64,000 nucleotides of DNA, from the NCBI GenBank assembly GCA_021324755.1, contig JAJPIL010000014.1, positions 310,001 through 374,000 of the forward strand. Direction: 5' to 3'. A model generated the notes under the pieces. That model was not told where the DNA came from and ran no database searches. It was given only the letters and a program-made list of their open reading frames with translations. Numbering within the stretch: position 1 is the first letter of the stretch; every line of letters starts with the position of its first letter. This stretch comes from Pseudomonadota bacterium. GTDB lineage: Bacteria > Desulfobacterota > Binatia > Binatales > Binataceae. A program made the position numbers and the translations under genes. Below are positions 1 to 64,000 of this stretch, in pieces.

Positions 1-907
<907 letters not shown>

Positions 908-1147
908 GTGAAGAAGTACACGGCATGGGTTTTGAGTTTTGCGCTTTTGACGGGTAATGCGGTTTGCGTATTGGCCCATCCCAAACAGGCTTTTGCTCAG
1001 GCGGCTCCGTCGCCTGAGGCAACTAACCCGCCTGCTCAACAACAGCCGGAGCAAGGCGAGGCGAAGAAGCACGAGCGCAAACACCGCAGACATCATGGTC
1101 GAAGACATAAGCGCGAACACCGCGAACACAAAGAAGATCAGCAGTAA
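908..1147 (+). CDS. Small exported histidine/arginine/lysine-rich protein, unknown function
   Basis: A 79-residue protein starting at GTG 908, chosen because AGGAGG lies at 896-901 with a six-base spacer. Residues 1-30 are a Sec signal peptide (KK, a hydrophobic stretch, then AFAQAA), with likely cleavage near residue 30. A short Pro/Gln linker follows. The last 30 residues are almost only His, Arg, Lys and Glu (for example KKHERKHRRHHGRRH at 53-67). Such tails can bind metals or polyanions, but no family is recognised and no function is claimed. It stands alone in its direction, and a hairpin with a T-run follows at 1206. The codons and ribosome binding site make it a convincing gene despite its size. 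Confidence 0.75.
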   Translation: MKKYTAWVLSFALLTGNAVCVLAHPKQAFAQAAPSPEATNPPAQQQPEQGEAKKHERKHRRHHGRRHKREHREHKEDQQ

Positions 1148-1545
1148 ATTGCGTGCCTGCGGTTAGCTTTGCTCTGGTGGCGTGGCTTGAGAGTGCCCCG
1201 ACGCCAAAGTGACGTCGTTTTAAAATCCGTCACTTTTTCGGGTGACGTTCTCCGAACGCGATGCCGGGTGCGAGAGGGGGCACTTTTCACCTTAGACGGT
1301 TCAGAGCCGAGCTATGATTTAAACCATACCCTAAACGGGTAAGCTTTAGGCGGCCCCGGGGTTTCATATGAGACGGCTCCAGGCGCTCCGATTTTCCCTG
1401 AATTAGGCGCAAGCCAAAAGGTGGATTTATTGGAAGGCAAGAGCTTTTGCTCGCCAAAGCATGGGCGGCACTCCTTCGGCGCAACAGCCTAATAACATGC
1501 TTGCGCTTGCGCCTGGCGCGCTCGCGTGATGGAGTAAAAACAACG
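1148..1545. other. Intergenic stretch between two exported-protein genes
   Basis: It holds the hairpin terminator at 1206-1238 for the upstream gene and presumably the promoter of the gene at 1546. No RNA gene and no credible reading frame is visible. The frame open from 1447 is best read as upstream extension of the next gene, since its signal peptide begins at 1546. Confidence 0.5.
1206..1238 (+). terminator. Rho-independent-like terminator
   Basis: A perfect nine-base stem, AAAGTGACG at 1206-1214 and CGTCACTTT at 1228-1236, with a 13-base loop, runs into a five-T tract (1234-1238). It begins 58 bases after the stop of the His-rich protein. The stem is only moderately GC-rich, so efficiency is uncertain. 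Confidence 0.5.
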
Positions 1546-2247
1546 ATGAGGTACTTTGCGTTCGGGGCACTAGCTTTGTTGGGTGCCTGTCTTATGGCGC
1601 CTTTAAGCTTCGCGCAGAGCGGGTCGCCAGCGGAAGCGTCGAAGAGTAACCCGCCAGCTGCGAAGGCCGCACCTAGCGGCAAACTTTCGGTGGACGAGGA
1701 CGTTCTTTTGCCGCTTGTCGGCATACCGGAAAAAGACTTTCGCGAAGCCCGTCGCCAGCTCAAGGTGGGTAATAAAAAAGCCGCCGCGGCTGATATACGT
1801 GCTGCCGCCTCTCTGATTCGCCTCGAGGCGGCTCGTCCAGACGCAGAAGATAAAGATAGCTTACTTTCGTCAGCTGCAGATTTGGACAAGCTTGCCCAAT
1901 CGGTCGAAAAAGGGGACGTAAAGTCGCCTAGTGAACTCAATCAAACCTTCGCAAAGGCCGACCTCGCCTTGGCAAGCCACTACCACATGATGGCCAAGGA
2001 TGAGCTTCTTCGTGGAAACAAAAGTAAGGCATTAGTATGGCTCACTGCTGCCACCGACTACATTAAAGATAGCGTCAGTTGGAGTAGCCGCGAGCTGAAG
2101 GAGGGTGGCGCGCCCCTTGTCAAGAAGATGCAAGATCTCGGCAACAAAATTGCCGCTGGAGCTAAATCAGCGACGGAAGCCACCGAAAGAGGTTTCGACG
2201 CGCTGGGTCAAGAAATCAAGAACCTGGCGGCCAAGGTTTCTCAATAG
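1546..2247 (+). CDS. Exported alpha-helical protein, unknown function
   Basis: A 233-residue protein from ATG 1546, with GGAG at 1531-1534. The open frame extends to 1447, but the signal peptide (MRYFAFGALALLGAC...SFAQS) begins here. Cleavage could be by signal peptidase I after SFA. A lipoprotein site at the preceding LLGAC is less canonical (Gly at -2). The mature part has a short Pro/Ala/Ser-rich lead, then amphipathic helices rich in Ala, Lys and Asp. These include two related segments, QLKVGNKKAAAADIRAAA and ELLRGNKSKALVWLTAA, that look like helical repeats. The fold loosely recalls YfdX-type periplasmic proteins, which is only a structural guess. It lies with two other exported proteins. 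Confidence 0.75.
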   Translation: MRYFAFGALALLGACLMAPLSFAQSGSPAEASKSNPPAAKAAPSGKLSVDEDVLLPLVGIPEKDFREARRQLKVGNKKAAAADIRAAASLIRLEAARPDAEDKDSLLSSAADLDKLAQSVEKGDVKSPSELNQTFAKADLALASHYHMMAKDELLRGNKSKALVWLTAATDYIKDSVSWSSRELKEGGAPLVKKMQDLGNKIAAGAKSATEATERGFDALGQEIKNLAAKVSQ

Positions 2248-2446
2248 GTTCGAATGGTTAACACATTGCGCTTAAGCGAGCACCGGAATGGATGGCTCTG
2301 AAATTCTTGCTCCAGATTAGGCGTAGATTCGCTTCCACTTCCGATATTTGAACCGCTGGCAATCCACGTGCCGGCGTCTGGTTCGCCAGCTCGTCTTTGC
2401 CGCTTAGGTGGAAAGTTCAATTGCGGGCGTCCAACGGGAGTGGTCC

Positions 2447-2983
2447 ATGATGTCGGTAAACCGCTTTGCCGGCTTGCGCCTGGCGCTTCTTCGGTCGATC
2501 GAGGCAGCTTTCGCCCTGTGGACAGCCTTGACGGTGAGCGGGTGTGAATGGGCAAATCGAATCGCCGGAGTTTCACCCCAACAGACAGTCCAACAACTTG
2601 GGCGTCAACAGCAAGTTCAGTTGGTAGAGAATCGCCTAATCGACGCCGGATTCAAAGCGATCTCAGCGAAGTCACCAGAAGACTTCAACAAAATTCAGTC
2701 GCTGCCGCCGCTTGAACTTACCTACCGAATCGATGCTACGGGTAAGCTCGTCTACTACTACGCGGACCCCTACTATTGTTATTGTTTGTTTCGCGGGGAC
2801 GAGGCAGCTTACCAACGCTACGAGGCCATGAAGACCAGTGCTCAGCAGGCACGCAGCGAGTCCCACGCCGAGGCCATAAGAAAGGCGGAGGAGAAAGCCA
2901 CCGAAGCGCAAACGATGGGGCCGTTTGGAATCGATAGTCCTTTCGGCGGCGCAGGACCTGGTGCAAGCTTTTTCGCTTATTGA
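2447..2983 (+). CDS. Putative lipoprotein with Tyr/Cys-rich central motif, unknown function
   Basis: A 178-residue protein. The start at ATG 2447 (or the adjacent ATG 2450) follows CGGGAG with a six-base spacer; an open frame to GTG 2408 lacks this. Residues 1-33 form a signal peptide ending in a lipobox, TVSGC, so the mature protein should begin with a lipidated Cys. The centre carries a striking segment, YYYADPYYCYCLFRGDEAAY, with two Cys one residue apart. After it comes a helix rich in Ala, Glu and Lys and a Gly/Pro/Phe-rich tail. It ends 86 bases before the convergent stop of lepB. No family is recognised. Confidence 0.7.
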   Translation: MMSVNRFAGLRLALLRSIEAAFALWTALTVSGCEWANRIAGVSPQQTVQQLGRQQQVQLVENRLIDAGFKAISAKSPEDFNKIQSLPPLELTYRIDATGKLVYYYADPYYCYCLFRGDEAAYQRYEAMKTSAQQARSESHAEAIRKAEEKATEAQTMGPFGIDSPFGGAGPGASFFAY

Positions 2984-3068
2984 AAGAAAGTCTCGGCGTT
3001 CTGTTTGGAGTAGCGGCGCAAAAGCGCGATCTAGAACTGCGCGGCCCGCGGTGGCTTGAATCGAAGGT

Positions 3069-3797
3069 TTACTCGATCAGTTTGCCGATTCTACTCCAGC
3101 GTACTTTCGGTAGTCCTTGCGCGTCATCGTCCCATGACCAGTAGATTATTACCGCTCGGCCCTCGACGTCGTTGACGTCTACGAAGCCCCAGAACCGGCT
3201 ATCATAGCTCTGGTCGCGGTTGTCCCCCATCACGAAAATCTTACCTGGCGGCACCACTTCAGGCCCAAAGTCGCCGTACAACCGCGCCGCGGACATAGGA
3301 CTGTTCGAGGAGAGTCTGCTGTAATGGGCGTGAGAATCGGCAATCTTGTGGTCGTTGATGTATACCTGCGTGCCACGCACCTCGACCTTGTCGCCCGCAA
3401 GGGCTATGACTCGTTTAATGAAGTCCTTGCTCCGGTCCTTTGGGAAAACAAAAACGATCACATCCCCTCGATGGATCGAGCCGAAGCGGACTACGTAACG
3501 GCCCAGACTCAAGCCAGGGAACTGGAAGCCGAAGATCGAGTCCGGCATTCGCAGTCCGTAAGCGACCTTGTTAACCAGAATATGGTCTCCGATAAGCAAA
3601 GTTGGTTCCATCGAGCCGGAAGGAATCTTGTAAGCCTGAAGCAGAAAGGTTCGAATGATTAGCGCCAAAATAGCCGCGACCGCAAGCGCCTCGGCGTACT
3701 CGCGGTAAATTGACTTCGAGGCTTGGACAGGTCTTGCCCGGTCGCGTTGAGCTTCGGCGTTGGAATGCGTCTGAGGATCGGGTACAGGTTCACCCAT
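3069..3797 (-). CDS. lepB: Signal peptidase I
   Basis: A membrane serine protease that removes Sec and Tat signal peptides in the periplasm. In 242 residues it has a cytosolic lead, one transmembrane helix at about 33-50, then the family boxes. These are IPSGSMEPTL with nucleophile Ser62, the DFIKRVIAL box with general-base Lys128, and GDNRDQSYDSRFWG near 192-205. A second membrane helix, as in E. coli LepB, is not evident, as in many non-enteric enzymes. It begins six bases after the lepA stop, the common lepA-lepB operon. Exported proteins in this window (XoxF, XoxJ-cytochrome, SorA) would be its substrates. Confidence 0.96.
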   Translation of the reverse strand: MGEPVPDPQTHSNAEAQRDRARPVQASKSIYREYAEALAVAAILALIIRTFLLQAYKIPSGSMEPTLLIGDHILVNKVAYGLRMPDSIFGFQFPGLSLGRYVVRFGSIHRGDVIVFVFPKDRSKDFIKRVIALAGDKVEVRGTQVYINDHKIADSHAHYSRLSSNSPMSAARLYGDFGPEVVPPGKIFVMGDNRDQSYDSRFWGFVDVNDVEGRAVIIYWSWDDDAQGLPKVRWSRIGKLIE

Positions 3798-3803
3798 AAC
3801 TTT

Positions 3804-5606
3804 TCAGTCTCCTACCTTAAGCAGCGCTAAAAAAGCTTCTTGAGGCACTTCCACGCGCCCTAGCCGTTTCATTCGCCGCTTGCCTTCTTTCTGCTTTTCT
3901 AACAGTTTACGCTTGCGCGTAACGTCGCCTCCATAGCATTTGGCGGTGACGTTTTTGCGCATCGGTTTTACGCTTTCGCGCGCGATAACTTTCGAACCGA
4001 TCGCCGCCTGAATTACCACCTCGAACATCTGGCGAGGTATCAATTCGCGCATCTTCTCGCACAGCGCGCGCCCGCGCTCGTACGCCTTGTCGCGATGGAC
4101 GATGGTGGAAAGAGCGTCGATCGTTTCGCCATTAAGCTTAATATCCAGTTTAACCAGAGGGTTGGGTCGGAAGTCCAGAAACTCATAATCGAGTGAAGCG
4201 TAGCCTTGACTTACCGATTTCAGCCGATCGTAAAAGTCGAGCGCAACCTCAGCTAGCGGCAGCTCATACACCAGGATGGCACGCCTTTCGCTCGCAAATT
4301 TCAACTCGCGCTGAATTCCGCGGCGAGATTCGCAAAGCTTTATCACCGGCCCCAGGAATTCCGCTGGTACGTGGATGGAGGCAAGAATGTAGGGTTCTTC
4401 GATCGCTTCAATGATGCCTGGATTCGGCATCCGCGTGGGATTGTCGATAACTATTGTTTGGCCGTCGCGCGTTCGGATGCGGTACTCGACCGTAGGGGCA
4501 GTTACGATAAGGCTTTGTCCGAACTCGCGTTCCAACCGCTCCTGCACGATATCCATGTGCAGCAGCCCTAGAAAGCCCGCTCTGAAACCGAACCCAAGAG
4601 CTTGAGAGGTTTCGGGTTCGGCAACGAAGCTTGCGTCGTTCAGTCTCAGCTTCTCGATCGCCTCGCGCAAAGCTTCATAATGGTTGGCGTCGGTTGGGTA
4701 AAGCCCAGCGAATACCATGGGCTTGAGTTTTTTGAATCCGGGAAGCGGCTGCTCGGCGGGACGTTCTGCGTCGGTGAGCGTGTCGCCTACGCGCATGTCG
4801 GCCAGATGCTTGATTCCAGCCGTCACTGCTCCCACTTCGCCACAGGCGAGAGTGTCGGTCGGTTGCGAATGAGGCGTGAAATACTCGAGCTTGGTTATCT
4901 CCCCCGTCTTGCCGCTGCCTTTGAGCAGAACTTTCATCCCGACACGTAGCTCGCCGTCGAACACGCGCACAAGCCCGATCGCCCCTGAATAAGAGTCGTA
5001 CCAACTGTCGAAAATCAAGGCTCGAGTCGGCGCATTCGGATTGCATCGTGGCGGAGGAATCCTTTTGATGATAGCTTCGAGGACGTCGTCGATTCCGATG
5101 CCCAGCTTCGCGCTCACCAGCAGAGCATCTTGCGCGTTAAGCCCGATAACCTCCTCGATTTCCTTCCGAGTCCGGTCGATATCTGCGCTCGGCAAGTCGA
5201 TTTTATTGATCACGGGAATGATCTCGAGGCCGTGGTCTATCGCTAGATAGACGTTGGCCAAAGTCTGCGCTTCAACGCCCTGACTTGCATCGACAACCAA
5301 GAGCGCGCCCTCGCAAGCTGCAAGGCTGCGCGAAACTTCGTAGGCAAAGTCCACGTGCCCTGGTGTGTCTATGAGGTTAAGTACGTACGTGCGTCCGTCC
5401 TTGGCCGTATAGTTGAGGCGCACAGTTCGCGCTTTGATCGTGATTCCCCGTTCACGCTCCAGTTCCATCGAATCGAGGAACTGGTCTTGGAACTCGCGCG
5501 GAGAAACCGCGCCCGTGCGCTCGAGCAGGCGGTCGGCAAGCGTCGATTTGCCATGATCGATGTGGGCGATGATAGAGAAATTGCGGATCAGCTTCGGGTC
5601 GGTCAT
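3804..5606 (-). CDS. lepA: Elongation factor 4 (ribosomal back-translocase GTPase)
   Basis: EF4/LepA is a ribosome-binding translational GTPase involved in ribosome assembly and in rescuing mis-translocated ribosomes. The 600-residue length matches the family. I use ATG 5606, giving [22 protein letters not shown], rather than a TTG six codons upstream, since homologues start here. G1 is AHIDHGKST at 14-22, G3 DTPGH at 80-84 and G4 NKID at 134-137. The C-terminal basic domain ([19 protein letters not shown]) typical of LepA is present. It heads lepA-lepB, 117 bases after the epimerase gene. Confidence 0.97.
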
Positions 5607-5723
5607 GGGTAAGTTATGCCGCAAGCGGACCTATGATGCAGTTCGTTGTGCGCATTTATCCGATTGCAAGCTCGCAGAAGCTTTTTAGCGCTTTTCAGCG
5701 AAACGATAAATGCGCAGTGCGCG

Positions 5724-6686
5724 CTAGCGTGCGGTGGTATCTGTGGCGCCGGGCGCTGAAAGAAGCGAGCGATAATATTCAAGCGTTCGCTTAAGGCCAT
5801 CGTACAGCGTCGTGCGCGGCTGCCAATCGAGCAGTTGCCGTGCAAGAGCCGGCGAGATCGCCGAGCGCATCTGCTCACCCGGTCGCGGACTGTCGTAAAC
5901 AGGCGCTGCCTTGACGCCAGCGAGTTCGGCTAACGTTTGGTAGAGGTGGTTTACGCTGGTTTCGACTCCAGTGCCAATGTTGACGACGGCAGCTGGCCCG
6001 CCCTTATCTAGCGCTGCTAAATTGGCGCGCACCACGTCGTCCACAAACACGTAGTCGCGGGTTTGCTCGCCGCTGCCGAAGATGACCGCTCGAGTACCGC
6101 TAAGCAATCGGCTGCAAAAAATTGCCACCACGCCGGCCTCGCCGTGAGGATCCTGGCGCGGCCCGTAAACATTGGCGTAGCGCAGCGAGACGTACTCGAT
6201 TCCGTACTCGACGTGGTAGAAATGCAGGTAAGCTTCGCTTGCCAGTTTGGCAACGCCGTACGGACTGACTGGCTGGCACGGATGGTCTTCGGCGCACGGA
6301 AAAACTTTCTGCTCGCCGTAGATAGCGCCTCCACTCGAGGCAAAAACCACCCGTTTAAGCCCGTTTCGGCGCCCTGCTTCCATCAAATTTAGCAAACCCA
6401 CCAAATTAATCTCGCAGTCTTCCAGAGGGTTCTTGACCGAGCGCCGCACGTCTATTTGCGCGGCAAGGTGAACCAATATTTCCGGTCGCTCCTTGGCGAA
6501 CAGTGCGTCAATCGCGTCTCGGTCACGCACGTCGGCTTGATAGAAACGCGCGTTGGGGTTGAGGTTTTGGGCCTTGCCCGTGGACAGATTATCCAGCGCG
6601 ATAACGTCATGGAAGCGCGCCTTGAGTAGCGCGTCAACCGTGTGCGAGCCGATAAAGCCGGCGGCGCCAGTAACCAGGATGCGCAT
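5724..6686 (-). CDS. NAD-dependent epimerase/dehydratase, UDP-glucose 4-epimerase-like
   Basis: An extended short-chain dehydrogenase of 320 residues that probably interconverts C4 epimers of a UDP-sugar in the cytosol. The NAD-binding motif GAAGFIGSH is at residues 7-15. DNLSTG follows the second strand, and the catalytic Tyr/Lys pair is in SPYGVAKLASE. SSGGAIYGE supplies the Ser/Thr position, and the ESVNHLYQ-type substrate region is near the C-terminus. GAGGAG lies seven bases before ATG 6686. It follows UDP-glucose dehydrogenase by 14 bases, so UDP-glucuronate to UDP-galacturonate epimerisation is a reasonable alternative to GalE activity. The exact substrate cannot be read from sequence. 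Confidence 0.88.
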   Translation of the reverse strand: MRILVTGAAGFIGSHTVDALLKARFHDVIALDNLSTGKAQNLNPNARFYQADVRDRDAIDALFAKERPEILVHLAAQIDVRRSVKNPLEDCEINLVGLLNLMEAGRRNGLKRVVFASSGGAIYGEQKVFPCAEDHPCQPVSPYGVAKLASEAYLHFYHVEYGIEYVSLRYANVYGPRQDPHGEAGVVAIFCSRLLSGTRAVIFGSGEQTRDYVFVDDVVRANLAALDKGGPAAVVNIGTGVETSVNHLYQTLAELAGVKAAPVYDSPRPGEQMRSAISPALARQLLDWQPRTTLYDGLKRTLEYYRSLLSAPGATDTTAR

Positions 6687-6700
6687 CGTGCCGCTCCTCT

Positions 6701-8008
6701 TTAGATTGGCCGCCGTCCGATAGAGTAGTAGCGAAACTGCAGAGCACGCATTAGTTCTGGATTATACAGGTTTCTTCCATCGAATATCACGGGCTGCTTG
6801 AGCGAAGCGCGAATCCGCTGAAAATTGGGATGCCTGAACTCGTTCCATTCGGTCAAGATTAGCAATGCGTCGGCTCCTTCCAGAGCTTCGTAATTGTGTT
6901 CATGATAGGTAATTCGGTCGCCAAAGATGCGGCGCGCGTTTTTTAAAGCCTCAGGATCATGAGCCCTGATTGCGGCGCCGGCGGCTAGCAGTTCCTCGAT
7001 GATGGTGATCGAAGGCGCCTCGCGCATATCGTCGGTGCGCGGCTTGAAGGCTAGGCCCCAGACCGCGAACGTGCGACCTTTGAGGTTTTCACCGAAGTGC
7101 GCTTTGACTCGCTTGACGATCAGGAACCTTTGCCCAAGGTTGATTTCCTCAGCCGCTTTGAGCAGGCGGAAATCTAGGTCGTGCTCTGCGGCCATGTGTA
7201 TCAAAGCGCGCACGTCCTTCGGGAAACATGACCCGCCATAACCGATGCCTGGAAAGAGGAATTGCGAGCCGATGCGCCTGTCCGAGGCCATCCCAAGCCG
7301 CACCTCGTCGATCTCCGCTCCCATCGCTTCGCACAAGTTGGCGATCGCGTTTATAAACGACACGCGCAACGCAAGCATCGCGTTGCACGCGTACTTGGTG
7401 AGCTCGGCGGAGCGGGGATCCATCACCAGAATCGGGTTTCCGGTGCGCACGAACGGCGCGAAAAGCTCTTTCAGGATCGCGGTTGCGCGCTGGCTGCGGC
7501 TACCGATGACGACGCGGTCGGGGCGAGTGAAATCCTCGATCGCCGAGCCCTCTTTGAGAAACTCCGGACAGGAGCAAACATCGCAAGGGTGCGAAGTTAA
7601 ACGACCTACCATCTCCGAAATCTGATCGCAGGTCCCCACAGGCACGGTGCTTCGGATGGCGATTACGTGGTAACCGGTAATAGCCCTAGCGATGTCTTCC
7701 GCGGCTCTCATCACCGCGCCCGTATCGGCGTTGCCGGCGGGTGCCGACGGCGTTCCGGCGGCGACGAACGACACCGCTGACTCGGCGACCGCTGGTGCAA
7801 GCTCGCACGAGAACGCAAGGCGGCCTTCCCGCAGATTACGCGCCACGAGCTCCCTAAGTCCCGGCTCGTAAATGGGTAGGTCCGCTTTTTGAAGCCGGGC
7901 GATTCGTTCGCGGTCGATATCGACGCATATCACTTCGTTGCCGCTTTCAGCTAGGCAGGTTGCGGTGACCAGTCCGACGTATCCAGCGCCAACCACCGTG
8001 ATGTTCAT
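6701..8008 (-). CDS. ugd: UDP-glucose 6-dehydrogenase
   Basis: It oxidises UDP-glucose to UDP-glucuronate with two NAD+, a precursor for surface polysaccharides and lipid A sugars. The 435 residues have the family order. The N-terminal Rossmann motif is GAGYVGL at 7-13, the substrate loop is CPEFLKEGSAIEDF at 147-160, and nucleophile Cys261 is in GYGGSCFPKD. The central helix carries ELTKYACNA, and the C-terminal domain has WGLAFKPRTDDMREAPS. GGAGG lies just before ATG 8008. It is read between the GT2 glycosyltransferase (22 bases upstream) and the epimerase, which points to a sugar-modification pathway for an envelope glycan. Confidence 0.95.
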   Translation of the reverse strand: MNITVVGAGYVGLVTATCLAESGNEVICVDIDRERIARLQKADLPIYEPGLRELVARNLREGRLAFSCELAPAVAESAVSFVAAGTPSAPAGNADTGAVMRAAEDIARAITGYHVIAIRSTVPVGTCDQISEMVGRLTSHPCDVCSCPEFLKEGSAIEDFTRPDRVVIGSRSQRATAILKELFAPFVRTGNPILVMDPRSAELTKYACNAMLALRVSFINAIANLCEAMGAEIDEVRLGMASDRRIGSQFLFPGIGYGGSCFPKDVRALIHMAAEHDLDFRLLKAAEEINLGQRFLIVKRVKAHFGENLKGRTFAVWGLAFKPRTDDMREAPSITIIEELLAAGAAIRAHDPEALKNARRIFGDRITYHEHNYEALEGADALLILTEWNEFRHPNFQRIRASLKQPVIFDGRNLYNPELMRALQFRYYSIGRRPI

Positions 8009-8030
8009 CGAGCCTCCAGCTTTAAAACCG

Positions 8031-8972
8031 CTAAAGTTCTTCCTTGACTACGTAAATGGGCTTGTCTTGCGCCTCGTAGTAGATTCGGGTCAGCATCTCA
8101 GCGAGCAGGCCCAAACTGATGAACTGAACGCCCACCACCAAAAGCAGCACTGCCAGCAAGAGAGCTGGCCGACGCGCCAGCGAATAGCCGAGGGCGACTT
8201 TTTCGAAAACCAGCACCGAGGTCCAAAGGCCGCCGAGGGTGGCGAGAATTACGCCTATCGTGCCGAAGACCTGGATGGGGCGCGTCGAGTAACCGGAAAG
8301 AAACATCACCGTCATCAGGTCGAGCAGCGTGCGGATAACGCGCGACATGCCGTATTTGGAGTGGCCTGTCTGGCGGGGGCGAAAACGCACCGGTACTTCG
8401 CATACGCGGGCTCCTAGCTGCTGAGCGATGAAGGGAATAAAGCGATGCATCTCGCCGTAAAGACGAATTTGTTTCGCGATCTCTCTGCGGTAGGCCTTCA
8501 ACGTGCAGCCGTAGTCGTGCAACTTAAGGCCGGTGATACAAGAAATGATCAGATTGGCCGCCACGGACGGCAACCGGCGCGTCAAATAAGCGTTCTTCCA
8601 CCGGTCCACTCGCCATCCGGTCACCAGATCGTAGCCCTGCTCCTCCAGAATTCTGAGCAGTGTGGGAATATCCTGGGGATCGTTTTCTCGGTCTGCGTCG
8701 ATCGTTACTATGACCTCGCCCTGGGCGTTTTTAAGGCCGCAGGCGAGCGCCGCAGTCTGCCCACAGTTGCGAGCCAGACGCAGCGCTCTCACTCGCGCGT
8801 CGCGCGCTTTAAGTTCGCGCAGCACTGCGTCGCCGTTATCTGTGCTGCCGTCGTCGATGAACAGCACCTCCCATGAGCGTCCGAGCGACTCGAGCACGCG
8901 CTTCAACTCCTCGTACAGGGGAACCAAATTGTCGCGTTCGTTGAAGACGGGAATCACTACTGAGAGGTCCAT
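8031..8972 (-). CDS. GT2 glycosyltransferase, polyprenyl-phosphate sugar transferase type
   Basis: A 313-residue family-2 glycosyltransferase resembling ArnC, GtrB and dolichol-phosphate mannose synthase. These move a sugar from a nucleotide donor to a polyprenyl phosphate on the inner membrane face. The GT-A domain begins MDLSVVIPVFNERDNL and has FIDDGSTDN for donor binding and DADRENDPQD for metal. It is followed by RFRPRQTGHSKYG, typical of the polyprenyl group. Two hydrophobic helices lie at roughly 234-256 and 266-292. Its start overlaps the 3' end of the PfkB gene by 16 bases with no clear ribosome binding site of its own, so translation is probably coupled. Confidence 0.9.
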   Translation of the reverse strand: MDLSVVIPVFNERDNLVPLYEELKRVLESLGRSWEVLFIDDGSTDNGDAVLRELKARDARVRALRLARNCGQTAALACGLKNAQGEVIVTIDADRENDPQDIPTLLRILEEQGYDLVTGWRVDRWKNAYLTRRLPSVAANLIISCITGLKLHDYGCTLKAYRREIAKQIRLYGEMHRFIPFIAQQLGARVCEVPVRFRPRQTGHSKYGMSRVIRTLLDLMTVMFLSGYSTRPIQVFGTIGVILATLGGLWTSVLVFEKVALGYSLARRPALLLAVLLLVVGVQFISLGLLAEMLTRIYYEAQDKPIYVVKEEL

Positions 8973-9880
8973 CGCGAGCAGTAGCTGTCGGTGATCTGTT
9001 TGAAGGCGCGATGGCGCTGGTCGATATCTTCCCAGGTGAGCGTCGCCAAGCGGCCTAAGGAGAAGCCCTCGATGGCAAACGAAGCGACTACGCAGCCATA
9101 GACCGAGGCTGCTCGGCGGACCTCTTCGGTCAACCGTCCTACACGCGCGACGTAGCCCATAAAGGCTCCGGCAAAGGCGTCGCCGGCTCCAGTCGGGTCG
9201 ACCACCTCTTCGACGGGATAGGCCGGGGCGACAAACATCCCCTCCGGCCCCACCAGCAGAACGCCAGCTTCGCCACGCTTGATTACGACGGTTGTGGGAC
9301 CCATTTTGGCGATCGCGCGGCCCGCCTTGACCAGATTATGCTCTCCAGAAAGCATCCGCGCCTCGTCGTCGTTCAGCATCAGCACATTGATTCGCTTGAG
9401 AAGCCGCACCAGTCCGTTGCGCTCGTTTTCGATCCAGTGGTTCATGGTGTCCGCCCCAACTACCTTGGGGCTGACCATTTGATCCAGCACATATGCCTGA
9501 AGCTCAGGCGATATGTTAGCCAAGAACAGGTAGTCGCTCCGCTGCTGGTCGGGCAGTAATTTGGGTTTAAACTCAGCGAATACGTTGAGCTCGAGCTTGA
9601 GCGTTTCTCGCTTGTTCATGTCATCGGAGTAACGCGCTGTCCAACGAAAAGTCTTGCCCTCTCGTCGCTCCAGTCCGCGCAGATCGATCGAGCGGTCGGC
9701 GAACAGTTTGTAGTCGTCAGGGGAGAAGTCGGAGCCAACCGTTGCAACCACGCTAACTGGGGAGAAGAACCGCGCGGCCAAGGCGAAGAAGGTCGCCGAG
9801 CCGCCCAAGACATCGTTTACAAGGCCGAACCTAGTTTCGACGGTGTCATAGCCGATTGTACCCACGACGACAACGCTCAT
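8957..9880 (-). CDS. PfkB-family sugar/nucleoside kinase
   Basis: A ribokinase-like ATP-dependent kinase of 307 residues. The PfkB signature 2, DPTGAGDAFAGAFMG, carries the catalytic Asp and anion hole. The N-terminal signature is reduced to LGGSATFFALAA near residues 25-36. The short lid sequence resembles the kinases annotated as sugar or adenosine kinases. It follows methylthioadenosine phosphorylase by 48 bases. A role in purine or pentose salvage beside that enzyme is plausible, but the substrate is not decided by sequence. The downstream glycosyltransferase overlaps its end. Confidence 0.85.
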   Translation of the reverse strand: MSVVVVGTIGYDTVETRFGLVNDVLGGSATFFALAARFFSPVSVVATVGSDFSPDDYKLFADRSIDLRGLERREGKTFRWTARYSDDMNKRETLKLELNVFAEFKPKLLPDQQRSDYLFLANISPELQAYVLDQMVSPKVVGADTMNHWIENERNGLVRLLKRINVLMLNDDEARMLSGEHNLVKAGRAIAKMGPTTVVIKRGEAGVLLVGPEGMFVAPAYPVEEVVDPTGAGDAFAGAFMGYVARVGRLTEEVRRAASVYGCVVASFAIEGFSLGRLATLTWEDIDQRHRAFKQITDSYCSRWTSQ

Positions 9881-9928
9881 GTGTTTTCTCGTACCTTCGT
9901 TCAGTGGAGCTCGATGCGGCAGGCGTAG

Positions 9929-10792
9929 TCAAACATATTTGCCGATTAAGGGACGAAGTTGCTCTTTCAGTTCGGCTGGTATGAGCTTTCGGTCAGTTAT
10001 GATGGCATCCTTGAGCGACGAGGAACATTTACAGGATCGCTCCTTGTCGGCGAGCCTGTGGGCGAGGTTCAGCACGATTTTTTGCGCGGTGACGACGTTT
10101 TCTTGAAGCACGCGCAAGACATCGCCGATTTCCACTTCCTTGTGGTCGCGATGCCAGCAATCGTAGTCGGTCACCATCGCCAAAACCGCATAACACATTT
10201 CAGCCTCGCGCGCCAGGCGCATTTCCTGCGCGGCAGTCATCCCGATCACGTCGGCCTTAAAGGCTCGGTAAAGCTCCGACTCCGCGCGCGTGGAAAACTG
10301 GGGGCCCTCGATACAAACGTAAGTACCTCCGCGATGGATCCGGGCGCCACTTGAGCGAGCGGCCTGCTCCACCTCGGAGGAAAATTCGTTGCATACGGGG
10401 TCCGCCAGCGACACGTGCGCGACGATTCCCGCGCCGAAAAAGGTGGAAGGCCGTCTAAAGGTCCGATCGATGAACTGATCGACGATTACAAAGTCACCGG
10501 GCGCGAAATCTTCTCGAAGACTTCCAACCGCGCTTACCGAAAGAAGATATTCGATGCCCAAAAGCTTCATTCCGAAGATATTTGCCCGATAATTGACCTC
10601 ACTTGGCAGTAAGCGGTGTCCGCGCCCGTGGCGCGACAAAAAGACCGCCTCGAGCTGTCCAAGACGCCCGCGGAAATAGACGTCCGACGGCTTGCCGAAA
10701 GGCGTGCTAAGTTCGATCGTCTCCAGCATTTCGAGACCGGCTATCTCGTAAAAGCCGCTACCGCCGATTATTCCGAGCGCCTTTTGCCCCAT
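9929..10792 (-). CDS. mtnP: S-methyl-5'-thioadenosine phosphorylase
   Basis: It cleaves methylthioadenosine with phosphate to adenine and methylthioribose 1-phosphate, the first step of methionine salvage. In 287 residues from ATG 10792 (GGAG six bases upstream; the GTG at 10804 is part of that site) it has GIIGGSGFYEI, then SRHGRGH for phosphate binding. It also has CIEGPQFSTRAES and TDYDCWH. The Asp pair in DYDCW marks MTAP rather than purine nucleoside phosphorylase, which has Asn. No other mtn gene is nearby, so the methylthioribose phosphate may be handled elsewhere or by the neighbouring PfkB pathway. Confidence 0.93.
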   Translation of the reverse strand: MGQKALGIIGGSGFYEIAGLEMLETIELSTPFGKPSDVYFRGRLGQLEAVFLSRHGRGHRLLPSEVNYRANIFGMKLLGIEYLLSVSAVGSLREDFAPGDFVIVDQFIDRTFRRPSTFFGAGIVAHVSLADPVCNEFSSEVEQAARSSGARIHRGGTYVCIEGPQFSTRAESELYRAFKADVIGMTAAQEMRLAREAEMCYAVLAMVTDYDCWHRDHKEVEIGDVLRVLQENVVTAQKIVLNLAHRLADKERSCKCSSSLKDAIITDRKLIPAELKEQLRPLIGKYV

Positions 10793-11002
10793 ATCAGTCT
10801 CCACACCTTGACGTTCGTCGTGTCAGTTGACCAGATGCCCGAGGGCTCTCCCGTATCGCGCCAAGCTTTGTCTCAAGTTCGTTCGTCTTTGCTCACGAGC
10901 AAAGAGGACTCGTGCCGCGAGGCTTTTGACGTTTTGCAAATCCAAAATTCCCATGCCGCGTTCGTTGGTCGGATCCAATACGGCGAATCTCGACTGCTGC
11001 TC

Positions 11003-12163
11003 TCAGGCCGATGGCGACTTTAAAGTCGATCCGTCTTCTTCAGGCGTGGAATTCAAGGTCACCTTTTGGTGGTCTACGAGAGTGCGCAACTGGCCGCACG
11101 CCGCGGCGATGTCCGTGCCTCGGCTTTCGCGAATTGTAGCCGTAATTCCGGCCTGACGTAAGGTTGCCTGGAATCGCTGTGCCTGTTCGCGGGGAGTCGA
11201 TTCGAAGGCGCTACCTTCGAACGGGTTGAAATAGATCAGGTTTACTTTGCACCTCAGCGGAGCAAGCAGTCTCGCTAGGCGTTTGGCGTCGGCGATCGAA
11301 TCATTTACCCCTTTTAACAAGACGTACTCGAACGTGATTCGCGACCGGCCCTTTAAGGGCAGGTTTCGACACGCTTCGAGCAGCGTCTGAATCGGGAAGC
11401 GTCGGTTCACCGGCATCAGCCAGTCGCGCTGGGCGTCGGTCGTAGCGGTCAGCGATACCGCGAGGTTGACCCCAGTTTCGCGGAGCAGGCGCTCGATGAG
11501 CGGCACCAGACCCACCGTCGACACCGTGATACGCCTGGGCGAAATAGCCATTCCCCACGGCGCCGTCATCACTTGGAGCGCTTGACGCAGGCGTGGGTAG
11601 TTCGCCAACGGCTCGCCCATCCCCATGAATACGTAATTGGTAAAGGTTTCGGCCGTTGCAAGTGTACGGCAGGCTGCCAGAATTTGACCCAGAATTTCGC
11701 CAGCTGTCAAATTGCGCCTAAGCCCCATCTGCGCCGTAGCGCAAAACGCGCATCGCATCGCGCATCCCACCTGGCTCGAGACGCAAAGCGTAAGCCGGCC
11801 ATCGGCGGGAATGATCACGCTCTCGATCGTTTCGCCGTCGCGAAGTTGCAGCAACAATTTGCTCGTGCCGTCCGACGAAACCCTCTTTGCAGCGAGCTGT
11901 GGCAAGCCTACGTCGTAGGTCTCCGCAAGTCTGAGTCGCAGCGACTTGGGCAGGTCGGTCATCTCGGCAAATGAAAAGCGTCGGCCCCGATAGATCCATC
12001 TCATGACCTGTCGGGCGCGATAAGGCGCTTCACCCCACTGGCGAAAAGCCGCCTCGAGCTCCTGTAGCGAAATTTCCAGAATATCGGCCTTCGATGGGCG
12101 AAGTTCTTCGCTCGCAGACGGAGCGATTTGATCGTCTAAGTGAGTTTCCAACGGAGCACTCAC
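11003..12163 (-). CDS. rlmN: 23S rRNA (adenine-C2)/tRNA methyltransferase, radical SAM
   Basis: RlmN methylates C2 of A2503 in 23S rRNA and A37 in some tRNAs. The 386 residues carry the radical SAM triad Cys134, Cys138 and Cys141 in VGCAMRCAFC and the GMGEPLANY motif for SAM. Cys356 in AAACGQL, near the end, is the methyl-carrying resumption Cys. The fixed Cys spacing separates it from the resistance enzyme Cfr only weakly, but length and the N-terminal PYRARQVMRWIYRG are typical of RlmN. It lies 274 bases downstream of ndk and likely has its own promoter; mtnP follows after 210 bases. Confidence 0.95.
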   Translation of the reverse strand: MSAPLETHLDDQIAPSASEELRPSKADILEISLQELEAAFRQWGEAPYRARQVMRWIYRGRRFSFAEMTDLPKSLRLRLAETYDVGLPQLAAKRVSSDGTSKLLLQLRDGETIESVIIPADGRLTLCVSSQVGCAMRCAFCATAQMGLRRNLTAGEILGQILAACRTLATAETFTNYVFMGMGEPLANYPRLRQALQVMTAPWGMAISPRRITVSTVGLVPLIERLLRETGVNLAVSLTATTDAQRDWLMPVNRRFPIQTLLEACRNLPLKGRSRITFEYVLLKGVNDSIADAKRLARLLAPLRCKVNLIYFNPFEGSAFESTPREQAQRFQATLRQAGITATIRESRGTDIAAACGQLRTLVDHQKVTLNSTPEEDGSTLKSPSA

Positions 12164-12437
12164 GCGGATGACTAACGGTCGAGCTTTAAGTCTACCAAGG
12201 AACTTGGTCGACGCGAAGGCTTGTTCTCGTTCTGCCTGCGTCCTCCGAATCAGGGGTCCTGTGCGTCAAGCGACTCGAGCAATTAAGGCCAAGTCAAGGC
12301 AAAAAAGCCCAAAATCTGCTTTCCTAAATAAATTATGACCTAGGCGGCATTAAATCTGCAAAGCTCGACAATGGCCCCTTGAGCCTTGTGGAGTATTCGG
12401 CAAGCAAAGGCAGCAAGATTAGCACATTTAAGTTCGA

Positions 12438-12878
12438 TCAGCCGACTCGATCCAGCGTCGAGAAAAAGAAATTCACTTCGCGCTGGGCAGTTTCTGGGCC
12501 GTCTGACCCGTGAACCACGTTTTTTTCAATATCCGTTCCGAATTGTCGCCTAATAGTTCCTGGCGCAGCCTTTGCGGGATCGGTCGCTCCCATCAGTGCC
12601 CGCCAACGCTCGATCGCACGCTCGCCCTCTAGTATCGCCACTACGATCGGACCTGACGACATGTACTGGCAGAGTGAAGCGAAAAAGGGGCGCTCGCGGT
12701 GGACTTCGTAGAATTGCTGAGCCTGCTGAACAGTCAGGTGCACCATCTTGAGCGCTCGGATTTTAAACCCGTTGCTTTCGATTTGACGCAAAATTTCGCC
12801 GCTCAGCCCCCGCGCAACGGCGTCCGGCTTTATAATCGCAAGCGTAGACTCGACCGAAGTATCGGAACCGACACCCAT
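12438..12878 (-). CDS. ndk: Nucleoside diphosphate kinase
   Basis: It transfers the gamma phosphate of ATP to nucleoside diphosphates through a phosphohistidine. The 146 residues include LAIIKPDAV at 13-21 and the catalytic His123 in NVVHGSD. A short four- to nine-residue lead (MGVGSDTSV) precedes the usual start; an alternative start is not supported by a better ribosome site. It follows sucD by 65 bases. The ndk-suc pairing makes sense because succinyl-CoA synthetase makes GTP or ATP that NDK can exchange. Confidence 0.96.
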   Translation of the reverse strand: MGVGSDTSVESTLAIIKPDAVARGLSGEILRQIESNGFKIRALKMVHLTVQQAQQFYEVHRERPFFASLCQYMSSGPIVVAILEGERAIERWRALMGATDPAKAAPGTIRRQFGTDIEKNVVHGSDGPETAQREVNFFFSTLDRVG

Positions 12879-12943
12879 GGTTCTAAGCTTGTCTGCCTCC
12901 GAATGTGTTTTTGATCCTTGACAAGTTTGCTTTCGGTGTGTGA

Positions 12944-13822
12944 TTAGTTGCGGGCCCCGAGGACGGCTTTCATCGTCGAGCCCAGCTCAGCCGGGCTCAT
13001 CGCCACGGTCGCGCCTGCAGCTCTGAGCGCGGCTATCTTTTCTTGCGCGCTGCCCCGACCGCCGGCGATTATCGCCCCCGCATGGCCCATCCGTCGCCCT
13101 TTGGGAGCGGTCTGGCCTGCGACATAAGCCACGACTGGCTTCTTGAAGTGGTTTTTAATGTACTCGGCGGCCTCTTCCTCGGCAGTACCGCCTATTTCGC
13201 CGATCAGGACCACGGCCTCGGTAGCTGGGTCTTGGTTGAAAAGCTTTAGGATATCCACCGTGTTGAGCCCTATTATCGGGTCGCCGCCGATGCCCACGCA
13301 GGTGGACTGACCTAAACCGAGCTGCGTCAACTGGTTGACCGCCTCATAAGTCAAGGTGCCTGACCGGGACACGACACCGATCGGTCCGGGACGGTAAATA
13401 TGGGCTGGCATGATTCCGATTTTGCATTCACCGGGCGTCATGATTCCCGGACAGTTGGGGCCGATAAGTTTGCTCGCTCTCCCGGCCATAAAGCGCTTGA
13501 CCTTGACCAAGTCGAGCGTCGGGATGCCTTCGGTGATACAAACCACGAGCTCGATGCCGGCCGCCACGGCTTCCATAATCGCGTCGGCAGCATAAGGGGC
13601 AGGAACGTAGATTACAGAAGCGTTAGCGTCGGTTGCCCGCTTTGCTTGCTCGACGGTGTCAAAAATGGGGATTCCTTCGAACTGAGTTCCGCCTTTTCCA
13701 GGCACTACGCCAGCCACCATCTGCGTGCCGTACTGCTTGCAGGCCAAAGTGTGGAAGCGGCCCGCGGCGCCGGTGATGCCTTGCGTGATGACACGGGTAT
13801 GTTTGTTGACCAGGATGCTCAT
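12944..13822 (-). CDS. sucD: Succinyl-CoA synthetase, alpha subunit
   Basis: With SucC it converts succinyl-CoA, ADP or GDP and phosphate to succinate, CoA and NTP in the TCA cycle. In 292 residues it has the CoA-binding lead [16 protein letters not shown] and [12 protein letters not shown]. The phosphorylated His247 is in [11 protein letters not shown], one residue off E. coli His246. It begins ten bases after the sucC stop, so the two are co-translated. It is followed by ndk. Confidence 0.97.
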
Positions 13823-13832
13823 GACAGACCAC

Positions 13833-14999
13833 CTACTTGCTTGACGCTAGCGCGACCACGCGCCGAGCGGCGTCCTCCATGTCGGTTGCGGCTATTATCT
13901 TTAGGCCCGAGGCATTGAGGATCTGTCGACCCTGCTCGACGTTGGTGCCCTCCATTCGCACCACCAGCGGAACATTAAGCCCCACTTGGCGGGCTGCCTC
14001 GACCACTCCCTGGGCCAATACGTCGCATCGCATGATTCCGCCGAAAATGTTGATCAAAACCGCTTTCACCCGCGGGTCGGAAAGCAAAATCTTGAACGCT
14101 GCGGCTACCTTCTGGGCATCCGCTCCACCGCCGATATCGAGGAAGTTTGCGGGCTCGGCTCCGTGGAACTTGATGATATCCATCGTTGCCATAGCCAGCC
14201 CCGCCCCATTGACCATGCATCCGATGTTTCCGTTCAGCTGAACGTAGCTAAGATTGTATTTGCTTGCCTCTCGCTCGCTCGGGTCTTCCTCCTCGGGATC
14301 GCGCAATTCCTGAAGCTCAGGATGACGGAAGAGTCCGTTGTCGTCGAAGACCATCTTGGCGTCCAAACATAACAAACGGCCTTCGCTGGTGACCACGAGC
14401 GGGTTTATTTCAATGAGCGAGGCGTCGGTATCGAAAAACGCCCGATAGAGCGCGCCGAGCAAGTTGTGGAACTCGGTTATCTGCCGGTCCCTGAGCCCCA
14501 GGGCCAAGGCAAGCTTGCGGCTTTGAAAGCCGGCCACGCCGATCGTGATATCGATCGGCTCGGTCAATATCTGTTCGGGGCTTGTCCTAGCTATCTCCTC
14601 GATATCCATGCCCCCCGCGGCGCTTGCGATTATGGCTGGCGCCTCTGACTTACGGTCGACGAGCATGGCCAGATAAAGCTCGCGTGAGACCTGGCTTGCG
14701 GCCTCGACGTAAACGCGCCTGACGACGCGACCCTCGGGACCGGTTTGGTGCGTGACAAGAGGCTTCCCCAGCAGCGAGGCAGCGAAACTTCGGGCTTGCT
14801 CGGCACTGCTGACAAGTTTTACGCCCCCAGCCTTGCCACGGCCGCCCGCGTGAATTTGGGCTTTGACCACCGCCTGCGGCTCCCCAAGAAATTCAAAAGC
14901 GGCCGCAGCCTCGTCAGGCGTCGCAGCTACCTTACCTCTGGGGACGGGCGCGCCGTATTTTCCCAGGATAGCTTTTGCTTGGTATTCGTGAACGTTCAT
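13833..14999 (-). CDS. sucC: Succinyl-CoA synthetase, beta subunit
   Basis: The nucleotide-binding subunit of succinyl-CoA synthetase. Starting at ATG 14999 it has 388 residues, the standard length, and opens [16 protein letters not shown]. The open frame reaches 20 codons further, but that part has no homology. The ATP-grasp region includes [18 protein letters not shown], and the C-terminal part has [10 protein letters not shown], which cradles the active-site helix. There is no good Shine-Dalgarno before the ATG. It follows mdh after 243 bases and precedes sucD. Confidence 0.96.
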
Positions 15000-15242
15000 G
15001 TGGAGTAAGTTACCGCTTATGTTCTTTGGCGCTGGCGCTTGGGCGCCTCCCAGAAACATAGCGCGCTCAAGTCAGCCAGCAAAGTTCGCGACAAAACTCT
15101 GCACTCGAACAAGCGTGCCTCGAGCTATCTCGCTATAAAAACCTTTTTCACTCTGCAAGCAGACATGCGCTTGTGTAGCGCGATTGCCGTGTTGCTTCAT
15201 CCAAATCGAGGCTCTAAGAGAGCCTGCTCAGCCTCGACCAGC

Positions 15243-16175
15243 TTAAAGGACCTTGTCCATCGCTGCAACCAGTTCGCGCACATGCGCAACCGAGCGCTCG
15301 AACGCGCTTCGTTCAGCGGGCGTAAGCTCGATCTCTATTACTTTTTCTACTCCTCCCGCGCCGAGCAATACTGGCACCCCAGCGTAGCAGCCCGACACAC
15401 CGTACTCGCCCTCGAGATAAGCGGCGCAGGGCAAGATCTTTTTGCGGTCGAGCAGATAGGCCTCGACCATCTCCCATATAGCCGCCGCAGGCGCATAGTA
15501 GGCTGAAGTTTTCATTAGGTTTACGATCTCGCCACCGCCTTGGCGCGTGCGCTGTTCGATCTCGTCCAGACGTTCAGGTGGTATCAGTCGTTCGACAGGC
15601 ACGCCGCCTACGGTGGTGTGGCTTCGGATCGGCACCATATCGTCTCCGTGTCCGCCTAGCACCATCGCCGACACGCTTGCAACCGAGACGCCGAGCTCGG
15701 CCGCGATGAAGGTTCTGTAGCGCGCGGAATCAAGAACGCCAGCTTGCCCCACCACTCGATTTTTGGGGAAGCCGGTTTCGCGCTTGATCTGGGTCACCAT
15801 CGCGTCGAGCGGGTTCGTAACCGTGATCACGAAAGCGTTGGGGCAGAGCTCCTTGATCGCGCGTCCTACGGTGGACATCACGCCGGCGTTGACCTTCAAG
15901 AGGTCGTCGCGCGACATCCCGGGTTTGCGTGGCACGCCGGCTGTTATCACACAGCAATCGGCACCCTCGATGTCGCGAATATTGGTCGAGCCGCTGACGC
16001 GGACGTCGACCCCAACCACGGGCGCGGCCTCGAGCATGTCGAGCGCCTTGCCTTGAGGCAGGCCGTCCACGACGTCGTACAAGAAAATATCGCCCAGCCC
16101 GCTCAAGAAGCACATATGCGCGCACGTTGCGCCAACGTTGCCAGCACCAATAAAGGCGATCTTCTTTCTTGCCAT
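15243..16175 (-). CDS. mdh: Malate dehydrogenase (LDH-like type)
   Basis: It oxidises malate to oxaloacetate with NAD+. The 310 residues are of the lactate-dehydrogenase-like MDH group. GAGNVGATCAH starts the NAD fold, and Asp34 in LYDVVDG favours NAD. Arg83 and Arg89 lie in GVPRKPGMSRDD, where Arg selects a dicarboxylate over lactate. Arg152 and catalytic His176 in GGHGDDMV complete the site. It lies between icd (138 bases upstream) and sucC. Confidence 0.95.
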   Translation of the reverse strand: MARKKIAFIGAGNVGATCAHMCFLSGLGDIFLYDVVDGLPQGKALDMLEAAPVVGVDVRVSGSTNIRDIEGADCCVITAGVPRKPGMSRDDLLKVNAGVMSTVGRAIKELCPNAFVITVTNPLDAMVTQIKRETGFPKNRVVGQAGVLDSARYRTFIAAELGVSVASVSAMVLGGHGDDMVPIRSHTTVGGVPVERLIPPERLDEIEQRTRQGGGEIVNLMKTSAYYAPAAAIWEMVEAYLLDRKKILPCAAYLEGEYGVSGCYAGVPVLLGAGGVEKVIEIELTPAERSAFERSVAHVRELVAAMDKVL

Positions 16176-16313
16176 AGCTCAGATTAGCGAGCCTTGTCCC
16201 GCTCCTCCCTCGTTCGATTATTCATCGACTTACCGACGGCCTGCCGTCTTGGATTAGCCGGACCGACGGTCAGCACCCGAAAGCTGGAGCTGCCAGTAAG
16301 GTTTGCAAGGAAG

Positions 16314-17564
<1,251 letters not shown>

Positions 17565-18046
17565 AGCACAACCTCGCTCTTAGATGTGAAATCGCCTTAT
17601 GCCTAGTGTGTCAGAGTTGGCGAGAATTTATAACATCCGCTGACAAATTTCCTATAGTTGGCGACGCTATGCGCCTGGCCCCGCTATAGCCGAGACCGAG
17701 TTTCGCCGGTTTTCGCTCGTCGTTTGGCTGGTGGCAAGCCTTATCGGCTTTTGGCGAGTTGGCACGCAAGCGATGATCGTAAAGCGTAAATGGCCTTCGT
17801 GAAATAAGTCACGGTAAAGACTTCAAGTATTGTTTCGGCAAGGCAGGTGATCTAGTTGCCAGCACAAAGCAAGGTAGCGCCGGACGAGATTTCCTGAGCA
17901 TTGACGCTAACAAATCATCTCGCGGTAAGCGCGAGCTACTAGCTTGCGCTTTATCCAAAACAGTCCGCCTTGGCTCGTGAAGTTGACAGGCGAAAGCCTA
18001 GTTTTGAGCGGGCTTTAGCTCGGGAGTCCAAGCATTGGCGGCAGGC
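17565..18046. other. Intergenic stretch upstream of icd
   Basis: It separates icd from the LarA-like gene. An AT-rich patch at about 17615-17660 is the most likely site of the icd promoter, but no sigma-70 pair with good spacing is convincing. I see no RNA gene, repeat or coding sequence. Confidence 0.4.
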
Positions 18047-19369
18047 TCATGCAGCCTCGCGACGGGCATAGCCGAGCAGTGGTTCGAGGTTTCCCTCGGA
18101 GTCGAACTTAAACGGTTTGGGCTCGCTCAGGACCTCGAATAGCGCAGGATTCTCTCTTACGTAGGGCATCATCGGCTCGGAGACTTCGATCTCTTCCAAC
18201 GCAAGAGTGTTATGGATTCGGACGAGTTTGCACTCTTGGGGCTTGACCCGGATTGCCGTCTTTACGGCGAGGCTTATCGCTTCCTTGTCGTTGTTCATGA
18301 TGATAGGGATGGCGCCGCCGTCCAGATAGGCCGAGGTGATAACGTTGGCATAGGTCTGCGCGATGTCCATCTCGCGGTACAGACGCATCGTGATAACGTC
18401 AGCCATGCCTACACCGCAGGCATTGCCGTGCGTTTCGGGCGTGAGCCCCAAAACCACAATTTTGCCAACGCGCGGTTTCGCGTCCCACTCGATCGAGCGA
18501 ACGTTCCGGCCGATTACGTTCGGGTCCATACCGGCTCCGCTGATGTTTTTGCCGATGCGCTCCACCACTAAGACGTCGATTGTGTCGAAGTAAAGACGCG
18601 CCATCAGCTCCCTTGCTCGCGCTAAAAGCTCGGGCTCGCGTTCGAGAATCCGTTCAGCTGGTATTATCTCCAGAATCGCCGTTTGGTCGCTGGCATTTTC
18701 GACCAGGGCGACCCCGAAGCTTATGTTTTTCTTGGCCATGATGAATTTGGCTGCTTTCGGCAAAAGCTCGCCGAAGCTGTCCATTCCATGGGTATGGAGC
18801 TCGGTGGCGCCCGCAATTTTCCCCATACCGATCGTCATCATCTTGACGATGCCCGATTCGATCGGCCCGCGAAAGTTGGTATGGGGTTTGACGCGCGCTA
18901 CGAACGCGACGGAGTCTGCCTCCCAGGCGAATTTGTCCATGTAGATCGGCGTGCCGTCATCTAAATGTCCCAGTTTGACGACTTCCATTGTCGACCTAAT
19001 CGGGCAGCCGACGCGCTCTTCGGTGACCCCGTAACTTTCGAGCACTTTGCGTTGTCCCTCCGCGGTAGCTCCACCGTGACTCCCCATGGCCGGAAAAATG
19101 AAGGGTTTCGCGCCCAGCGCCTTGAGCTCCGCAACTACCGCTTTTACGCACTCGGCGAGATTGCTGATGCCGCGACTGCCGCATCCCAAAGCAACCGTCA
19201 TACCTGGCTTGATTTTGTCGCGTATCCAGGATTGTCGAAACTGCTCGGACACGGCCTGGGTTACGCTAGCCAGTTTCGGGCTCTGAAACTTTTGGCGAAT
19301 TCTGACCATCCGGGGAAGCGTAACGTCGAGTCCTCCAGCTATGTTGACTTCGATGCGGTTGCCTATCAT
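18047..19369 (-). CDS. LarA-like (lactate racemase N-terminal domain) protein
   Basis: A 440-residue protein of the LarA superfamily (DUF2088), whose founding member racemises lactate with a nickel-pincer nucleotide bound to a Lys. Visible family features are GCGSRGISN and GSHGGAT. The segment KPHTNFRGPIESGIVKMM is followed by ELHTHG, where the His and Lys could take the LarA roles of His174, Lys184 and His200. The His-to-Lys spacing is 13 rather than 10, so it is not a classical LarA. No larB, larC or larE is present here, so the substrate and even cofactor are open. GGGGAGG lies ten bases before ATG 19369. It is read after the xox genes but behind a terminator. Confidence 0.8.
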   Translation of the reverse strand: MIGNRIEVNIAGGLDVTLPRMVRIRQKFQSPKLASVTQAVSEQFRQSWIRDKIKPGMTVALGCGSRGISNLAECVKAVVAELKALGAKPFIFPAMGSHGGATAEGQRKVLESYGVTEERVGCPIRSTMEVVKLGHLDDGTPIYMDKFAWEADSVAFVARVKPHTNFRGPIESGIVKMMTIGMGKIAGATELHTHGMDSFGELLPKAAKFIMAKKNISFGVALVENASDQTAILEIIPAERILEREPELLARARELMARLYFDTIDVLVVERIGKNISGAGMDPNVIGRNVRSIEWDAKPRVGKIVVLGLTPETHGNACGVGMADVITMRLYREMDIAQTYANVITSAYLDGGAIPIIMNNDKEAISLAVKTAIRVKPQECKLVRIHNTLALEEIEVSEPMMPYVRENPALFEVLSEPKPFKFDSEGNLEPLLGYARREAA

Positions 19370-19616
19370 AAGGTTTCACCCTCCCCTTTTGCAGTGCCGA
19401 TAGCGCAAGGTTGCGTGCTCCGCACTCTAAAGAATGCTTTGCTACCGTGATGCGATTATCTTATCATAGTCCGTTTTATAGGAATTGGGGTCTCGCGATT
19501 GGCCAGCTGGACAAGCTAGTCGTCTGGCGGGAAGAGGCAACCGAACGTCGCAAAGCTGGTGCCTTAACTCGTCGGGTCTCGAGACGGAGCGATACGGTCG
19601 AAGCAGGTCGGAAACC

Positions 19617-19633
19617 AAAGCCCCCGGGGCTTT
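19617..19633 (-). terminator. Hairpin immediately after the XoxJ-cytochrome stop codon
   Basis: A perfect seven-base GC-rich stem, AAAGCCC and GGGCTTT, with a three-base loop begins within the TAA stop of the upstream gene. On the minus strand it is followed by GG and TTT, a weak T-tract. It should separate the xox transcript from the LarA-like gene at least partly. Confidence 0.5.
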
Positions 19634-20907
19634 TATTGCCTATGGTCCTGAAGGTAGCGAATGAAGGCGAAGATCTTTTTAATCTGGTCTTCGCTCAAGG
19701 CTCCCTTCCACGGTGGCATCCCTTGGTCAGCTTCGCCGTTAGTCACGACGGTTACGAAAAACGATTCTTCCTGCTCAGGAGGGATTCGTTTGAGCAGGTC
19801 AGGGATACTGCGCTCGGGATTGCCGGTTATGGCGTCGTCGCCATGGCAGTGGGCACAGCGAGAGTTGAACAGATGGCGTCCTTCCCGGGCTTGAGGACTC
19901 ATTTTAGCTTCGTCGATATCTGGCGGGTCGCCGTCCATCGCAGTTTGATCGTTCTGAGCCAACTTTTGGAGCCGACCTGCGTCCCTATCAGTGTGCCCTT
20001 TTGCGCTCACCTGTAAGAGTCCGGCCGATCTGGCTGTTGAGTGGCTAGCAATGGCGGGTAGGGGCGCGTTGCTACTTTGCGGCGAAGCCTTGGTAGGCTC
20101 CTTAACATCTATCGTGATCGGATTCCCTGAAGGGAACCCGTATTCTTCTTGCAAGTGGACAATCAGCGGTCCGACCTTTTCGAGTGCGCGGTCTAGCGCC
20201 CGGCGCAAATCCGCGTCATCCTTGCGTACGCCGATTGCTACCGGCCAATTAAGCCCGGGGCCGTTGGTCGGAATAACGTCAAAGCTGCTGCGAAGGTTGT
20301 ACTTGTTGTAGTAGCCGGCCGCTGGTCCCCATATGAAAGCCGCATCTGCCTCGCCCTTAGCTAGAACAGACATTGCTTCCTGCGGGCTGTCGCAGGTACG
20401 AGCCTCGATATCGTAGAGCGCCACCAAAACCTGTGGAAGCGTGCCAAATTGAACCGCTACGCGCTGGCCAGTAAGGTCGGCCAAGGAGCTTACTTTTTTG
20501 CCCCTATGGACAACCAGTGCATAACCTTCCCGCATGAACGGCCGCGTCAGGCTCAGGTATGGGGCGTGAAATCCATCGGTCGCAGGCAAGCCGACGTAAA
20601 CGTCGCATTGGTCGTTAGCGAAACCAAGACGCAGTGGCCGGTCTCCAGTACCTTCGATCCAAACGTATTGCGCGGCGCGTCCTATTTGAGGGCCAAGAGC
20701 GTCGATAAGTTCCAGATATAGCCCTTTGCGGGGTCCTCCGCGATGGGTAGTCGGAAGATTGTCCGGTTCAGCGCATACGCGTAGGGTTTGCGAGGGCCAC
20801 GCCTTCGACCATACGAGCCCCAGCAACAGGGGCGACAAAAAGCAAGCAGCCAGGCTACGGCACAGTCGCCTCTTTCGCCGACCACCGGTCTGCCTCTGTT
20901 CGAGCAT
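19633..20907 (-). CDS. Fusion of XoxJ-like periplasmic binding domain and c-type cytochrome
   Basis: A 424-residue exported protein with two functions usually on two genes. Residues 1-38 are a signal anchor or peptide with an Arg-rich n-region. Residues 40-265 form a type-3 solute-binding fold of the MxaJ/XoxJ kind (LRVCAEPDNLPTT, then CDVYVGLPATDGF, LTRPFMREGYALVV and LTGQRVAVQFGTLPQVLVAL). A Ser/Ala/Thr-rich linker runs to about 335. Residues 336-424 are a cytochrome c with CAHCH at 351-355 and Met397 in GMPPW as likely haem ligands. XoxJ is thought to activate XoxF, and XoxG is its electron acceptor. The gene follows the dehydrogenase by 65 bases. GAGG lies nine bases before ATG 20907. Confidence 0.85.
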   Translation of the reverse strand: MLEQRQTGGRRKRRLCRSLAACFLSPLLLGLVWSKAWPSQTLRVCAEPDNLPTTHRGGPRKGLYLELIDALGPQIGRAAQYVWIEGTGDRPLRLGFANDQCDVYVGLPATDGFHAPYLSLTRPFMREGYALVVHRGKKVSSLADLTGQRVAVQFGTLPQVLVALYDIEARTCDSPQEAMSVLAKGEADAAFIWGPAAGYYNKYNLRSSFDVIPTNGPGLNWPVAIGVRKDDADLRRALDRALEKVGPLIVHLQEEYGFPSGNPITIDVKEPTKASPQSSNAPLPAIASHSTARSAGLLQVSAKGHTDRDAGRLQKLAQNDQTAMDGDPPDIDEAKMSPQAREGRHLFNSRCAHCHGDDAITGNPERSIPDLLKRIPPEQEESFFVTVVTNGEADQGMPPWKGALSEDQIKKIFAFIRYLQDHRQ

Positions 20908-20972
20908 CAGCGCAGCCTCAAAGCTTGCGTGCGGGTCCGCGCGGGCAGCGTGCGCGGACCCGCAATTTTCGC

Positions 20973-22673
20973 TCAGTCGAGAGAAAAGACGAAGAGCGTT
21001 CCGCCTTCTGGAGTTCCGGCTGCGATCATCCGTTGACCGAGCTCACCGAAGTAGCTGGGAATCGCGGACAACTTCCCTGCGACTACAGCGACGTATTGTT
21101 TGCCGTCAACCAGATAAGTCATCGGAGCCGCCGCGATTCCGTTGCCGGTGTAGAACTGCCACAGAAGCTTTCCAGTGCGGGCGTCGCGGGCGTTGAAGTA
21201 ACCTTCCCAGTCGCCGTTGAACACAAGGCCGCCACCAGTCGCAAGAACGCCGCCATTAGCTGGCCACGGCTCCTTGACGCTCCATACTTCGCGGTGAGTG
21301 GTCGGGTCGATAGCGATCAGTTTGCCGAGATAACCGCCCGGACCAGCCAGCGTGCTGTTTTCGGTGCCGAGGTAGAAGTTGCCGCGATGGTACTCGATCT
21401 TCTGCTCCTTAATATCCTGGCACATGTTGTTGCTATTGATATAAAGCAAGCCGGTCTGTGGGCTAAAAGCCATTGGTTCCCAGCTTTTACCGCCATAAAT
21501 GTGCGGGCAGACGTACTTGGCGTCGTGGGTAAAGGTTGGACGCTTGTCCGGGTTCTCCACAGGGCGCTTGAGCGAGATATCCCAGCGTCTGGCCCAGTTT
21601 ACGAAGACGTACGGTTCGGCCGACATCAGCTTGCCGTTGCGGCGGTCGGCCACGAACAGAAAGCCGCACTTGCCCGCGTCGAGCAAGGCCGGGACGGTCT
21701 TGCCGTCAACTCTAAGGTTTGCCAGAGTCGGCGCCGTTGCGTCATAGTCCCAGGCGTCGTTCGGCACTTCTTGGAAGTACCACGCCATCTTGCCCGTATC
21801 CGGGTCAACTGCGATCACGCTCGAGGAGTAAAGGTTCGTGTACCGGCCGAAGTCCGAGCTATCCGGAGCGCGCGGCGCCACCGCCCATGGCGCGGGATTG
21901 CCGGTACCCCAATAGGTAAGGTTCAGTTCTGGGTCGTATGCCCCGATATCCCAGATCACGGCGCCACCGCGCTTCCAGCTATCGCCCTTCCACGTATCGT
22001 TACCACGTTCGCCTGGTCCCGGGATGGTGTAGATCCGCCACACAAGCTTACCGGTGGCCTGGTCGTAAGCCTGTAGCATCCCGCGCGCGCCGAACTCGCC
22101 TCCATTGATCCCAGTGATCACTTTATCGTGAATCGGCAGCGGTGGGGCGGTTATTTCCATGCCGGCTTTGTAGTCCGCAACTTGCGTTTTCCAAAGTTCG
22201 CGCCCGGTGTAAGCATCCAGGGCCACCAAATATCCGTCCAAACGCCCGACGAACACTCGCCCGTTGGCGAAGGCCGCGCCGCGATTATCGCCGCCGCAGC
22301 AGTTGTACGCGAGCACGTCCTTGGGAACGTTGCTGTCGTAGCGCCATTTTATCTTGCCCGTCTTGGCGTCGATGGCGTAGACGTACTGGGGCCCCTGTGA
22401 AGTGGTTACGTAGAGTGTATTGCCAGCCATAACGGGCGTAGTTTGATAATCTTTGAGCACCCCCAGCGAAACCGTATAAGCCACGTGCAGGCGCGACACA
22501 TTGCCCGTGTTGATTTGGTCAAGCGGGCTGTAATGGTCGTTAGCGTAGCTGCCCCCGTAGATCGGCCATTCGCCAGCCGAATTTTGCGCTCGTACGCTCG
22601 AGCCTACTGCAAGAATTACAATGAGTGCTAATGCCGCTGCCCAGATCTTGCGCGCGTTGTTCCCTTTTCCCAC
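20973..22673 (-). CDS. xoxF: PQQ-dependent alcohol dehydrogenase, XoxF-like (lanthanide type)
   Basis: A periplasmic quinoprotein that oxidises methanol or a related alcohol. I start at GTG 22673, preceded by GGAGGGAGG, giving 566 residues with signal peptide 1-29 (VRAQ); the open frame to 22913 is extension. Key residues in that numbering are the vicinal disulfide Cys125-Cys126 (NCCGGDNRG), Glu193 (GGEFGARG) and Asn259 (GTGNPAPW). The pair Asp309 and Asp311 lies in AWDYDA. The second Asp is the mark of lanthanide-binding XoxF; calcium MxaF has Ala there. Tryptophan-docking repeats such as AYTGRELWK are present. It is somewhat short for XoxF (about 600), so a lanthanide ethanol-type enzyme is an alternative. 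No pqq genes are in the window. Confidence 0.85.
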   Translation of the reverse strand: MGKGNNARKIWAAALALIVILAVGSSVRAQNSAGEWPIYGGSYANDHYSPLDQINTGNVSRLHVAYTVSLGVLKDYQTTPVMAGNTLYVTTSQGPQYVYAIDAKTGKIKWRYDSNVPKDVLAYNCCGGDNRGAAFANGRVFVGRLDGYLVALDAYTGRELWKTQVADYKAGMEITAPPLPIHDKVITGINGGEFGARGMLQAYDQATGKLVWRIYTIPGPGERGNDTWKGDSWKRGGAVIWDIGAYDPELNLTYWGTGNPAPWAVAPRAPDSSDFGRYTNLYSSSVIAVDPDTGKMAWYFQEVPNDAWDYDATAPTLANLRVDGKTVPALLDAGKCGFLFVADRRNGKLMSAEPYVFVNWARRWDISLKRPVENPDKRPTFTHDAKYVCPHIYGGKSWEPMAFSPQTGLLYINSNNMCQDIKEQKIEYHRGNFYLGTENSTLAGPGGYLGKLIAIDPTTHREVWSVKEPWPANGGVLATGGGLVFNGDWEGYFNARDARTGKLLWQFYTGNGIAAAPMTYLVDGKQYVAVVAGKLSAIPSYFGELGQRMIAAGTPEGGTLFVFSLD

Positions 22674-23091
22674 GATTGCCAGTCCTCCCTCCGAATGATT
22701 CTGCCTCTGTGGCGTTGCTGCTCGAGCAAGCCACGCAGCAACGAGCAGAACATCAATTCGCATAGCGCCTGCGACGCCAAAACGCAAGCGCCTACACATA
22801 GAAAGCGTACCATGCGTTGTTAGAGCGCAAGCCTCTAGCGCATAGAAGGTGTACCTTGCGTTGCAAAAGCTCTCGTGCGAAGAGGCCGGGCCAGTCAAGC
22901 GCGTGACAGCCAACCTTTTGCCGCCAGTCTGCGAGAATGTGCGTCGGGCAAGCTATCGATAGCCTTGCTCGGGCCTTTTAAGCGGCGTCAGCGCCTGCAA
23001 ACAGCCCAACGTATGCTCGCTTTGGCTACGCGCGAACTGTTTCGGCGATAGAGCTCACGCCGTCAGGCGAGCGATTAGACGCGATTAAAAC
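22674..23091. other. Upstream region of the XoxF-like gene
   Basis: About 420 bases between the dehydrogenase start and the stop of the amidotransferase gene, both on the minus strand. It should hold the xox promoter. Its notable feature is the tandem imperfect repeat at 22783-22869, 110-200 bases before the start codon. No coding sequence or RNA gene is seen. Confidence 0.5.
22783..22869. repeat. Imperfect tandem duplication (43/44 bases) upstream of xoxF
   Basis: Two adjoining units, 22783-22825 and 22826-22869, both begin CGCAAGC. They share CATAGAA at the same place and then GTACC(A/T)TGCGTTG. By hand alignment about 33 of 44 positions agree with one single-base gap. Spacing of 43-44 bases is close to four helical turns, so two proteins could bind on one face. 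A regulatory role is inferred from position only. Confidence 0.65.
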
Positions 23092-23808
23092 TTAAAGCTT
23101 TGCCGCGTCGTGAACCATGTCGGACCAGCGCCCAAAGACTGTTTCGGCAAGCTTTTCCAAAGTTGGCAGGTAACGGTCGGTTGATGCCAGAATGTCGTGG
23201 GCCGTCAATCCCACTTTAGCCAAGCTTTTAGCTCCGCTCTTGAGCATTCCCTCGATCACCTCGCGGGTGACTTCGAGATGGAATTGGAAACCGTAGGCGA
23301 CCTCACCGTACCGAAAGGCCTGATAAGGCGTGAGAGCCGAACTTGCTAGTGCAATCGCCCCTTGAGGCAGCTCGAAGTAGTCCTGATGCCAGTGAAAGGC
23401 TACGAGCGATGACCCTAGGCCCGCAAACAATCGGTCCGCGCCCGCGTCAGCCGAAAGCCGCACCTCATGCCATCCTACCTCGAGTTGTTCAGCGCGATCC
23501 ACTTTGGCCCCTAGAACCGCAGCCAGCAGCTGGGCGCCCAAACATACGCCCAGAATCGGCATCCCGGCTCGCAAAGCGGCCTCGATTAGGCGCATCTCCT
23601 CCCGCAAAAAAGGGTACTTTTCCTGCTCATAAACGCCCATGGGGCCGCCAAGAACGATAAGACCGCAGGCCGCGCCCAGCTCAGCCGGTACTGCTCCTCC
23701 TTCGTAGACGCGCACGTATTGCCAGGCGTGGCCGCCGGTTTCGAGAGCGTCCGCAATAGTGCCTAAGGCTTCAAGTGGTGTGTGCTGAACAACCAATACT
23801 TTCGGCAT
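23092..23808 (-). CDS. Class I glutamine amidotransferase-like protein
   Basis: A 238-residue cytosolic protein of the GMP-synthase-like GATase1 group. The nucleophile elbow is GVCLGAQ with Cys89, and the His177-Glu179 pair is in FQFHLEV, so the catalytic triad is complete. VLGGPMGVYEQEKYPFL is typical of stand-alone members found next to many unrelated genes. The synthetase partner is not here, and some relatives act as gamma-glutamyl hydrolases or transferases. It lies upstream of the xox genes on the same strand, 418 bases away, with no sign of co-transcription. Confidence 0.88.
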   Translation of the reverse strand: MPKVLVVQHTPLEALGTIADALETGGHAWQYVRVYEGGAVPAELGAACGLIVLGGPMGVYEQEKYPFLREEMRLIEAALRAGMPILGVCLGAQLLAAVLGAKVDRAEQLEVGWHEVRLSADAGADRLFAGLGSSLVAFHWHQDYFELPQGAIALASSALTPYQAFRYGEVAYGFQFHLEVTREVIEGMLKSGAKSLAKVGLTAHDILASTDRYLPTLEKLAETVFGRWSDMVHDAAKL

Positions 23809-24064
23809 CGATAAGGATCCTCAACGTCGGTTCGCGAATTGGCTCAATTGGAGAAAAAGCGTTTCTGCTATGGCTATCGGCTTCACGCATATTTGCGACA
23901 GTCACACTGGTTAGCAATTATCAGCTGCAACCGAAGCCACTAGTGTCAAAGTTTAGCAGAACACGTAGCGCTCGCTGAAAATAAGAAATTCTGGTGCCGT
24001 TTTGAAACGTGCATCCAGAACGTGCATCCAGAATCATAGCCGCGAAAGCCGAAGCTGGACGCTT

Positions 24065-25138
24065 TTATAGCAAAAGGCCTTGCTTTGTTCGTCCAAGATG
24101 AGAGTAGGCGCGCGGACTTGCGACCCGACCCCGCGCCGTGCGGGCGATAAAACCTTCCTGCAGCAGATACGGCTCGTAGACCTCTTCGATCGTGTCGCGC
24201 TCTTCGCCGACCGCCGCTGCCAAGCTTTCGACGCCTACAGGGCCGCCGCCGAATTTGTCGACGATTGCTTCCAGAATCGCTCGGTCCATTCGATCGAACC
24301 CGCAAGAGTCGATGCCGAGAAGTTCGAGCCCCCGCTCAGCGATTTCGCGCGTGATGGTCGGCGCACCTTCTACTTGAGCGAAGTCGCGCACCCTGCGCAA
24401 AAGCCGGTTGGCGATACGCGGAGTTCCGCGCGAGCGCTTGGCGATCTCCTGCGCCGCGTCGTCTTCGATAGCAGTATTTAGGAGGCGAGCCGAGCGGCGT
24501 ACGATCACAGCGAGCTCCTCGCGCGTGTAGAACTGGAGATGAAATGTCTGGCCGAAGCGGTCGCGCAGCGGCGAGCTGAGCAGCCCCGCCCGCGTCGTTG
24601 CGCCGATCAGAGTAAACGGTTTTATCGCAAGGCGCATCGTTCGTGCACTCGGGCCGCGTCCGACCACGATGTTGAGCTCGAAGTCTTCCATCGCCGGATA
24701 CAGAACTTCCTCGACCGCCCGAGGCAACCGAAGGATCTCGTCGATGAATAAAACGTCACCCCGCTCAAGGTCGTTCACGATCGCAGCAAGGTCGCCCGCG
24801 CGTTCGATCGCCGGACCTGAGGTGACGCGCAAGTTAACGCCCATCTCGCGGGCAATTATGTGGGCAAGGGTCGTTTTGCCCAGACCGGGCGGGCCAGCGA
24901 AAAGAATATGCTCGAGCACGTCCGCGCGTTTGCGCGCTGCTTCGATCGCGATGGATAGAACTTTTTTGACTTGCTCCTGACCGACGAACTCCTCGAGGCT
25001 ACGCGGTCTGAGGGTGAAGTCGGTTACCCGCTCCTCGTCGGTCGGCTTCGAGACGACAAGGCTCTGAGCTCGAGTCGGTTGACTCTCGCCAGAAGTTTCG
25101 GTCGAGACTACCCGTGAACGTCGACTTTTACCTTTCAC
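24065..25138 (-). CDS. ruvB: Holliday junction branch migration ATPase RuvB
   Basis: The hexameric AAA+ motor that drives branch migration with RuvA. In 357 residues it has a 35-residue basic lead, Walker [10 protein letters not shown] at 82-90 and Walker B LFIDE at 130-134. It also has the arginine-finger region SSPLRDRFG and a C-terminal winged helix. One oddity: the normally constant DEIHRL motif reads DEILRL, so Leu136 replaces the His next to Walker B. It starts 11 bases inside the ruvA 3' end, so the pair is co-translated. All else is standard. Confidence 0.96.
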
Positions 25139-25739
25139 CGAGCAACAGCGCCAATGATTTCCGAATCAGCGTCTCGAGATCGATCTCGTCGCTGGAGCTT
25201 CGCGGAGCCGCTTTTTCGACCGCGCGCCGCGCCTCCTGAGGTTTATAGCCTAGATTGACCAGCGCCGAAACGGCATCTTCCAAAAGCGTCGGCTTGCCAT
25301 CGCTCGCCGAACGGGCATTTGGCGAAGCTCCCAGCAAAATTTCGGTTTTGTCTCGCAGCTCGCGCACGATTCGTTCGGCCACTTTGGCGCCTACTCCGGG
25401 CACGGCGTCGAGCAAGCCGACGTCTTCGCGTCCGATTGCGCTTGCGAGCTCCTCGGCACTGAAAGCCGACAAGATCGCCAGCGCCAGTTTCGGCCCGACC
25501 TGTTGCACCTGCATCAATAGCTCGAAGGCGCGCTTTTCGCCCAGGCTTGAAAATCCGTACAGCGCCACACTGTCCTCGCGCACGACCTGACGAATTTCAA
25601 GCCGGGCGAACTCTCCCACTTGGGGCAGCTTATGGTACGTAGAAAGCGGAACGAATACTTCGTACCCTACGCCGCCTGTTTCAATAACGACCCGGCCGGG
25701 TTCGCGATATTGGATTTTGCCGCACAGGCTCGCAATCAT
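25128..25739 (-). CDS. ruvA: Holliday junction DNA helicase subunit RuvA
   Basis: RuvA binds four-way junctions as a tetramer and loads RuvB. The 203 residues have the three usual parts. The OB-fold domain I ([11 protein letters not shown]...[16 protein letters not shown]) comes first, then the helix-hairpin-helix domain II with [10 protein letters not shown] and [13 protein letters not shown]. The small C-terminal domain III ([15 protein letters not shown]) binds RuvB. Its 3' end overlaps ruvB by 11 bases. A HIBADH-family gene lies between it and ruvC. Confidence 0.96.
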
Positions 25740-25897
25740 AAGGTCAGCTTTTTAACCTTTGCATTGCCTGCTTTAAATCAAGCCTAGATTTGCTCGCTTG
25801 CATCAGCCAGCCCGCGACCCGCGTGTCAGAACTCTGCGGCCTTGTTAAACCATCCAAGTTTCAAGGCAGCCCTGATTTTTTGGCTGGAACTTGGCTG

Positions 25898-26779
25898 TTA
25901 GCTATCGGTCAGAAGCTTAATCAAACTGCACGTGTCCCATCGCCCTCCGCCGAGCTTTTGAACCTTGGCGTAGAACTGGTCGACCAGAGCCGTAACCGGC
26001 AGCAGCGCGCCATTGCTGCGCGCCTCCTCCAGGCATATGCTCAAGTCTTTTCTCATCCAGTCAACTGCGAAACCGAAGTCGAAGCTGCCTTCGACCATCG
26101 CTCGCCATCGGTTCTCCATCTGCCACGACTGCGCTGCCCCTTTTGAGATCACGCTGACGACGCGCTCGACGTCAAGCCCCGCTCGCATTGCGAAGTTCAA
26201 ACCCTCGGCAAGTCCTTGGAGAAGGCCGGCGATACAGATTTGGTTGACCATTTTGGTCAGCTGACCAGCGCCCGTAGGTCCCATAAGCGTGATCGCCCGT
26301 CCGTAGCACGCCATCACCGGCTCCGCTCTGGCGAAAACTTCGGGTTTGCCGCCGACCATAATCGCAAGCGTGCCGTTCTCTGCGCCGGATTGGCCGCCGG
26401 ACACGGGCGCGTCGAGCACCTCGATTCCGCGCTCGCCGGCGTATGTAGCAAGCTCACGTTCGACCTTCGCCGACGCGGTGGTGTGATCGACGAAGATAGT
26501 GCCAACTTTCATTGTGGCAAACACTCCCGTGTCGCCAAGCGTGACCTGTCTTAGGTCGTTGTCGTTTCCGACGCATGCAAACACCAGCTCTGCTTCTGCT
26601 GCCGCTTCGGCGGGAGTATGAGCCATCCTGCCCCCAAAGCGCTCTACCCAAGCTCGCGCCTTGCTTGCGGTTCGGTTGTACACGGTAACGTGATGGCCGG
26701 CTTTGGCAAGATGGCCTGCCATGGGAAACCCCATCACCCCAAGACCGATAAATGCAACTTTGCGCGAAGTGGCTTTCAT
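25898..26779 (-). CDS. NAD(P)-dependent beta-hydroxyacid dehydrogenase (HIBADH family)
   Basis: A 293-residue enzyme of the 3-hydroxyisobutyrate / tartronate semialdehyde / succinic semialdehyde reductase family. The nucleotide motif is FIGLGVMGFPMAGHL near residues 10-24. The substrate loop DAPVSGGQSGAENGTL and catalytic Lys in GAGQLTKMVNQ are intact. ATG 26779 follows GGGAGG, while the TTG at 26797 lies upstream of that site. The substrate cannot be assigned. It lies between ruvC and ruvA on the same strand, an unrelated insertion into the usual ruv cluster. Confidence 0.9.
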   Translation of the reverse strand: MKATSRKVAFIGLGVMGFPMAGHLAKAGHHVTVYNRTASKARAWVERFGGRMAHTPAEAAAEAELVFACVGNDNDLRQVTLGDTGVFATMKVGTIFVDHTTASAKVERELATYAGERGIEVLDAPVSGGQSGAENGTLAIMVGGKPEVFARAEPVMACYGRAITLMGPTGAGQLTKMVNQICIAGLLQGLAEGLNFAMRAGLDVERVVSVISKGAAQSWQMENRWRAMVEGSFDFGFAVDWMRKDLSICLEEARSNGALLPVTALVDQFYAKVQKLGGGRWDTCSLIKLLTDS

Positions 26780-26878
26780 CAGCGGATGCCTCCCCAATAA
26801 GAGCGTCCGAGCCTGCGCCTTGAAACACCTATGTTCGCAATTTTGTCTTAGAGCTCAGGCACCTGACAATCTAAAGGC

Positions 26879-27427
26879 TTAACTTCGTGCATAAGCCAGT
26901 TTGGCGTGCCTAGCGCTGTTCGAGGGCATCCGGGAGAGGTAAATATGACACAGGGCGAGCGCAAGGGCGTCAGCGGCGTCGCTTGCAAGCTTAAGCGTGT
27001 CGTTGAGCTGCAGCGTCCGCCGCACCATCGTTTCGACCTCCTGCTTTCCGGCTCTTCCATGGCCGGCGATCGCAAGTTTGACCTGAGAGGGCGGGTACTC
27101 GAACAGCGCCATCCCAGCCTCGGCTGCGGCGATCAGAGCAGTTGCGCGAGCTTCGCCTAAGCGAATCGCGGTACTCACGCTTGCGCCAAGGTAGGTTTTT
27201 TCCAGACACATCGCATCAGGGCGATGTTGTTGGATAACGGCGCGAAGTCCCAAGAAAATTTCATAAAGGCGCTCCGCAAACGGTCTGCCAGCGCGCGGCC
27301 GCAAAACCCCGGAGATTACATGGCGTATTTCCTGGGGCCCTCGTTCCACGACCCCGAAGCCAGTAGCTATCGAACCTGGATCGACTCCCATCACGCGAAT
27401 TCGAGCAATATTTCGCCTGGTCGTCAT
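26879..27427 (-). CDS. ruvC: Holliday junction resolvase RuvC
   Basis: The endonuclease that cuts Holliday junctions symmetrically. All four metal-binding acids are visible in 182 residues: Asp16 (MGVDPGS), Glu76 (CLEKTYLG), and Asp150 with Asp153 (LASDAADALALALCH). Spacing matches E. coli RuvC. It lies after yebC and before the HIBADH-family gene on the minus strand; a 457-base gap parts it from yebC. Confidence 0.95.
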   Translation of the reverse strand: MTTRRNIARIRVMGVDPGSIATGFGVVERGPQEIRHVISGVLRPRAGRPFAERLYEIFLGLRAVIQQHRPDAMCLEKTYLGASVSTAIRLGEARATALIAAAEAGMALFEYPPSQVKLAIAGHGRAGKQEVETMVRRTLQLNDTLKLASDAADALALALCHIYLSRMPSNSARHAKLAYARS

Positions 27428-27884
27428 AGGCTTGAGGCTTTGTTAAAGGCCCGATTGTGCTTGGTTGGCTCCAAGCGTAGCTCGGGGGAACAACTTTTTC
27501 GCCAGTCAAACTGGTGGCAGGCTATTGCGATAGGCTGAGGCTGGGGCTTATGGCGTGTTTTGCATGACACGCTTGAAAGTTTGCTCACAATTCACCGAGC
27601 GAGATAGTTGCTAGCCTCGCGCCAGTGATTTTCACAGTGAAGCTCGCGGCGCAAAAGGCACATCTCATTTGAGAGGTCGCCAGCCCAAAGCCTTCGAGGC
27701 GCACCGAAAGGCTAGCAATATCGTCGAAGGGCCTGAACGGAACAAGTCGGAGCTATCCTCACTACTGAAGGCAACCCTTTCTCGACTTTGCCGGACTCGC
27801 AATCTCGCGCAGGTAATCGAGGACGCCTGTCAGGCAAGACCGTCAATGGCAAAAAACCGCGCGGCCATTTTTGGCTCAGACGGA
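27428..27884. other. Intergenic stretch between yebC and ruvC
   Basis: About 457 bases. The yebC-proximal end holds a hairpin with a six-T tract (see 27851-27896). The rest has no convincing reading frame with a ribosome site, no tRNA and no repeat. A ruvC promoter must be assumed. Confidence 0.4.
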
Positions 27885-27896
27885 TCAAACCGCGGT
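27851..27896 (-). terminator. Candidate terminator of yebC
   Basis: On the minus strand AACCGCG, at the last codons of yebC, can pair with CGCGGTT about 30 bases later, which runs into a T-tract. A small GCCA/TGGC hairpin lies inside the loop. The stem starts in the coding sequence, which is unusual but not rare. Confidence 0.4.
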
Positions 27897-28637
27897 TAGT
27901 TGAGCCAACTCGGCCTCGTCGATGTCTATATTCGCCACGACATTTTGCACGTCGTCGTGGTCTTCGAGCTCCTCGATAAGTTTGAGCGCCTGCTCGGCGT
28001 CGTGCCGCGAGACTCGCACGGAGGTTTCTGGCGACAGCGCTATTTCGCCCTCGATAATTTTTATCCCGGCCTCTTCGATCGCCTTTCGCACTTGCGCGTA
28101 GTTTTCAGGAGCGGTCACCACCGTGAAAACGTCTCCCTCGAGGGTTACGTCCTCTGCGCCAGCTTCAAGAGCGATCTCCAAGAGCTTGTCTTCGGTTGTG
28201 GCCGATTTGTCGATCGTGATAAGGCCTTTTCGCTTGAACATCCAGGAGACGCATCCTGTTTCGCCCAGGTTGCCGCCGTAGCGCGAGAAAATATGGCGCA
28301 ACTCGGCCACGATGCGATTTCGGTTGTCGGTGAGGACCTCGACGATAATGGCTACTCCTCCCGGTCCGTAGCCCTCGTAGGTTGCCTGCTCGAGCTGTTC
28401 GCCGGTAAGTTCGCCGGCTCCGCGCTTGATTGCCCGTTCGATGTTTTCGCTGGGCATCGATTGTGCTTTGGCGGCGGCCACTGCGGCGCGCAGCCGAGGA
28501 TTTGCGTTCGGGTCCTTGCCGCCGAGCCGAGCGGCGATCGTTATCTCTTTGATCAATTTAGTAAACAGCTTGCCACGCTTGGCGTCGCGGGCAGCCTTTT
28601 TATGTTTGACCGAGCTCCATTTTGAGTGCCCAGACAT
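27885..28637 (-). CDS. yebC: YebC/PmpR-family protein
   Basis: A 250-residue member of the TACO1/YebC family. Members bind DNA as regulators in some bacteria, and more recent work ties them to ribosomes and relief of stalling at proline stretches. The start MSGHSKWSSVKHKKAARDAKRGKLFTK and the region GGKDPNANPRLRAAV are nearly invariant in the family. The gene often precedes ruvC, as here. The divergent exported-protein gene begins 132 bases away, with palindromes between. Confidence 0.95.
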   Translation of the reverse strand: MSGHSKWSSVKHKKAARDAKRGKLFTKLIKEITIAARLGGKDPNANPRLRAAVAAAKAQSMPSENIERAIKRGAGELTGEQLEQATYEGYGPGGVAIIVEVLTDNRNRIVAELRHIFSRYGGNLGETGCVSWMFKRKGLITIDKSATTEDKLLEIALEAGAEDVTLEGDVFTVVTAPENYAQVRKAIEEAGIKIIEGEIALSPETSVRVSRHDAEQALKLIEELEDHDDVQNVVANIDIDEAELAQLTAV

Positions 28638-28710
28638 TATTTCTACTCAAGCCTCCGACGATGGTTTTAAGGCAGGAGCAATCCGACTCAAAGCGCGCCA
28701 CTTTCCTCAT

Positions 28711-28744
28711 TAACATGTTATGCGTCTAAAGTGAACGCTCACTT
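28711..28744. promoter_or_regulatory. Two palindromes in the yebC / exported-protein divergent promoter region
   Basis: TAACATGTTA at 28711-28720 is a perfect ten-base palindrome. Nine bases on, AAGTGA-ACGC-TCACTT at 28729-28744 is an inverted repeat with six-base arms and a four-base centre, of the size usual for TetR- or GntR-type operators. They lie 73 bases upstream of yebC and 25 bases upstream of the gene at 28770. No regulator gene is adjacent; binding is inference. Confidence 0.5.
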
Positions 28745-28769
28745 GCGGGGCCTTGAGCTTTAGCACAGG

Positions 28770-29342
28770 ATGCTTCGCAGCACGGCGCGAATTGCCGTAT
28801 CATCGTTGACTGCCGCAGTGATGAACCGGGGCAAAGCTTTGGCGCTTTACGCGGCTGTTTTTTGCAGCTGTTGGGGATGTTTTTATGCCCCCAAGGACAA
28901 GCCGCCGCCCACGACCCAGACCAGCATCGAGCTTCCCGTGCCTTACGATCTCGCCTTTCAGGCCGTGGTGGAACTGGCAAAGCGCAACCATTTTCAGGTT
29001 TACGCCGACGATCCTTCAGTCGGCATCGTCGAGGCTCAGGCCAGGGGATTTGCTTCGGCTGACGCGGATTGTGGGGAAGTTAGGACGGGACTGGGACGAA
29101 TCGCTGCAATGCCGTCAGAGGACGCATCGGCGGTGTACAACTTTTACGTAGCGCCGACCGGCCATCGCAGCAGCTCGGTTGCCGTCCAAGCAGTATTCTC
29201 CACACCAGTGACGGTCCCCTTTCATCCGCCACAAAGCGTAACGTGTGTGTCGCGAGGTACAGCCGAGAAGCGCCTTTTAAACCAGGTGCGGGAGATCGCG
29301 CTTTCACTCCATCGCCCGGCCTTTAAGAAGTCCAAGGAGTAG
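28770..29342 (+). CDS. Putative exported or lipoprotein, unknown function
   Basis: A 190-residue reading frame with an N-terminal hydrophobic segment containing several Cys (AVFCSCWGC). Starts at ATG 28770 or ATG 28821 are both possible; the later one gives a normal-length signal sequence. The lipobox is not canonical, so lipidation is uncertain. The mature part has LPVPYDLAFQAVVELAKRNHFQVYADDPSVGIVEA. This resembles small lipoproteins in which a helix is followed by a strand pair, but no family name is justified. It is divergent from yebC and converges on the GNAT gene, with a shared hairpin at 29344. Confidence 0.65.
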   Translation: MLRSTARIAVSSLTAAVMNRGKALALYAAVFCSCWGCFYAPKDKPPPTTQTSIELPVPYDLAFQAVVELAKRNHFQVYADDPSVGIVEAQARGFASADADCGEVRTGLGRIAAMPSEDASAVYNFYVAPTGHRSSSVAVQAVFSTPVTVPFHPPQSVTCVSRGTAEKRLLNQVREIALSLHRPAFKKSKE

Positions 29343-29343
29343 C

Positions 29344-29359
29344 GCGAAAAGCCTTTCGC
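29344..29359. terminator. Hairpin between convergent genes
   Basis: GCGAAA-AGCC-TTTCGC, a perfect six-base stem with a four-base loop, lies between the convergent stops at 29342 and 29372. A pyrimidine-rich tract follows on the plus strand. It may end transcription from both sides; stability is modest. Confidence 0.35.
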
Positions 29360-29371
29360 TCGCGCTCTTTC

Positions 29372-30601
29372 TTATGCTAGGTCGTAGCGGAAAATCGTGA
29401 TTCTGTGGCGCCGCCCTTCGTCGTAGCCGCGCCATTTGGCTTTAGGGACGTCCTGAGGACTTACCCGGCGAAAACCGAGCCGCTCGAACAGACGCGCCGC
29501 CGGAGCCTCCGTTGTGCAAGCAAACACGTAACGCAACCGGCGCGTGCGCGCCTGCTCGAGTAGTTCGTTGACTAGCTGCGAGGCGATCCCTTCGCCCTGA
29601 AAACGAGTCAACGTGTAGAGCGCGGTGATTTCGCCTGCTTTTTCGCGCCGGTAGGGTTCGGTGAGGAGCGAGCAAATTCCTGCCAACTGACCTTCGCTAC
29701 CTAAATGGTAGCCTACGCATGAGGGGAGTAAGCGCGCTATCTCTTCAGGCGTTCGATACAGAAGCGAGCCTTCGTTCTGCCCGCGCTCGATAAGAGCCTG
29801 CGCCTGTTCGAACTGGTCGACTGAAAGGGGCCGTGCGCTACCGTAGGGCGCTTTAGTGAACAGCGTGCCTTTACCCAAATAGCTAAACAGCTCCTCATAA
29901 ACGTCGCCTGGAGCTACCAGGTTCACCGAAGAGATGTCTTGTTGCAGGATTTGCGTTATAGCTCTAAGCACTCCGCGCCTGTTTTTGGCTTCTGCGCTGC
30001 GCGCAAAGCGCTCAAGTCGGCGCATTTCGAGAAATGCAAGGCGTTGACCAGAAGCGTCGCGCAAACCTCCTTCCCGCTCGAGCAGCACGACTTTAAAAAC
30101 TCGCAAGCGCGCGGCCAGATGGCGAGTCATGCGAAGGAAATCGTGAGCCTGGTCGGTTTTGATGGCGACAAGCGCTATCGCGCTTCGGCTCAGAGCAAGC
30201 CACAGTTCGCCGATCGTAGTGTCGGGCGGATATGGATGCCAGCGCTGGTATTGCACGGGTATGAGTATCTGGTTCACACTTTCCGGCTTAAGCCGCGACA
30301 AGCGCTTTGTTACGGTCGGTAAAGCGTTTTCCGTCGCCACCACAACGCAACGTGTTTGGTTGCGCTTAAGCTCGCGTAAAGTCTTCAATAGCGAGTTCAG
30401 CTCGGCTGAGCGACTTCCAGCCGGCGGCACGAGCGCGAAAAGCAGGCTTCTGCGCCGAAATTGCTGGAGATAGAAGCTCTTTTCGCTGAACAATTCGCGC
30501 AAAGATGTCGGTTCGGCGCGGTCTTGAGCAGATTTAACCGTGGAACAATCGCGATGTTCGTCGGCCGAAAACGGTTGCTTAGACGACGCCTGGAAGTTCA
30601 T
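29372..30601 (-). CDS. GNAT acetyltransferase resembling N-acetylglutamate synthase
   Basis: A 409-residue two-part protein. Residues 45-240 (SFYLQQFRRRSLLFALVPP, then a helix-strand series) occupy the place of the amino-acid-kinase domain in N-acetylglutamate synthase but lack its glycine-rich phosphate loops. Residues 240-409 are a GNAT domain. VAPGDVYEELFSYLGKGTLF lines up with the region before GNAT in ArgA, then come GEITALYTLTRFQGEGIASQLVNELL with the acetyl-CoA motif QGEGIA and LFERLGFRRVS. I think it is an ArgA-like enzyme or a relative; substrate is inferred. The ATG at 30601 has no good ribosome site, so the N-terminus is unsure. Confidence 0.7.
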   Translation of the reverse strand: MNFQASSKQPFSADEHRDCSTVKSAQDRAEPTSLRELFSEKSFYLQQFRRRSLLFALVPPAGSRSAELNSLLKTLRELKRNQTRCVVVATENALPTVTKRLSRLKPESVNQILIPVQYQRWHPYPPDTTIGELWLALSRSAIALVAIKTDQAHDFLRMTRHLAARLRVFKVVLLEREGGLRDASGQRLAFLEMRRLERFARSAEAKNRRGVLRAITQILQQDISSVNLVAPGDVYEELFSYLGKGTLFTKAPYGSARPLSVDQFEQAQALIERGQNEGSLLYRTPEEIARLLPSCVGYHLGSEGQLAGICSLLTEPYRREKAGEITALYTLTRFQGEGIASQLVNELLEQARTRRLRYVFACTTEAPAARLFERLGFRRVSPQDVPKAKWRGYDEGRRHRITIFRYDLA

Positions 30602-30790
30602 CTGTTTTGGGGAGAAGTTTACGGCTATAAGCTGAGCCTCTTTAACTCAACCGGAAATTGAAACAGCGCCGGCAGACTATGTTGGGCGGCATGCGCCACA
30701 ACTTCGAGCCTTGCGCTGGCCCAATGGAGTAAAGGGCGAAAAAAGGAATAATGGTCTTCCCGCCTGCGGAAGCGAAAACGAACAAGGACC

Positions 30791-31264
30791 CTACAGCTTG
30801 GCGTTCGAAGCTTCCAGCGGCAGACGGCTCGTCTCAAGGTCCGCGCCTGAAGATGGCGATGAGGCTATAATTTCCTTCAACGTGGCTTGAGAAAAAACCT
30901 CAAGTAGGGCCCGTTGGCCGTCTTCCCATACCCGGTACATCCTACAACCCGGCCGCAACAAGCAAGAATTGCTATTGTCTAGGCATATGTTGAGCGTAAT
31001 CGGCCCCTCGACGGCTTCAATGATGTCGCGAAAGGAGATGCTCTCGGGAGGTCGGGCCAGCTGATAGCCACCACCTGGTCCTCGCCGCGAGCGGACAAGA
31101 CCTGAGCGGATGAGGTCGCGAATTACTTTCTCCAGGAAGTGTTTGGGTATTTTCTCGTGAGCCGAAATCAATTCACCACTGGCAACGCCGTTTTGGCTAT
31201 CGGCAAGAAAGATCATCGCGCGAAGCGCGTATTCTATTTTGCGAGGAATCTGCAGCAGCCCCAT
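30791..31264 (-). CDS. Rrf2-family Fe-S transcriptional regulator
   Basis: A 157-residue winged-helix repressor or activator of the IscR/NsrR/RsrR group. The helix-turn-helix begins with KIEYALRAMIFLA and includes the wing RRGPGGGYQLARP. Three cysteines, Cys94, Cys101 and Cys107 in ICLDNSNSCLLRPGC, would hold a [2Fe-2S] or [4Fe-4S] cluster. Spacing is six and five, as opposed to IscR five and five. No isc or suf gene adjoins it; it lies 56 bases after riboflavin synthase on the same strand, so its targets are unknown. Confidence 0.9.
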   Translation of the reverse strand: MGLLQIPRKIEYALRAMIFLADSQNGVASGELISAHEKIPKHFLEKVIRDLIRSGLVRSRRGPGGGYQLARPPESISFRDIIEAVEGPITLNICLDNSNSCLLRPGCRMYRVWEDGQRALLEVFSQATLKEIIASSPSSGADLETSRLPLEASNAKL

Positions 31265-31320
31265 TGTAGCCTTCTCCTAGGCTGAACTTGCAGACCTAAA
31301 GTACCGCACGGCGCGACGTC

Positions 31321-31956
31321 TTAGCGGGCCAAGTCAGCTTGCCGATAGTCTGTACCGGGGTAAGACGAGCGATAAATCAGCAGTTTTTCGACATACTTTG
31401 CCAGCAAGTCGGCCTCGATATTGACCGCGCTGCCAGGCGATTTGAGACCGAGCGTGGTCACGCTCAAGGTATGGGGAATCAGTGCGCAGCTGAACTGCGC
31501 CCCGTCAACGCCGCACACGGTCAGGCTTACGCCATCCACTGCAACCGAGCCCTTCTCAACCAGATAGCGCGAAAGATGCTCAGGTGCCTTAAACGTAAAC
31601 ATCCGCGAGTCGCCTTCAGTTCTGATCGCAACGATTTCGCCGACACCGTCGACATGGCCGGTCACGAGATGGCCGCTTATTGACGCACCCATTCTAAGCG
31701 CTCGCTCAACGTTGACTCGATCTCCGGCACGCAATTCCCCTAGCACGGTGCGGCGCAAAGTTTCGGCGGACAGATCCATCGAGAGCCTAGAGCCTTCCTT
31801 CCGTACCACGGTAAGGCAGCATCCGTTGACCGCTATCGAATCTCCGATATTGATCTCGGCCACGGGCAACGTCGTACGGAGTGTCAAGACGGCTCCTTGC
31901 GCCGAGGGGGTAAACTCCTCGACGGTTGCTAGCTCTTCGACGATCCCGCTGAACAC
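31321..31956 (-). CDS. ribE: Riboflavin synthase, alpha chain
   Basis: It dismutates two lumazines to riboflavin and a pyrimidinedione, the last step of riboflavin synthesis. The 211 residues begin MFSGIVEELATVE and show the tandem lumazine-binding domains. The first has GDSIAVNGCCLTVV and ISGHLVTGHVDGVG; the second has GSVAVDGVSLTV and SVNIEADLLAKYVEKLL-like end. No other rib gene is present, so the pathway is split. The Rrf2 gene follows on the same strand and anmK lies upstream. Confidence 0.95.
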   Translation of the reverse strand: MFSGIVEELATVEEFTPSAQGAVLTLRTTLPVAEINIGDSIAVNGCCLTVVRKEGSRLSMDLSAETLRRTVLGELRAGDRVNVERALRMGASISGHLVTGHVDGVGEIVAIRTEGDSRMFTFKAPEHLSRYLVEKGSVAVDGVSLTVCGVDGAQFSCALIPHTLSVTTLGLKSPGSAVNIEADLLAKYVEKLLIYRSSYPGTDYRQADLAR

Positions 31957-32046
31957 CTCTGCTCCTTACGAGAAAGTGTTTGTAGCCGCCAAACCCATTA
32001 TAGCGTGCCTTTTGTCAGGTGCCAACTGGCATAAAACAGGCAAGCT

Positions 32047-33453
32047 TCAAGGCAGGAGAGCCGAAATGAGGCAATACGTTCCAGGCGTGGGCGGAAGGGT
32101 CAACTTACCCAGCACCGCTTTGCGCTTGGCACCGGTGACGCTGGGTATATTCCCTGCTCGGCCGCAGAGCATCTCGTAGCCAAGAATCGCAAAAGCGATC
32201 GCTTCTATCGCGTCCCCGTTTACTCCTAGGTCGTCGGCGGTAATAACCGAAATTCCGTCCAGCTCCGCCGCAAGCATTCGCCTAAGCGTCCTGTTATGGG
32301 CACCGCCTCCGGTTAAAATCATCTCGTCAACCGCGCCGCATGGCAGCACGAAGCGGCGCAAAGCGTCGGCAATCGAGCGTGCGGTGAGCGCGGTCAGCGT
32401 GGCGATAATGTCTTCGGCTGGCAAGGCAAGACGCCGGGCTTGGCTCAGGACACGGTCAGCAAACGCAAGTCCAAATTCTTCGCGCCCAGTAGACTTTGGC
32501 GGTTTACGGGCGAAGTAAGGATGACTCATCAGTTCGCGCAGCAGAGGATCGCATACGTTGCCGCGAGCCGCCATTCGCCCATCCCTGTCCATCTTAGCTC
32601 GGCCGTTGCTTAGTTTGCTCATCACCGCGTCGATCAGCACGTTGCCCGGCCCGGTATCGAATGCGAAAACGCGCTTGTCATCGGGCTTTGCTGCCGCGGG
32701 CAGGTAGGTCGCGTTAGCGATTCCGCCAATATTCTGGACCACCCTGGCACGCCCCGGATCGCTGAATAAACAGACGTGGGCAAGTGGCGCAAGCGGCGCT
32801 CCTTCGCCTCCGACTGCGATATCCATCGGGCGAAAATCCGCCACTACCGGAACTCCGGTAAGCGCCGCTATCACAGCCGGCTCGCCCAGTTGCAAGGTGG
32901 AAGCGACCTGACCCTGGCGAGCTCGGCTCGGCGGAAGATGAAAAAAAGTGTGACCGTGAGAAGCGATAAAGCATAAATCAGCGGGTTGGACGCGCATCTT
33001 GCGCATCAGCTTCAGCGCAGCCTGGCCAAGCGCACGACCCAAGAGAAAATTCAGGCTCGAGAGCTCCTGCTTAGTTGATGGTGTGCCTATTCCCCTTGAA
33101 AACTCGTTCGTCTGATAACTCGCTCCACCTGGAAAGCTTTCCGTTCCGGATGCCTCGTCAAATACGTAGCCTGGGTCATCCGGCTGGTCGGTTGCGGCCA
33201 AAAGCCGCTTGCGCAAAGAATCCGAGTACGGATAAGTGGCAAAACCCAAAAGTTCGCAGCGAGGCCTCTCGACGCTTTCAGTCAGCTTGACCAGCGCCGC
33301 CGAGATTCCGTCGTGCGACGTACCGGACATGAGCCCTATCGCCAACTGGGTCGTGCCCGTTTGTGCCCCACTTCGGCGCCTGATGAGGGTAGACTTTAGC
33401 CGAGCGCCCGGTTTGCGGATGGTCCAGCGTTCGCTCCCTTTTTGCGAAGCCAT
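32047..33453 (-). CDS. anmK: Anhydro-N-acetylmuramic acid kinase
   Basis: It opens the 1,6-anhydro ring of anhydro-MurNAc and phosphorylates it, returning wall sugars to MurNAc-6-phosphate. The family start IGLMSGTSHDGISAALV appears at residue 39, after a basic lead of about 38 residues with no clear ribosome site. The true start may therefore be internal. FAFDTGPGNVLID holds the catalytic Asp. SHGHTFFH and GGGAHN are also typical. nagA, 2.5 kb upstream on the same strand, would serve the same recycling route. Confidence 0.93.
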   Translation of the reverse strand: MASQKGSERWTIRKPGARLKSTLIRRRSGAQTGTTQLAIGLMSGTSHDGISAALVKLTESVERPRCELLGFATYPYSDSLRKRLLAATDQPDDPGYVFDEASGTESFPGGASYQTNEFSRGIGTPSTKQELSSLNFLLGRALGQAALKLMRKMRVQPADLCFIASHGHTFFHLPPSRARQGQVASTLQLGEPAVIAALTGVPVVADFRPMDIAVGGEGAPLAPLAHVCLFSDPGRARVVQNIGGIANATYLPAAAKPDDKRVFAFDTGPGNVLIDAVMSKLSNGRAKMDRDGRMAARGNVCDPLLRELMSHPYFARKPPKSTGREEFGLAFADRVLSQARRLALPAEDIIATLTALTARSIADALRRFVLPCGAVDEMILTGGGAHNRTLRRMLAAELDGISVITADDLGVNGDAIEAIAFAILGYEMLCGRAGNIPSVTGAKRKAVLGKLTLPPTPGTYCLISALLP

Positions 33454-33524
33454 CGCGTGTGGCTGCTAAGCTTTAGCGCATCTTAAAGCGTGTTTCCACG
33501 AGCCGATTCTTCGAAGCCCGGGGG

Positions 33525-34742
33525 CTATTCGGGCGAGCGTCCAAGCAAAGTGTGACGTACTTTGGCATACGCAGCCAATAAAAGGTGCAGACCCGATGGT
33601 AAGGCAATTTCGCCTCGTGAAGAGTGCGCATCAGGGTTGATGATGACTTTTTCGCCTTGATGCCACTGGACGAGCAGCACCTTGTGTGCGATCTGTCGGC
33701 CCGTCGTCGGATCGATGGCGAAGTCGCCGTAGCAGGTTCGGGTACGAAGGTCGTTGAACGCTTGTCGTAGTTTTAGCTGATCGAGCGTGCCGACGCGCCT
33801 TACGGCTTCGAGCGCGAGCAGCGCCCCCGCGTATGCTTGAGCAGCCGGGTAATCGCATCCTACCGCAGGATTAGTCGCCGCCATTCGGCGAGCAAATTCG
33901 CTGGAGTTTGGGCCCAGCTCCGGATCGGCGACCGCATCCGGTTCCCATTGACTCGGTCCCACAATTCCGTCGGCCGAAGGCCCCATCAACCGACCAAACG
34001 CGCTAACTCCGGCAGCAACGCACGCTAACACCGGAAGATTACAAGAAGACTCGACCGCAGCTTGCATCAAGCTTACGTCTTCCTCAAAGCTCCCCGCACT
34101 GACGAGCACGTTGCTTCGCGTCTGACGAATCTGGTTAAAAATTTCCGCCAAAGTCGTGGGATCGCGTCGCGCAACTACTCGCTTTAGCCTGATTCTTACG
34201 CCTCGGCGCCTAATGGCAGGGCCGGAGCATCGAGCCCTAAAACCCTCGATCACGGCCTCGGCGAACTTGCTCGGCGAACTTACGAGCGCCACGCGTTTTC
34301 GCCAAAATTTAAGTCCCGCAATCAGGAGAGCTAATTGCTCAAAGTAGCTGCTTGCCGGACTGAGCACGCCCACGACCATGCGCCATCCAGCCTGATAAAT
34401 GTCGTCGGCGGCTCCTCCATGGTTGACCATCACCATGCCGGCCTGTTCGACGATCGCTCCAGCCACCCGTACGAGATCGCTGCCATAGGGGCTAAGGATT
34501 ATGTCGGCGCCTTTGTCAAAGCAGAGATGGCGGTAAATCTCGCCGCAACGGTCTGGTTGGCTGCCGTCATCGTGGCACACCAAATCCACTTTAAGCCGCT
34601 GAATACCAACTTTTATCCCGCCCTGCCCGTTCGTCTCATCAACCAGCAGCCGAAGCGCTGCCAGCGCCTGCCGACCCATCGAGGCATAACGCCCGGTCAA
34701 AGCCAGCGAAAGGCCGATTTTTAAAGCTCCCACGTGGCTCAT
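33525..34742 (-). CDS. Periplasmic-binding-protein-like (LivJ/AmiC type), no signal peptide
   Basis: A 405-residue type-1 solute-binding fold (Peripla_BP_6), as in branched-chain amino-acid or amide receptors. LKIGLSLALTGRYASMGRQALAALRLLVDE opens the first lobe directly at residue 7, with no signal sequence. An in-frame stop lies six codons before the ATG, so no longer N-terminus is possible in this sequence. This points to a cytosolic sensor of the AmiC kind, or to a broken export signal. No ABC permease or ATPase gene is near. The ligand is unknown. Confidence 0.8.
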   Translation of the reverse strand: MSHVGALKIGLSLALTGRYASMGRQALAALRLLVDETNGQGGIKVGIQRLKVDLVCHDDGSQPDRCGEIYRHLCFDKGADIILSPYGSDLVRVAGAIVEQAGMVMVNHGGAADDIYQAGWRMVVGVLSPASSYFEQLALLIAGLKFWRKRVALVSSPSKFAEAVIEGFRARCSGPAIRRRGVRIRLKRVVARRDPTTLAEIFNQIRQTRSNVLVSAGSFEEDVSLMQAAVESSCNLPVLACVAAGVSAFGRLMGPSADGIVGPSQWEPDAVADPELGPNSSEFARRMAATNPAVGCDYPAAQAYAGALLALEAVRRVGTLDQLKLRQAFNDLRTRTCYGDFAIDPTTGRQIAHKVLLVQWHQGEKVIINPDAHSSRGEIALPSGLHLLLAAYAKVRHTLLGRSPE

Positions 34743-34962
34743 CTTAATTGTAAAAGCCTAAGCAACTTGCGCACGGTAAGCTTACAAATCTTGCGCGGGT
34801 AGAATTGGATTACGTTGACAGAGGCGGTCTGTGATGCAATGCGGCGATACATCGGGCTTTCGACTCTACAAGCTGACGAATCTTGCTCGAGACCTTCTCC
34901 GAGAAAGAAAAGAGAGACCCGTTCAGAGTTCTGGTGAGCGCTTTTTGGCTAGCGGCAGACGC

Positions 34963-35844
34963 TCAAGCCGCTTCCACCTCCGCGATTCCGTCGCTTATAA
35001 CCGGCAAACCTTGGGGATTGAGCGTGACGTAGGAATACACGTGTCGCGTTCCGTTAACCTGCTCCAGCCATAACTTGGTTGTGAGCACCTGGCCGGGGAA
35101 CACCGGACGCGAAAAACGAGCGCGCATTCGCTTGAGCCGAAGTGGGTTGCGCGCGCACAGGCTATCGATCACTGCCTTTGAGGCAAAGGCCATCGTACAA
35201 AGCCCGTGGACGATTATTCCAGGCAATCCGACCCGTCGCGCAACCTCCTCGTCCAGATGGATCGGATTAAAGTCGCCCGATGCTTTGGCGTAGCGCACGG
35301 TCTGGTCGGGATCGATACTTTGCGTCACCACCGTTACGGGTTCGTCTTGGCGCAACGCGTTCGCAGCGCGGCGCTGAGCGCGGTCAGGACGCGACATCGC
35401 TTCGCGCAATTGGCCTCTGGCGCGCAGCCGAACAAAGCCAGTAAAAAGAATGTTCTGTACCGGTACGCCCTTATCGTTGGTTGCGGCAATTTCGACGCTG
35501 AGCGTCTCGCCATGGGGCAATACCTCGATGTTGGCGATGCGAGCGATGCTGCTTATCCGGTCGCCAGGACGTATTGGAGCGAGATACTCCATGTTCTCCT
35601 CGGTATGAAGGATGCGCGTCAGGTCAAGGCCGAGCTCGGGATCGGAAGCTGCCTGAAGCATGGCTGGCCAAGTAGCGGCAGCACCGAACAGCGGCGGCGC
35701 AACCAGCCCGCCTGGACGATCGGTGTCAAAATAGATAGGGTTGTCCTCGTTGCATGCAAGCGCGTACTCGCGGATCGCCTGTGCGCTGACTTCGGTAGTA
35801 ATCGCGGGATAGACCTTGCCAATGCAGTTCTTATTGAGCGGCAT
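34963..35844 (-). CDS. MaoC-type hydratase with two hot-dog domains
   Basis: A 293-residue (R)-specific enoyl-CoA hydratase-like enzyme. The N-terminal hot-dog part (residues 1-140) is of the FAS1-like dehydratase type with a disrupted site. The C-terminal part carries the hydratase-2 motif ASGDFNPIHLDEEVA, in which Asp and His are catalytic, and GLPGIIVHGLCTMAF. It probably hydrates a trans-2-enoyl-CoA in fatty-acid or side-chain degradation. It stands alone here between two gaps. Confidence 0.85.
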   Translation of the reverse strand: MPLNKNCIGKVYPAITTEVSAQAIREYALACNEDNPIYFDTDRPGGLVAPPLFGAAATWPAMLQAASDPELGLDLTRILHTEENMEYLAPIRPGDRISSIARIANIEVLPHGETLSVEIAATNDKGVPVQNILFTGFVRLRARGQLREAMSRPDRAQRRAANALRQDEPVTVVTQSIDPDQTVRYAKASGDFNPIHLDEEVARRVGLPGIIVHGLCTMAFASKAVIDSLCARNPLRLKRMRARFSRPVFPGQVLTTKLWLEQVNGTRHVYSYVTLNPQGLPVISDGIAEVEAA

Positions 35845-35938
35845 CTACGCCCGGTTCTCCCCTCTACCTAAGATTAATCATGTCCAGTAAAGTCAATTCT
35901 TGCAAACGCGGAGCTCGGCCACTTCACGAACTCCCTGA

Positions 35939-37069
35939 TTAGCTTTGATGAGTCAATTCTTGCCCTGCTACGAATACTGCCTTCAGCTTGAGATGGCGGT
36001 CCAGAACCAATAGGTCGGCCCGAGCACCCTTCTTTATAACTCCGCGGTCCTTTAACCCCAGAAGGCGCGCGGGATTGGTCGATGCCATCGAGACGGCTTG
36101 CTCGATCGTCGCGCCGGCCGTTTCGATCATCACTCGCACGCAGTCAATTAAAAAGCTCAAGCTACCGGCTAATTGCCCCGTGGGACGGCGGGCCGCGCAG
36201 CCTTCGGCAACGGCGTCCCGCCCCGCCCCCCAACAGTTGGCGCGGGCCTTGGGGTCGAACGATTTAAGCGCCACGCTGTCACTGGTTAGGATTATTCCGT
36301 CGCTACCTCGTGCGTGGAGTGCCAGGCGCAGCATTGCCGGATGGACATGAACGCCGTCGGCGATGAGTGCCGCGTAGGCTTCGCTTGCAAGCAAGCCGGC
36401 GCCGGCGATTCCGGGCTCACGGTGATGAATCGGTCGCATCGCATTGAACAGATGCGTAAACATGCGTGCTCCGGCTTCAACGCCCGCCATCGCTTGGTCA
36501 AGCGTAGCGTCGGAATGCCCCATCGATACGACTACCGAGCGCTCGACCAGCAGCCCGATCGCGTCGAGTGCGCCCTCTAATTCAGGCGCAAGCGTGAGCA
36601 CTCTGAGTAGGCTTAGTCCCAAAACGGTCTCCAGTGCTTCTTTGCTCGGTGTGAGAGTATGCGGCGGATGGACGCCCAGACGCGACTGAGCAATGAAGGG
36701 GCCCTCGAGATGCATGCCGAGAATCGTTGCGTATCCGGAAGCTTGCTCCACCTCTTGCGCCGCCGTCGCTACTGCCTCGTGGACCCGAACGAGATCGTCA
36801 AGCGGAGCTGTGATCGCCGTGGGCAAAAACGAGGTTGTCCCTTTTTGCGCCATCACGCGAGCGAGCGATACGAGGTCCTCGACCCGCGCTTCCATCACGT
36901 CGAACGTCTCGGCGCCGTTGACTTGAAGGTCGATGAGACCCGGAATTATGTAGTCAGCTCCGCCTGGCGCAGCTTCAACAGACTCGATTACACTGGAAAA
37001 CGTAACCCTGCCGCTAAAGGCTTTACGTCGGGCGCCGACGATTATCCCTTTTAAGGCTCTGTGTCGCAC
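35939..37069 (-). CDS. nagA: N-acetylglucosamine-6-phosphate deacetylase
   Basis: It removes acetate from GlcNAc-6-phosphate in amino-sugar and wall recycling. The amidohydrolase barrel shows PGLIDLQVNGA (Gln and Asn in place of the HxH pair, as in E. coli NagA). It also shows MHLEGPFIAQ with the metal Glu, SMGHSDAT, and HLFNAMRPIHHREPG. The catalytic Asp is in LTSDSVAL. At 376 residues it has family length. A small conserved-looking gene ends upstream. nagB or nagK is not seen. Confidence 0.92.
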   Translation of the reverse strand: MRHRALKGIIVGARRKAFSGRVTFSSVIESVEAAPGGADYIIPGLIDLQVNGAETFDVMEARVEDLVSLARVMAQKGTTSFLPTAITAPLDDLVRVHEAVATAAQEVEQASGYATILGMHLEGPFIAQSRLGVHPPHTLTPSKEALETVLGLSLLRVLTLAPELEGALDAIGLLVERSVVVSMGHSDATLDQAMAGVEAGARMFTHLFNAMRPIHHREPGIAGAGLLASEAYAALIADGVHVHPAMLRLALHARGSDGIILTSDSVALKSFDPKARANCWGAGRDAVAEGCAARRPTGQLAGSLSFLIDCVRVMIETAGATIEQAVSMASTNPARLLGLKDRGVIKKGARADLLVLDRHLKLKAVFVAGQELTHQS

Positions 37070-37085
37070 GCTCTTCGACGGACCC

Positions 37086-37337
37086 TTAGTTCGCTCCGAA
37101 GCGCTCGGCGATTAAGCGTGAAAAGCGCGGAAGGTAGACCAAATCAAAGACTGCCTCCTTGTCGGGAAACATAGCCAGAATCGCTCGCTTCAGGGCGAGC
37201 ACATGATTCCATCCCTCGTCGACAGTAAGCTTCGGATCTTGGAGAATAATCGCAGTAGTGAGGTCCACCAAAAAGCGCATGCGGCGCATCATACGCTCCT
37301 CTTTAGCTAGTTCTGCTTCCCTTCTGGGGTCGCCCAT
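37086..37337 (-). CDS. Small alpha-helical protein, unknown function
   Basis: An 83-residue protein from ATG 37337, which has AGGAGG ten bases upstream; the open frame to 37373 lacks this support. It is a soluble, probably all-helical protein with a basic first third (RREAELAKEERMMRRMRF). The last part, FPDKEAVFDLVYLPRFSRLIAERFG, looks conserved in style. It lies 16 bases before nagA on the same strand, so they may share a transcript. I do not recognise a family. Confidence 0.7.
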   Translation of the reverse strand: MGDPRREAELAKEERMMRRMRFLVDLTTAIILQDPKLTVDEGWNHVLALKRAILAMFPDKEAVFDLVYLPRFSRLIAERFGAN

Positions 37338-37557
37338 TGCGTTTTTACCTCCTGGTTGCGATTGTGAAGGCAAGGATCACTATACCATCGCATAAGGCCG
37401 GCGCTTTATACACTTATGCCGAGCGGCGCGAACAAGCGCCGTTTGCCGGGGCAGAGTTGTGGGTCGACCTCGTTTCCCATCTTCTGGCAGAACAGCGTCA
37501 AGCGTATAGTGTAGCGCCTGATTTTTTAATCGCGGGATCGACGGAGTCCCAAGGAGA

Positions 37558-38496
37558 ATGAGACAGGATAGACGGCCTCATCTTAGAAGTAGCTTTATCT
37601 ACTTGGCGAACGCGGTCAGGGACTTGACTGCCAACTGGCAGGTCTTCGCGCTGACGCTCGGGCCACTAGCGATCGTGACGGCACTGTGCTTGATGCCTGA
37701 CGCGCTTGAATTGCAGCGCCAGCTATCACAATTGCTTTCGCCTAATCTCCATACCGTTCGCGTTAGCGCGGTTGTGAGTGTCAAAGCTCAACCTTTGCCC
37801 GGACCAACGTTTCCGTCCTGGGGCACGCGGATTTTGCATTATGTTTTTCTCGCGCTTACGGTCGGAGCAAATTTGTTGGTCCTGTGCGCGCTCGCTCGGA
37901 TTCGGGCAGGTATTCGTGAAGCGAGCGCTGTAAAGGAGGCGCTTGCGGTTTACCGACGAGCAGCAACCCTCGTAGGGCCGTTTCTATGGGTGTTCTTCCT
38001 GCAGGTCGTGACCACTGTGCTCGGGCTTGTCTTGCTGGTTGTACCGGGCGTGCTGGCTTACGTGTGGCTTTATTTTGCTCAGTATGCGGTGGTGATGGAT
38101 GACCAGCGCAGTTGGCCAGCATTGCTTTTTAGCCGCGAGCTGATGCGCGGCTGTTTTTTTGCCGCGGCGACCCGGATCGTGGTGTTTCTGGCCGTGTGGT
38201 CGGGTTTCAACTCCTGGACCGGTGGGGCTTTCGTGTTGATAAGCTGGCTTCTGGGCTTTATCGGGGTGATGACTGGTTTTGTGTGGCTCGGGGTGTTTTT
38301 GGCCGACTTGCTGGCCACGAGCGTGGGATACGTGACGATCGCCTTTTTCTTTGCAGCCGGGGCGCGTTTGTACGAGGACTTAAATCAGTTGCGCCAGGCC
38401 CGAATTGGCGCGAGAGTGCCACCTGAGGTTGCGGTGCAACAACCCGCGCAAAACGCTTCGACGCCCACCGAACCGCTCAGCGCTAGGCTCACATGA
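37558..38496 (+). CDS. Multi-pass membrane protein, unknown function
   Basis: A 312-residue integral membrane protein. Hydrophobic helices lie near residues 28-46, 92-114, 138-166, 168-182, 205-225 and 232-275. The pattern, with Pro-rich breaks (VVPGVLAYVWLYFAQYAVVMDD), resembles DUF975-like or glycerophosphodiester-phosphodiesterase membrane domains. The GAG of AAGGAG ends one base before ATG 37558, too close for a normal site, so initiation may be weak or further in. Its stop is 15 bases from the convergent stop of glutamate dehydrogenase. Confidence 0.7.
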   Translation: MRQDRRPHLRSSFIYLANAVRDLTANWQVFALTLGPLAIVTALCLMPDALELQRQLSQLLSPNLHTVRVSAVVSVKAQPLPGPTFPSWGTRILHYVFLALTVGANLLVLCALARIRAGIREASAVKEALAVYRRAATLVGPFLWVFFLQVVTTVLGLVLLVVPGVLAYVWLYFAQYAVVMDDQRSWPALLFSRELMRGCFFAAATRIVVFLAVWSGFNSWTGGAFVLISWLLGFIGVMTGFVWLGVFLADLLATSVGYVTIAFFFAAGARLYEDLNQLRQARIGARVPPEVAVQQPAQNASTPTEPLSARLT

Positions 38497-38511
38497 GCAA
38501 GCGCTCGAGCG

Positions 38512-41500
38512 TTAGGCGTGAGCAAGCCTAGCCACGGCGCGAATTGTCACCTGAAGAGCACCCAGTCCGACCGCGGGAAGTCCACGTATCTTGTCGAGCA
38601 GCGAAGCGGCTTCCTGGAACCTTTCCGGTACTTCGGCGCGCACGGCGCGAAGGCCTTCGCTCCAGTCGGCCCCTTTCGAATAGCCAAGTACTGAGCGCGC
38701 AAGCCTATAGCGCGCACGCAGCAAGTCCTCGCCAAGTTCCCGCAGCGCCCGTTGTTCCCAAGGGTCGTCGGTATTAAACGCTGACAGCGCGTTTTCGAGC
38801 GTGCCGAAGTCGACCTCGCTTACCAAACCGAAGTAGGCAGAAGCGACTTCCTCGGGCGCGACCTTGGCTTCCTGGCTAAGCGCGGCGATGCTAAGCAGAT
38901 GCTCGATGAAGGAAAGCTTGGCAAGCTCGTGCGCGGTGCGCGCATCTAATCCAGCTCGCCGTAAGTCGCGATAGACCGCCTCGAAGCGCGCGCGCTCGGT
39001 GGTCACGAGGCGGTCTTCGAACACCTCGATTAGCGCCTTGAGCAAAGGACCGAACCGCTCAATCGAAGGCGCGATCGGATCTTTTTCGTGATAATTCATC
39101 AAAAGCCACTCGCACGCCTTGCGGCATGATCGCTCAACAGCAATCGACCCGTTGATGTCAGCGTCGGGAGTAAATCCGCTTAAGCGAGCCTGAAGGTCGC
39201 TCAAACGCTGCTTGAGCTGAATTAGATCGGAAGCCACGAGCCACGCCCTTACCACGTCGCTACAACTGCGCGAGTAGCGACGGCACAGATCGAAGACGAA
39301 CCCGGCTCCCATATGGTTTACCAGCTCATTTACCAATCTCGTTATCAGCAATGGAGCGCGAAGCTGATGGGTGGGTATTTGCGCGCCGAAACGTTGGCGG
39401 ATCGGCGCAGGAAAGTAAGGCATCAGAAACCGCTCATCAAGATACTTTTCATCGCTGTCAGCAAAGGCCGAATCTTCCAGTTCTCTGATAAGCGCAAGCT
39501 TGGTATAAGCGGCGAGCACAGCGAGTTCCGGGCGCGTGAAGCCTACTCCCTGCGTGCGTCGTCGTTCGATTTCCTCGTGGGTCGGCAAAGCCTCTATTTC
39601 GCGCCGCATCACTCCTCGCGCTTCAAGGTCGGCAACGAGGTCGCAAAACAGGGTGGGATAGGCTCGGCTACGGGCCTCTTCCAGGCTTAGCAGTAGTGCC
39701 TGAGCGCGGTTGTCTTCAAGGACGTGCTCGACGACTTCGTCGGTAACTGCTTCGAGGATCGCGTTGCGCTCTTCAAGGCTCAACTCGCCCCTTTTCACCA
39801 TTGGAGCGAACAAAATTTTCAAGTTGACCTCATGGTCCGACATGTTGACGCCAGCCGAATTGTCGATGGCGTCGGTGTTGATTTTGCCGCGTTTTAGCGC
39901 GAACTCGACGCGGGCCTTTTGCGTAAGTCCGAGGTTGCCGCCTTCGACTACGACCTTGGCTCGAAGCTCGCGCGCCGTGATACGGCATGAGTCGTTGGCG
40001 TGATCGCCCACTTCGGCGTCGGTCTCGCTGCTGGCTCGTACGTAGGTGCCGATACCGCCGTTGTAGAGCATATCGACCGGCGCTCGCAAAATAGCACGAA
40101 TTAGCGCCTCGCCGTCCAGTACGTCGGCCTCTATCCCAAGTGCAGCTCGGGCTTCCGGACTGATAGGGATCGCCTTGTGCGAGCGCGGAAATACGCCACC
40201 GCCGCGACTTATAAGCTTCGGATCGTAGTCACGCCAGCTCGAATTCGGCATTTCGAACAGGCGCCGGCGCTCGCGGTAGCTCGTCTCGGGATCGGGATCA
40301 GGATCGATAAAAATGTGCCGGGCGTCGAAGGCAGCCAAAAGCTTTATGTTCGCGGATTGCAGCATGCCGTTGCCGAACACGTCGCCCGACATGTCGCCGA
40401 TACCTACGACCGTAATTGGCGCACCGCGTTCGAGGTCGCGGCCGAGTTCGCGAAAATGGCGTTTTGCGGACTCCCAGGCGCCGCGCGCGGTGATCCCCAG
40501 ACGCTTGTGGTCGTAGCCGTGTTTGCCGCCTGAAGCGAAGGCGTCATCCAGCCAAAAGCCTCGAATCCGCGCTAGCTCATTAGCGATGTCGGAAAAAGTT
40601 GCCGTCCCCTTGTCGGCGGCGACGACCAGATAGGGGCCATCGTCGTCGAGAACCTTGACTCTCGCTGGTGCAACCAGTTGTCCGTCAACCAAATTGCTCG
40701 TTACGTCGAGCATCGCGCCGATCAAAGTTTGATAAGCCTCGACTACCGCATGCGGCTCGGGCTGACGCCGGTCGCGCGACTTTACGATAAATCCGCCTTT
40801 CGCACCTACCGGCACGATGATTGCGTTCTTGACCGTCTGAGTCTTCATAAGCTCGAGAATCTCGACCCGGTAGTCGTCGAGACGGTCGCTGAAGCGAATC
40901 CCGCCGCGGGCGATTTTACCTGCTCGCAAATGGCAGCCGGCCATCGTTGGGCTTACGACGTGAATTTCGTAGAGCGGCACGACGCCGTGAAGATTCGTTA
41001 CGCGGCGGCTTTCAAATTTGAGCGTAATATGGGTTTCTTCGGGTTGGCGAAAGTAGTTGGTGCGCACCGTGGCTTCGACCAAACTAAGAAGGTTTCGGGC
41101 CGCAAGGTCGTCTGCCAGTGTTTCGACCTGCTCGCGCGCTTTTGCATAATTCGAGTGTAGACGGGCGAGTTCGTCTGGGGCAGCGTCGCGCTCTGGGGCG
41201 AGGCGGGCTTTGAATATTGCCACCAAGAGCTGGGCTAACTCGGGATAGTTTATAAGCACGCGTCGTAAACTTTCCAGCGTTGGTCCAAGCCCCATTTGAA
41301 CTGCCACAGTGACGTAGGCGCGCAGCAGCGAAACTTCGCGCCAGCTAAGCCGCGCCCGAAGCGTGAGCTGATTTAGTGGGTCGTCTTCGCTGAGACCCTT
41401 GCGCACGGCGACGAGCGCCTGGGGAAAGAGGTCTACGCCTGGCGTCGAAGCCAGCGCCCGACCCTGTTCGGTTTGCACCGCGAAGACCTGAACGAAAGCG

Positions 41501-43275
41501 CACTCGCCCTGCGGCAGATGGACTTCGTGCGCATCCTCGTAAAGCACGCGCACGCCGAAGTTGCGCAACTGGGGTAGCAAGTCTGACAGCACGACCGGCT
41601 GACCAGTCTCGTACACGCGAAGCTCGCTCACGTGCTCCTGGCGCTCGCGCGAGGGCGAGACCTCGACCTCGAGGGTCTTCCGGCTTATGGCGGTCTCGAT
41701 CCGCTGAATATCTTGGACGGCACGCGCGACGTCGGTCGTCGCCTGGTAGTCAGAGCTAAAAGCCCGGCGGTAACGCGCCGCGAGCCTGCGCCCAACGGTG
41801 TCGCCGTAGTGCGCCACGAGCTCGTCCTCGAGGCGGTCTTCCCAAGTGCGCGTGAGCTTTACCAATTCGTCTTGGAGTTGCGCAAAATCGGGCGCTTCGC
41901 CGCGTGGGTTCGGGAAGCAGAAATGGATTCGCGCGGCGACGTCCTCGCTTACCGCCACCGGATGGTCGTATATGGGTTGAGCCTTGAACTTGAAAGCAAA
42001 AGTATCGCGGATTTTTTGGTGGAGCTCGGAAGAATAACGGCTAGCCGCAAGTACGACGAGCACGATCGCCATCTGGCGAGCTTGGTCCACCCAGCAGGCA
42101 ACGCTACACTCGTTTTCTTCGCGGAAATCAACGATAGCGGCCAATTGAGCTCGCAACTCCTCGGTCGAAGCGCGAAACAGTTCTTCCCTTGGAAAAGTGT
42201 TCAGGATGGTTCGAAGTCTTTCGAAGTCGTGGGAACCGACCGCAACGCCTTCCTCGGATAGGATTTGCGCGACTTTCTGCCGAATAATCGGAATTTGTTC
42301 CGCCTCCTCGGAGGATGCTTTGGTGGTGAAAAGTCCGACGATGCGGTCGAATGCGACGATTTCGCCTGGGCGGTTTTGACGCCGGATGATAATGTCATCC
42401 ATTGCCCGCCGCCGATGAACGTTGGACTTGGCGCGCGTTTTGGTGACGAACGGGATGGGGCCTTCGAACAAAAGCTTCAAGGTTGCATCCCCCAGGCCGT
42501 CGATCGGCTGCGGAGTCCAAAAACGCGAGCGCTGCTCGGCACGCATTATTCCCAGACCCGAGCCGCGCACAACCGCGATCGTACGCTGGCCGCCGTTGAT
42601 GCGTAGTTCGTAGCGTCGGTAACCGAGAAAAATAAATCCGCCACCCACGAGCCAATGGATGAAGTCGCGCACCTCCGGCAGGCCTTGCTCGGCGGCGAGC
42701 TCCTCGCCGATTTGTATCACTCGCTCGGTCATCTGGTCGAAATCGCCGGTGACCAGCAAAACTTCCTCAAGCCGCGCCTTGAGCTCGTCGGCGACGTCCT
42801 CGAGCATGGCGTCTTCGAGCGCAACGGTGAGCTCGACGTGAACGAAGGACTCGGGTTGTTCTCCCACAGCGCCCTGCTCCAAGCTTATCAAGCGACCTTG
42901 CGAGTCGCGCGCGACGCGCAAAACCGGGTGGAGAAGTATCGCCACCGGTAAATGGAGCTCGCGCAGGCACTCTTCGATCGTGGCGACGATAAACGGCCGA
43001 TCTGGCATCAGAGTTTCGATCACGCCAAAGCTATGCCCGTCGTAGCTCTGGTTTGCCACCTTAACTCGCACCGGCTCGGCGCGGCAAAGGAGCATCTCTT
43101 CGAGCGCGGCGCGCACCAAAGCGGCGCACGTCTGCGGCGAGAGGCGACGCTGGGCGGAGGCGGGGATACGGGCGAAAAGACGTTTGGCAAAAAGCTTTAG
43201 CCAGCGCGTTTTTTCCGGCTCGCTTTGCTCGAGGAGCTTGTCTAGTTCGTGATGGATAGCTTCACTGCTCGGCAA
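38512..43275 (-). CDS. gdhB: NAD-specific glutamate dehydrogenase, large (about 180 kDa) type
   Basis: It oxidises glutamate to 2-oxoglutarate and ammonia. The 1587 residues match the large GDH class. A long N-terminal regulatory region has ACT-like parts, and the central catalytic domain includes AGKIARGGIRFSDRLDDYR, VKNAIIVPVGAKGGF and GGKHGYDHKRLG. IGDMSGDVFGNGMLQS forms the nucleotide part, and the C-terminal region is helical. I place the start at TTG 43275, since AAGGAGGTGA lies seven bases before it; the TTG at 43293 is upstream of that site. It links amino-acid breakdown to the TCA block. The symbol follows common use. Confidence 0.95.
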   Translation of the reverse strand: MPSSEAIHHELDKLLEQSEPEKTRWLKLFAKRLFARIPASAQRRLSPQTCAALVRAALEEMLLCRAEPVRVKVANQSYDGHSFGVIETLMPDRPFIVATIEECLRELHLPVAILLHPVLRVARDSQGRLISLEQGAVGEQPESFVHVELTVALEDAMLEDVADELKARLEEVLLVTGDFDQMTERVIQIGEELAAEQGLPEVRDFIHWLVGGGFIFLGYRRYELRINGGQRTIAVVRGSGLGIMRAEQRSRFWTPQPIDGLGDATLKLLFEGPIPFVTKTRAKSNVHRRRAMDDIIIRRQNRPGEIVAFDRIVGLFTTKASSEEAEQIPIIRQKVAQILSEEGVAVGSHDFERLRTILNTFPREELFRASTEELRAQLAAIVDFREENECSVACWVDQARQMAIVLVVLAASRYSSELHQKIRDTFAFKFKAQPIYDHPVAVSEDVAARIHFCFPNPRGEAPDFAQLQDELVKLTRTWEDRLEDELVAHYGDTVGRRLAARYRRAFSSDYQATTDVARAVQDIQRIETAISRKTLEVEVSPSRERQEHVSELRVYETGQPVVLSDLLPQLRNFGVRVLYEDAHEVHLPQGECAFVQVFAVQTEQGRALASTPGVDLFPQALVAVRKGLSEDDPLNQLTLRARLSWREVSLLRAYVTVAVQMGLGPTLESLRRVLINYPELAQLLVAIFKARLAPERDAAPDELARLHSNYAKAREQVETLADDLAARNLLSLVEATVRTNYFRQPEETHITLKFESRRVTNLHGVVPLYEIHVVSPTMAGCHLRAGKIARGGIRFSDRLDDYRVEILELMKTQTVKNAIIVPVGAKGGFIVKSRDRRQPEPHAVVEAYQTLIGAMLDVTSNLVDGQLVAPARVKVLDDDGPYLVVAADKGTATFSDIANELARIRGFWLDDAFASGGKHGYDHKRLGITARGAWESAKRHFRELGRDLERGAPITVVGIGDMSGDVFGNGMLQSANIKLLAAFDARHIFIDPDPDPETSYRERRRLFEMPNSSWRDYDPKLISRGGGVFPRSHKAIPISPEARAALGIEADVLDGEALIRAILRAPVDMLYNGGIGTYVRASSETDAEVGDHANDSCRITARELRAKVVVEGGNLGLTQKARVEFALKRGKINTDAIDNSAGVNMSDHEVNLKILFAPMVKRGELSLEERNAILEAVTDEVVEHVLEDNRAQALLLSLEEARSRAYPTLFCDLVADLEARGVMRREIEALPTHEEIERRRTQGVGFTRPELAVLAAYTKLALIRELEDSAFADSDEKYLDERFLMPYFPAPIRQRFGAQIPTHQLRAPLLITRLVNELVNHMGAGFVFDLCRRYSRSCSDVVRAWLVASDLIQLKQRLSDLQARLSGFTPDADINGSIAVERSCRKACEWLLMNYHEKDPIAPSIERFGPLLKALIEVFEDRLVTTERARFEAVYRDLRRAGLDARTAHELAKLSFIEHLLSIAALSQEAKVAPEEVASAYFGLVSEVDFGTLENALSAFNTDDPWEQRALRELGEDLLRARYRLARSVLGYSKGADWSEGLRAVRAEVPERFQEAASLLDKIRGLPAVGLGALQVTIRAVARLAHA

Positions 43276-43459
43276 CTGCTCACCTCCTTGCAACTCAGGT
43301 GCCCGTCTGCGCTAAACGCCGTGCTAGCGCTGATTTTTCCCTCGCTTGAAGAGCAATCTAGCATATTAGCGCCTTTGAGGCCGCGCTAGCAGTTTGGTCG
43401 ACGCCAGACGTATCGGCTAGACTTAAATACTTGAACGTTCGCGTGCTTGAGCACCGCAC

Positions 43460-44767
43460 TTGGCTTTGATTGAGCGCGATTCAAGTGAATTGCTGCAGCA
43501 AAAGCAGCGTACCGTCACGGTCGAGATCTCCGACATGACCTTTGGCCGCCTTGGGGTGGGACGCGTTGGCGGAAAGGCGGTCATGGTTCCTTTTACCGCG
43601 CCCGGCGATCTGGTCGAAGTGGAACTTATCAGGGAGCATAAAAGTTACCTCGAAGGCAGGCCGCTTAAGGTACTTCGATCGTCTCCAAGCCGCCGGACCG
43701 CGCCTTGCCGCTTTTTCCCGCGCTGCGGCGGCTGTGACTGGCAGCACATCACCTATGACGCTCAAGTGGCGCTTAAAGCGCGTCTGGTGGCGCGCACGTT
43801 GTCGCACGCGCTGGGTTTGGAGATCGATCCGGACGAAGTACTCGAGCCTGCGCCGCGCGAGTTCGGCTATCGGTCGCGAGTGCGTCTGAAAGTTGACAAA
43901 GGCGGGCAGATCGGCTTTTACGAAGCCGCAAGTCATAGGCTTGTGCCGGTCGACGAGTGTTTGGTGGCGCTGCCGCGGATCGAAATCGAATCGGCGCGCA
44001 AGCTTGTGCACGCGTTAGGTTGTGGAGCGCGAGAAATAGTGCTCGCGGCTGACGCAAAGCGCTTGGTGGCGACGATTTATTTGCAAGGTGACTTAGGCAT
44101 TCGGGAAATTGAGCAGGCAGCGCGTTTCGTTGAGCACAATTTTGGCATTTCAGGAGTCATCCTGCGCGACGCGCGTCGGCGCGAAGTGATAGGCGAAGCA
44201 AAAATCGTGGTAGAGATCGAAGATGGCCTTGCGCTAGAGATTGACGGCGACTGTTTTAGCCAAGTCAACCATGAACTCAATCGGCGACTAGTAGCGTTGG
44301 CAATGGAGATGGGGCACGTTGGCCAGGGTGTGCAATTGCTGGATCTTTATTGTGGCGCGGGAAACTTTAGCTTTGCGGCTGCAAAGCGCGGCGCTATGGT
44401 GCTCGGCGTGGACAACGATCCGGTTGCGGTACAGTGTGCCGAGCGAAATTTGCAGCGACTTCAGCTCGGCAACATTAGGTTTGTTGCGACCAACGCGGAG
44501 CAGGCGTTGAGCTTTCTTGCGCGCGCTGGCTATCGACCCGACGTTGTCGTGCTCGACCCGCCGCGGGCTGGGGCGGGGCCGCTGATGGCAGAGGTGGTGA
44601 AATTGCGCGCAAGTCGGGTGCTTTACGTGTCTTGCAATTTGCCGACGCTTGCGCGCGACCTTGTACAGTTACGCGGTTTGGGGTTTAAAGTCGAGCGCAT
44701 CCGGGGCTTGGACTTCTTCCCAAATACACACCACGTCGAGCTGCTTGTGAGCGCGGTCTTGACTTAA
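43460..44767 (+). CDS. 23S rRNA (uracil-C5)-methyltransferase, RlmD/RumA family
   Basis: It methylates C5 of a uracil in 23S rRNA, or in tRNA in some relatives, with SAM. Domains in order: TRAM (residues 17-72), then a [4Fe-4S] cluster held by Cys83, Cys89, Cys92 and Cys167 with RlmD-like spacing. The Rossmann methyltransferase follows with LLDLYCGAGNFSF, DPPRAGAG, and nucleophile Cys392 in YVSCNLPTLARD. RlmD and RlmCD cannot be separated by sight. The start is TTG 43460 or TTG 43466; no ATG lies before the TRAM domain. Confidence 0.92.
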   Translation: MALIERDSSELLQQKQRTVTVEISDMTFGRLGVGRVGGKAVMVPFTAPGDLVEVELIREHKSYLEGRPLKVLRSSPSRRTAPCRFFPRCGGCDWQHITYDAQVALKARLVARTLSHALGLEIDPDEVLEPAPREFGYRSRVRLKVDKGGQIGFYEAASHRLVPVDECLVALPRIEIESARKLVHALGCGAREIVLAADAKRLVATIYLQGDLGIREIEQAARFVEHNFGISGVILRDARRREVIGEAKIVVEIEDGLALEIDGDCFSQVNHELNRRLVALAMEMGHVGQGVQLLDLYCGAGNFSFAAAKRGAMVLGVDNDPVAVQCAERNLQRLQLGNIRFVATNAEQALSFLARAGYRPDVVVLDPPRAGAGPLMAEVVKLRASRVLYVSCNLPTLARDLVQLRGLGFKVERIRGLDFFPNTHHVELLVSAVLT

Positions 44768-44835
44768 AAGGAGTCGGCTCTCTATCCTACATAATGTGCA
44801 GTTATAGTAATGTCCCACCAGAGGTCAGCGCAATA

Positions 44836-45084
44836 ATGACCAAGCAAGAGAAATTGTCGCGACGCCCGAAGGTCACGATTATTCCTGCCAAAGGCGTAGC
44901 GCAAACGATTAATTACTTGCTCGAGGACCGCGACGAGCTTGAGGGTCTCATAGCTGTGGGACGCACCAAAAGCGGCGAGCTTTTCTTCTACGATACTGGC
45001 GGGGATGTCGTAGAAGATTTAGGAACGTTGGAGTATCTAAAGGCTCGTATAGTGCGTGCCCACTTCGGGGACGAATGGGATTGA
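44836..45084 (+). CDS. Small acidic protein, unknown function
   Basis: An 82-residue protein from ATG 44836; GAGG lies 11 bases upstream. An ATG at 44794 is an alternative. It has a short basic lead, then strands (KVTIIPAKG, GLIAVGRTKSGELFFYDTGG) suggesting a small beta-rich fold and an acidic end (FGDEWD). It starts 68 bases after the RlmD-like gene on the same strand and could share its transcript. No family is recognised. Confidence 0.6.
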   Translation: MTKQEKLSRRPKVTIIPAKGVAQTINYLLEDRDELEGLIAVGRTKSGELFFYDTGGDVVEDLGTLEYLKARIVRAHFGDEWD

Positions 45085-45347
45085 GCAAAGGCGGTACGTT
45101 CCTTCTTTAAGAGCAGCCGCGACTAGCTATTCCAAGAGCTCTGGGTAGCGCTCTCCTGAAAGTTTGTTTTGGGCGGGCGCGAAGGAGCACAAGATGAGGT
45201 GTGCGCCTTGCACGTGACGGTGAAATACTTTGGCCCGTCGCAACTGCTACCTACGCCTTGCGCTTTGGGCAAAGCCTCTTAGTAGCGACCGTCCAGCCTG
45301 TCAAGTGCGGAGCCTCGGCCGACCTTTTGACGCGCTTCGAGCTTCCC

Positions 45348-46112
45348 TTATAACTCCTCAGCGACGGTGCAGCGCAGGCATCCGATTTTCTCGATTTCCA
45401 CCTCGATCGAGTCGCCTGGCTTCATCGGACCGACACCTGAGGGGGTCCCGGTGGGAATTACGTCTCCTGGCTCAAGCGTCATGATATGTGAGATATAGCT
45501 TACCAGTTCATAGCAAGAGAAAATTAGCTGGGAGGTGCGGCTAAATTGGCGGCGTTCGCCGTTTAAGCGAGTTTCGATTTGCAGGTTGGTTGGGTCGACG
45601 TCGGTAGCTATTACCGGCCCCATCGGAGCGAACGTGTCGAACCCTTTCGAGCGCGTGAATTGCACGTCCTTGCGCTGAAGGTCGCGCGCGGTGACGTCGA
45701 TAAAGCAAGTGTATCCCAGGATATAATGGGGCGCGTCTTGAGCTGAAACTTTGCGTGCTCGCTTGCCGATCACGATCGCAAGCTCGCCTTCGTAATCCAT
45801 CCGGGAAGTTTGCTTCGGATGGATGATCTGGTCGCCGGGGCCGATTACCGCGCTCGGTGGCTTAAGAAACAGTAGCGGCTCGGCGGGTATCTGATGTCCC
45901 ATCTCTTGGGCGTGATCGCGGTAATTTACGCCGACTGCGACAATCTTTGTGGGTATTACTGGTGCCAGCAGCCGAACTTCCGAGAGTTTGATCGACGGCG
46001 CACCAGCTACGGGTCGCAACTGGTCGAGCGGGCCTTCAAGCGGTCGAATTGTGGAGTCTTCCAGCAAGCCAAAAGCTACGGCATCATTATAGCGGTAGCG
46101 TGCGATTTTCAT
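45348..46112 (-). CDS. Fumarylacetoacetate hydrolase-family protein
   Basis: A 254-residue enzyme of the FAHD1 / HpcE group, which cleave or decarboxylate 2-oxo acids. KIVAVGVNYRDHAQEMG opens the catalytic domain. The metal ligands are in MDYEGELAIVIGK (Glu pair) and in YTCFIDVTARDLQ (Asp). GDVIPTGTPSGVGPMKPGD is the family tail. Likely substrates are acylpyruvates, oxaloacetate or products of aromatic meta-cleavage; the exact one is open. The start is ATG 46112, divergent from the Memo gene with 128 bases between. Confidence 0.93.
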   Translation of the reverse strand: MKIARYRYNDAVAFGLLEDSTIRPLEGPLDQLRPVAGAPSIKLSEVRLLAPVIPTKIVAVGVNYRDHAQEMGHQIPAEPLLFLKPPSAVIGPGDQIIHPKQTSRMDYEGELAIVIGKRARKVSAQDAPHYILGYTCFIDVTARDLQRKDVQFTRSKGFDTFAPMGPVIATDVDPTNLQIETRLNGERRQFSRTSQLIFSCYELVSYISHIMTLEPGDVIPTGTPSGVGPMKPGDSIEVEIEKIGCLRCTVAEEL

Positions 46113-46240
46113 CTTGCTTCCTTTCGACGGTCGCTATTGATGGCGAGGCGCTGTCGCCCAGGGAAATTGTCTGACGGTACAGTTTAAACACCGTCATAAC
46201 CTTTTATAGCTGTATACATAAGTGGCCAATTGGTAAAGGG

Positions 46241-47482
46241 TTGGTCGTCGTGGACGAAAAGCCGAGGCTCAGGCCGGTCGAAGCGTTCGTGATAAACCAC
46301 GAAAACCAAGCGTTCTTATGCCTGCGCGATCCTTCCGGAATCGCGGAAAATCCTGTGCTCCTTTCGCCCGCCGCTTCCTTGGTGTTGGCGCTGTTGGACG
46401 GCGAACACTCGCTTCTCGATATTCAATGCGAATGGGTGCGTCGCTTTGGCGAGATCATTCCGCGTCACGTAATAGCTGATCTGGTCAACGCGCTCGATCG
46501 CGCTTATCTACTGGAAAGCCCCACCTTTACGGCTCGGCTTGCGCAGATACGGGACGAGTTCAGGGCGTCGTCTTATCGAGCCGCTGCTCATGCGGGCGTG
46601 TGTTATGCAGGCGAGCCTGAGGCGTTGCGCAAGGAGATCCGCGCCTACTTTGACGCCGCGGCCGCAACTGATCACGAAAGCAAGCCCGTGCGCGCAGATC
46701 CACCGCGGGGGCTTATTGCTCCCCATATTGATCCGCGTCGCGGCGGGCGAGTGTACGCTCGAGTTTACGCCGAACTTGTGGCACAGGAGCGCCCACAGCT
46801 TTTCGTAATTCTTGGCACGGCTCACTGCGGCGTTGGTCCCGAACTTTTTGCGGCGACGATGAAAGATTACGCGACCCCGTTGGGTGTAGTTCGTACCGAC
46901 CGCGACTTTGTTGCGAGATTAGCCGATTCCTATCGGGCGGGCGACCTTTATGCCGACGAGTTGCTCCATCGCAACGAACATTCCATAGAATTCCAGGCGC
47001 TGTTTCTCGCGGCGACTATTGGAATCGAAGACTACCAGATCGTGCCGATCCTGGTCGGCTCGTTCCATCAGTACGTCGCAGCCGGCAGGTTGCCGATTGA
47101 GGATGAAAAGGTGGGTGCTTTCGTCAAAGCGTTGCGCCAGACGATAGCGAATGATGGGCGGCGAGTCTGTATCATCGCGGGCGTCGATTTCGCTCACGTG
47201 GGAAGAAAGTTCGGTGACCCTCACGGTGTAGGCGCTGACGTATTGGACTGGATAAAAAGGGAAGATCTGGCGCTTATCGGAGATATCGAACAGGTCGACG
47301 CGGAAGGCTTTTTTACGCGCCTTGCGCGCGAACGCGATCGAAGGCGTATCTGCGGGCTTTCGCCGATGTACGTCTTGCTGGAATTGCTCCGGGGATATCG
47401 CGGGCGCCTGTTAGCTTATGATATAGCTGTCGATAAGGCGACTGATTCTGCGGTCTCATTCGCAGGACTGGTCTTCGACTGA
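46241..47482 (+). CDS. Memo-family protein with PqqD-like N-terminal domain
   Basis: A 413-residue protein. Residues 115-413 are a Memo (AmmeMemoRadiSam protein B) domain with the putative metal ligands His162 (APHIDPRRGG), His195 (LGTAHCG) and His247 (RNEHSIEFQ). The GVDFAHVG stretch is a fourth site. The family is related to extradiol dioxygenases; human MEMO1 binds metal. Residues 1-100 (SPAASLVLALLDGEHSLLDIQCEW...HVIADLVNALDRAYLLES) have the winged-helix look of PqqD-type peptide-recognition domains. The usual partners (AMMECR1, radical SAM) are not nearby. GTG 46241 is the start. Confidence 0.85.
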   Translation: MVVVDEKPRLRPVEAFVINHENQAFLCLRDPSGIAENPVLLSPAASLVLALLDGEHSLLDIQCEWVRRFGEIIPRHVIADLVNALDRAYLLESPTFTARLAQIRDEFRASSYRAAAHAGVCYAGEPEALRKEIRAYFDAAAATDHESKPVRADPPRGLIAPHIDPRRGGRVYARVYAELVAQERPQLFVILGTAHCGVGPELFAATMKDYATPLGVVRTDRDFVARLADSYRAGDLYADELLHRNEHSIEFQALFLAATIGIEDYQIVPILVGSFHQYVAAGRLPIEDEKVGAFVKALRQTIANDGRRVCIIAGVDFAHVGRKFGDPHGVGADVLDWIKREDLALIGDIEQVDAEGFFTRLARERDRRRICGLSPMYVLLELLRGYRGRLLAYDIAVDKATDSAVSFAGLVFD

Positions 47483-47558
47483 CCCGGTCATCGCTCATGG
47501 GTGCGCTGTCAACGCTAGCCTTAAGTCCGCCGCCTTGGACAGGATGCTTGCGCTTGTC

Positions 47559-47587
47559 TTGCTAGCGGCGCAGCAAGGCGAGATAAT
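47559..47587 (+). promoter_or_regulatory. Sigma-70-type promoter of tRNA-Val
   Basis: TTGCTA at 47559-47564 and GATAAT at 47582-47587 are spaced by 17 bases, four and five of six positions matching consensus. Transcription would start about 47594, 53 bases before the tRNA. It is the best promoter match in the window. Confidence 0.55.
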
Positions 47588-47646
47588 GTTTGCGGTTGGG
47601 CCTAAGCAGTCGGCCCTGAGGCTTAACGGTCGGATTAGTTTTGGGT

Positions 47647-47724
47647 GGACGCATAGCTCAGCCCGGTTAGAGCGCTTGCCTCACATGCAAGAGGTCCCTG
47701 GTTCGAGTCCAGGTGCGTCCACCA
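47647..47724 (+). tRNA. tRNA-Val (anticodon CAC)
   Basis: A full cloverleaf of 78 bases with encoded CCA. The acceptor stem is GGACGCA with TGCGTCC, the D arm GCTC...GAGC, and the anticodon arm CTTGC-CTCACAT-GCAAG with CAC. The T arm is CCTGG-TTCGAGT-CCAGG, and discriminator A is followed by CCA. It reads valine GUG codons. No integrase or direct repeat of the 3' end follows, so there is no sign of an integrated element here. Confidence 0.97.
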
Positions 47725-48044
47725 TCCCAACGATAGCTCGAAATTGTGCCATTCCCCAACCCAGTTACCAAAACCACGTCCTGAAAAGTAAACCAAGTTT
47801 GCCGCTACTGTCTCCCCATTCGTGTAGGTATTGGCAGCCGCTTTCAAGGCTCTGACGGAACTGCTTCCAAAGGTTTAACCGACAAATTCTGGCGCGCCAG
47901 CCGCCAAATCTCTTCGTTCACCGTTCTTCCGGTGGAGTTTTATCTTGCCAGCGCAAAACACTTCCCCTGCTTAGGTGAGTAGCTGTTGTTGCGATTCACT
48001 GCCTAGCGTCAAGGCGCACCTTAGAGCTGAATTCTTTAAGGCTA
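47725..48044. other. Gap downstream of tRNA-Val
   Basis: 320 bases between the tRNA and the convergent stop of the CPA1 antiporter. I see no coding sequence, second tRNA, clear terminator or attachment-site repeat. Confidence 0.4.
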
Positions 48045-49523
48045 TTAAGCTTCGGGCCGACCGAGGAGCAGCTGTATAAAAGGTTGGTCAGCCGGTTTGC
48101 AGAGAACGTAAACGTGGTCGCCTGGGGCGAGCACAGTAGCGCCCTTCGGTGCGATCACTTCGTTGTCACGGATCAGCAAGATCACCGCGGAATCGGGTGG
48201 AAACGGCAGTTCGCTAATCGGCGCACCACACGCGGCGGCGGAGGCCTCGAGTGAAAACGAGATAATCTTTGCCCCCGTTAGCACGCGAGTAGAGACCACT
48301 TCCAGAAGCGCGGGCGGTGGAGGCGGCTCGTCGGACTCGATTCCCAACTGTCGTGTGAGCCAAAGCACCATCGAACCCGGAACAAAGGTGTTGACCAAGA
48401 CGACGAAGAAGACCGTATCGAAGATGAGCCTGGCGTCCTCCACGTGCCACAGCAGCGGGTAAGTGGCAAGAATAATTGGCAGAGCGCCTCTAAGGCCGAC
48501 CACTGCCAGATATACGAGCTCACGCAAGGGGTAACGGAATGGCAAGAGGCAGAGCATAACCGACCCGGGTCGCGCGAAGGCCGATAGCAGAATCCCTAGC
48601 GCGATGCCTTGGGGCGCAACTTTCAACAAATGCGAAGGAGTAATCAAAAGGCCGAGGACAAGGTACATCACCACCTGGCCCAGCCACGCGAGCGAGTCGT
48701 GGACGCGCAATATACCTGCGCGGTAAGGCATCTCGCTGTTCCCCATAATGAGTCCTGCAAGGTAGACAGCTAGAAAGCCGCTGCCGCCGACCAGTTCAGG
48801 CAGACCAAACGCGAGCAACGCAAAGCCCAGCGTCATCAGCGGATAAAGTCCACCTGCTGCGGGACGAATTCGCGGCGCCATCACGCGGCCGAGCCATCCC
48901 AACCCCAGGCCGAAGACACCTCCTACACCAAGGCTGAGCGCCATATGTGCAAAGCTTTGAGCAGCTAGCGGTGCTTCGCCGGCCAAGCTAAGAGTGAATG
49001 CCGGAGTCAAGCTTGCGGCCACCGGGTCGTTCAAGCAAGACTCGAGCTCCAAGATGCTGGCAACACGTTTCTGTGGCTGGATTCCGCTGCCCCGCAACAC
49101 GGGAAATACCACGGCAGCGTCGGTGGGCGAAACGACCGCCCCCAAGAGGAACGCCTGTGGCCACGAGAAGCCGAACAGTCGCGCACACAGTGCAAACAGC
49201 GCGGTCGTGCCGAGAACCCCAACCGTTGCAAGAACGATCGAAGGGAGGGCAAAAGAACGTGCCATCGACAAAGGGGTATTAAGCCCGCCGTCGAATAGTA
49301 TCAAAACCAGACTCAGCGTTCCCAAGACGAAAGAAACGTGGTAGCTCTGGCGAAGGACAACTCCTAGGCTAGTGCTCGAAGCGAGTAAGCCAAGCCCCAG
49401 AAAAGGCAAGATTACGGGCACTCCCACGCGTCGGGAGGTGCCGCTCAAGGCAACGCTTGCGAGCAGAAGTAAGGAGCAGATTGCTGCCAGGAAGGGAAGG
49501 GAAGAAAGTTGAGGCGTATTCAT
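48045..49523 (-). CDS. CPA1 cation/proton antiporter with C-terminal TrkA_C domain (NhaP2/CvrA-like)
   Basis: A 492-residue membrane antiporter, probably exporting K+ or Na+ in exchange for protons. About twelve helices cover residues 8-395, with FDGGLNT and the ion-binding region LELESCLNDPVA; here Cys replaces the more common Gly of ESGLNDP. Residues 400-492 are a cytosolic TrkA_C (RCK_C) domain (ISELPFPPDSAVILLIRDNEVIAPKG), which binds regulatory ligands such as nucleotides. It is divergent from the KimA-like potassium importer, and the pair suggests potassium homeostasis. The NhaP2 type with RCK domain favours K+/H+ exchange. Confidence 0.9.
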   Translation of the reverse strand: MNTPQLSSLPFLAAICSLLLLASVALSGTSRRVGVPVILPFLGLGLLASSTSLGVVLRQSYHVSFVLGTLSLVLILFDGGLNTPLSMARSFALPSIVLATVGVLGTTALFALCARLFGFSWPQAFLLGAVVSPTDAAVVFPVLRGSGIQPQKRVASILELESCLNDPVAASLTPAFTLSLAGEAPLAAQSFAHMALSLGVGGVFGLGLGWLGRVMAPRIRPAAGGLYPLMTLGFALLAFGLPELVGGSGFLAVYLAGLIMGNSEMPYRAGILRVHDSLAWLGQVVMYLVLGLLITPSHLLKVAPQGIALGILLSAFARPGSVMLCLLPFRYPLRELVYLAVVGLRGALPIILATYPLLWHVEDARLIFDTVFFVVLVNTFVPGSMVLWLTRQLGIESDEPPPPPALLEVVSTRVLTGAKIISFSLEASAAACGAPISELPFPPDSAVILLIRDNEVIAPKGATVLAPGDHVYVLCKPADQPFIQLLLGRPEA

Positions 49524-49993
49524 CCGGTGGTTAACCTAGTGGTCTCTCCTTCTGGGCCAATGGCGCACGCACGATGCAGGTTAAAGCGCATCTTCGACAA
49601 TATAACACAGGACTTGCACTGCATTCATATCACACGGCGAGTCAATCTCCCTTTGGTGCGTCACCGCAGGCTGAACGGTTGTGGCGCATCAGGTTTGCGG
49701 CACAAATTGCCTTGCGCCGAGGGCTAGATGCCTTGCCAGCGCGAAGAGCTGTTCCAGTGCAGCGGACCAGAATGGCGAGAATGCTGCTCCAGCGCGGGTT
49801 TTATTTAACAGCGCAGGGCTCTTTTCGACCTTCGAACTGGCAGGTAATTATTTTTTGACTAAGACACACACGTATTGTTTCGAGGAGTTTTGGGGGCTCA
49901 ATTTAGCGCCCTGCGGTATACGGGCCCACGCAATGGGTAATCAAGCTTGGTCCGCGTAGCGAGCCGGGTGGACCGATCTCGGGAGCAAGCGCT
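49524..49993. other. Long divergent leader between antiporter and KimA-like importer
   Basis: 470 bases that must hold both promoters. The 49890-49985 part has several GC-rich potential stems, for example GGTCC...GGACC at about 49948-49973. A c-di-AMP (ydaO) riboswitch would fit a kimA leader, but I could not match its conserved core. No coding sequence is convincing. Confidence 0.4.
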
Positions 49994-52087
49994 TTGCCAG
50001 GGTCATCAGAGAACGTAATCGATGGCGGGTCGCAGCCTCTCAAGCGTCACTGGCTGAGAAAGCTTATCCTCGGCCCACCGCGCGACGCCCGCGACCCAAA
50101 AGTGTACCATCGGCTTTCGTTGGTTGCCTTGCTGGCGTGGGCCGGTCTTGGGGCTGACGGAATTACCTCTTCGTGCTACGGCCCCGAGGAAGCTTTTCTT
50201 GCCTTAGGGCACCATCACTACCTAGCTCTTTTGCTCGCCCTTGCCACTGCGCTCACGGTCTTCATCATTTCAGCTTCGTACTCCCAGACGATCGATCTCT
50301 TTCCGACTGGCGGTGGCGGCTACACTGTGGCAACCACGTTGCTAGGCGAGACGGCAGGGCTCGTGTCAGGGTGCGCGCTGATCGTGGACTATTTACTGAC
50401 GGTTGCGGTTTCGATTTCAAGCGGCACCGACGCGATTTTTAGCCTGCTTCCCATGAGCTGGCATTGGGCGAAGCTTTGGTTTTCGATGTTCGTGCTTCTG
50501 ATTCTGATCACGATCAACCTGCGAGGGGTCAAGGAGTCAGTGCTCATTCTGTTTCCCTTGTTTATGGCGTTCGTTGTGATGCATGCGTGGCTGCTGAGTT
50601 ACGGTTTACTGTCGCATGCGCACAGGATGCCCGAGGTTGTGAGTTCGGGCTATACCAACCTTCGGCACGATCTAGATACACTCGGCCTTTTTGGTCTAGG
50701 CTTGCTTTTTCTTCGCGCATTCAGCCTTGGTGGGGGAACCTTTACCGGCATCGAAGCCGTGGCCAACGGTTTGCCGATTCTGCGCGAGCCGCGAACGGTG
50801 ACCGGCAAGCACGCCATGTCGTATATGGCCTTTTCGCTGGCTTTTTTGGCGGGCGGAATACTTGCCTGTTACCTGCTTTTCGACGTTGCTCCGCAGCCGG
50901 GAATGACACTCAATGCAGTTTTGTTTGGCAAAATAGCTGACAACTGGCGGCTAGGTGACGTTGCGATCGGACGTTTCATCGTAACGGTTACGCTTCTTAG
51001 CGAAGGCTCTCTATTGTTTGTTGCCGCTCAAACAGGTTTCGCTGACTGTCCCCGGGTGCTGGCTACGATGGCCTCTGACCGCTGGGTTCCGCGTCGATTT
51101 GCAAGTCTCAGCACGCGGCTTGTTACCCAGGACGGTGTGATTTTTACCGGTCTTGCAAGCGCGGTCATTTTGCTGGTTTCTCGCGGCAACGTCTCAATTT
51201 TGGTTGCGCTCTATGCGATTAACGTGTTTATAACCTTTACCCTTTCGCAGCTCGGAATGAGTGTGCATTGGTGGCAGTCCCGTCGGAGCGAACGTCGCTG
51301 GAAGCGAAAACTGCTGGTCAACGGCGTTGGTTGCATCCTTACCAGCGTAATTCTCGTCTTGACGGTCGTGCTGAAGTTCGACGAAGGCGGCTGGGTAACA
51401 CTGGCGATCACCGGCATGCTCGTGGCTTTATGCTATACGGTTCGCCGCCATTATGACCAATTGCGCGCGGCACTAACCAAACTCGAAGCGCGAATCTTAC
51501 CCGAGCTACATCGGGCCGAAAAAGGCGAGGCTCTTGCCACTGAGGACGGCTTAGGAAGCTCGATCGCGGTTATTTTGACCGGCGGATTTAACGGTTTGGG
51601 GCTAGCTACTTTACTGAACTTGCATCGTTTGTTCAGAGGCCAATTCAAGCATCTGATTTTCGTCGGAGTGGGCGAAATAGACTCTCGCGCTTTAAAAGGT
51701 CCGAAGGAAATTGAACGCCTCGAGCGCTCTTTGGCTGAAGACTTTAGAGCCTATTGTAAGCTTGCGTCCGACTTGGGATATCAAGCCTCCTTTAGACTCG
51801 CTGTGAGCCCTGACGTGGTGGCGGATCTCTATCGTTTGTGTTTAGAAGTAGCCAGGGAGCATCCCGAAGCCGTGTTCTTTGCGGGCAAGCTGGTTTTTGG
51901 CTACGACCAGGAAGATTTCATAACGCGCTTTCTCCACAACCATGTAGCGCTCGAACTGCAAAACATGCTCCAACTGCAAGGGCTGAGTCTAGTGATCCTT
52001 CCGAGTTGCGTGCGTTCCGACCAGCCAGCCGCAGGCGAAATGGTCGGACGCACCGGCAATGGAGCTGAGGCGGTCAGACGGGCTTGA
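49994..52087 (+). CDS. KimA-like potassium/amino acid permease (APC superfamily)
   Basis: A 697-residue inner-membrane transporter closest in pattern to KimA (YdaO), a proton-coupled high-affinity K+ importer. The shared features are a short lead LRKLILGPP, then GADGITSSCYGPEEAFLAL, matching the KimA SSDALSSVAYGTEQ with its ion-binding Asp. GGGGYTVATTLLGETAGLVSGCALIVDYLLTVAVSISSGTDAI is followed by FTGIEAVANGLPIL. About 12 helices end near residue 480, and a 200-residue soluble C-terminal domain follows, as in KimA where it dimerises. TTG 49994 follows GGGAG by nine bases. Other APC substrates cannot be excluded. Confidence 0.85.
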   Translation: MPGSSENVIDGGSQPLKRHWLRKLILGPPRDARDPKVYHRLSLVALLAWAGLGADGITSSCYGPEEAFLALGHHHYLALLLALATALTVFIISASYSQTIDLFPTGGGGYTVATTLLGETAGLVSGCALIVDYLLTVAVSISSGTDAIFSLLPMSWHWAKLWFSMFVLLILITINLRGVKESVLILFPLFMAFVVMHAWLLSYGLLSHAHRMPEVVSSGYTNLRHDLDTLGLFGLGLLFLRAFSLGGGTFTGIEAVANGLPILREPRTVTGKHAMSYMAFSLAFLAGGILACYLLFDVAPQPGMTLNAVLFGKIADNWRLGDVAIGRFIVTVTLLSEGSLLFVAAQTGFADCPRVLATMASDRWVPRRFASLSTRLVTQDGVIFTGLASAVILLVSRGNVSILVALYAINVFITFTLSQLGMSVHWWQSRRSERRWKRKLLVNGVGCILTSVILVLTVVLKFDEGGWVTLAITGMLVALCYTVRRHYDQLRAALTKLEARILPELHRAEKGEALATEDGLGSSIAVILTGGFNGLGLATLLNLHRLFRGQFKHLIFVGVGEIDSRALKGPKEIERLERSLAEDFRAYCKLASDLGYQASFRLAVSPDVVADLYRLCLEVAREHPEAVFFAGKLVFGYDQEDFITRFLHNHVALELQNMLQLQGLSLVILPSCVRSDQPAAGEMVGRTGNGAEAVRRA

Positions 52088-52118
52088 CCTTATTTACTGC
52101 GCTGAGGCGCGCCCGTGT

Positions 52119-52150
52119 GCCTCGAGGAGGCGTTTGCCCCGTGCGCGGGG
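52119..52150 (+). terminator. Two GC-rich hairpins after the KimA-like gene
   Basis: GCCTC-GAG-GAGGC at 52119-52131 and CCCCG-TGCG-CGGGG at 52137-52150 are perfect five-base stems, 32-63 bases after the stop codon. There is no real T-tract, so they may be only Rho-linked or 3' stabilising structures. Confidence 0.3.
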
Positions 52151-52335
52151 CTGCTTTGGTGACGCCTGTCCTGAAGCGCTACGCCATGCTCAGCTTCAAA
52201 GTGCTGTAACACCGTCGTTTGCTTAGGATGCAAGGCATCTCTGGCAGGCGGCGAGTCTGCCAAACGATATCAAGAAGATTACTCGCTTACCCGGCTGGCG
52301 AACCGATGCGGCACATTTGGCTCTTTATGCCAAAG

Positions 52336-54417
52336 TCAGCCGAGCTCGGGCTCGCTATCTGGGATTTGTTCGAGCTCGGTAAGCCAAGCTGTAGCCTTGC
52401 TGTCGCTCGGTGCCCGGTAGTCGCCGCGCGGTGAGAGCGATCCGCCAGAGCCCACCTTGGGCGCATTGGCAATACAGCTTCGCTTGTACTGGGTGGTCTC
52501 GAAGAAACGATGCAGAAAGACGCGAAGCCAATGTTTTATGTCGCGAATGCCGTACTCGGTGCGACGGCTTGGCGGGTAACCATGCGGCCATAAGCCGCGG
52601 TTGCGGTCATGCCAAGCGCAGTAGGCGAGAAATGCGACCTTGGTCGGCGCGTAGCCAAAGCGCAGGATGTAATAAAGATGAAAATCCTGCAGTTCATAAG
52701 GGCCGATTTGGGCTTCGGAGCGCTGGGCGGGCTGTCCTTCGCTTTCACCCGGCACGAGCTCTGGGCTGATCTCAGTGGCCAGAACTTCGTTTAGTACTGC
52801 GCTTATTTCGTCTCCCAGCCCGCGTGTTTCTGCGACCCATCGAATCAGGTGCTGGATCAGCGTCTTTGGTACGCTGGCGTTGACGTGGTAGTGCGCCATG
52901 TGGTCGCCGACTCCGTAGGTACACCATCCCAGAGCGAGCTCGCTCAAGTCGCTGGTTCCGACCACCAATCCGCCGCAAAAGTTTGCCAAACGGAACAAGT
53001 AATTGGTTCGTTCGCCCGCCTGAACGTTTTCGAAGGTAACGTCGTAGACCGGCTCTCCGCGCGCAAACGGATGGCCGATCTCGCGGAGGATTTGCATGCA
53101 GCTCGGTCGAATGTCGATGTGGCGCGCCTCGCATCCGATCGCCGCCATCAAACGCTCTGCTTGGGCAAGCGTGCGGGCACTTGTTGCAAAACCCGGCATC
53201 GTGCAGGCCAGAATGTTACGGCGCGGAAGACCCATCACGTCCATGGCGCGTGCGCAGACCAAAAGCGCATGCGTCGAGTCGAGCCCTCCCGATACACCGA
53301 TCACAATTCTGTCGATTTTTGCCGCTTTTAACCGGGTCACCAGACCTTGTACTTGAATTTCGTATACTTCGCGGCAGCGCTGGTCGCGTAGGCTTGCTTC
53401 GGCAGGTACGTACGGAAACCGCTCGTAGGAGCGCGAAAGTAGCAGGACGCCCGAGCTCGGAAGTTCGACGTCGAAATCCACTTTTTCGAATTCTGCCAGA
53501 AGCTCACGATGCTGCCGAACGCTTTGGCCGAAGCTGTTCTGGCGCATCCGGTCTGCCGTCAAACGGTCGAGGTCGATCTCGCCGACAACCAGCTTGGGCC
53601 CGTAGGTAAATCGAGGCGTTTCAGCCACGCACGTGCCGTTTTCGTAGATCATGCCGTGGCCGTCCCAGGCTAGGTCGGTGGTCGACTCGCCGGTTCCAGC
53701 TCCCGAGTAAATGTAAGCCGCGATGCACCGGCTGGACTGGTTTGCAACGAGTTGTCTTCGGTAGTCGTCCTTGCCCACGATAATGTTGGACGCAGACAAG
53801 TTGACCAGTACAGTAGCGCCCGCCAATGCTGCGTATGACGACGGTGGAATCGGAACCCAGAGGTCTTCGCATATTTCCACATGGAACTTGAAGGCCGGAT
53901 GGTTTCGTGCTTGGAAGATGAGCCGGTTTCCGAACGGCACGTCCTTAAAACCGCAAAGGTCGATCCTACGGCGCAGCGCGCTATAAGCTGGGGTGAACTG
54001 GCGCATCTCGTAATATTCGCGATAGTTGGGCAAGTAGGTTTTGGGGACAACCCCTAAAACGCGCGCTCGATAAACAACCGCGGCGCAATTGTACAACAGC
54101 CCATCGACCACGACGGGCAGGCCAACGATGGCGACGATGGGAAGTTCTTTGGACGCGCGGACGATTTCCTCCAACGCCTCACTGGTCCGCTTAAGAAGCG
54201 CTTGCTGGTGGAACAGGTCGTCGCATGAATAGGCGGAAAGCCCAAGCTCCGGGAAGACGGCCAAGATCGCTTTGCTTTGGGCCGCTTGGCGCATCAGCGC
54301 AAGCGTCTGCTGAGCGTTGAACTCCGGATCGGCGACTTGCACTTCTGGGACAGCGGACGCTACCCGCACGAAATTGTGCCGGTACAAGTTGAAAAACGAC
54401 GCCAGCTGTTCAGCCAT
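52336..54417 (-). CDS. nadE: Glutamine-dependent NAD+ synthetase
   Basis: It converts nicotinic acid adenine dinucleotide to NAD+ with ATP, using ammonia from its own glutaminase domain. The N-terminal nitrilase-like domain has the triad Glu57 (FPELGLSAYSCDD), Lys126 (PKTYLP) and Cys183 (CEDLW). The C-terminal synthetase has the P-loop SGGLDST and GTSDLSELALGWCTYGVGDHMAHY. The 693-residue length fits the two-domain type. It converges on the KimA-like gene and is divergent from the sulfite-oxidase genes. Confidence 0.96.
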   Translation of the reverse strand: MAEQLASFFNLYRHNFVRVASAVPEVQVADPEFNAQQTLALMRQAAQSKAILAVFPELGLSAYSCDDLFHQQALLKRTSEALEEIVRASKELPIVAIVGLPVVVDGLLYNCAAVVYRARVLGVVPKTYLPNYREYYEMRQFTPAYSALRRRIDLCGFKDVPFGNRLIFQARNHPAFKFHVEICEDLWVPIPPSSYAALAGATVLVNLSASNIIVGKDDYRRQLVANQSSRCIAAYIYSGAGTGESTTDLAWDGHGMIYENGTCVAETPRFTYGPKLVVGEIDLDRLTADRMRQNSFGQSVRQHRELLAEFEKVDFDVELPSSGVLLLSRSYERFPYVPAEASLRDQRCREVYEIQVQGLVTRLKAAKIDRIVIGVSGGLDSTHALLVCARAMDVMGLPRRNILACTMPGFATSARTLAQAERLMAAIGCEARHIDIRPSCMQILREIGHPFARGEPVYDVTFENVQAGERTNYLFRLANFCGGLVVGTSDLSELALGWCTYGVGDHMAHYHVNASVPKTLIQHLIRWVAETRGLGDEISAVLNEVLATEISPELVPGESEGQPAQRSEAQIGPYELQDFHLYYILRFGYAPTKVAFLAYCAWHDRNRGLWPHGYPPSRRTEYGIRDIKHWLRVFLHRFFETTQYKRSCIANAPKVGSGGSLSPRGDYRAPSDSKATAWLTELEQIPDSEPELG

Positions 54418-54986
54418 TTACGGTTTCCATCCCCATCCTCGCTATGGCCATAAGCCGCCGTGTCAAGCTCTACGAAAAACCAATCGACAGAACTTTTGTC
54501 CCTCTCTCGGCCCGGTCGCTCTCAAGGGTATCGTCAAAATTCTAGCACACGCGGGAGTCGGAGATGTCCTATCGGTTGCGTAATAGGCGATGCCTACCAT
54601 CGTCCGCCGTAGTCCCTCTGACCGGAATCGAAAAGGCCTTTTCTCCGCCTCGAGCGCGTCCGTTGCAGAATTACTACTGTAGAGCTGTTACTGTTGCAAA
54701 AGTCTTAGTTAACCGTCTATTTCGCTAAATCCAGTGCAGGATCCATCCAAATCTCTAGGCTCACCAGGAAAAAAAGCGTACGCCGCGTCAGGAATATTTT
54801 AGTGCCGTGGTGCGAACTTTATACTATTCGGTACGAAGAGTACTCGAGGACTCGTTTTGTAAAGGTTCGTTTGAGGCGGTCGACGGTGTGTGAACAGGTA
54901 GTTACAGAGTCGAGCTGGCCTCATTGGTCGTGACCAGACACACTTGCGGCTCGAATCTGCGATTTTGCTTTGGCAAGCGAAGGTCT
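54418..54986. other. Divergent upstream region of nadE and sorA-like genes
   Basis: 570 bases. A patch near 54795-54835 is AT-rich with TATACT (54821-54826 region) that could be a -10 element for the plus-strand genes, but the -35 is poor. A 54-codon open frame at 54564 with a fair ribosome site is not convincing (see rejected items). No RNA gene is seen. Confidence 0.35.
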
Positions 54987-56243
54987 ATGGCGAATATGAG
55001 GTGGAACGTTGAAAAAACTTTGAGGGCCGGCGTGAGTCGGCGAAGCTTTTTGAGAATGGCCTCGATTTTGAGCGCGTTCGGGGCTGTCAGCTCGAACGTA
55101 GTCGCGGCTTATGCCGAGAGGTTTATCGAGATGCCCTTTGCCAATGGGCGACGGCGACTCGAGCGCTTTCCACAAAAGCGAGAGTTGATTGTGCTGCGCA
55201 CCCGGCCGCCTCTTTTAGAGACGCCCTTTGCGGTGTTCGATCAAGGAGTTTTTACTCCAAATGATGCTTTTTATGTCCGCTGGCATCTGTCGGAAATTCC
55301 CACCGAGGTCGATGTCGATTCATTTCGCCTTCGAATTCGCGGCAACGTAAAGCAGCCGCTCGAATTGACCCTTCAAGAGCTGGTTTCGAACTTTCCCCGG
55401 GTTCAAATCGCCGCAGTCAACCAGTGCGCGGGCAATGGGCGCGGTTTTTTTAAACCTCGCGTCCCAGGTGGAGAATGGGGCAACGGAGCGATGGGGAACG
55501 CGTTGTGGACCGGAGTGCCGTTAAAGGCGCTGCTGGATCGGGCGGGCGTGCGCGCGGGATCGGTGGCGGTGAGGTTCAACGGCCTGGATAAAGGTGTTCG
55601 GGCTGCCACTCCGGACTTTATGAAATCGCTTTCAGTGGAGCACGCTGCAGACGGCGAAGTGATGGTGGCGTACGCGATGAACGGCGAGCCGTTGCCGATG
55701 CTCAACGGCTTCCCGATCCGTTTGGTGGTACCTGGATGGTACGCGACTTACTGGGTCAAAGCTCTGAACGACATCGAGGTTCTCGACCATCCGGACGATA
55801 ATTTCTGGATGACGAAGGCTTACTTGGTACCCGACACGCCTTACGGTAATGTGTCGCCGGACCAGAAGGGCGTCAAGTTTGTCCCGATAGGACCGATGGT
55901 TGTCCGTTCGTTCATAACGAACCTCCAAGATGGAGCCAAGGTGCGCGCTGGTGCCACGGTCAAGGTTCGTGGAATCGCATTCGGCGGAAACGCGTCGGTG
56001 TCGGAAGTGATGTTTTCCTACGACGGAGGCGCTAGCTGGCAAAGAGCGGAGATGGGGAAGGACTACGGGAAGTATAGCTTCCGCCGGTGGGAAGCCCGAT
56101 TTTCTCCGCCGCGTCCGGGCCAGTACGTCTTGATGTCGAGAGCGCGCAACTCCAATGGTGCTGTGCAACCGATTACGCCGAACTGGAACCCCGGCGGTTA
56201 TATGCGAGCGGCTGTGGAAAGCGTTAAAGTGATTGCCGCGTAG
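54987..56243 (+). CDS. Sulfite oxidase-family molybdoenzyme (SorA-like), Tat-exported
   Basis: A 418-residue periplasmic oxidoreductase with molybdopterin. From ATG 54987 it has a twin-arginine signal, SRRSFLRMAS, with Arg18 and Arg19. The cofactor-binding domain includes Cys147 in NQCAGNGRGFF, the Mo ligand of the sulfite oxidase family. YVRWHLSEIPTEVDVDSFRLRIRG and PGWYATYWVKALNDIEVLD are typical. The C-terminal dimerisation domain carries the immunoglobulin-like GVMFSYDGGASWQRAEM pattern. A cytochrome c gene follows at 12 bases, the sorAB arrangement. Sulfite is the likely but unproven substrate. Confidence 0.9.
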   Translation: MANMRWNVEKTLRAGVSRRSFLRMASILSAFGAVSSNVVAAYAERFIEMPFANGRRRLERFPQKRELIVLRTRPPLLETPFAVFDQGVFTPNDAFYVRWHLSEIPTEVDVDSFRLRIRGNVKQPLELTLQELVSNFPRVQIAAVNQCAGNGRGFFKPRVPGGEWGNGAMGNALWTGVPLKALLDRAGVRAGSVAVRFNGLDKGVRAATPDFMKSLSVEHAADGEVMVAYAMNGEPLPMLNGFPIRLVVPGWYATYWVKALNDIEVLDHPDDNFWMTKAYLVPDTPYGNVSPDQKGVKFVPIGPMVVRSFITNLQDGAKVRAGATVKVRGIAFGGNASVSEVMFSYDGGASWQRAEMGKDYGKYSFRRWEARFSPPRPGQYVLMSRARNSNGAVQPITPNWNPGGYMRAAVESVKVIAA

Positions 56244-56254
56244 CTTAATTGTAT

Positions 56255-56662
56255 ATGGCTGTATCGATGCGTACTTTGTCTAAACCTAGATGGTTAATGT
56301 TCGGTATGGTTGTCGCGGTTGCTTGCGCGCTTATGGCTTCTCGGGCCGAGTGCGAAGACGGTCTTGCCCCTGGCTTTAAGCTTAAGTCGCAGAAGATCGA
56401 ACTTCCGGTCGAGAAACAGACGTTCGGAACAGGGCCAGAGGCTGACGCGGCTAACGCGCACTGCCTGACATGCCATTCTCGCGGGATGATTGATACTCAA
56501 CCGCCGATGCCGCTTGCGGTTTGGAAGGCCGAAATAAACAAGATGCGCTCGGCTTTCGGTTGCTCCGCACCCGAGGAGCTAGTCGATAGTTTGTCGAAAT
56601 TCTTCGAGCACCTCAACAATCAGCCCGCCACTCGACAGGAAGCTCGCGCTGCACATCGTTGA
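56255..56662 (+). CDS. c-type cytochrome, SorB-like partner
   Basis: A 135-residue exported cytochrome c. The signal peptide covers about residues 1-33 (WLMFGMVVAVACALMASRAEC). The haem site is CLTCH (residues 70-74), and Met85 in QPPMPLAVW or Met97 could be the sixth ligand. It has one haem. Starts at TTG 56249, ATG 56255 and ATG 56267 are all possible; none has a good ribosome site. It should accept electrons from the molybdoenzyme encoded just upstream. Confidence 0.82.
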   Translation: MAVSMRTLSKPRWLMFGMVVAVACALMASRAECEDGLAPGFKLKSQKIELPVEKQTFGTGPEADAANAHCLTCHSRGMIDTQPPMPLAVWKAEINKMRSAFGCSAPEELVDSLSKFFEHLNNQPATRQEARAAHR

Positions 56663-56771
56663 GCTAAGATAGACGGCTTGGCTATTTGCGGACCTTTCGG
56701 CAAGTGAAGATGTTGACGGCCGAGTTATGCTCGGTCGACTCTGCCCGAAGTTGCGAGAGAGTGGCTGCGGT

Positions 56772-57017
56772 TTAACAGCAGTGATTTATGCCGCTGTGAC
56801 GCTGCTCCAGCACCCTCCTTACGATTCGTGCTCGCTCACGTCGGGTAGACGAAGCAAACTCGTCGAGTGCGAAGCCCGTATTATTCAACCGACGCATCTC
56901 GTTCAGCACGATTCGCCACCCAGCAGCTAGCCTGCTCAGCAACGATCCCAGTGCTTGCGCCCTGAGCAGTCTGCTTGCGGTCGGCGGCGAATCGTGGCTG
57001 GTAATCGGAACGGTCAT
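56772..57017 (-). CDS. YbdD/YjiX-like small protein, partner of CstA (divergent)
   Basis: An 81-residue protein whose ATG at 57017 overlaps the cstA stop by four bases (ATGA), a sign of translational coupling. YbdD/YjiX proteins of about 65 residues commonly follow cstA and end in a double Cys. Here the C-terminus is HSGINHCC. The WRIVLNE and later SSTRRERARIVRRVLEQR stretches resemble the family's helix pair, although the usual DAYERY core is poorly matched. I infer a divergent member. It is a real gene on position and ending rather than overall identity. Confidence 0.6.
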   Translation of the reverse strand: MTVPITSHDSPPTASRLLRAQALGSLLSRLAAGWRIVLNEMRRLNNTGFALDEFASSTRRERARIVRRVLEQRHSGINHCC

Positions 57018-59065
57018 GACGCTTCCGAAGCTACCTCCACTTCCATCCGCTCGGATTCGGCCCTGGTCGGGGCAGCCAGCAGGCGCAGCCATACTCGCAT
57101 AGCATCGGCCAGAATCGTGATCACGACGGCCATGAAGATAAGCGTGAGGACTCCGTCGATCCGATCATTCCAGATCATTTGTTTAACGCGAAGCAGTTCG
57201 CTGGCCGCCACTTTGCCAGCTTCGATCTGGTGCTGGAGCATCGAAGCGTGCGCGAAGAAACCGAGAGCAGGTACCGAGCTGAAAGCTTTTTGCATGCCGG
57301 CGGTCATCGTCACCGCGACGAGCCAACAAAGAGGCAACAGGGTGACGAAGGCGTAGCGCGCTTTGCCGGAGCGAATAATTATTGTGGTGGCTACGCACAG
57401 GGCGATGCTTGCGAGCATCTGATTGGCGATCCCGAAAAGCGGCCAGAGCGAATTGATCCCGCCCAGCGGGTCGATCGTGCCGGAATAGACGAAATAGCCC
57501 CAGGCCGCACACACCAAAAACGAGGTGATTATCGTGTTCGTGTAAGACGAACTCATCCCGAGTGGTTTATAGATGTGTCCGATGAGATCCTGGAACATAA
57601 AGCGCGCCACCCGAGTGCCTGCGTCCAGAGTGGTCAAGATAAACAGCGCCTCGAACATGATGGCGAAGTGATACCAAAGCGCCATCATCGCTTTGCCGCC
57701 CAGCGTGTTGGAAAAGATCTGCGCCATTCCCACAGCCAACGTCGGAGCGCCGCCGGTTCGGGCGTACAACGTGGTCTCGCCGACGTCATGGGCTATTCTC
57801 TGCATCTCGTCGTCCGTTACCTCGTAGCCCCATGAAGTAATCGTGGCGGCCGCGGCAGGGCCGGTGCCGACTCTACCTACTGGGCTGTTCATAGCGAAGT
57901 ACACACCAGGCTTGAGCGTGATCGCCGCTACGATCGCGGTCACGGCCACGAAAGACTCCATCATCATGCTGCCGTAGCCGACCATCCGCGCATCGCGCTC
58001 TTTGATCAGCATCTTCGGTGTGGTGCCCGAAGCCACTAGCGAGTGGAAGCCTGAGATCGCGCCACAGGCTATTGTGATGAACGCGAAAGGAAAGACCTTG
58101 CCGGCAAAGACCGGGCCGGTGCCGTTGATAAAGGCCGTCAGAGCCGGCATCTGGGTTGGCGGGTTAATCGCGACTACACACAGGCCAAGGATAACGATGG
58201 TGGCTACCTTGATAAACGCCGACAGATAGTCTCTAGGTCCGAGCAGGAGCCAGATGGGCAACACTGAGGCGAGAAAGCCATACCCGATTATCCACAAAGC
58301 CAGTTCCGGGCCGCTGCGCAAAAAATAGTGTCCCCAGCTGAAGTCTCCGACGTAGCGACCCCCGATCACGGCTAGCATCACCAGGATCAGCCCCAAAACC
58401 GTGCCCTCGACTATTCGGCCGGGGCGCAAGTACGTGATATACACCCCCACGAGCATCGCGATCGGGATCGTTGCCGCCACGGTGGACGTGGCCCAGGTGC
58501 TGTTTTTGAGCGCGTTGACTACCACCAGTCCCAGAGCGGCGATGAGAATCAGCATGATCATCATCACGCCGAACAACGCGACTATTCCACCCAGCGGACC
58601 GATCTCGTCGCGCGCCATTTTGCCGAGCGAGCGACCGTCACGCCGCAACGAGCATGCCAGAATTACGAAATCCTGCACGCATCCACCCAGAACTGCCCCG
58701 ATCACGATCCATAGTATCCCTGGCAGATAACCGAACTGCGCCGCCAGCACCGGTCCCACCAGCGGCCCTGGCCCTGCTATCGCGGCGAAATGATGGCCCA
58801 GCGTTATCCAACGGTTGGTGGGCACGTAGTCGCGCCCGTTGTTGAGACGAACCGCGGGCGTCAGGCGCGAGTCGTCGAGCTCGAGCACGCGGTCGGCGAT
58901 GAATTTCGAGTAAAAACGATAGGCGGTTGCGTAAATACAGGCGGCAGCTATGACAAACCATAGAGCGCCAGGGTGTTCGCCCCGTGCCAGAGCAATAAGC
59001 GCAAGCCCCCCAGCGCCACCAGCCGCGATAACCAGCCAGATAAAAAACCTCAATATTCGAGCCAT
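57014..59065 (-). CDS. cstA: CstA-family carbon starvation protein (peptide/pyruvate transporter)
   Basis: A 683-residue inner-membrane protein with about 16-18 helices. E. coli CstA and BtsT are peptide or pyruvate importers. Conserved stretches are ACIYATAYRFYSKFIADRVLELDD and RDYVPTNRWITLGHHFAAIAGPGPLVGPVLAAQFGYLPG. GAISGFHSLVASGTTPKML follows, with TLDAGTRVARFMFQD near residue 470-500. The ATG at 59065 has good homology at the start. The overlapping small gene at 56772-57017 is probably its YbdD-type partner. Confidence 0.95.
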   Translation of the reverse strand: MARILRFFIWLVIAAGGAGGLALIALARGEHPGALWFVIAAACIYATAYRFYSKFIADRVLELDDSRLTPAVRLNNGRDYVPTNRWITLGHHFAAIAGPGPLVGPVLAAQFGYLPGILWIVIGAVLGGCVQDFVILACSLRRDGRSLGKMARDEIGPLGGIVALFGVMMIMLILIAALGLVVVNALKNSTWATSTVAATIPIAMLVGVYITYLRPGRIVEGTVLGLILVMLAVIGGRYVGDFSWGHYFLRSGPELALWIIGYGFLASVLPIWLLLGPRDYLSAFIKVATIVILGLCVVAINPPTQMPALTAFINGTGPVFAGKVFPFAFITIACGAISGFHSLVASGTTPKMLIKERDARMVGYGSMMMESFVAVTAIVAAITLKPGVYFAMNSPVGRVGTGPAAAATITSWGYEVTDDEMQRIAHDVGETTLYARTGGAPTLAVGMAQIFSNTLGGKAMMALWYHFAIMFEALFILTTLDAGTRVARFMFQDLIGHIYKPLGMSSSYTNTIITSFLVCAAWGYFVYSGTIDPLGGINSLWPLFGIANQMLASIALCVATTIIIRSGKARYAFVTLLPLCWLVAVTMTAGMQKAFSSVPALGFFAHASMLQHQIEAGKVAASELLRVKQMIWNDRIDGVLTLIFMAVVITILADAMRVWLRLLAAPTRAESERMEVEVASEAS

Positions 59066-59441
59066 GACATCACCTCCGGGAGCACTTAAGCCCCCCAGCC
59101 CGGCAGGTCAAAGCTGCTCATGTTGCGCGAAGATTCGTTCTCGTCGCCGCGCTGGGCACTTTAACGTATCCCTTTGCCTAACATTAATCTCTTAAAAGGT
59201 CGTTTTGAAGAAGGCTACGCTGCCCTTTCTCTAGCGAGAACGACCGAGTGCGGGCGGCAAGACCGCTAGCGAGAGTAACCCTTTTTGCCTGCCAGTTGCG
59301 TACTCGGCTCTCCGATCAGCGCTCGGATTACTCTAGTCCGCAAACGAGATTCGAGCGGCGCACGGTGATAAAGCGTGTCGTGCGACTCCATTCGACCGCC
59401 GCCCCGTTTCGTAAATTTGAAGCTTTTTGGCTTGGCACGCC
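59066..59441. other. Upstream region of cstA
   Basis: About 375 bases; the cstA promoter should lie here, with an AT-rich stretch near 59160-59200. I see no coding sequence or RNA gene. Confidence 0.35.
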
Positions 59442-59555
59442 TTAGCTGCGTTTTTTTGCTTGCTGCTGCAGGCGCGCTTGACGGCGCTTTTCTCGTAAAC
59501 GCTTCTCGCGCCTCTTGCGCCTTCGCCTTATTTCTCGCTGTCGTTCGCTGACCAT
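59442..59555 (-). CDS. Very small arginine-rich protein
   Basis: A 37-residue frame from ATG 59555 to TAA 59444, starting MVSERQREIRRRRKRREKR and ending QQQAKKRS. It is almost wholly Arg, Lys, Glu and Gln, so probably one charged helix. I recall short RQxEIRRRRxRK-type proteins in Deltaproteobacteria and think it belongs with them, but cannot check. There is no strong ribosome site (GAGTAGCTCT before ATG). It could bind nucleic acid or ribosomes; that is speculation. Confidence 0.5.
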   Translation of the reverse strand: MVSERQREIRRRRKRREKRLREKRRQARLQQQAKKRS

Positions 59556-60022
59556 AGAGCTACTCGATATCGAATCGTAATCAAAATTTAACCCAGAAAC
59601 TTTCTACGGCTCAAACGTGGCCTTGAAGCGCGATAGTGCTTTTTTCGCACGCGGTACTAAAAGCTTAAGTAAATGGCACCTGTGCCTCTGGCAAGGAAAT
59701 AGACAGAGTTTCAGTTGTATGTCCTCCACATGCGCGGTTTCGCGCAGATGTCAAAATGTTTGCCGCGTTTGCTTGGGCAACAAAAACGGGTTTTAACGAT
59801 CAAAAGCTAGTTCCGTCAAGCTTTTTACCAGGCGTTAGGTGGCGCTCGAAACAGATCTTGGAAAAGACGACCACCTTTGCGGCAGCGGATCGCGTGCAAG
59901 ACTGAGCTCGGCGAGCGAATGCCGAAATTGCAGTGGCTTTTACGAAGAAACGGCAGCGTTGTGTGTCAAGAGGTTCACATCGCTCAGGCGTGCGGAAGTC
60001 AAGGAAGCCTTTTTCAAGCGAA
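59556..60022. other. Gap between the micro-ORF and murJ
   Basis: About 470 bases downstream of murJ. Open frames on both strands near 59800-60057 overlap each other and have no good start; I do not support them. No terminator is clear. Confidence 0.35.
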
Positions 60023-61666
60023 TCAAGCCTCTGGTCGGACGTGGCGTCCAATTCTGAGCGCGTCTATAACTTGCGTTAGCTCTGGTATTTTTAGCCATCG
60101 AGCCGCCCCTAGATAGACCGCTCCGTACACCGGCAGCACCACAAGAGCACGCAGGTGCGGTTCGCTTGGAGCAACCCACGTCTTGACCATTAGCGCGGCA
60201 AGCGCCGCCACGCATGCTAGCGCCCACAACTTAATGAGAAACCCACTTTCGACTCCTGTGGTTCCGATTCGCCGATTTAAAGTTGCGCGCAGCAGGATGA
60301 ACTCGATCCACCCTGCAATTCCTGCCGTAGCTGTCAGTCCCACCACGCCCCATCGCCGATCGATGCCGAGAAAGGGGGGCAAAAGCAGCGCGCACACGTA
60401 ACCGAGCAGCGCGGTCAGCAAAACGCGCAGAACCGCGAATTTAAGCGGCGTGCGCGTATCCCAAAGTGCGTAGTAAGCCGATGAGTACAGCCGCCCCATG
60501 GTAACCGCCAGAAGACCGATCGCCGAGCCCGCCAGCACAACCCACACGTAGAGCGCATCCGCACGACCGAAGCGTCCCGACTGGAAAAGCGCCCCCACGA
60601 TTACGTCGCCGAGAAAAAGAAAAGCCGCCGCCGAAGGCGTGACCAGAAACGAAATTTGCCGCAAGCCGAAATTTAGTCTGACGGCGATCGTTTCGGCAGC
60701 GGTCGAACTTGGCGCGGCGGCCCTCGCCATCGCAGGCAACTCTGCTGCGGCAACCGACATGCCAAACAGGCTCACCGGCAACATGTTTATTATCTGCGCG
60801 TAGTTGAGCGCTGCCACAGCGCCGCCCGGCAACAGACTTGCCAAAACGTTGTCGACATAGGAGCTAAGTTGAACAACTCCTCGCCCCACCACGACTGGCA
60901 CAAAATTCCCAAACACGCTTGCAAGCGAGCGGCGCGCGCGGCTTAAGCTTATTTTTACGCTACCCAAAAGCGTAAGCGCTTGGGGCAATTGCACGCCGAA
61001 CTGGAGCGCAGAGCCGATTAGAGCGCCCCAGGCCACGATCCGCGCCAGGCTGCTCTCCGATCTGGAAGTCCCATAAAACACCATCGCCAGGATAATCGCG
61101 CTGTTCCACGCCACCGGCGCCGCGTATGATGCGAAAAACCGATTATGGCTGTTGAGAACGCCAAGACACCAGGCGGACAGCGCCAAAAGGCCGGCACCCG
61201 GAAAAAAAATCCGCGCCAACGCGATCGCCAAGCTTCTCTTTGCTCCCTGAAAGCCGGGTGCTAAGGCGTCGACCAGATACGGCGCGGCAAAGACCCCAGC
61301 GATCGCCAACGCCGTCATAGCCAGCCCCAAAAGCAGACCTACCGCGTAAGCAAGTTCGCTTGCTTCGCGTTCCTTGTGTTGTGCCAGTAAGCGGCTGTAG
61401 ACCGGAATAAACGAGGCGGAAAGGACGCCCTCGCCGAAAAGGTTCTGCAGAATGTTTGGAATGCGAAAGGCGGCCTTGAAAGCGTCGGCGCTGTCCGAAT
61501 TGCCGAAGTAATGGGCAAAGACGCTCTCGCGCAGTAGACCGGCTATTCGGCTAAGAAAAATTCCTGCCGCAACCAGCCGCGCCATCGCAAGACCCTGACT
61601 GGCACCGACTCTTTGTGTTTGGGCGTCACGGCTCTCAGATGGCGACTTCTCAAAGTAACCGTCCAC
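60023..61666 (-). CDS. murJ: Lipid II flippase MurJ
   Basis: It moves lipid II from the cytosolic to the periplasmic face of the inner membrane for wall synthesis. The 547 residues form about 14 helices of the MOP superfamily. SRIAGLLRESVFAHYFG, then SADAFKAAFRIPNILQNLFGEGVLSASFIPVYS is nearly diagnostic of MurJ. GRFGRADALYVW and GRLYSSAYYALWDTRTPLK in the second half support it. It is the only wall-synthesis gene here apart from recycling enzymes and is divergent from hemW. Confidence 0.96.
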   Translation of the reverse strand: MDGYFEKSPSESRDAQTQRVGASQGLAMARLVAAGIFLSRIAGLLRESVFAHYFGNSDSADAFKAAFRIPNILQNLFGEGVLSASFIPVYSRLLAQHKEREASELAYAVGLLLGLAMTALAIAGVFAAPYLVDALAPGFQGAKRSLAIALARIFFPGAGLLALSAWCLGVLNSHNRFFASYAAPVAWNSAIILAMVFYGTSRSESSLARIVAWGALIGSALQFGVQLPQALTLLGSVKISLSRARRSLASVFGNFVPVVVGRGVVQLSSYVDNVLASLLPGGAVAALNYAQIINMLPVSLFGMSVAAAELPAMARAAAPSSTAAETIAVRLNFGLRQISFLVTPSAAAFLFLGDVIVGALFQSGRFGRADALYVWVVLAGSAIGLLAVTMGRLYSSAYYALWDTRTPLKFAVLRVLLTALLGYVCALLLPPFLGIDRRWGVVGLTATAGIAGWIEFILLRATLNRRIGTTGVESGFLIKLWALACVAALAALMVKTWVAPSEPHLRALVVLPVYGAVYLGAARWLKIPELTQVIDALRIGRHVRPEA

Positions 61667-61953
61667 GGTTTCTCAAGCTCTCGATAGCGCTCCGTCTTAT
61701 GGTCGCAGGCAGCGCAGAGGTTTGGAAGTTGCGCGGAATTTGAAAGGTAAATTTGTGTCTTGCGAAGCGAGTGTCGCAAACATCGCAAGCGCAAAGCGGC
61801 TTTGCCAATCTGCAGCTTTACGAGCTATTAAATTAGTCCCAATAATTAAACTTCCCTACACGTACTAAAAACTGGTTTTGGCCCGCCGCCGGCTCGACGT
61901 GGGCAAACTAACGCTGCCAGGATAAAGCGCTCGCTTGGTATATTGGTATTGCC

Positions 61954-63102
61954 ATGGGATTTTCTCTCTACGTTCATATACCCTATTGCGAGTCGAAATG
62001 CCCCTACTGCGATTTCAACTCTTATGTAGTTCCGAGCGTCCCGGAAGCGGATTATACGCGCGCGCTTGAAAGCGAACTTGCTTTTCGCGCGCAGCAGTTA
62101 CCTTGGGCCGGAAACCGTATCGAAACGATTTTTTTCGGTGGAGGCACGCCTTCGTTATTTGCGCCTGGCTCGATTCGACGCGTAATCGAAACCGCCGCAA
62201 AACTTTTTGGCCTGCAGCAAAATGCGGAAATCACGATAGAAGCCAACCCTGGCACGGTCGATAAACGCAAGCTTTTGGGTTATCTGGAGGCTGGAGTCAA
62301 TCGAATCAGCTTTGGTGCTCAGTCGTTTTCGCCAAGACTACTCAAATTTCTCGGACGAATTCACGGTCCCGACCAGACTTGTCAGGCGGTCGCGATTGCT
62401 TTCGATGTAGGCTTTGAGCGAGTCAATCTTGACCTGATTTTCGCGATCCCAGGGCAGACTGTGGACGAACTGAGGCGGGATTTGGAGCAAGCGATTGCCC
62501 TCAAGCCTGACCACATCTCTTGCTACAACCTGACGTTCGAGCCTGGCACGGCGTTTTATACTCTCCTGAAACGCGGTCGGATAAAAGCGCTTCCCGAAGA
62601 TCGGCAGGCGCGGATGTATGAGATCGTTCGGACCTTTTTGCGCGAGCACGGTTATCCGATGTACGAGCTTTCTAATTACGCTGCGGCGGGCCACGAATGT
62701 AGACACAACCTTACGTACTGGCGCAGGCGGCCGTTTTTAGGCATCGGTGCCGGCGCTCATAGCTTTGCCGACGATGAGCGTGGCGGTCGGCGATGGTGGA
62801 ATGAACGGTCGCCCAGCGTTTATATCGAACGCGTGCGAACTTCGGGTGTAGGGGAAAGCGGAAGTGAGGAAATCGATATCCGTACGGCGCAGCGGGAATT
62901 TGTTTTTTTGAATTTGAGACTGCGTGAGGGTTTTGCGCTTGCCGATTTCAGAGCTCGCTTCGGACAAGATTTCTACGACGTCTTCGGGTCGAGCGTAAAG
63001 CACATGTTCGACGGCGGGCTGCTAGTCGAGCAAGAGGGGCGCGTCAGGCTTAGCGAGGATGCGGTTGCGCTTGCTGACGCAGTGTCAGCAGAGTTTTTCT
63101 AG
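61954..63102 (+). CDS. hemW: HemW-type haem chaperone, radical SAM fold
   Basis: A 382-residue radical SAM-family protein. HemW carries haem to membrane enzymes and does not have coproporphyrinogen oxidase activity. The cluster Cys are Cys12, Cys16 and Cys19 in YCESKCPYCDFNSY, with FFGGGTPSLF and IEANPGT near. The HemN-specific fourth motif is absent. ATG 61954 has no strong ribosome site. Its 3' end overlaps the 3' end of lysS by four bases in a convergent arrangement. Confidence 0.93.
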   Translation: MGFSLYVHIPYCESKCPYCDFNSYVVPSVPEADYTRALESELAFRAQQLPWAGNRIETIFFGGGTPSLFAPGSIRRVIETAAKLFGLQQNAEITIEANPGTVDKRKLLGYLEAGVNRISFGAQSFSPRLLKFLGRIHGPDQTCQAVAIAFDVGFERVNLDLIFAIPGQTVDELRRDLEQAIALKPDHISCYNLTFEPGTAFYTLLKRGRIKALPEDRQARMYEIVRTFLREHGYPMYELSNYAAAGHECRHNLTYWRRRPFLGIGAGAHSFADDERGGRRWWNERSPSVYIERVRTSGVGESGSEEIDIRTAQREFVFLNLRLREGFALADFRARFGQDFYDVFGSSVKHMFDGGLLVEQEGRVRLSEDAVALADAVSAEFF

Positions 63103-64000
63103 GACTGGATGCGCTGCCTCAGGATAGCTACCACGCGCGCCGGGGTTGCCAGACGGATAAACGCGCCGAGCCGAGGCCCGCGGTCTTGGCCCATTATCAT
63201 CCGGTATAACGGCTGAAAGACCCGACCTGGTTTGTCTGGGAACGTGGAACGTCCGATGTCGTAAATCGCCGTTTCGATTTCTTGCGCGCTTGCGTCGGGT
63301 TTGCTCTCCAAATACTCGATAAGCTTTTGGGCGATGTCACGATCCTGGGTAGTCGGCTGGTAAAGCTCCGGTGCGGCCTTGAGATAATCACGCCTGAAGT
63401 TGAGCGCGCAATCCAGCAGCGCCTGCGCCATTCGCCGGGTGTCGTCGTCGGAATCGATCTTGGGGTCGTACCGAGTAAGATATGCCCACATAAGCTCGCG
63501 GTCGGAAATCCCCAGTGCTAGCGCCAGATGCATTATGAGAGTAAAGCTCAGATCGGAGTTGAAACGCTTGGGGCTCTGTTCGTTCAGGACAAAGGCAAGA
63601 GGCGAATTTAGGCGCTTCTCGTCGGTGTCGGCGGCGGCGTAAGCGCGAAGCTCGTCCAGATAGTCGTCAACGTACTGTGGAATCGCTTCAACGAACAACC
63701 TTCGCGCTCTGCGAGGATTGAGAAAGAGAAAGTACTTGAGCACCTCGATAGGCGCATACCTTTGCCACTGCTCGACCGTAACTCCTCGTCCCACGGACTT
63801 CGAAACTTTGCGCCCCTGCTCATCGAGGAACATCTCGAAGGAGAAGCCCAACGGTGGACGCCCGCCCAGCAATCGCACGATCTGAGACGACAGTCGTGCA
63901 GACTCGATGAGATCCTTCCCATAAAGTTCGTAATCCACCCCAAACACGTACCATCGCAATGCCCAGTCGACCTTCCACTGAGCTTTTGCGCGGCCTCCAA
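63099..64000 (-). CDS. lysS: Lysyl-tRNA synthetase, class I (C-terminal 300 residues; cut by window edge)
   Basis: It charges tRNA-Lys. The frame runs past the right end of the window, so the N-terminal Rossmann half is missing. Before the first possible internal start the frame continues with AKAQWKVDWALRWYVFGVDYELYGKD, a class I LysRS signature. KVSKSVG is the KMSKS signature, followed by the helical anticodon-binding region. This is not the class II LysRS of E. coli; class I occurs in archaea, spirochaetes and some proteobacteria. Its stop overlaps hemW by four bases. Confidence 0.94.
   Translation of the reverse strand, partial: GGRAKAQWKVDWALRWYVFGVDYELYGKDLIESARLSSQIVRLLGGRPPLGFSFEMFLDEQGRKVSKSVGRGVTVEQWQRYAPIEVLKYFLFLNPRRARRLFVEAIPQYVDDYLDELRAYAAADTDEKRLNSPLAFVLNEQSPKRFNSDLSFTLIMHLALALGISDRELMWAYLTRYDPKIDSDDDTRRMAQALLDCALNFRRDYLKAAPELYQPTTQDRDIAQKLIEYLESKPDASAQEIETAIYDIGRSTFPDKPGRVFQPLYRMIMGQDRGPRLGAFIRLATPARVVAILRQRIQS

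Follow-up and report, generated by a model that had tools for sequence, protein, structure and literature searches.

A PQQ-dependent dehydrogenase outside the XoxF/MxaF clade and an adjacent J-cytochrome fusion protein as a putative two-gene alcohol-oxidation unit

In a window of 64,000 nucleotides, the whole stretch of contig JAJPIL010000014.1 of a Binataceae genome that was analyzed, a PQQ-dependent alcohol dehydrogenase (DH) is followed by one protein, JG, in which a binding domain (J) precedes a c-type cytochrome (G). With a probability of about two in three, we propose that the two genes form a periplasmic alcohol-oxidation unit, in which DH is served by JG as electron acceptor and as docking/maturation partner. 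Using PQQ and probably a lanthanide, DH would oxidize an alcohol, for which C2 or longer compounds are likelier than methanol; the G domain would accept the electrons singly and hand them to the respiratory chain. The tethered J domain would dock on DH, where it may aid maturation (PQQ or metal loading) and/or keep the cytochrome near.

As described in the earlier note, DH and JG are separated by 65 bases. Both frames lie in tandem on the minus strand with JG located 3' of DH (Table 1). The GTG start of DH at 22673 has GGAGGGAGGA just upstream. The domain order of JG reported in the same note, a binding domain followed by the CAHCH motif in one protein, was borne out by matches to the TIGR03871 and Cytochrome_CBB3 models. 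A sequencing error or frame join was ruled out as the origin of JG, since 27 related loci encode the homologous J-then-G protein in an uninterrupted frame. The flanking genes encode a GATase-class protein (23092-23808) and a lactate-racemase-like protein (18047-19369), which, judged by their sequences, give no pointer to methylotrophy. Elsewhere in the window (48001-52000), the AT skew changes from +0.20 to -0.20 between adjacent 2-kb blocks. The genomes of close relatives were deposited as Deltaproteobacteria MAGs (FK3.bin127, DX1.bin15).

Table 1. Features of the DH-JG locus, in window coordinates.
Feature	Position	Strand	Details
PQQ-dependent alcohol dehydrogenase (DH)	20973..22673	-	566 aa; GTG start; signal-like helix 6-24
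Adjacent Cys125-Cys126	22296..22301	-	invariant in DH alignment
Glu193 (GGEFG), putative metal ligand	22095..22097	-	DH alignment; equivalent Glu in XoxF alignment
Asn259 (GTGNP), putative metal ligand	21897..21899	-	invariant in DH alignment
D309-Y310-D311, lanthanide signature	21741..21749	-	both Asp invariant in 25 aligned DHs
13-bp perfect hairpin in DH-JG spacer	20930..20964	-	z -3.5; coding strand without T-run
JG fusion protein	19633..20907	-	424 aa; ATG start at 20907
J domain, XoxJ/MxaJ-like, residues 40-265	20113..20790	-	profile match, alignment, tree
Flexible linker, residues 266-336	19900..20112	-	AlphaFold2 pLDDT <50 at 272-313, disordered
G domain, class I single-heme cytochrome c	19642..19899	-	CAHCH 351-355; Met397 likely axial ligand

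To analyze the distribution of the pair, named genomes were scanned, and the frames of the resulting 80 loci were profile-searched. J-then-G proteins were found in the genome's own family, Rokuibacteriota, Rhodopila and other Acetobacteraceae, Burkholderiales, an Acidiferrobacteraceae MAG and others. With each locus counted once, JG lies directly 3' of a DH of one clade, on the same strand, in 24 of the 27 loci whose J domains belong to the fused-J clade, and the relatives G008 and G015 carry the pair. This adjacency across several phyla supports the proposed unit, as does the finding that the DH and J trees share the same main groups. J-then-G was the sole fused order in the survey, but J-first fusions served as its seeds, which biases it with respect to domain order. 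No further match beyond the own genome was detected at E 1e-20 among 297 genomes across the phylum, so the distribution is patchy, and a plasmid search returned no full-length JG. In MAGs of soil Deltaproteobacteria (L093, L131), a second, independent J-then-G fusion adjoins a DH of the XoxF clade; its J domain passes the TIGR03871 cut-off in L093 (278.5 bits). L089 carries a fusion of the same type on a contig that ends before any DH is visible. A third, diverged J-G fusion (10677-11750) was observed in Rokuibacteriota L060 behind a different quinoprotein (region 8860-11750).

The J domain matched TIGR03871 over residues 42-259 (E 1.6e-26, 93.4 bits), below the curated cut-off of 212.15, whereas the free XoxJ of the same genome scored 228.9 bits and passed it. 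The best amino-acid-binding model reached 31 bits on J, and an ordinary amino-acid binding protein is thereby ruled out by the sequence models. AlphaFold2 modeled J with a pLDDT mostly above 90; in fold comparison, MxaJ and XoxJ (Z 22.5 and 21.4, MxaJ on top) ranked slightly above glutamine-binding protein (21.3). The 27 fused J domains form a single clade (98) beside free XoxJ/MxaJ. No SBP_bac_3 (PF00497) match was found anywhere in the own genome, although this is the fold of the JG and XoxJ domains, so the genome provided no outgroup for J. J thus appears nearest to XoxJ/MxaJ yet outside the curated family: the XoxJ assignment of the earlier note holds as to relatedness, J being nearer by sequence to XoxJ/MxaJ than to amino-acid binders, and falls short as to membership, with J below the family cut-off and in a clade of its own. 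The low J score weakens the unit model.

Cys45, Cys101 and the WGPxxG motif of J are conserved in 25 fusions, suggesting that a surface or pocket has been preserved. This retention speaks against the strongest alternative, that J is a passive tether or fold-stabilizing domain without activation role and JG a pure electron shuttle, which we regard as somewhat less probable than an even chance. The alternative draws on the long, flexible linker, on relatives that have DH and a free cytochrome with no J alongside, and on the length of the fused J, about 10 residues shorter than free XoxJ; the distance from the second Cys to WGP is 92 residues in the window J and 92-94 in all 27 fused J domains, compared with mostly 101-109 in free XoxJ. 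The solved MxaF/MxaJ complex 9ism, identified by title and structural match, shows J-type proteins to be capable of binding the dehydrogenase and supports the unit model.

The G domain matched Cytochrome_CBB3 over residues 339-416 (E 5.2e-13) and was modeled with a pLDDT mostly of 76-95. It is weakly similar to cbb3-CcoP and PedF models and missed the cut-offs of both the PedF cytochrome c550 model TIGR04494 (28.7 bits; cut-off 122) and the XoxG/cytochrome cL model TIGR03872 (MoxG; 22.8 bits; cut-off 147.8), so that the XoxG named in the earlier note is not recognizable here. Its close counterparts are free cytochromes encoded directly 3' of same-clade DHs in four relatives (G001, G011, G013, G016), with no J in the stretch examined. 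This arrangement supports the unit model. Since DH and a free cytochrome, but no J, are retained in close relatives, the cytochrome appears to be the core electron acceptor, with J as an added docking or maturation domain.

DH scored 592.7 bits against TIGR03075, the PQQ methanol/ethanol dehydrogenase family (curated cut-off 480.05, passed). The Asp-Tyr-Asp lanthanide mark of the earlier note is present, and its second Asp corresponds to the extra lanthanide ligand; Cys125-Cys126 corresponds to the disulfide motif of methanol/ethanol dehydrogenases. In the alignment, DH carries all XoxF-type lanthanide ligands, namely Glu, Asn, Asp and the extra Asp of D-x-D. The best PDB sequence match was XoxF 4mae, and the DH model superposed on europium/cerium XoxF with Z 50.8 and on PedH with Z 49.6. 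Intact ligands and superposition on both XoxF and PedH support the unit model, in which lanthanide use is thus predicted. In a same-clade DH at L067 (4151-5851), GGDYG replaces GGEYG/GGEFG at the metal-ligand Glu.

An unrooted maximum likelihood tree was built with references from solved structures, among them 6oc5, the Methylobacterium extorquens XoxF. The window DH, the other JG-linked DHs, the L042 DH of the own genome and the four free-cytochrome DHs form one clade (support 100/98), outside the clade of XoxF and MxaF (100/100); the side of the tree to which PedH-type enzymes are nearer is weakly supported (79/53). The alignments also revealed that the window DH lacks insertions of XoxF/MxaF, one following the W-x-AYS-x-GPD region and one close to the C-terminal GVGGW. 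A canonical, unfused set of xoxF, xoxJ and a cytochrome gene, the latter with two CxxCH motifs, resides elsewhere in the same genome (C29; L039 3327-10845), adjoining genes similar to pqqB and pqqC, a short frame similar to PqqD and a radical SAM gene similar to PqqE. The XoxF identity assumed in the earlier note was not supported, and on this sequence evidence the label appears wrong in the strict sense. The reading of DH as a diverged XoxF-type methanol dehydrogenase whose XoxJ and XoxG have fused is accordingly unlikely in view of its placement, the missing insertions, the canonical cluster and the exa/ped-like neighbors seen in Acetobacteraceae, even with the DYD motif, the Cys-Cys pair, the TIGR03075 score and the 4mae match in its favor. 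Rokubacteria proteins termed 'XoxF', which form a distinct branch and were detected in soil proteomes (PMC5103831), perhaps belong to the DH clade and would then also count for this reading. A bolder form of our preferred unit, a separate lanthanide system outside all XoxF/MxaF, spread over several phyla and acting on non-methanol alcohols, in which J docks on DH and swings the tethered cytochrome to it, so that a single protein would combine docking with electron transfer, is offered tentatively.

The gene neighborhoods bear on the substrate. In Rhodopila and other Acetobacteraceae, the order DH-JG is followed by an aldehyde dehydrogenase beside JG, which in L065 is ExaC (938 bits; cut-off 900). 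Farther on, these loci encode DUF779, PQQ_ABC_bind, PQQ_ABC_repeats and PQQ_ABC_ATP proteins (a ped-type ABC system), and a divergent LuxR-type response regulator lies upstream of the pair; in Burkholderiales L073, ABC components are present, a PedC-type permease among them. These exa/ped-type neighbors support the unit model and suggest ethanol-like or volatile alcohols as substrates in Acetobacteraceae. For the window the inference is borrowed, because a search of the own genome returned no ExaC above cut-off and no PQQ_ABC_repeats protein.

Three JG fusions of the 27 have no DH beside them (L040 2437-3726, a second fusion of the own genome, at C14; L047 7463-8695; L059 3494-4723), which weakens the unit model. 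Their company is conserved: a HAD hydrolase, a glycolate-oxidase-like FAD-linked oxidase and malate synthase. This company would fit JG as a sensor, regulator or partner of a different oxidase, placed beside DH by chance; the recurrence of the DH-JG pair in 24 of 27 loci from several phyla and the c-type heme motif of JG render this reading very improbable. The own genome also has a lone same-clade DH (L042 7093-8934) with no adjoining cytochrome found; its orthologs in four relatives are each followed by a free cytochrome. A partnership of this DH with orphan fusion B is unsupported, because G015 and G328 carry B without a close ortholog of the L042 DH.

Hairpins of different sequence occupy the same spacer in L046 (z -1.9) and L048 (z -4.1), likewise without a coding-strand T-run. 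From these three loci we infer that the hairpin may act in mRNA processing or stability and thereby allow DH to be made in excess of JG. The fixed ratio expected in the earlier note follows for J and G, both being in one polypeptide, while the spacer hairpins argue against a fixed ratio to DH.

For the role of XoxJ/MxaJ, the DH clade offers a natural series for comparison: same-clade DH accompanied by a free cytochrome but lacking an adjacent J, DH with the J-G fusion, and, in the genome that also has the fusion, a canonical XoxF with separate J and cytochrome. Comparing this series would distinguish what J contributes to activation from what G contributes to electron transfer. The DH-JG pair would extend J-type proteins beyond methanol oxidation, and soil surveys that score D-Y-D dehydrogenases as XoxF may blend two systems. 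We found no description of the J-G fusion or of the DH clade in the literature, of which few subscription papers were covered, so that this absence is weak evidence.

Among known systems, XoxF-XoxJ-XoxG likewise combines a D-x-D PQQ dehydrogenase, a J-type binding protein and a c-type cytochrome in adjacent genes; DH-JG differs in its separate DH clade, its sub-cut-off J with a shorter loop, its non-cL cytochrome and the fusion of J and G. The MxaF-MxaJ-MxaG system shares the J-type protein, MxaJ being the top structural match of J, but MxaF has DYA, not DYD (1lrw, 4tqo), and J and G are separate. The ExaF/PedH ethanol dehydrogenase systems pair a D-x-D PQQ dehydrogenase with a cytochrome partner and resemble the Acetobacteraceae DH-JG loci in their ExaC, DUF779 and PQQ ABC neighbors; in contrast, DH lies outside the PedH branch and JG takes the place of a PedF-type cytochrome. 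Methylacidiphilum XoxG:J (cytochrome cGJ) also joins a cytochrome and a J domain in one polypeptide that serves a lanthanide DH. In this xoxFJG:J arrangement G is named first, the J part is truncated and the operon has an additional full-length xoxJ (PMC6688271, PMC8498564). A known fusion of G-first order, which the earlier note ascribed to NC10 bacteria, is confirmed for Methylacidiphilum (PMC6688271). In JG, by comparison, J comes first and spans the binding-protein fold, the operon has no free J, and the dehydrogenase is a different one.
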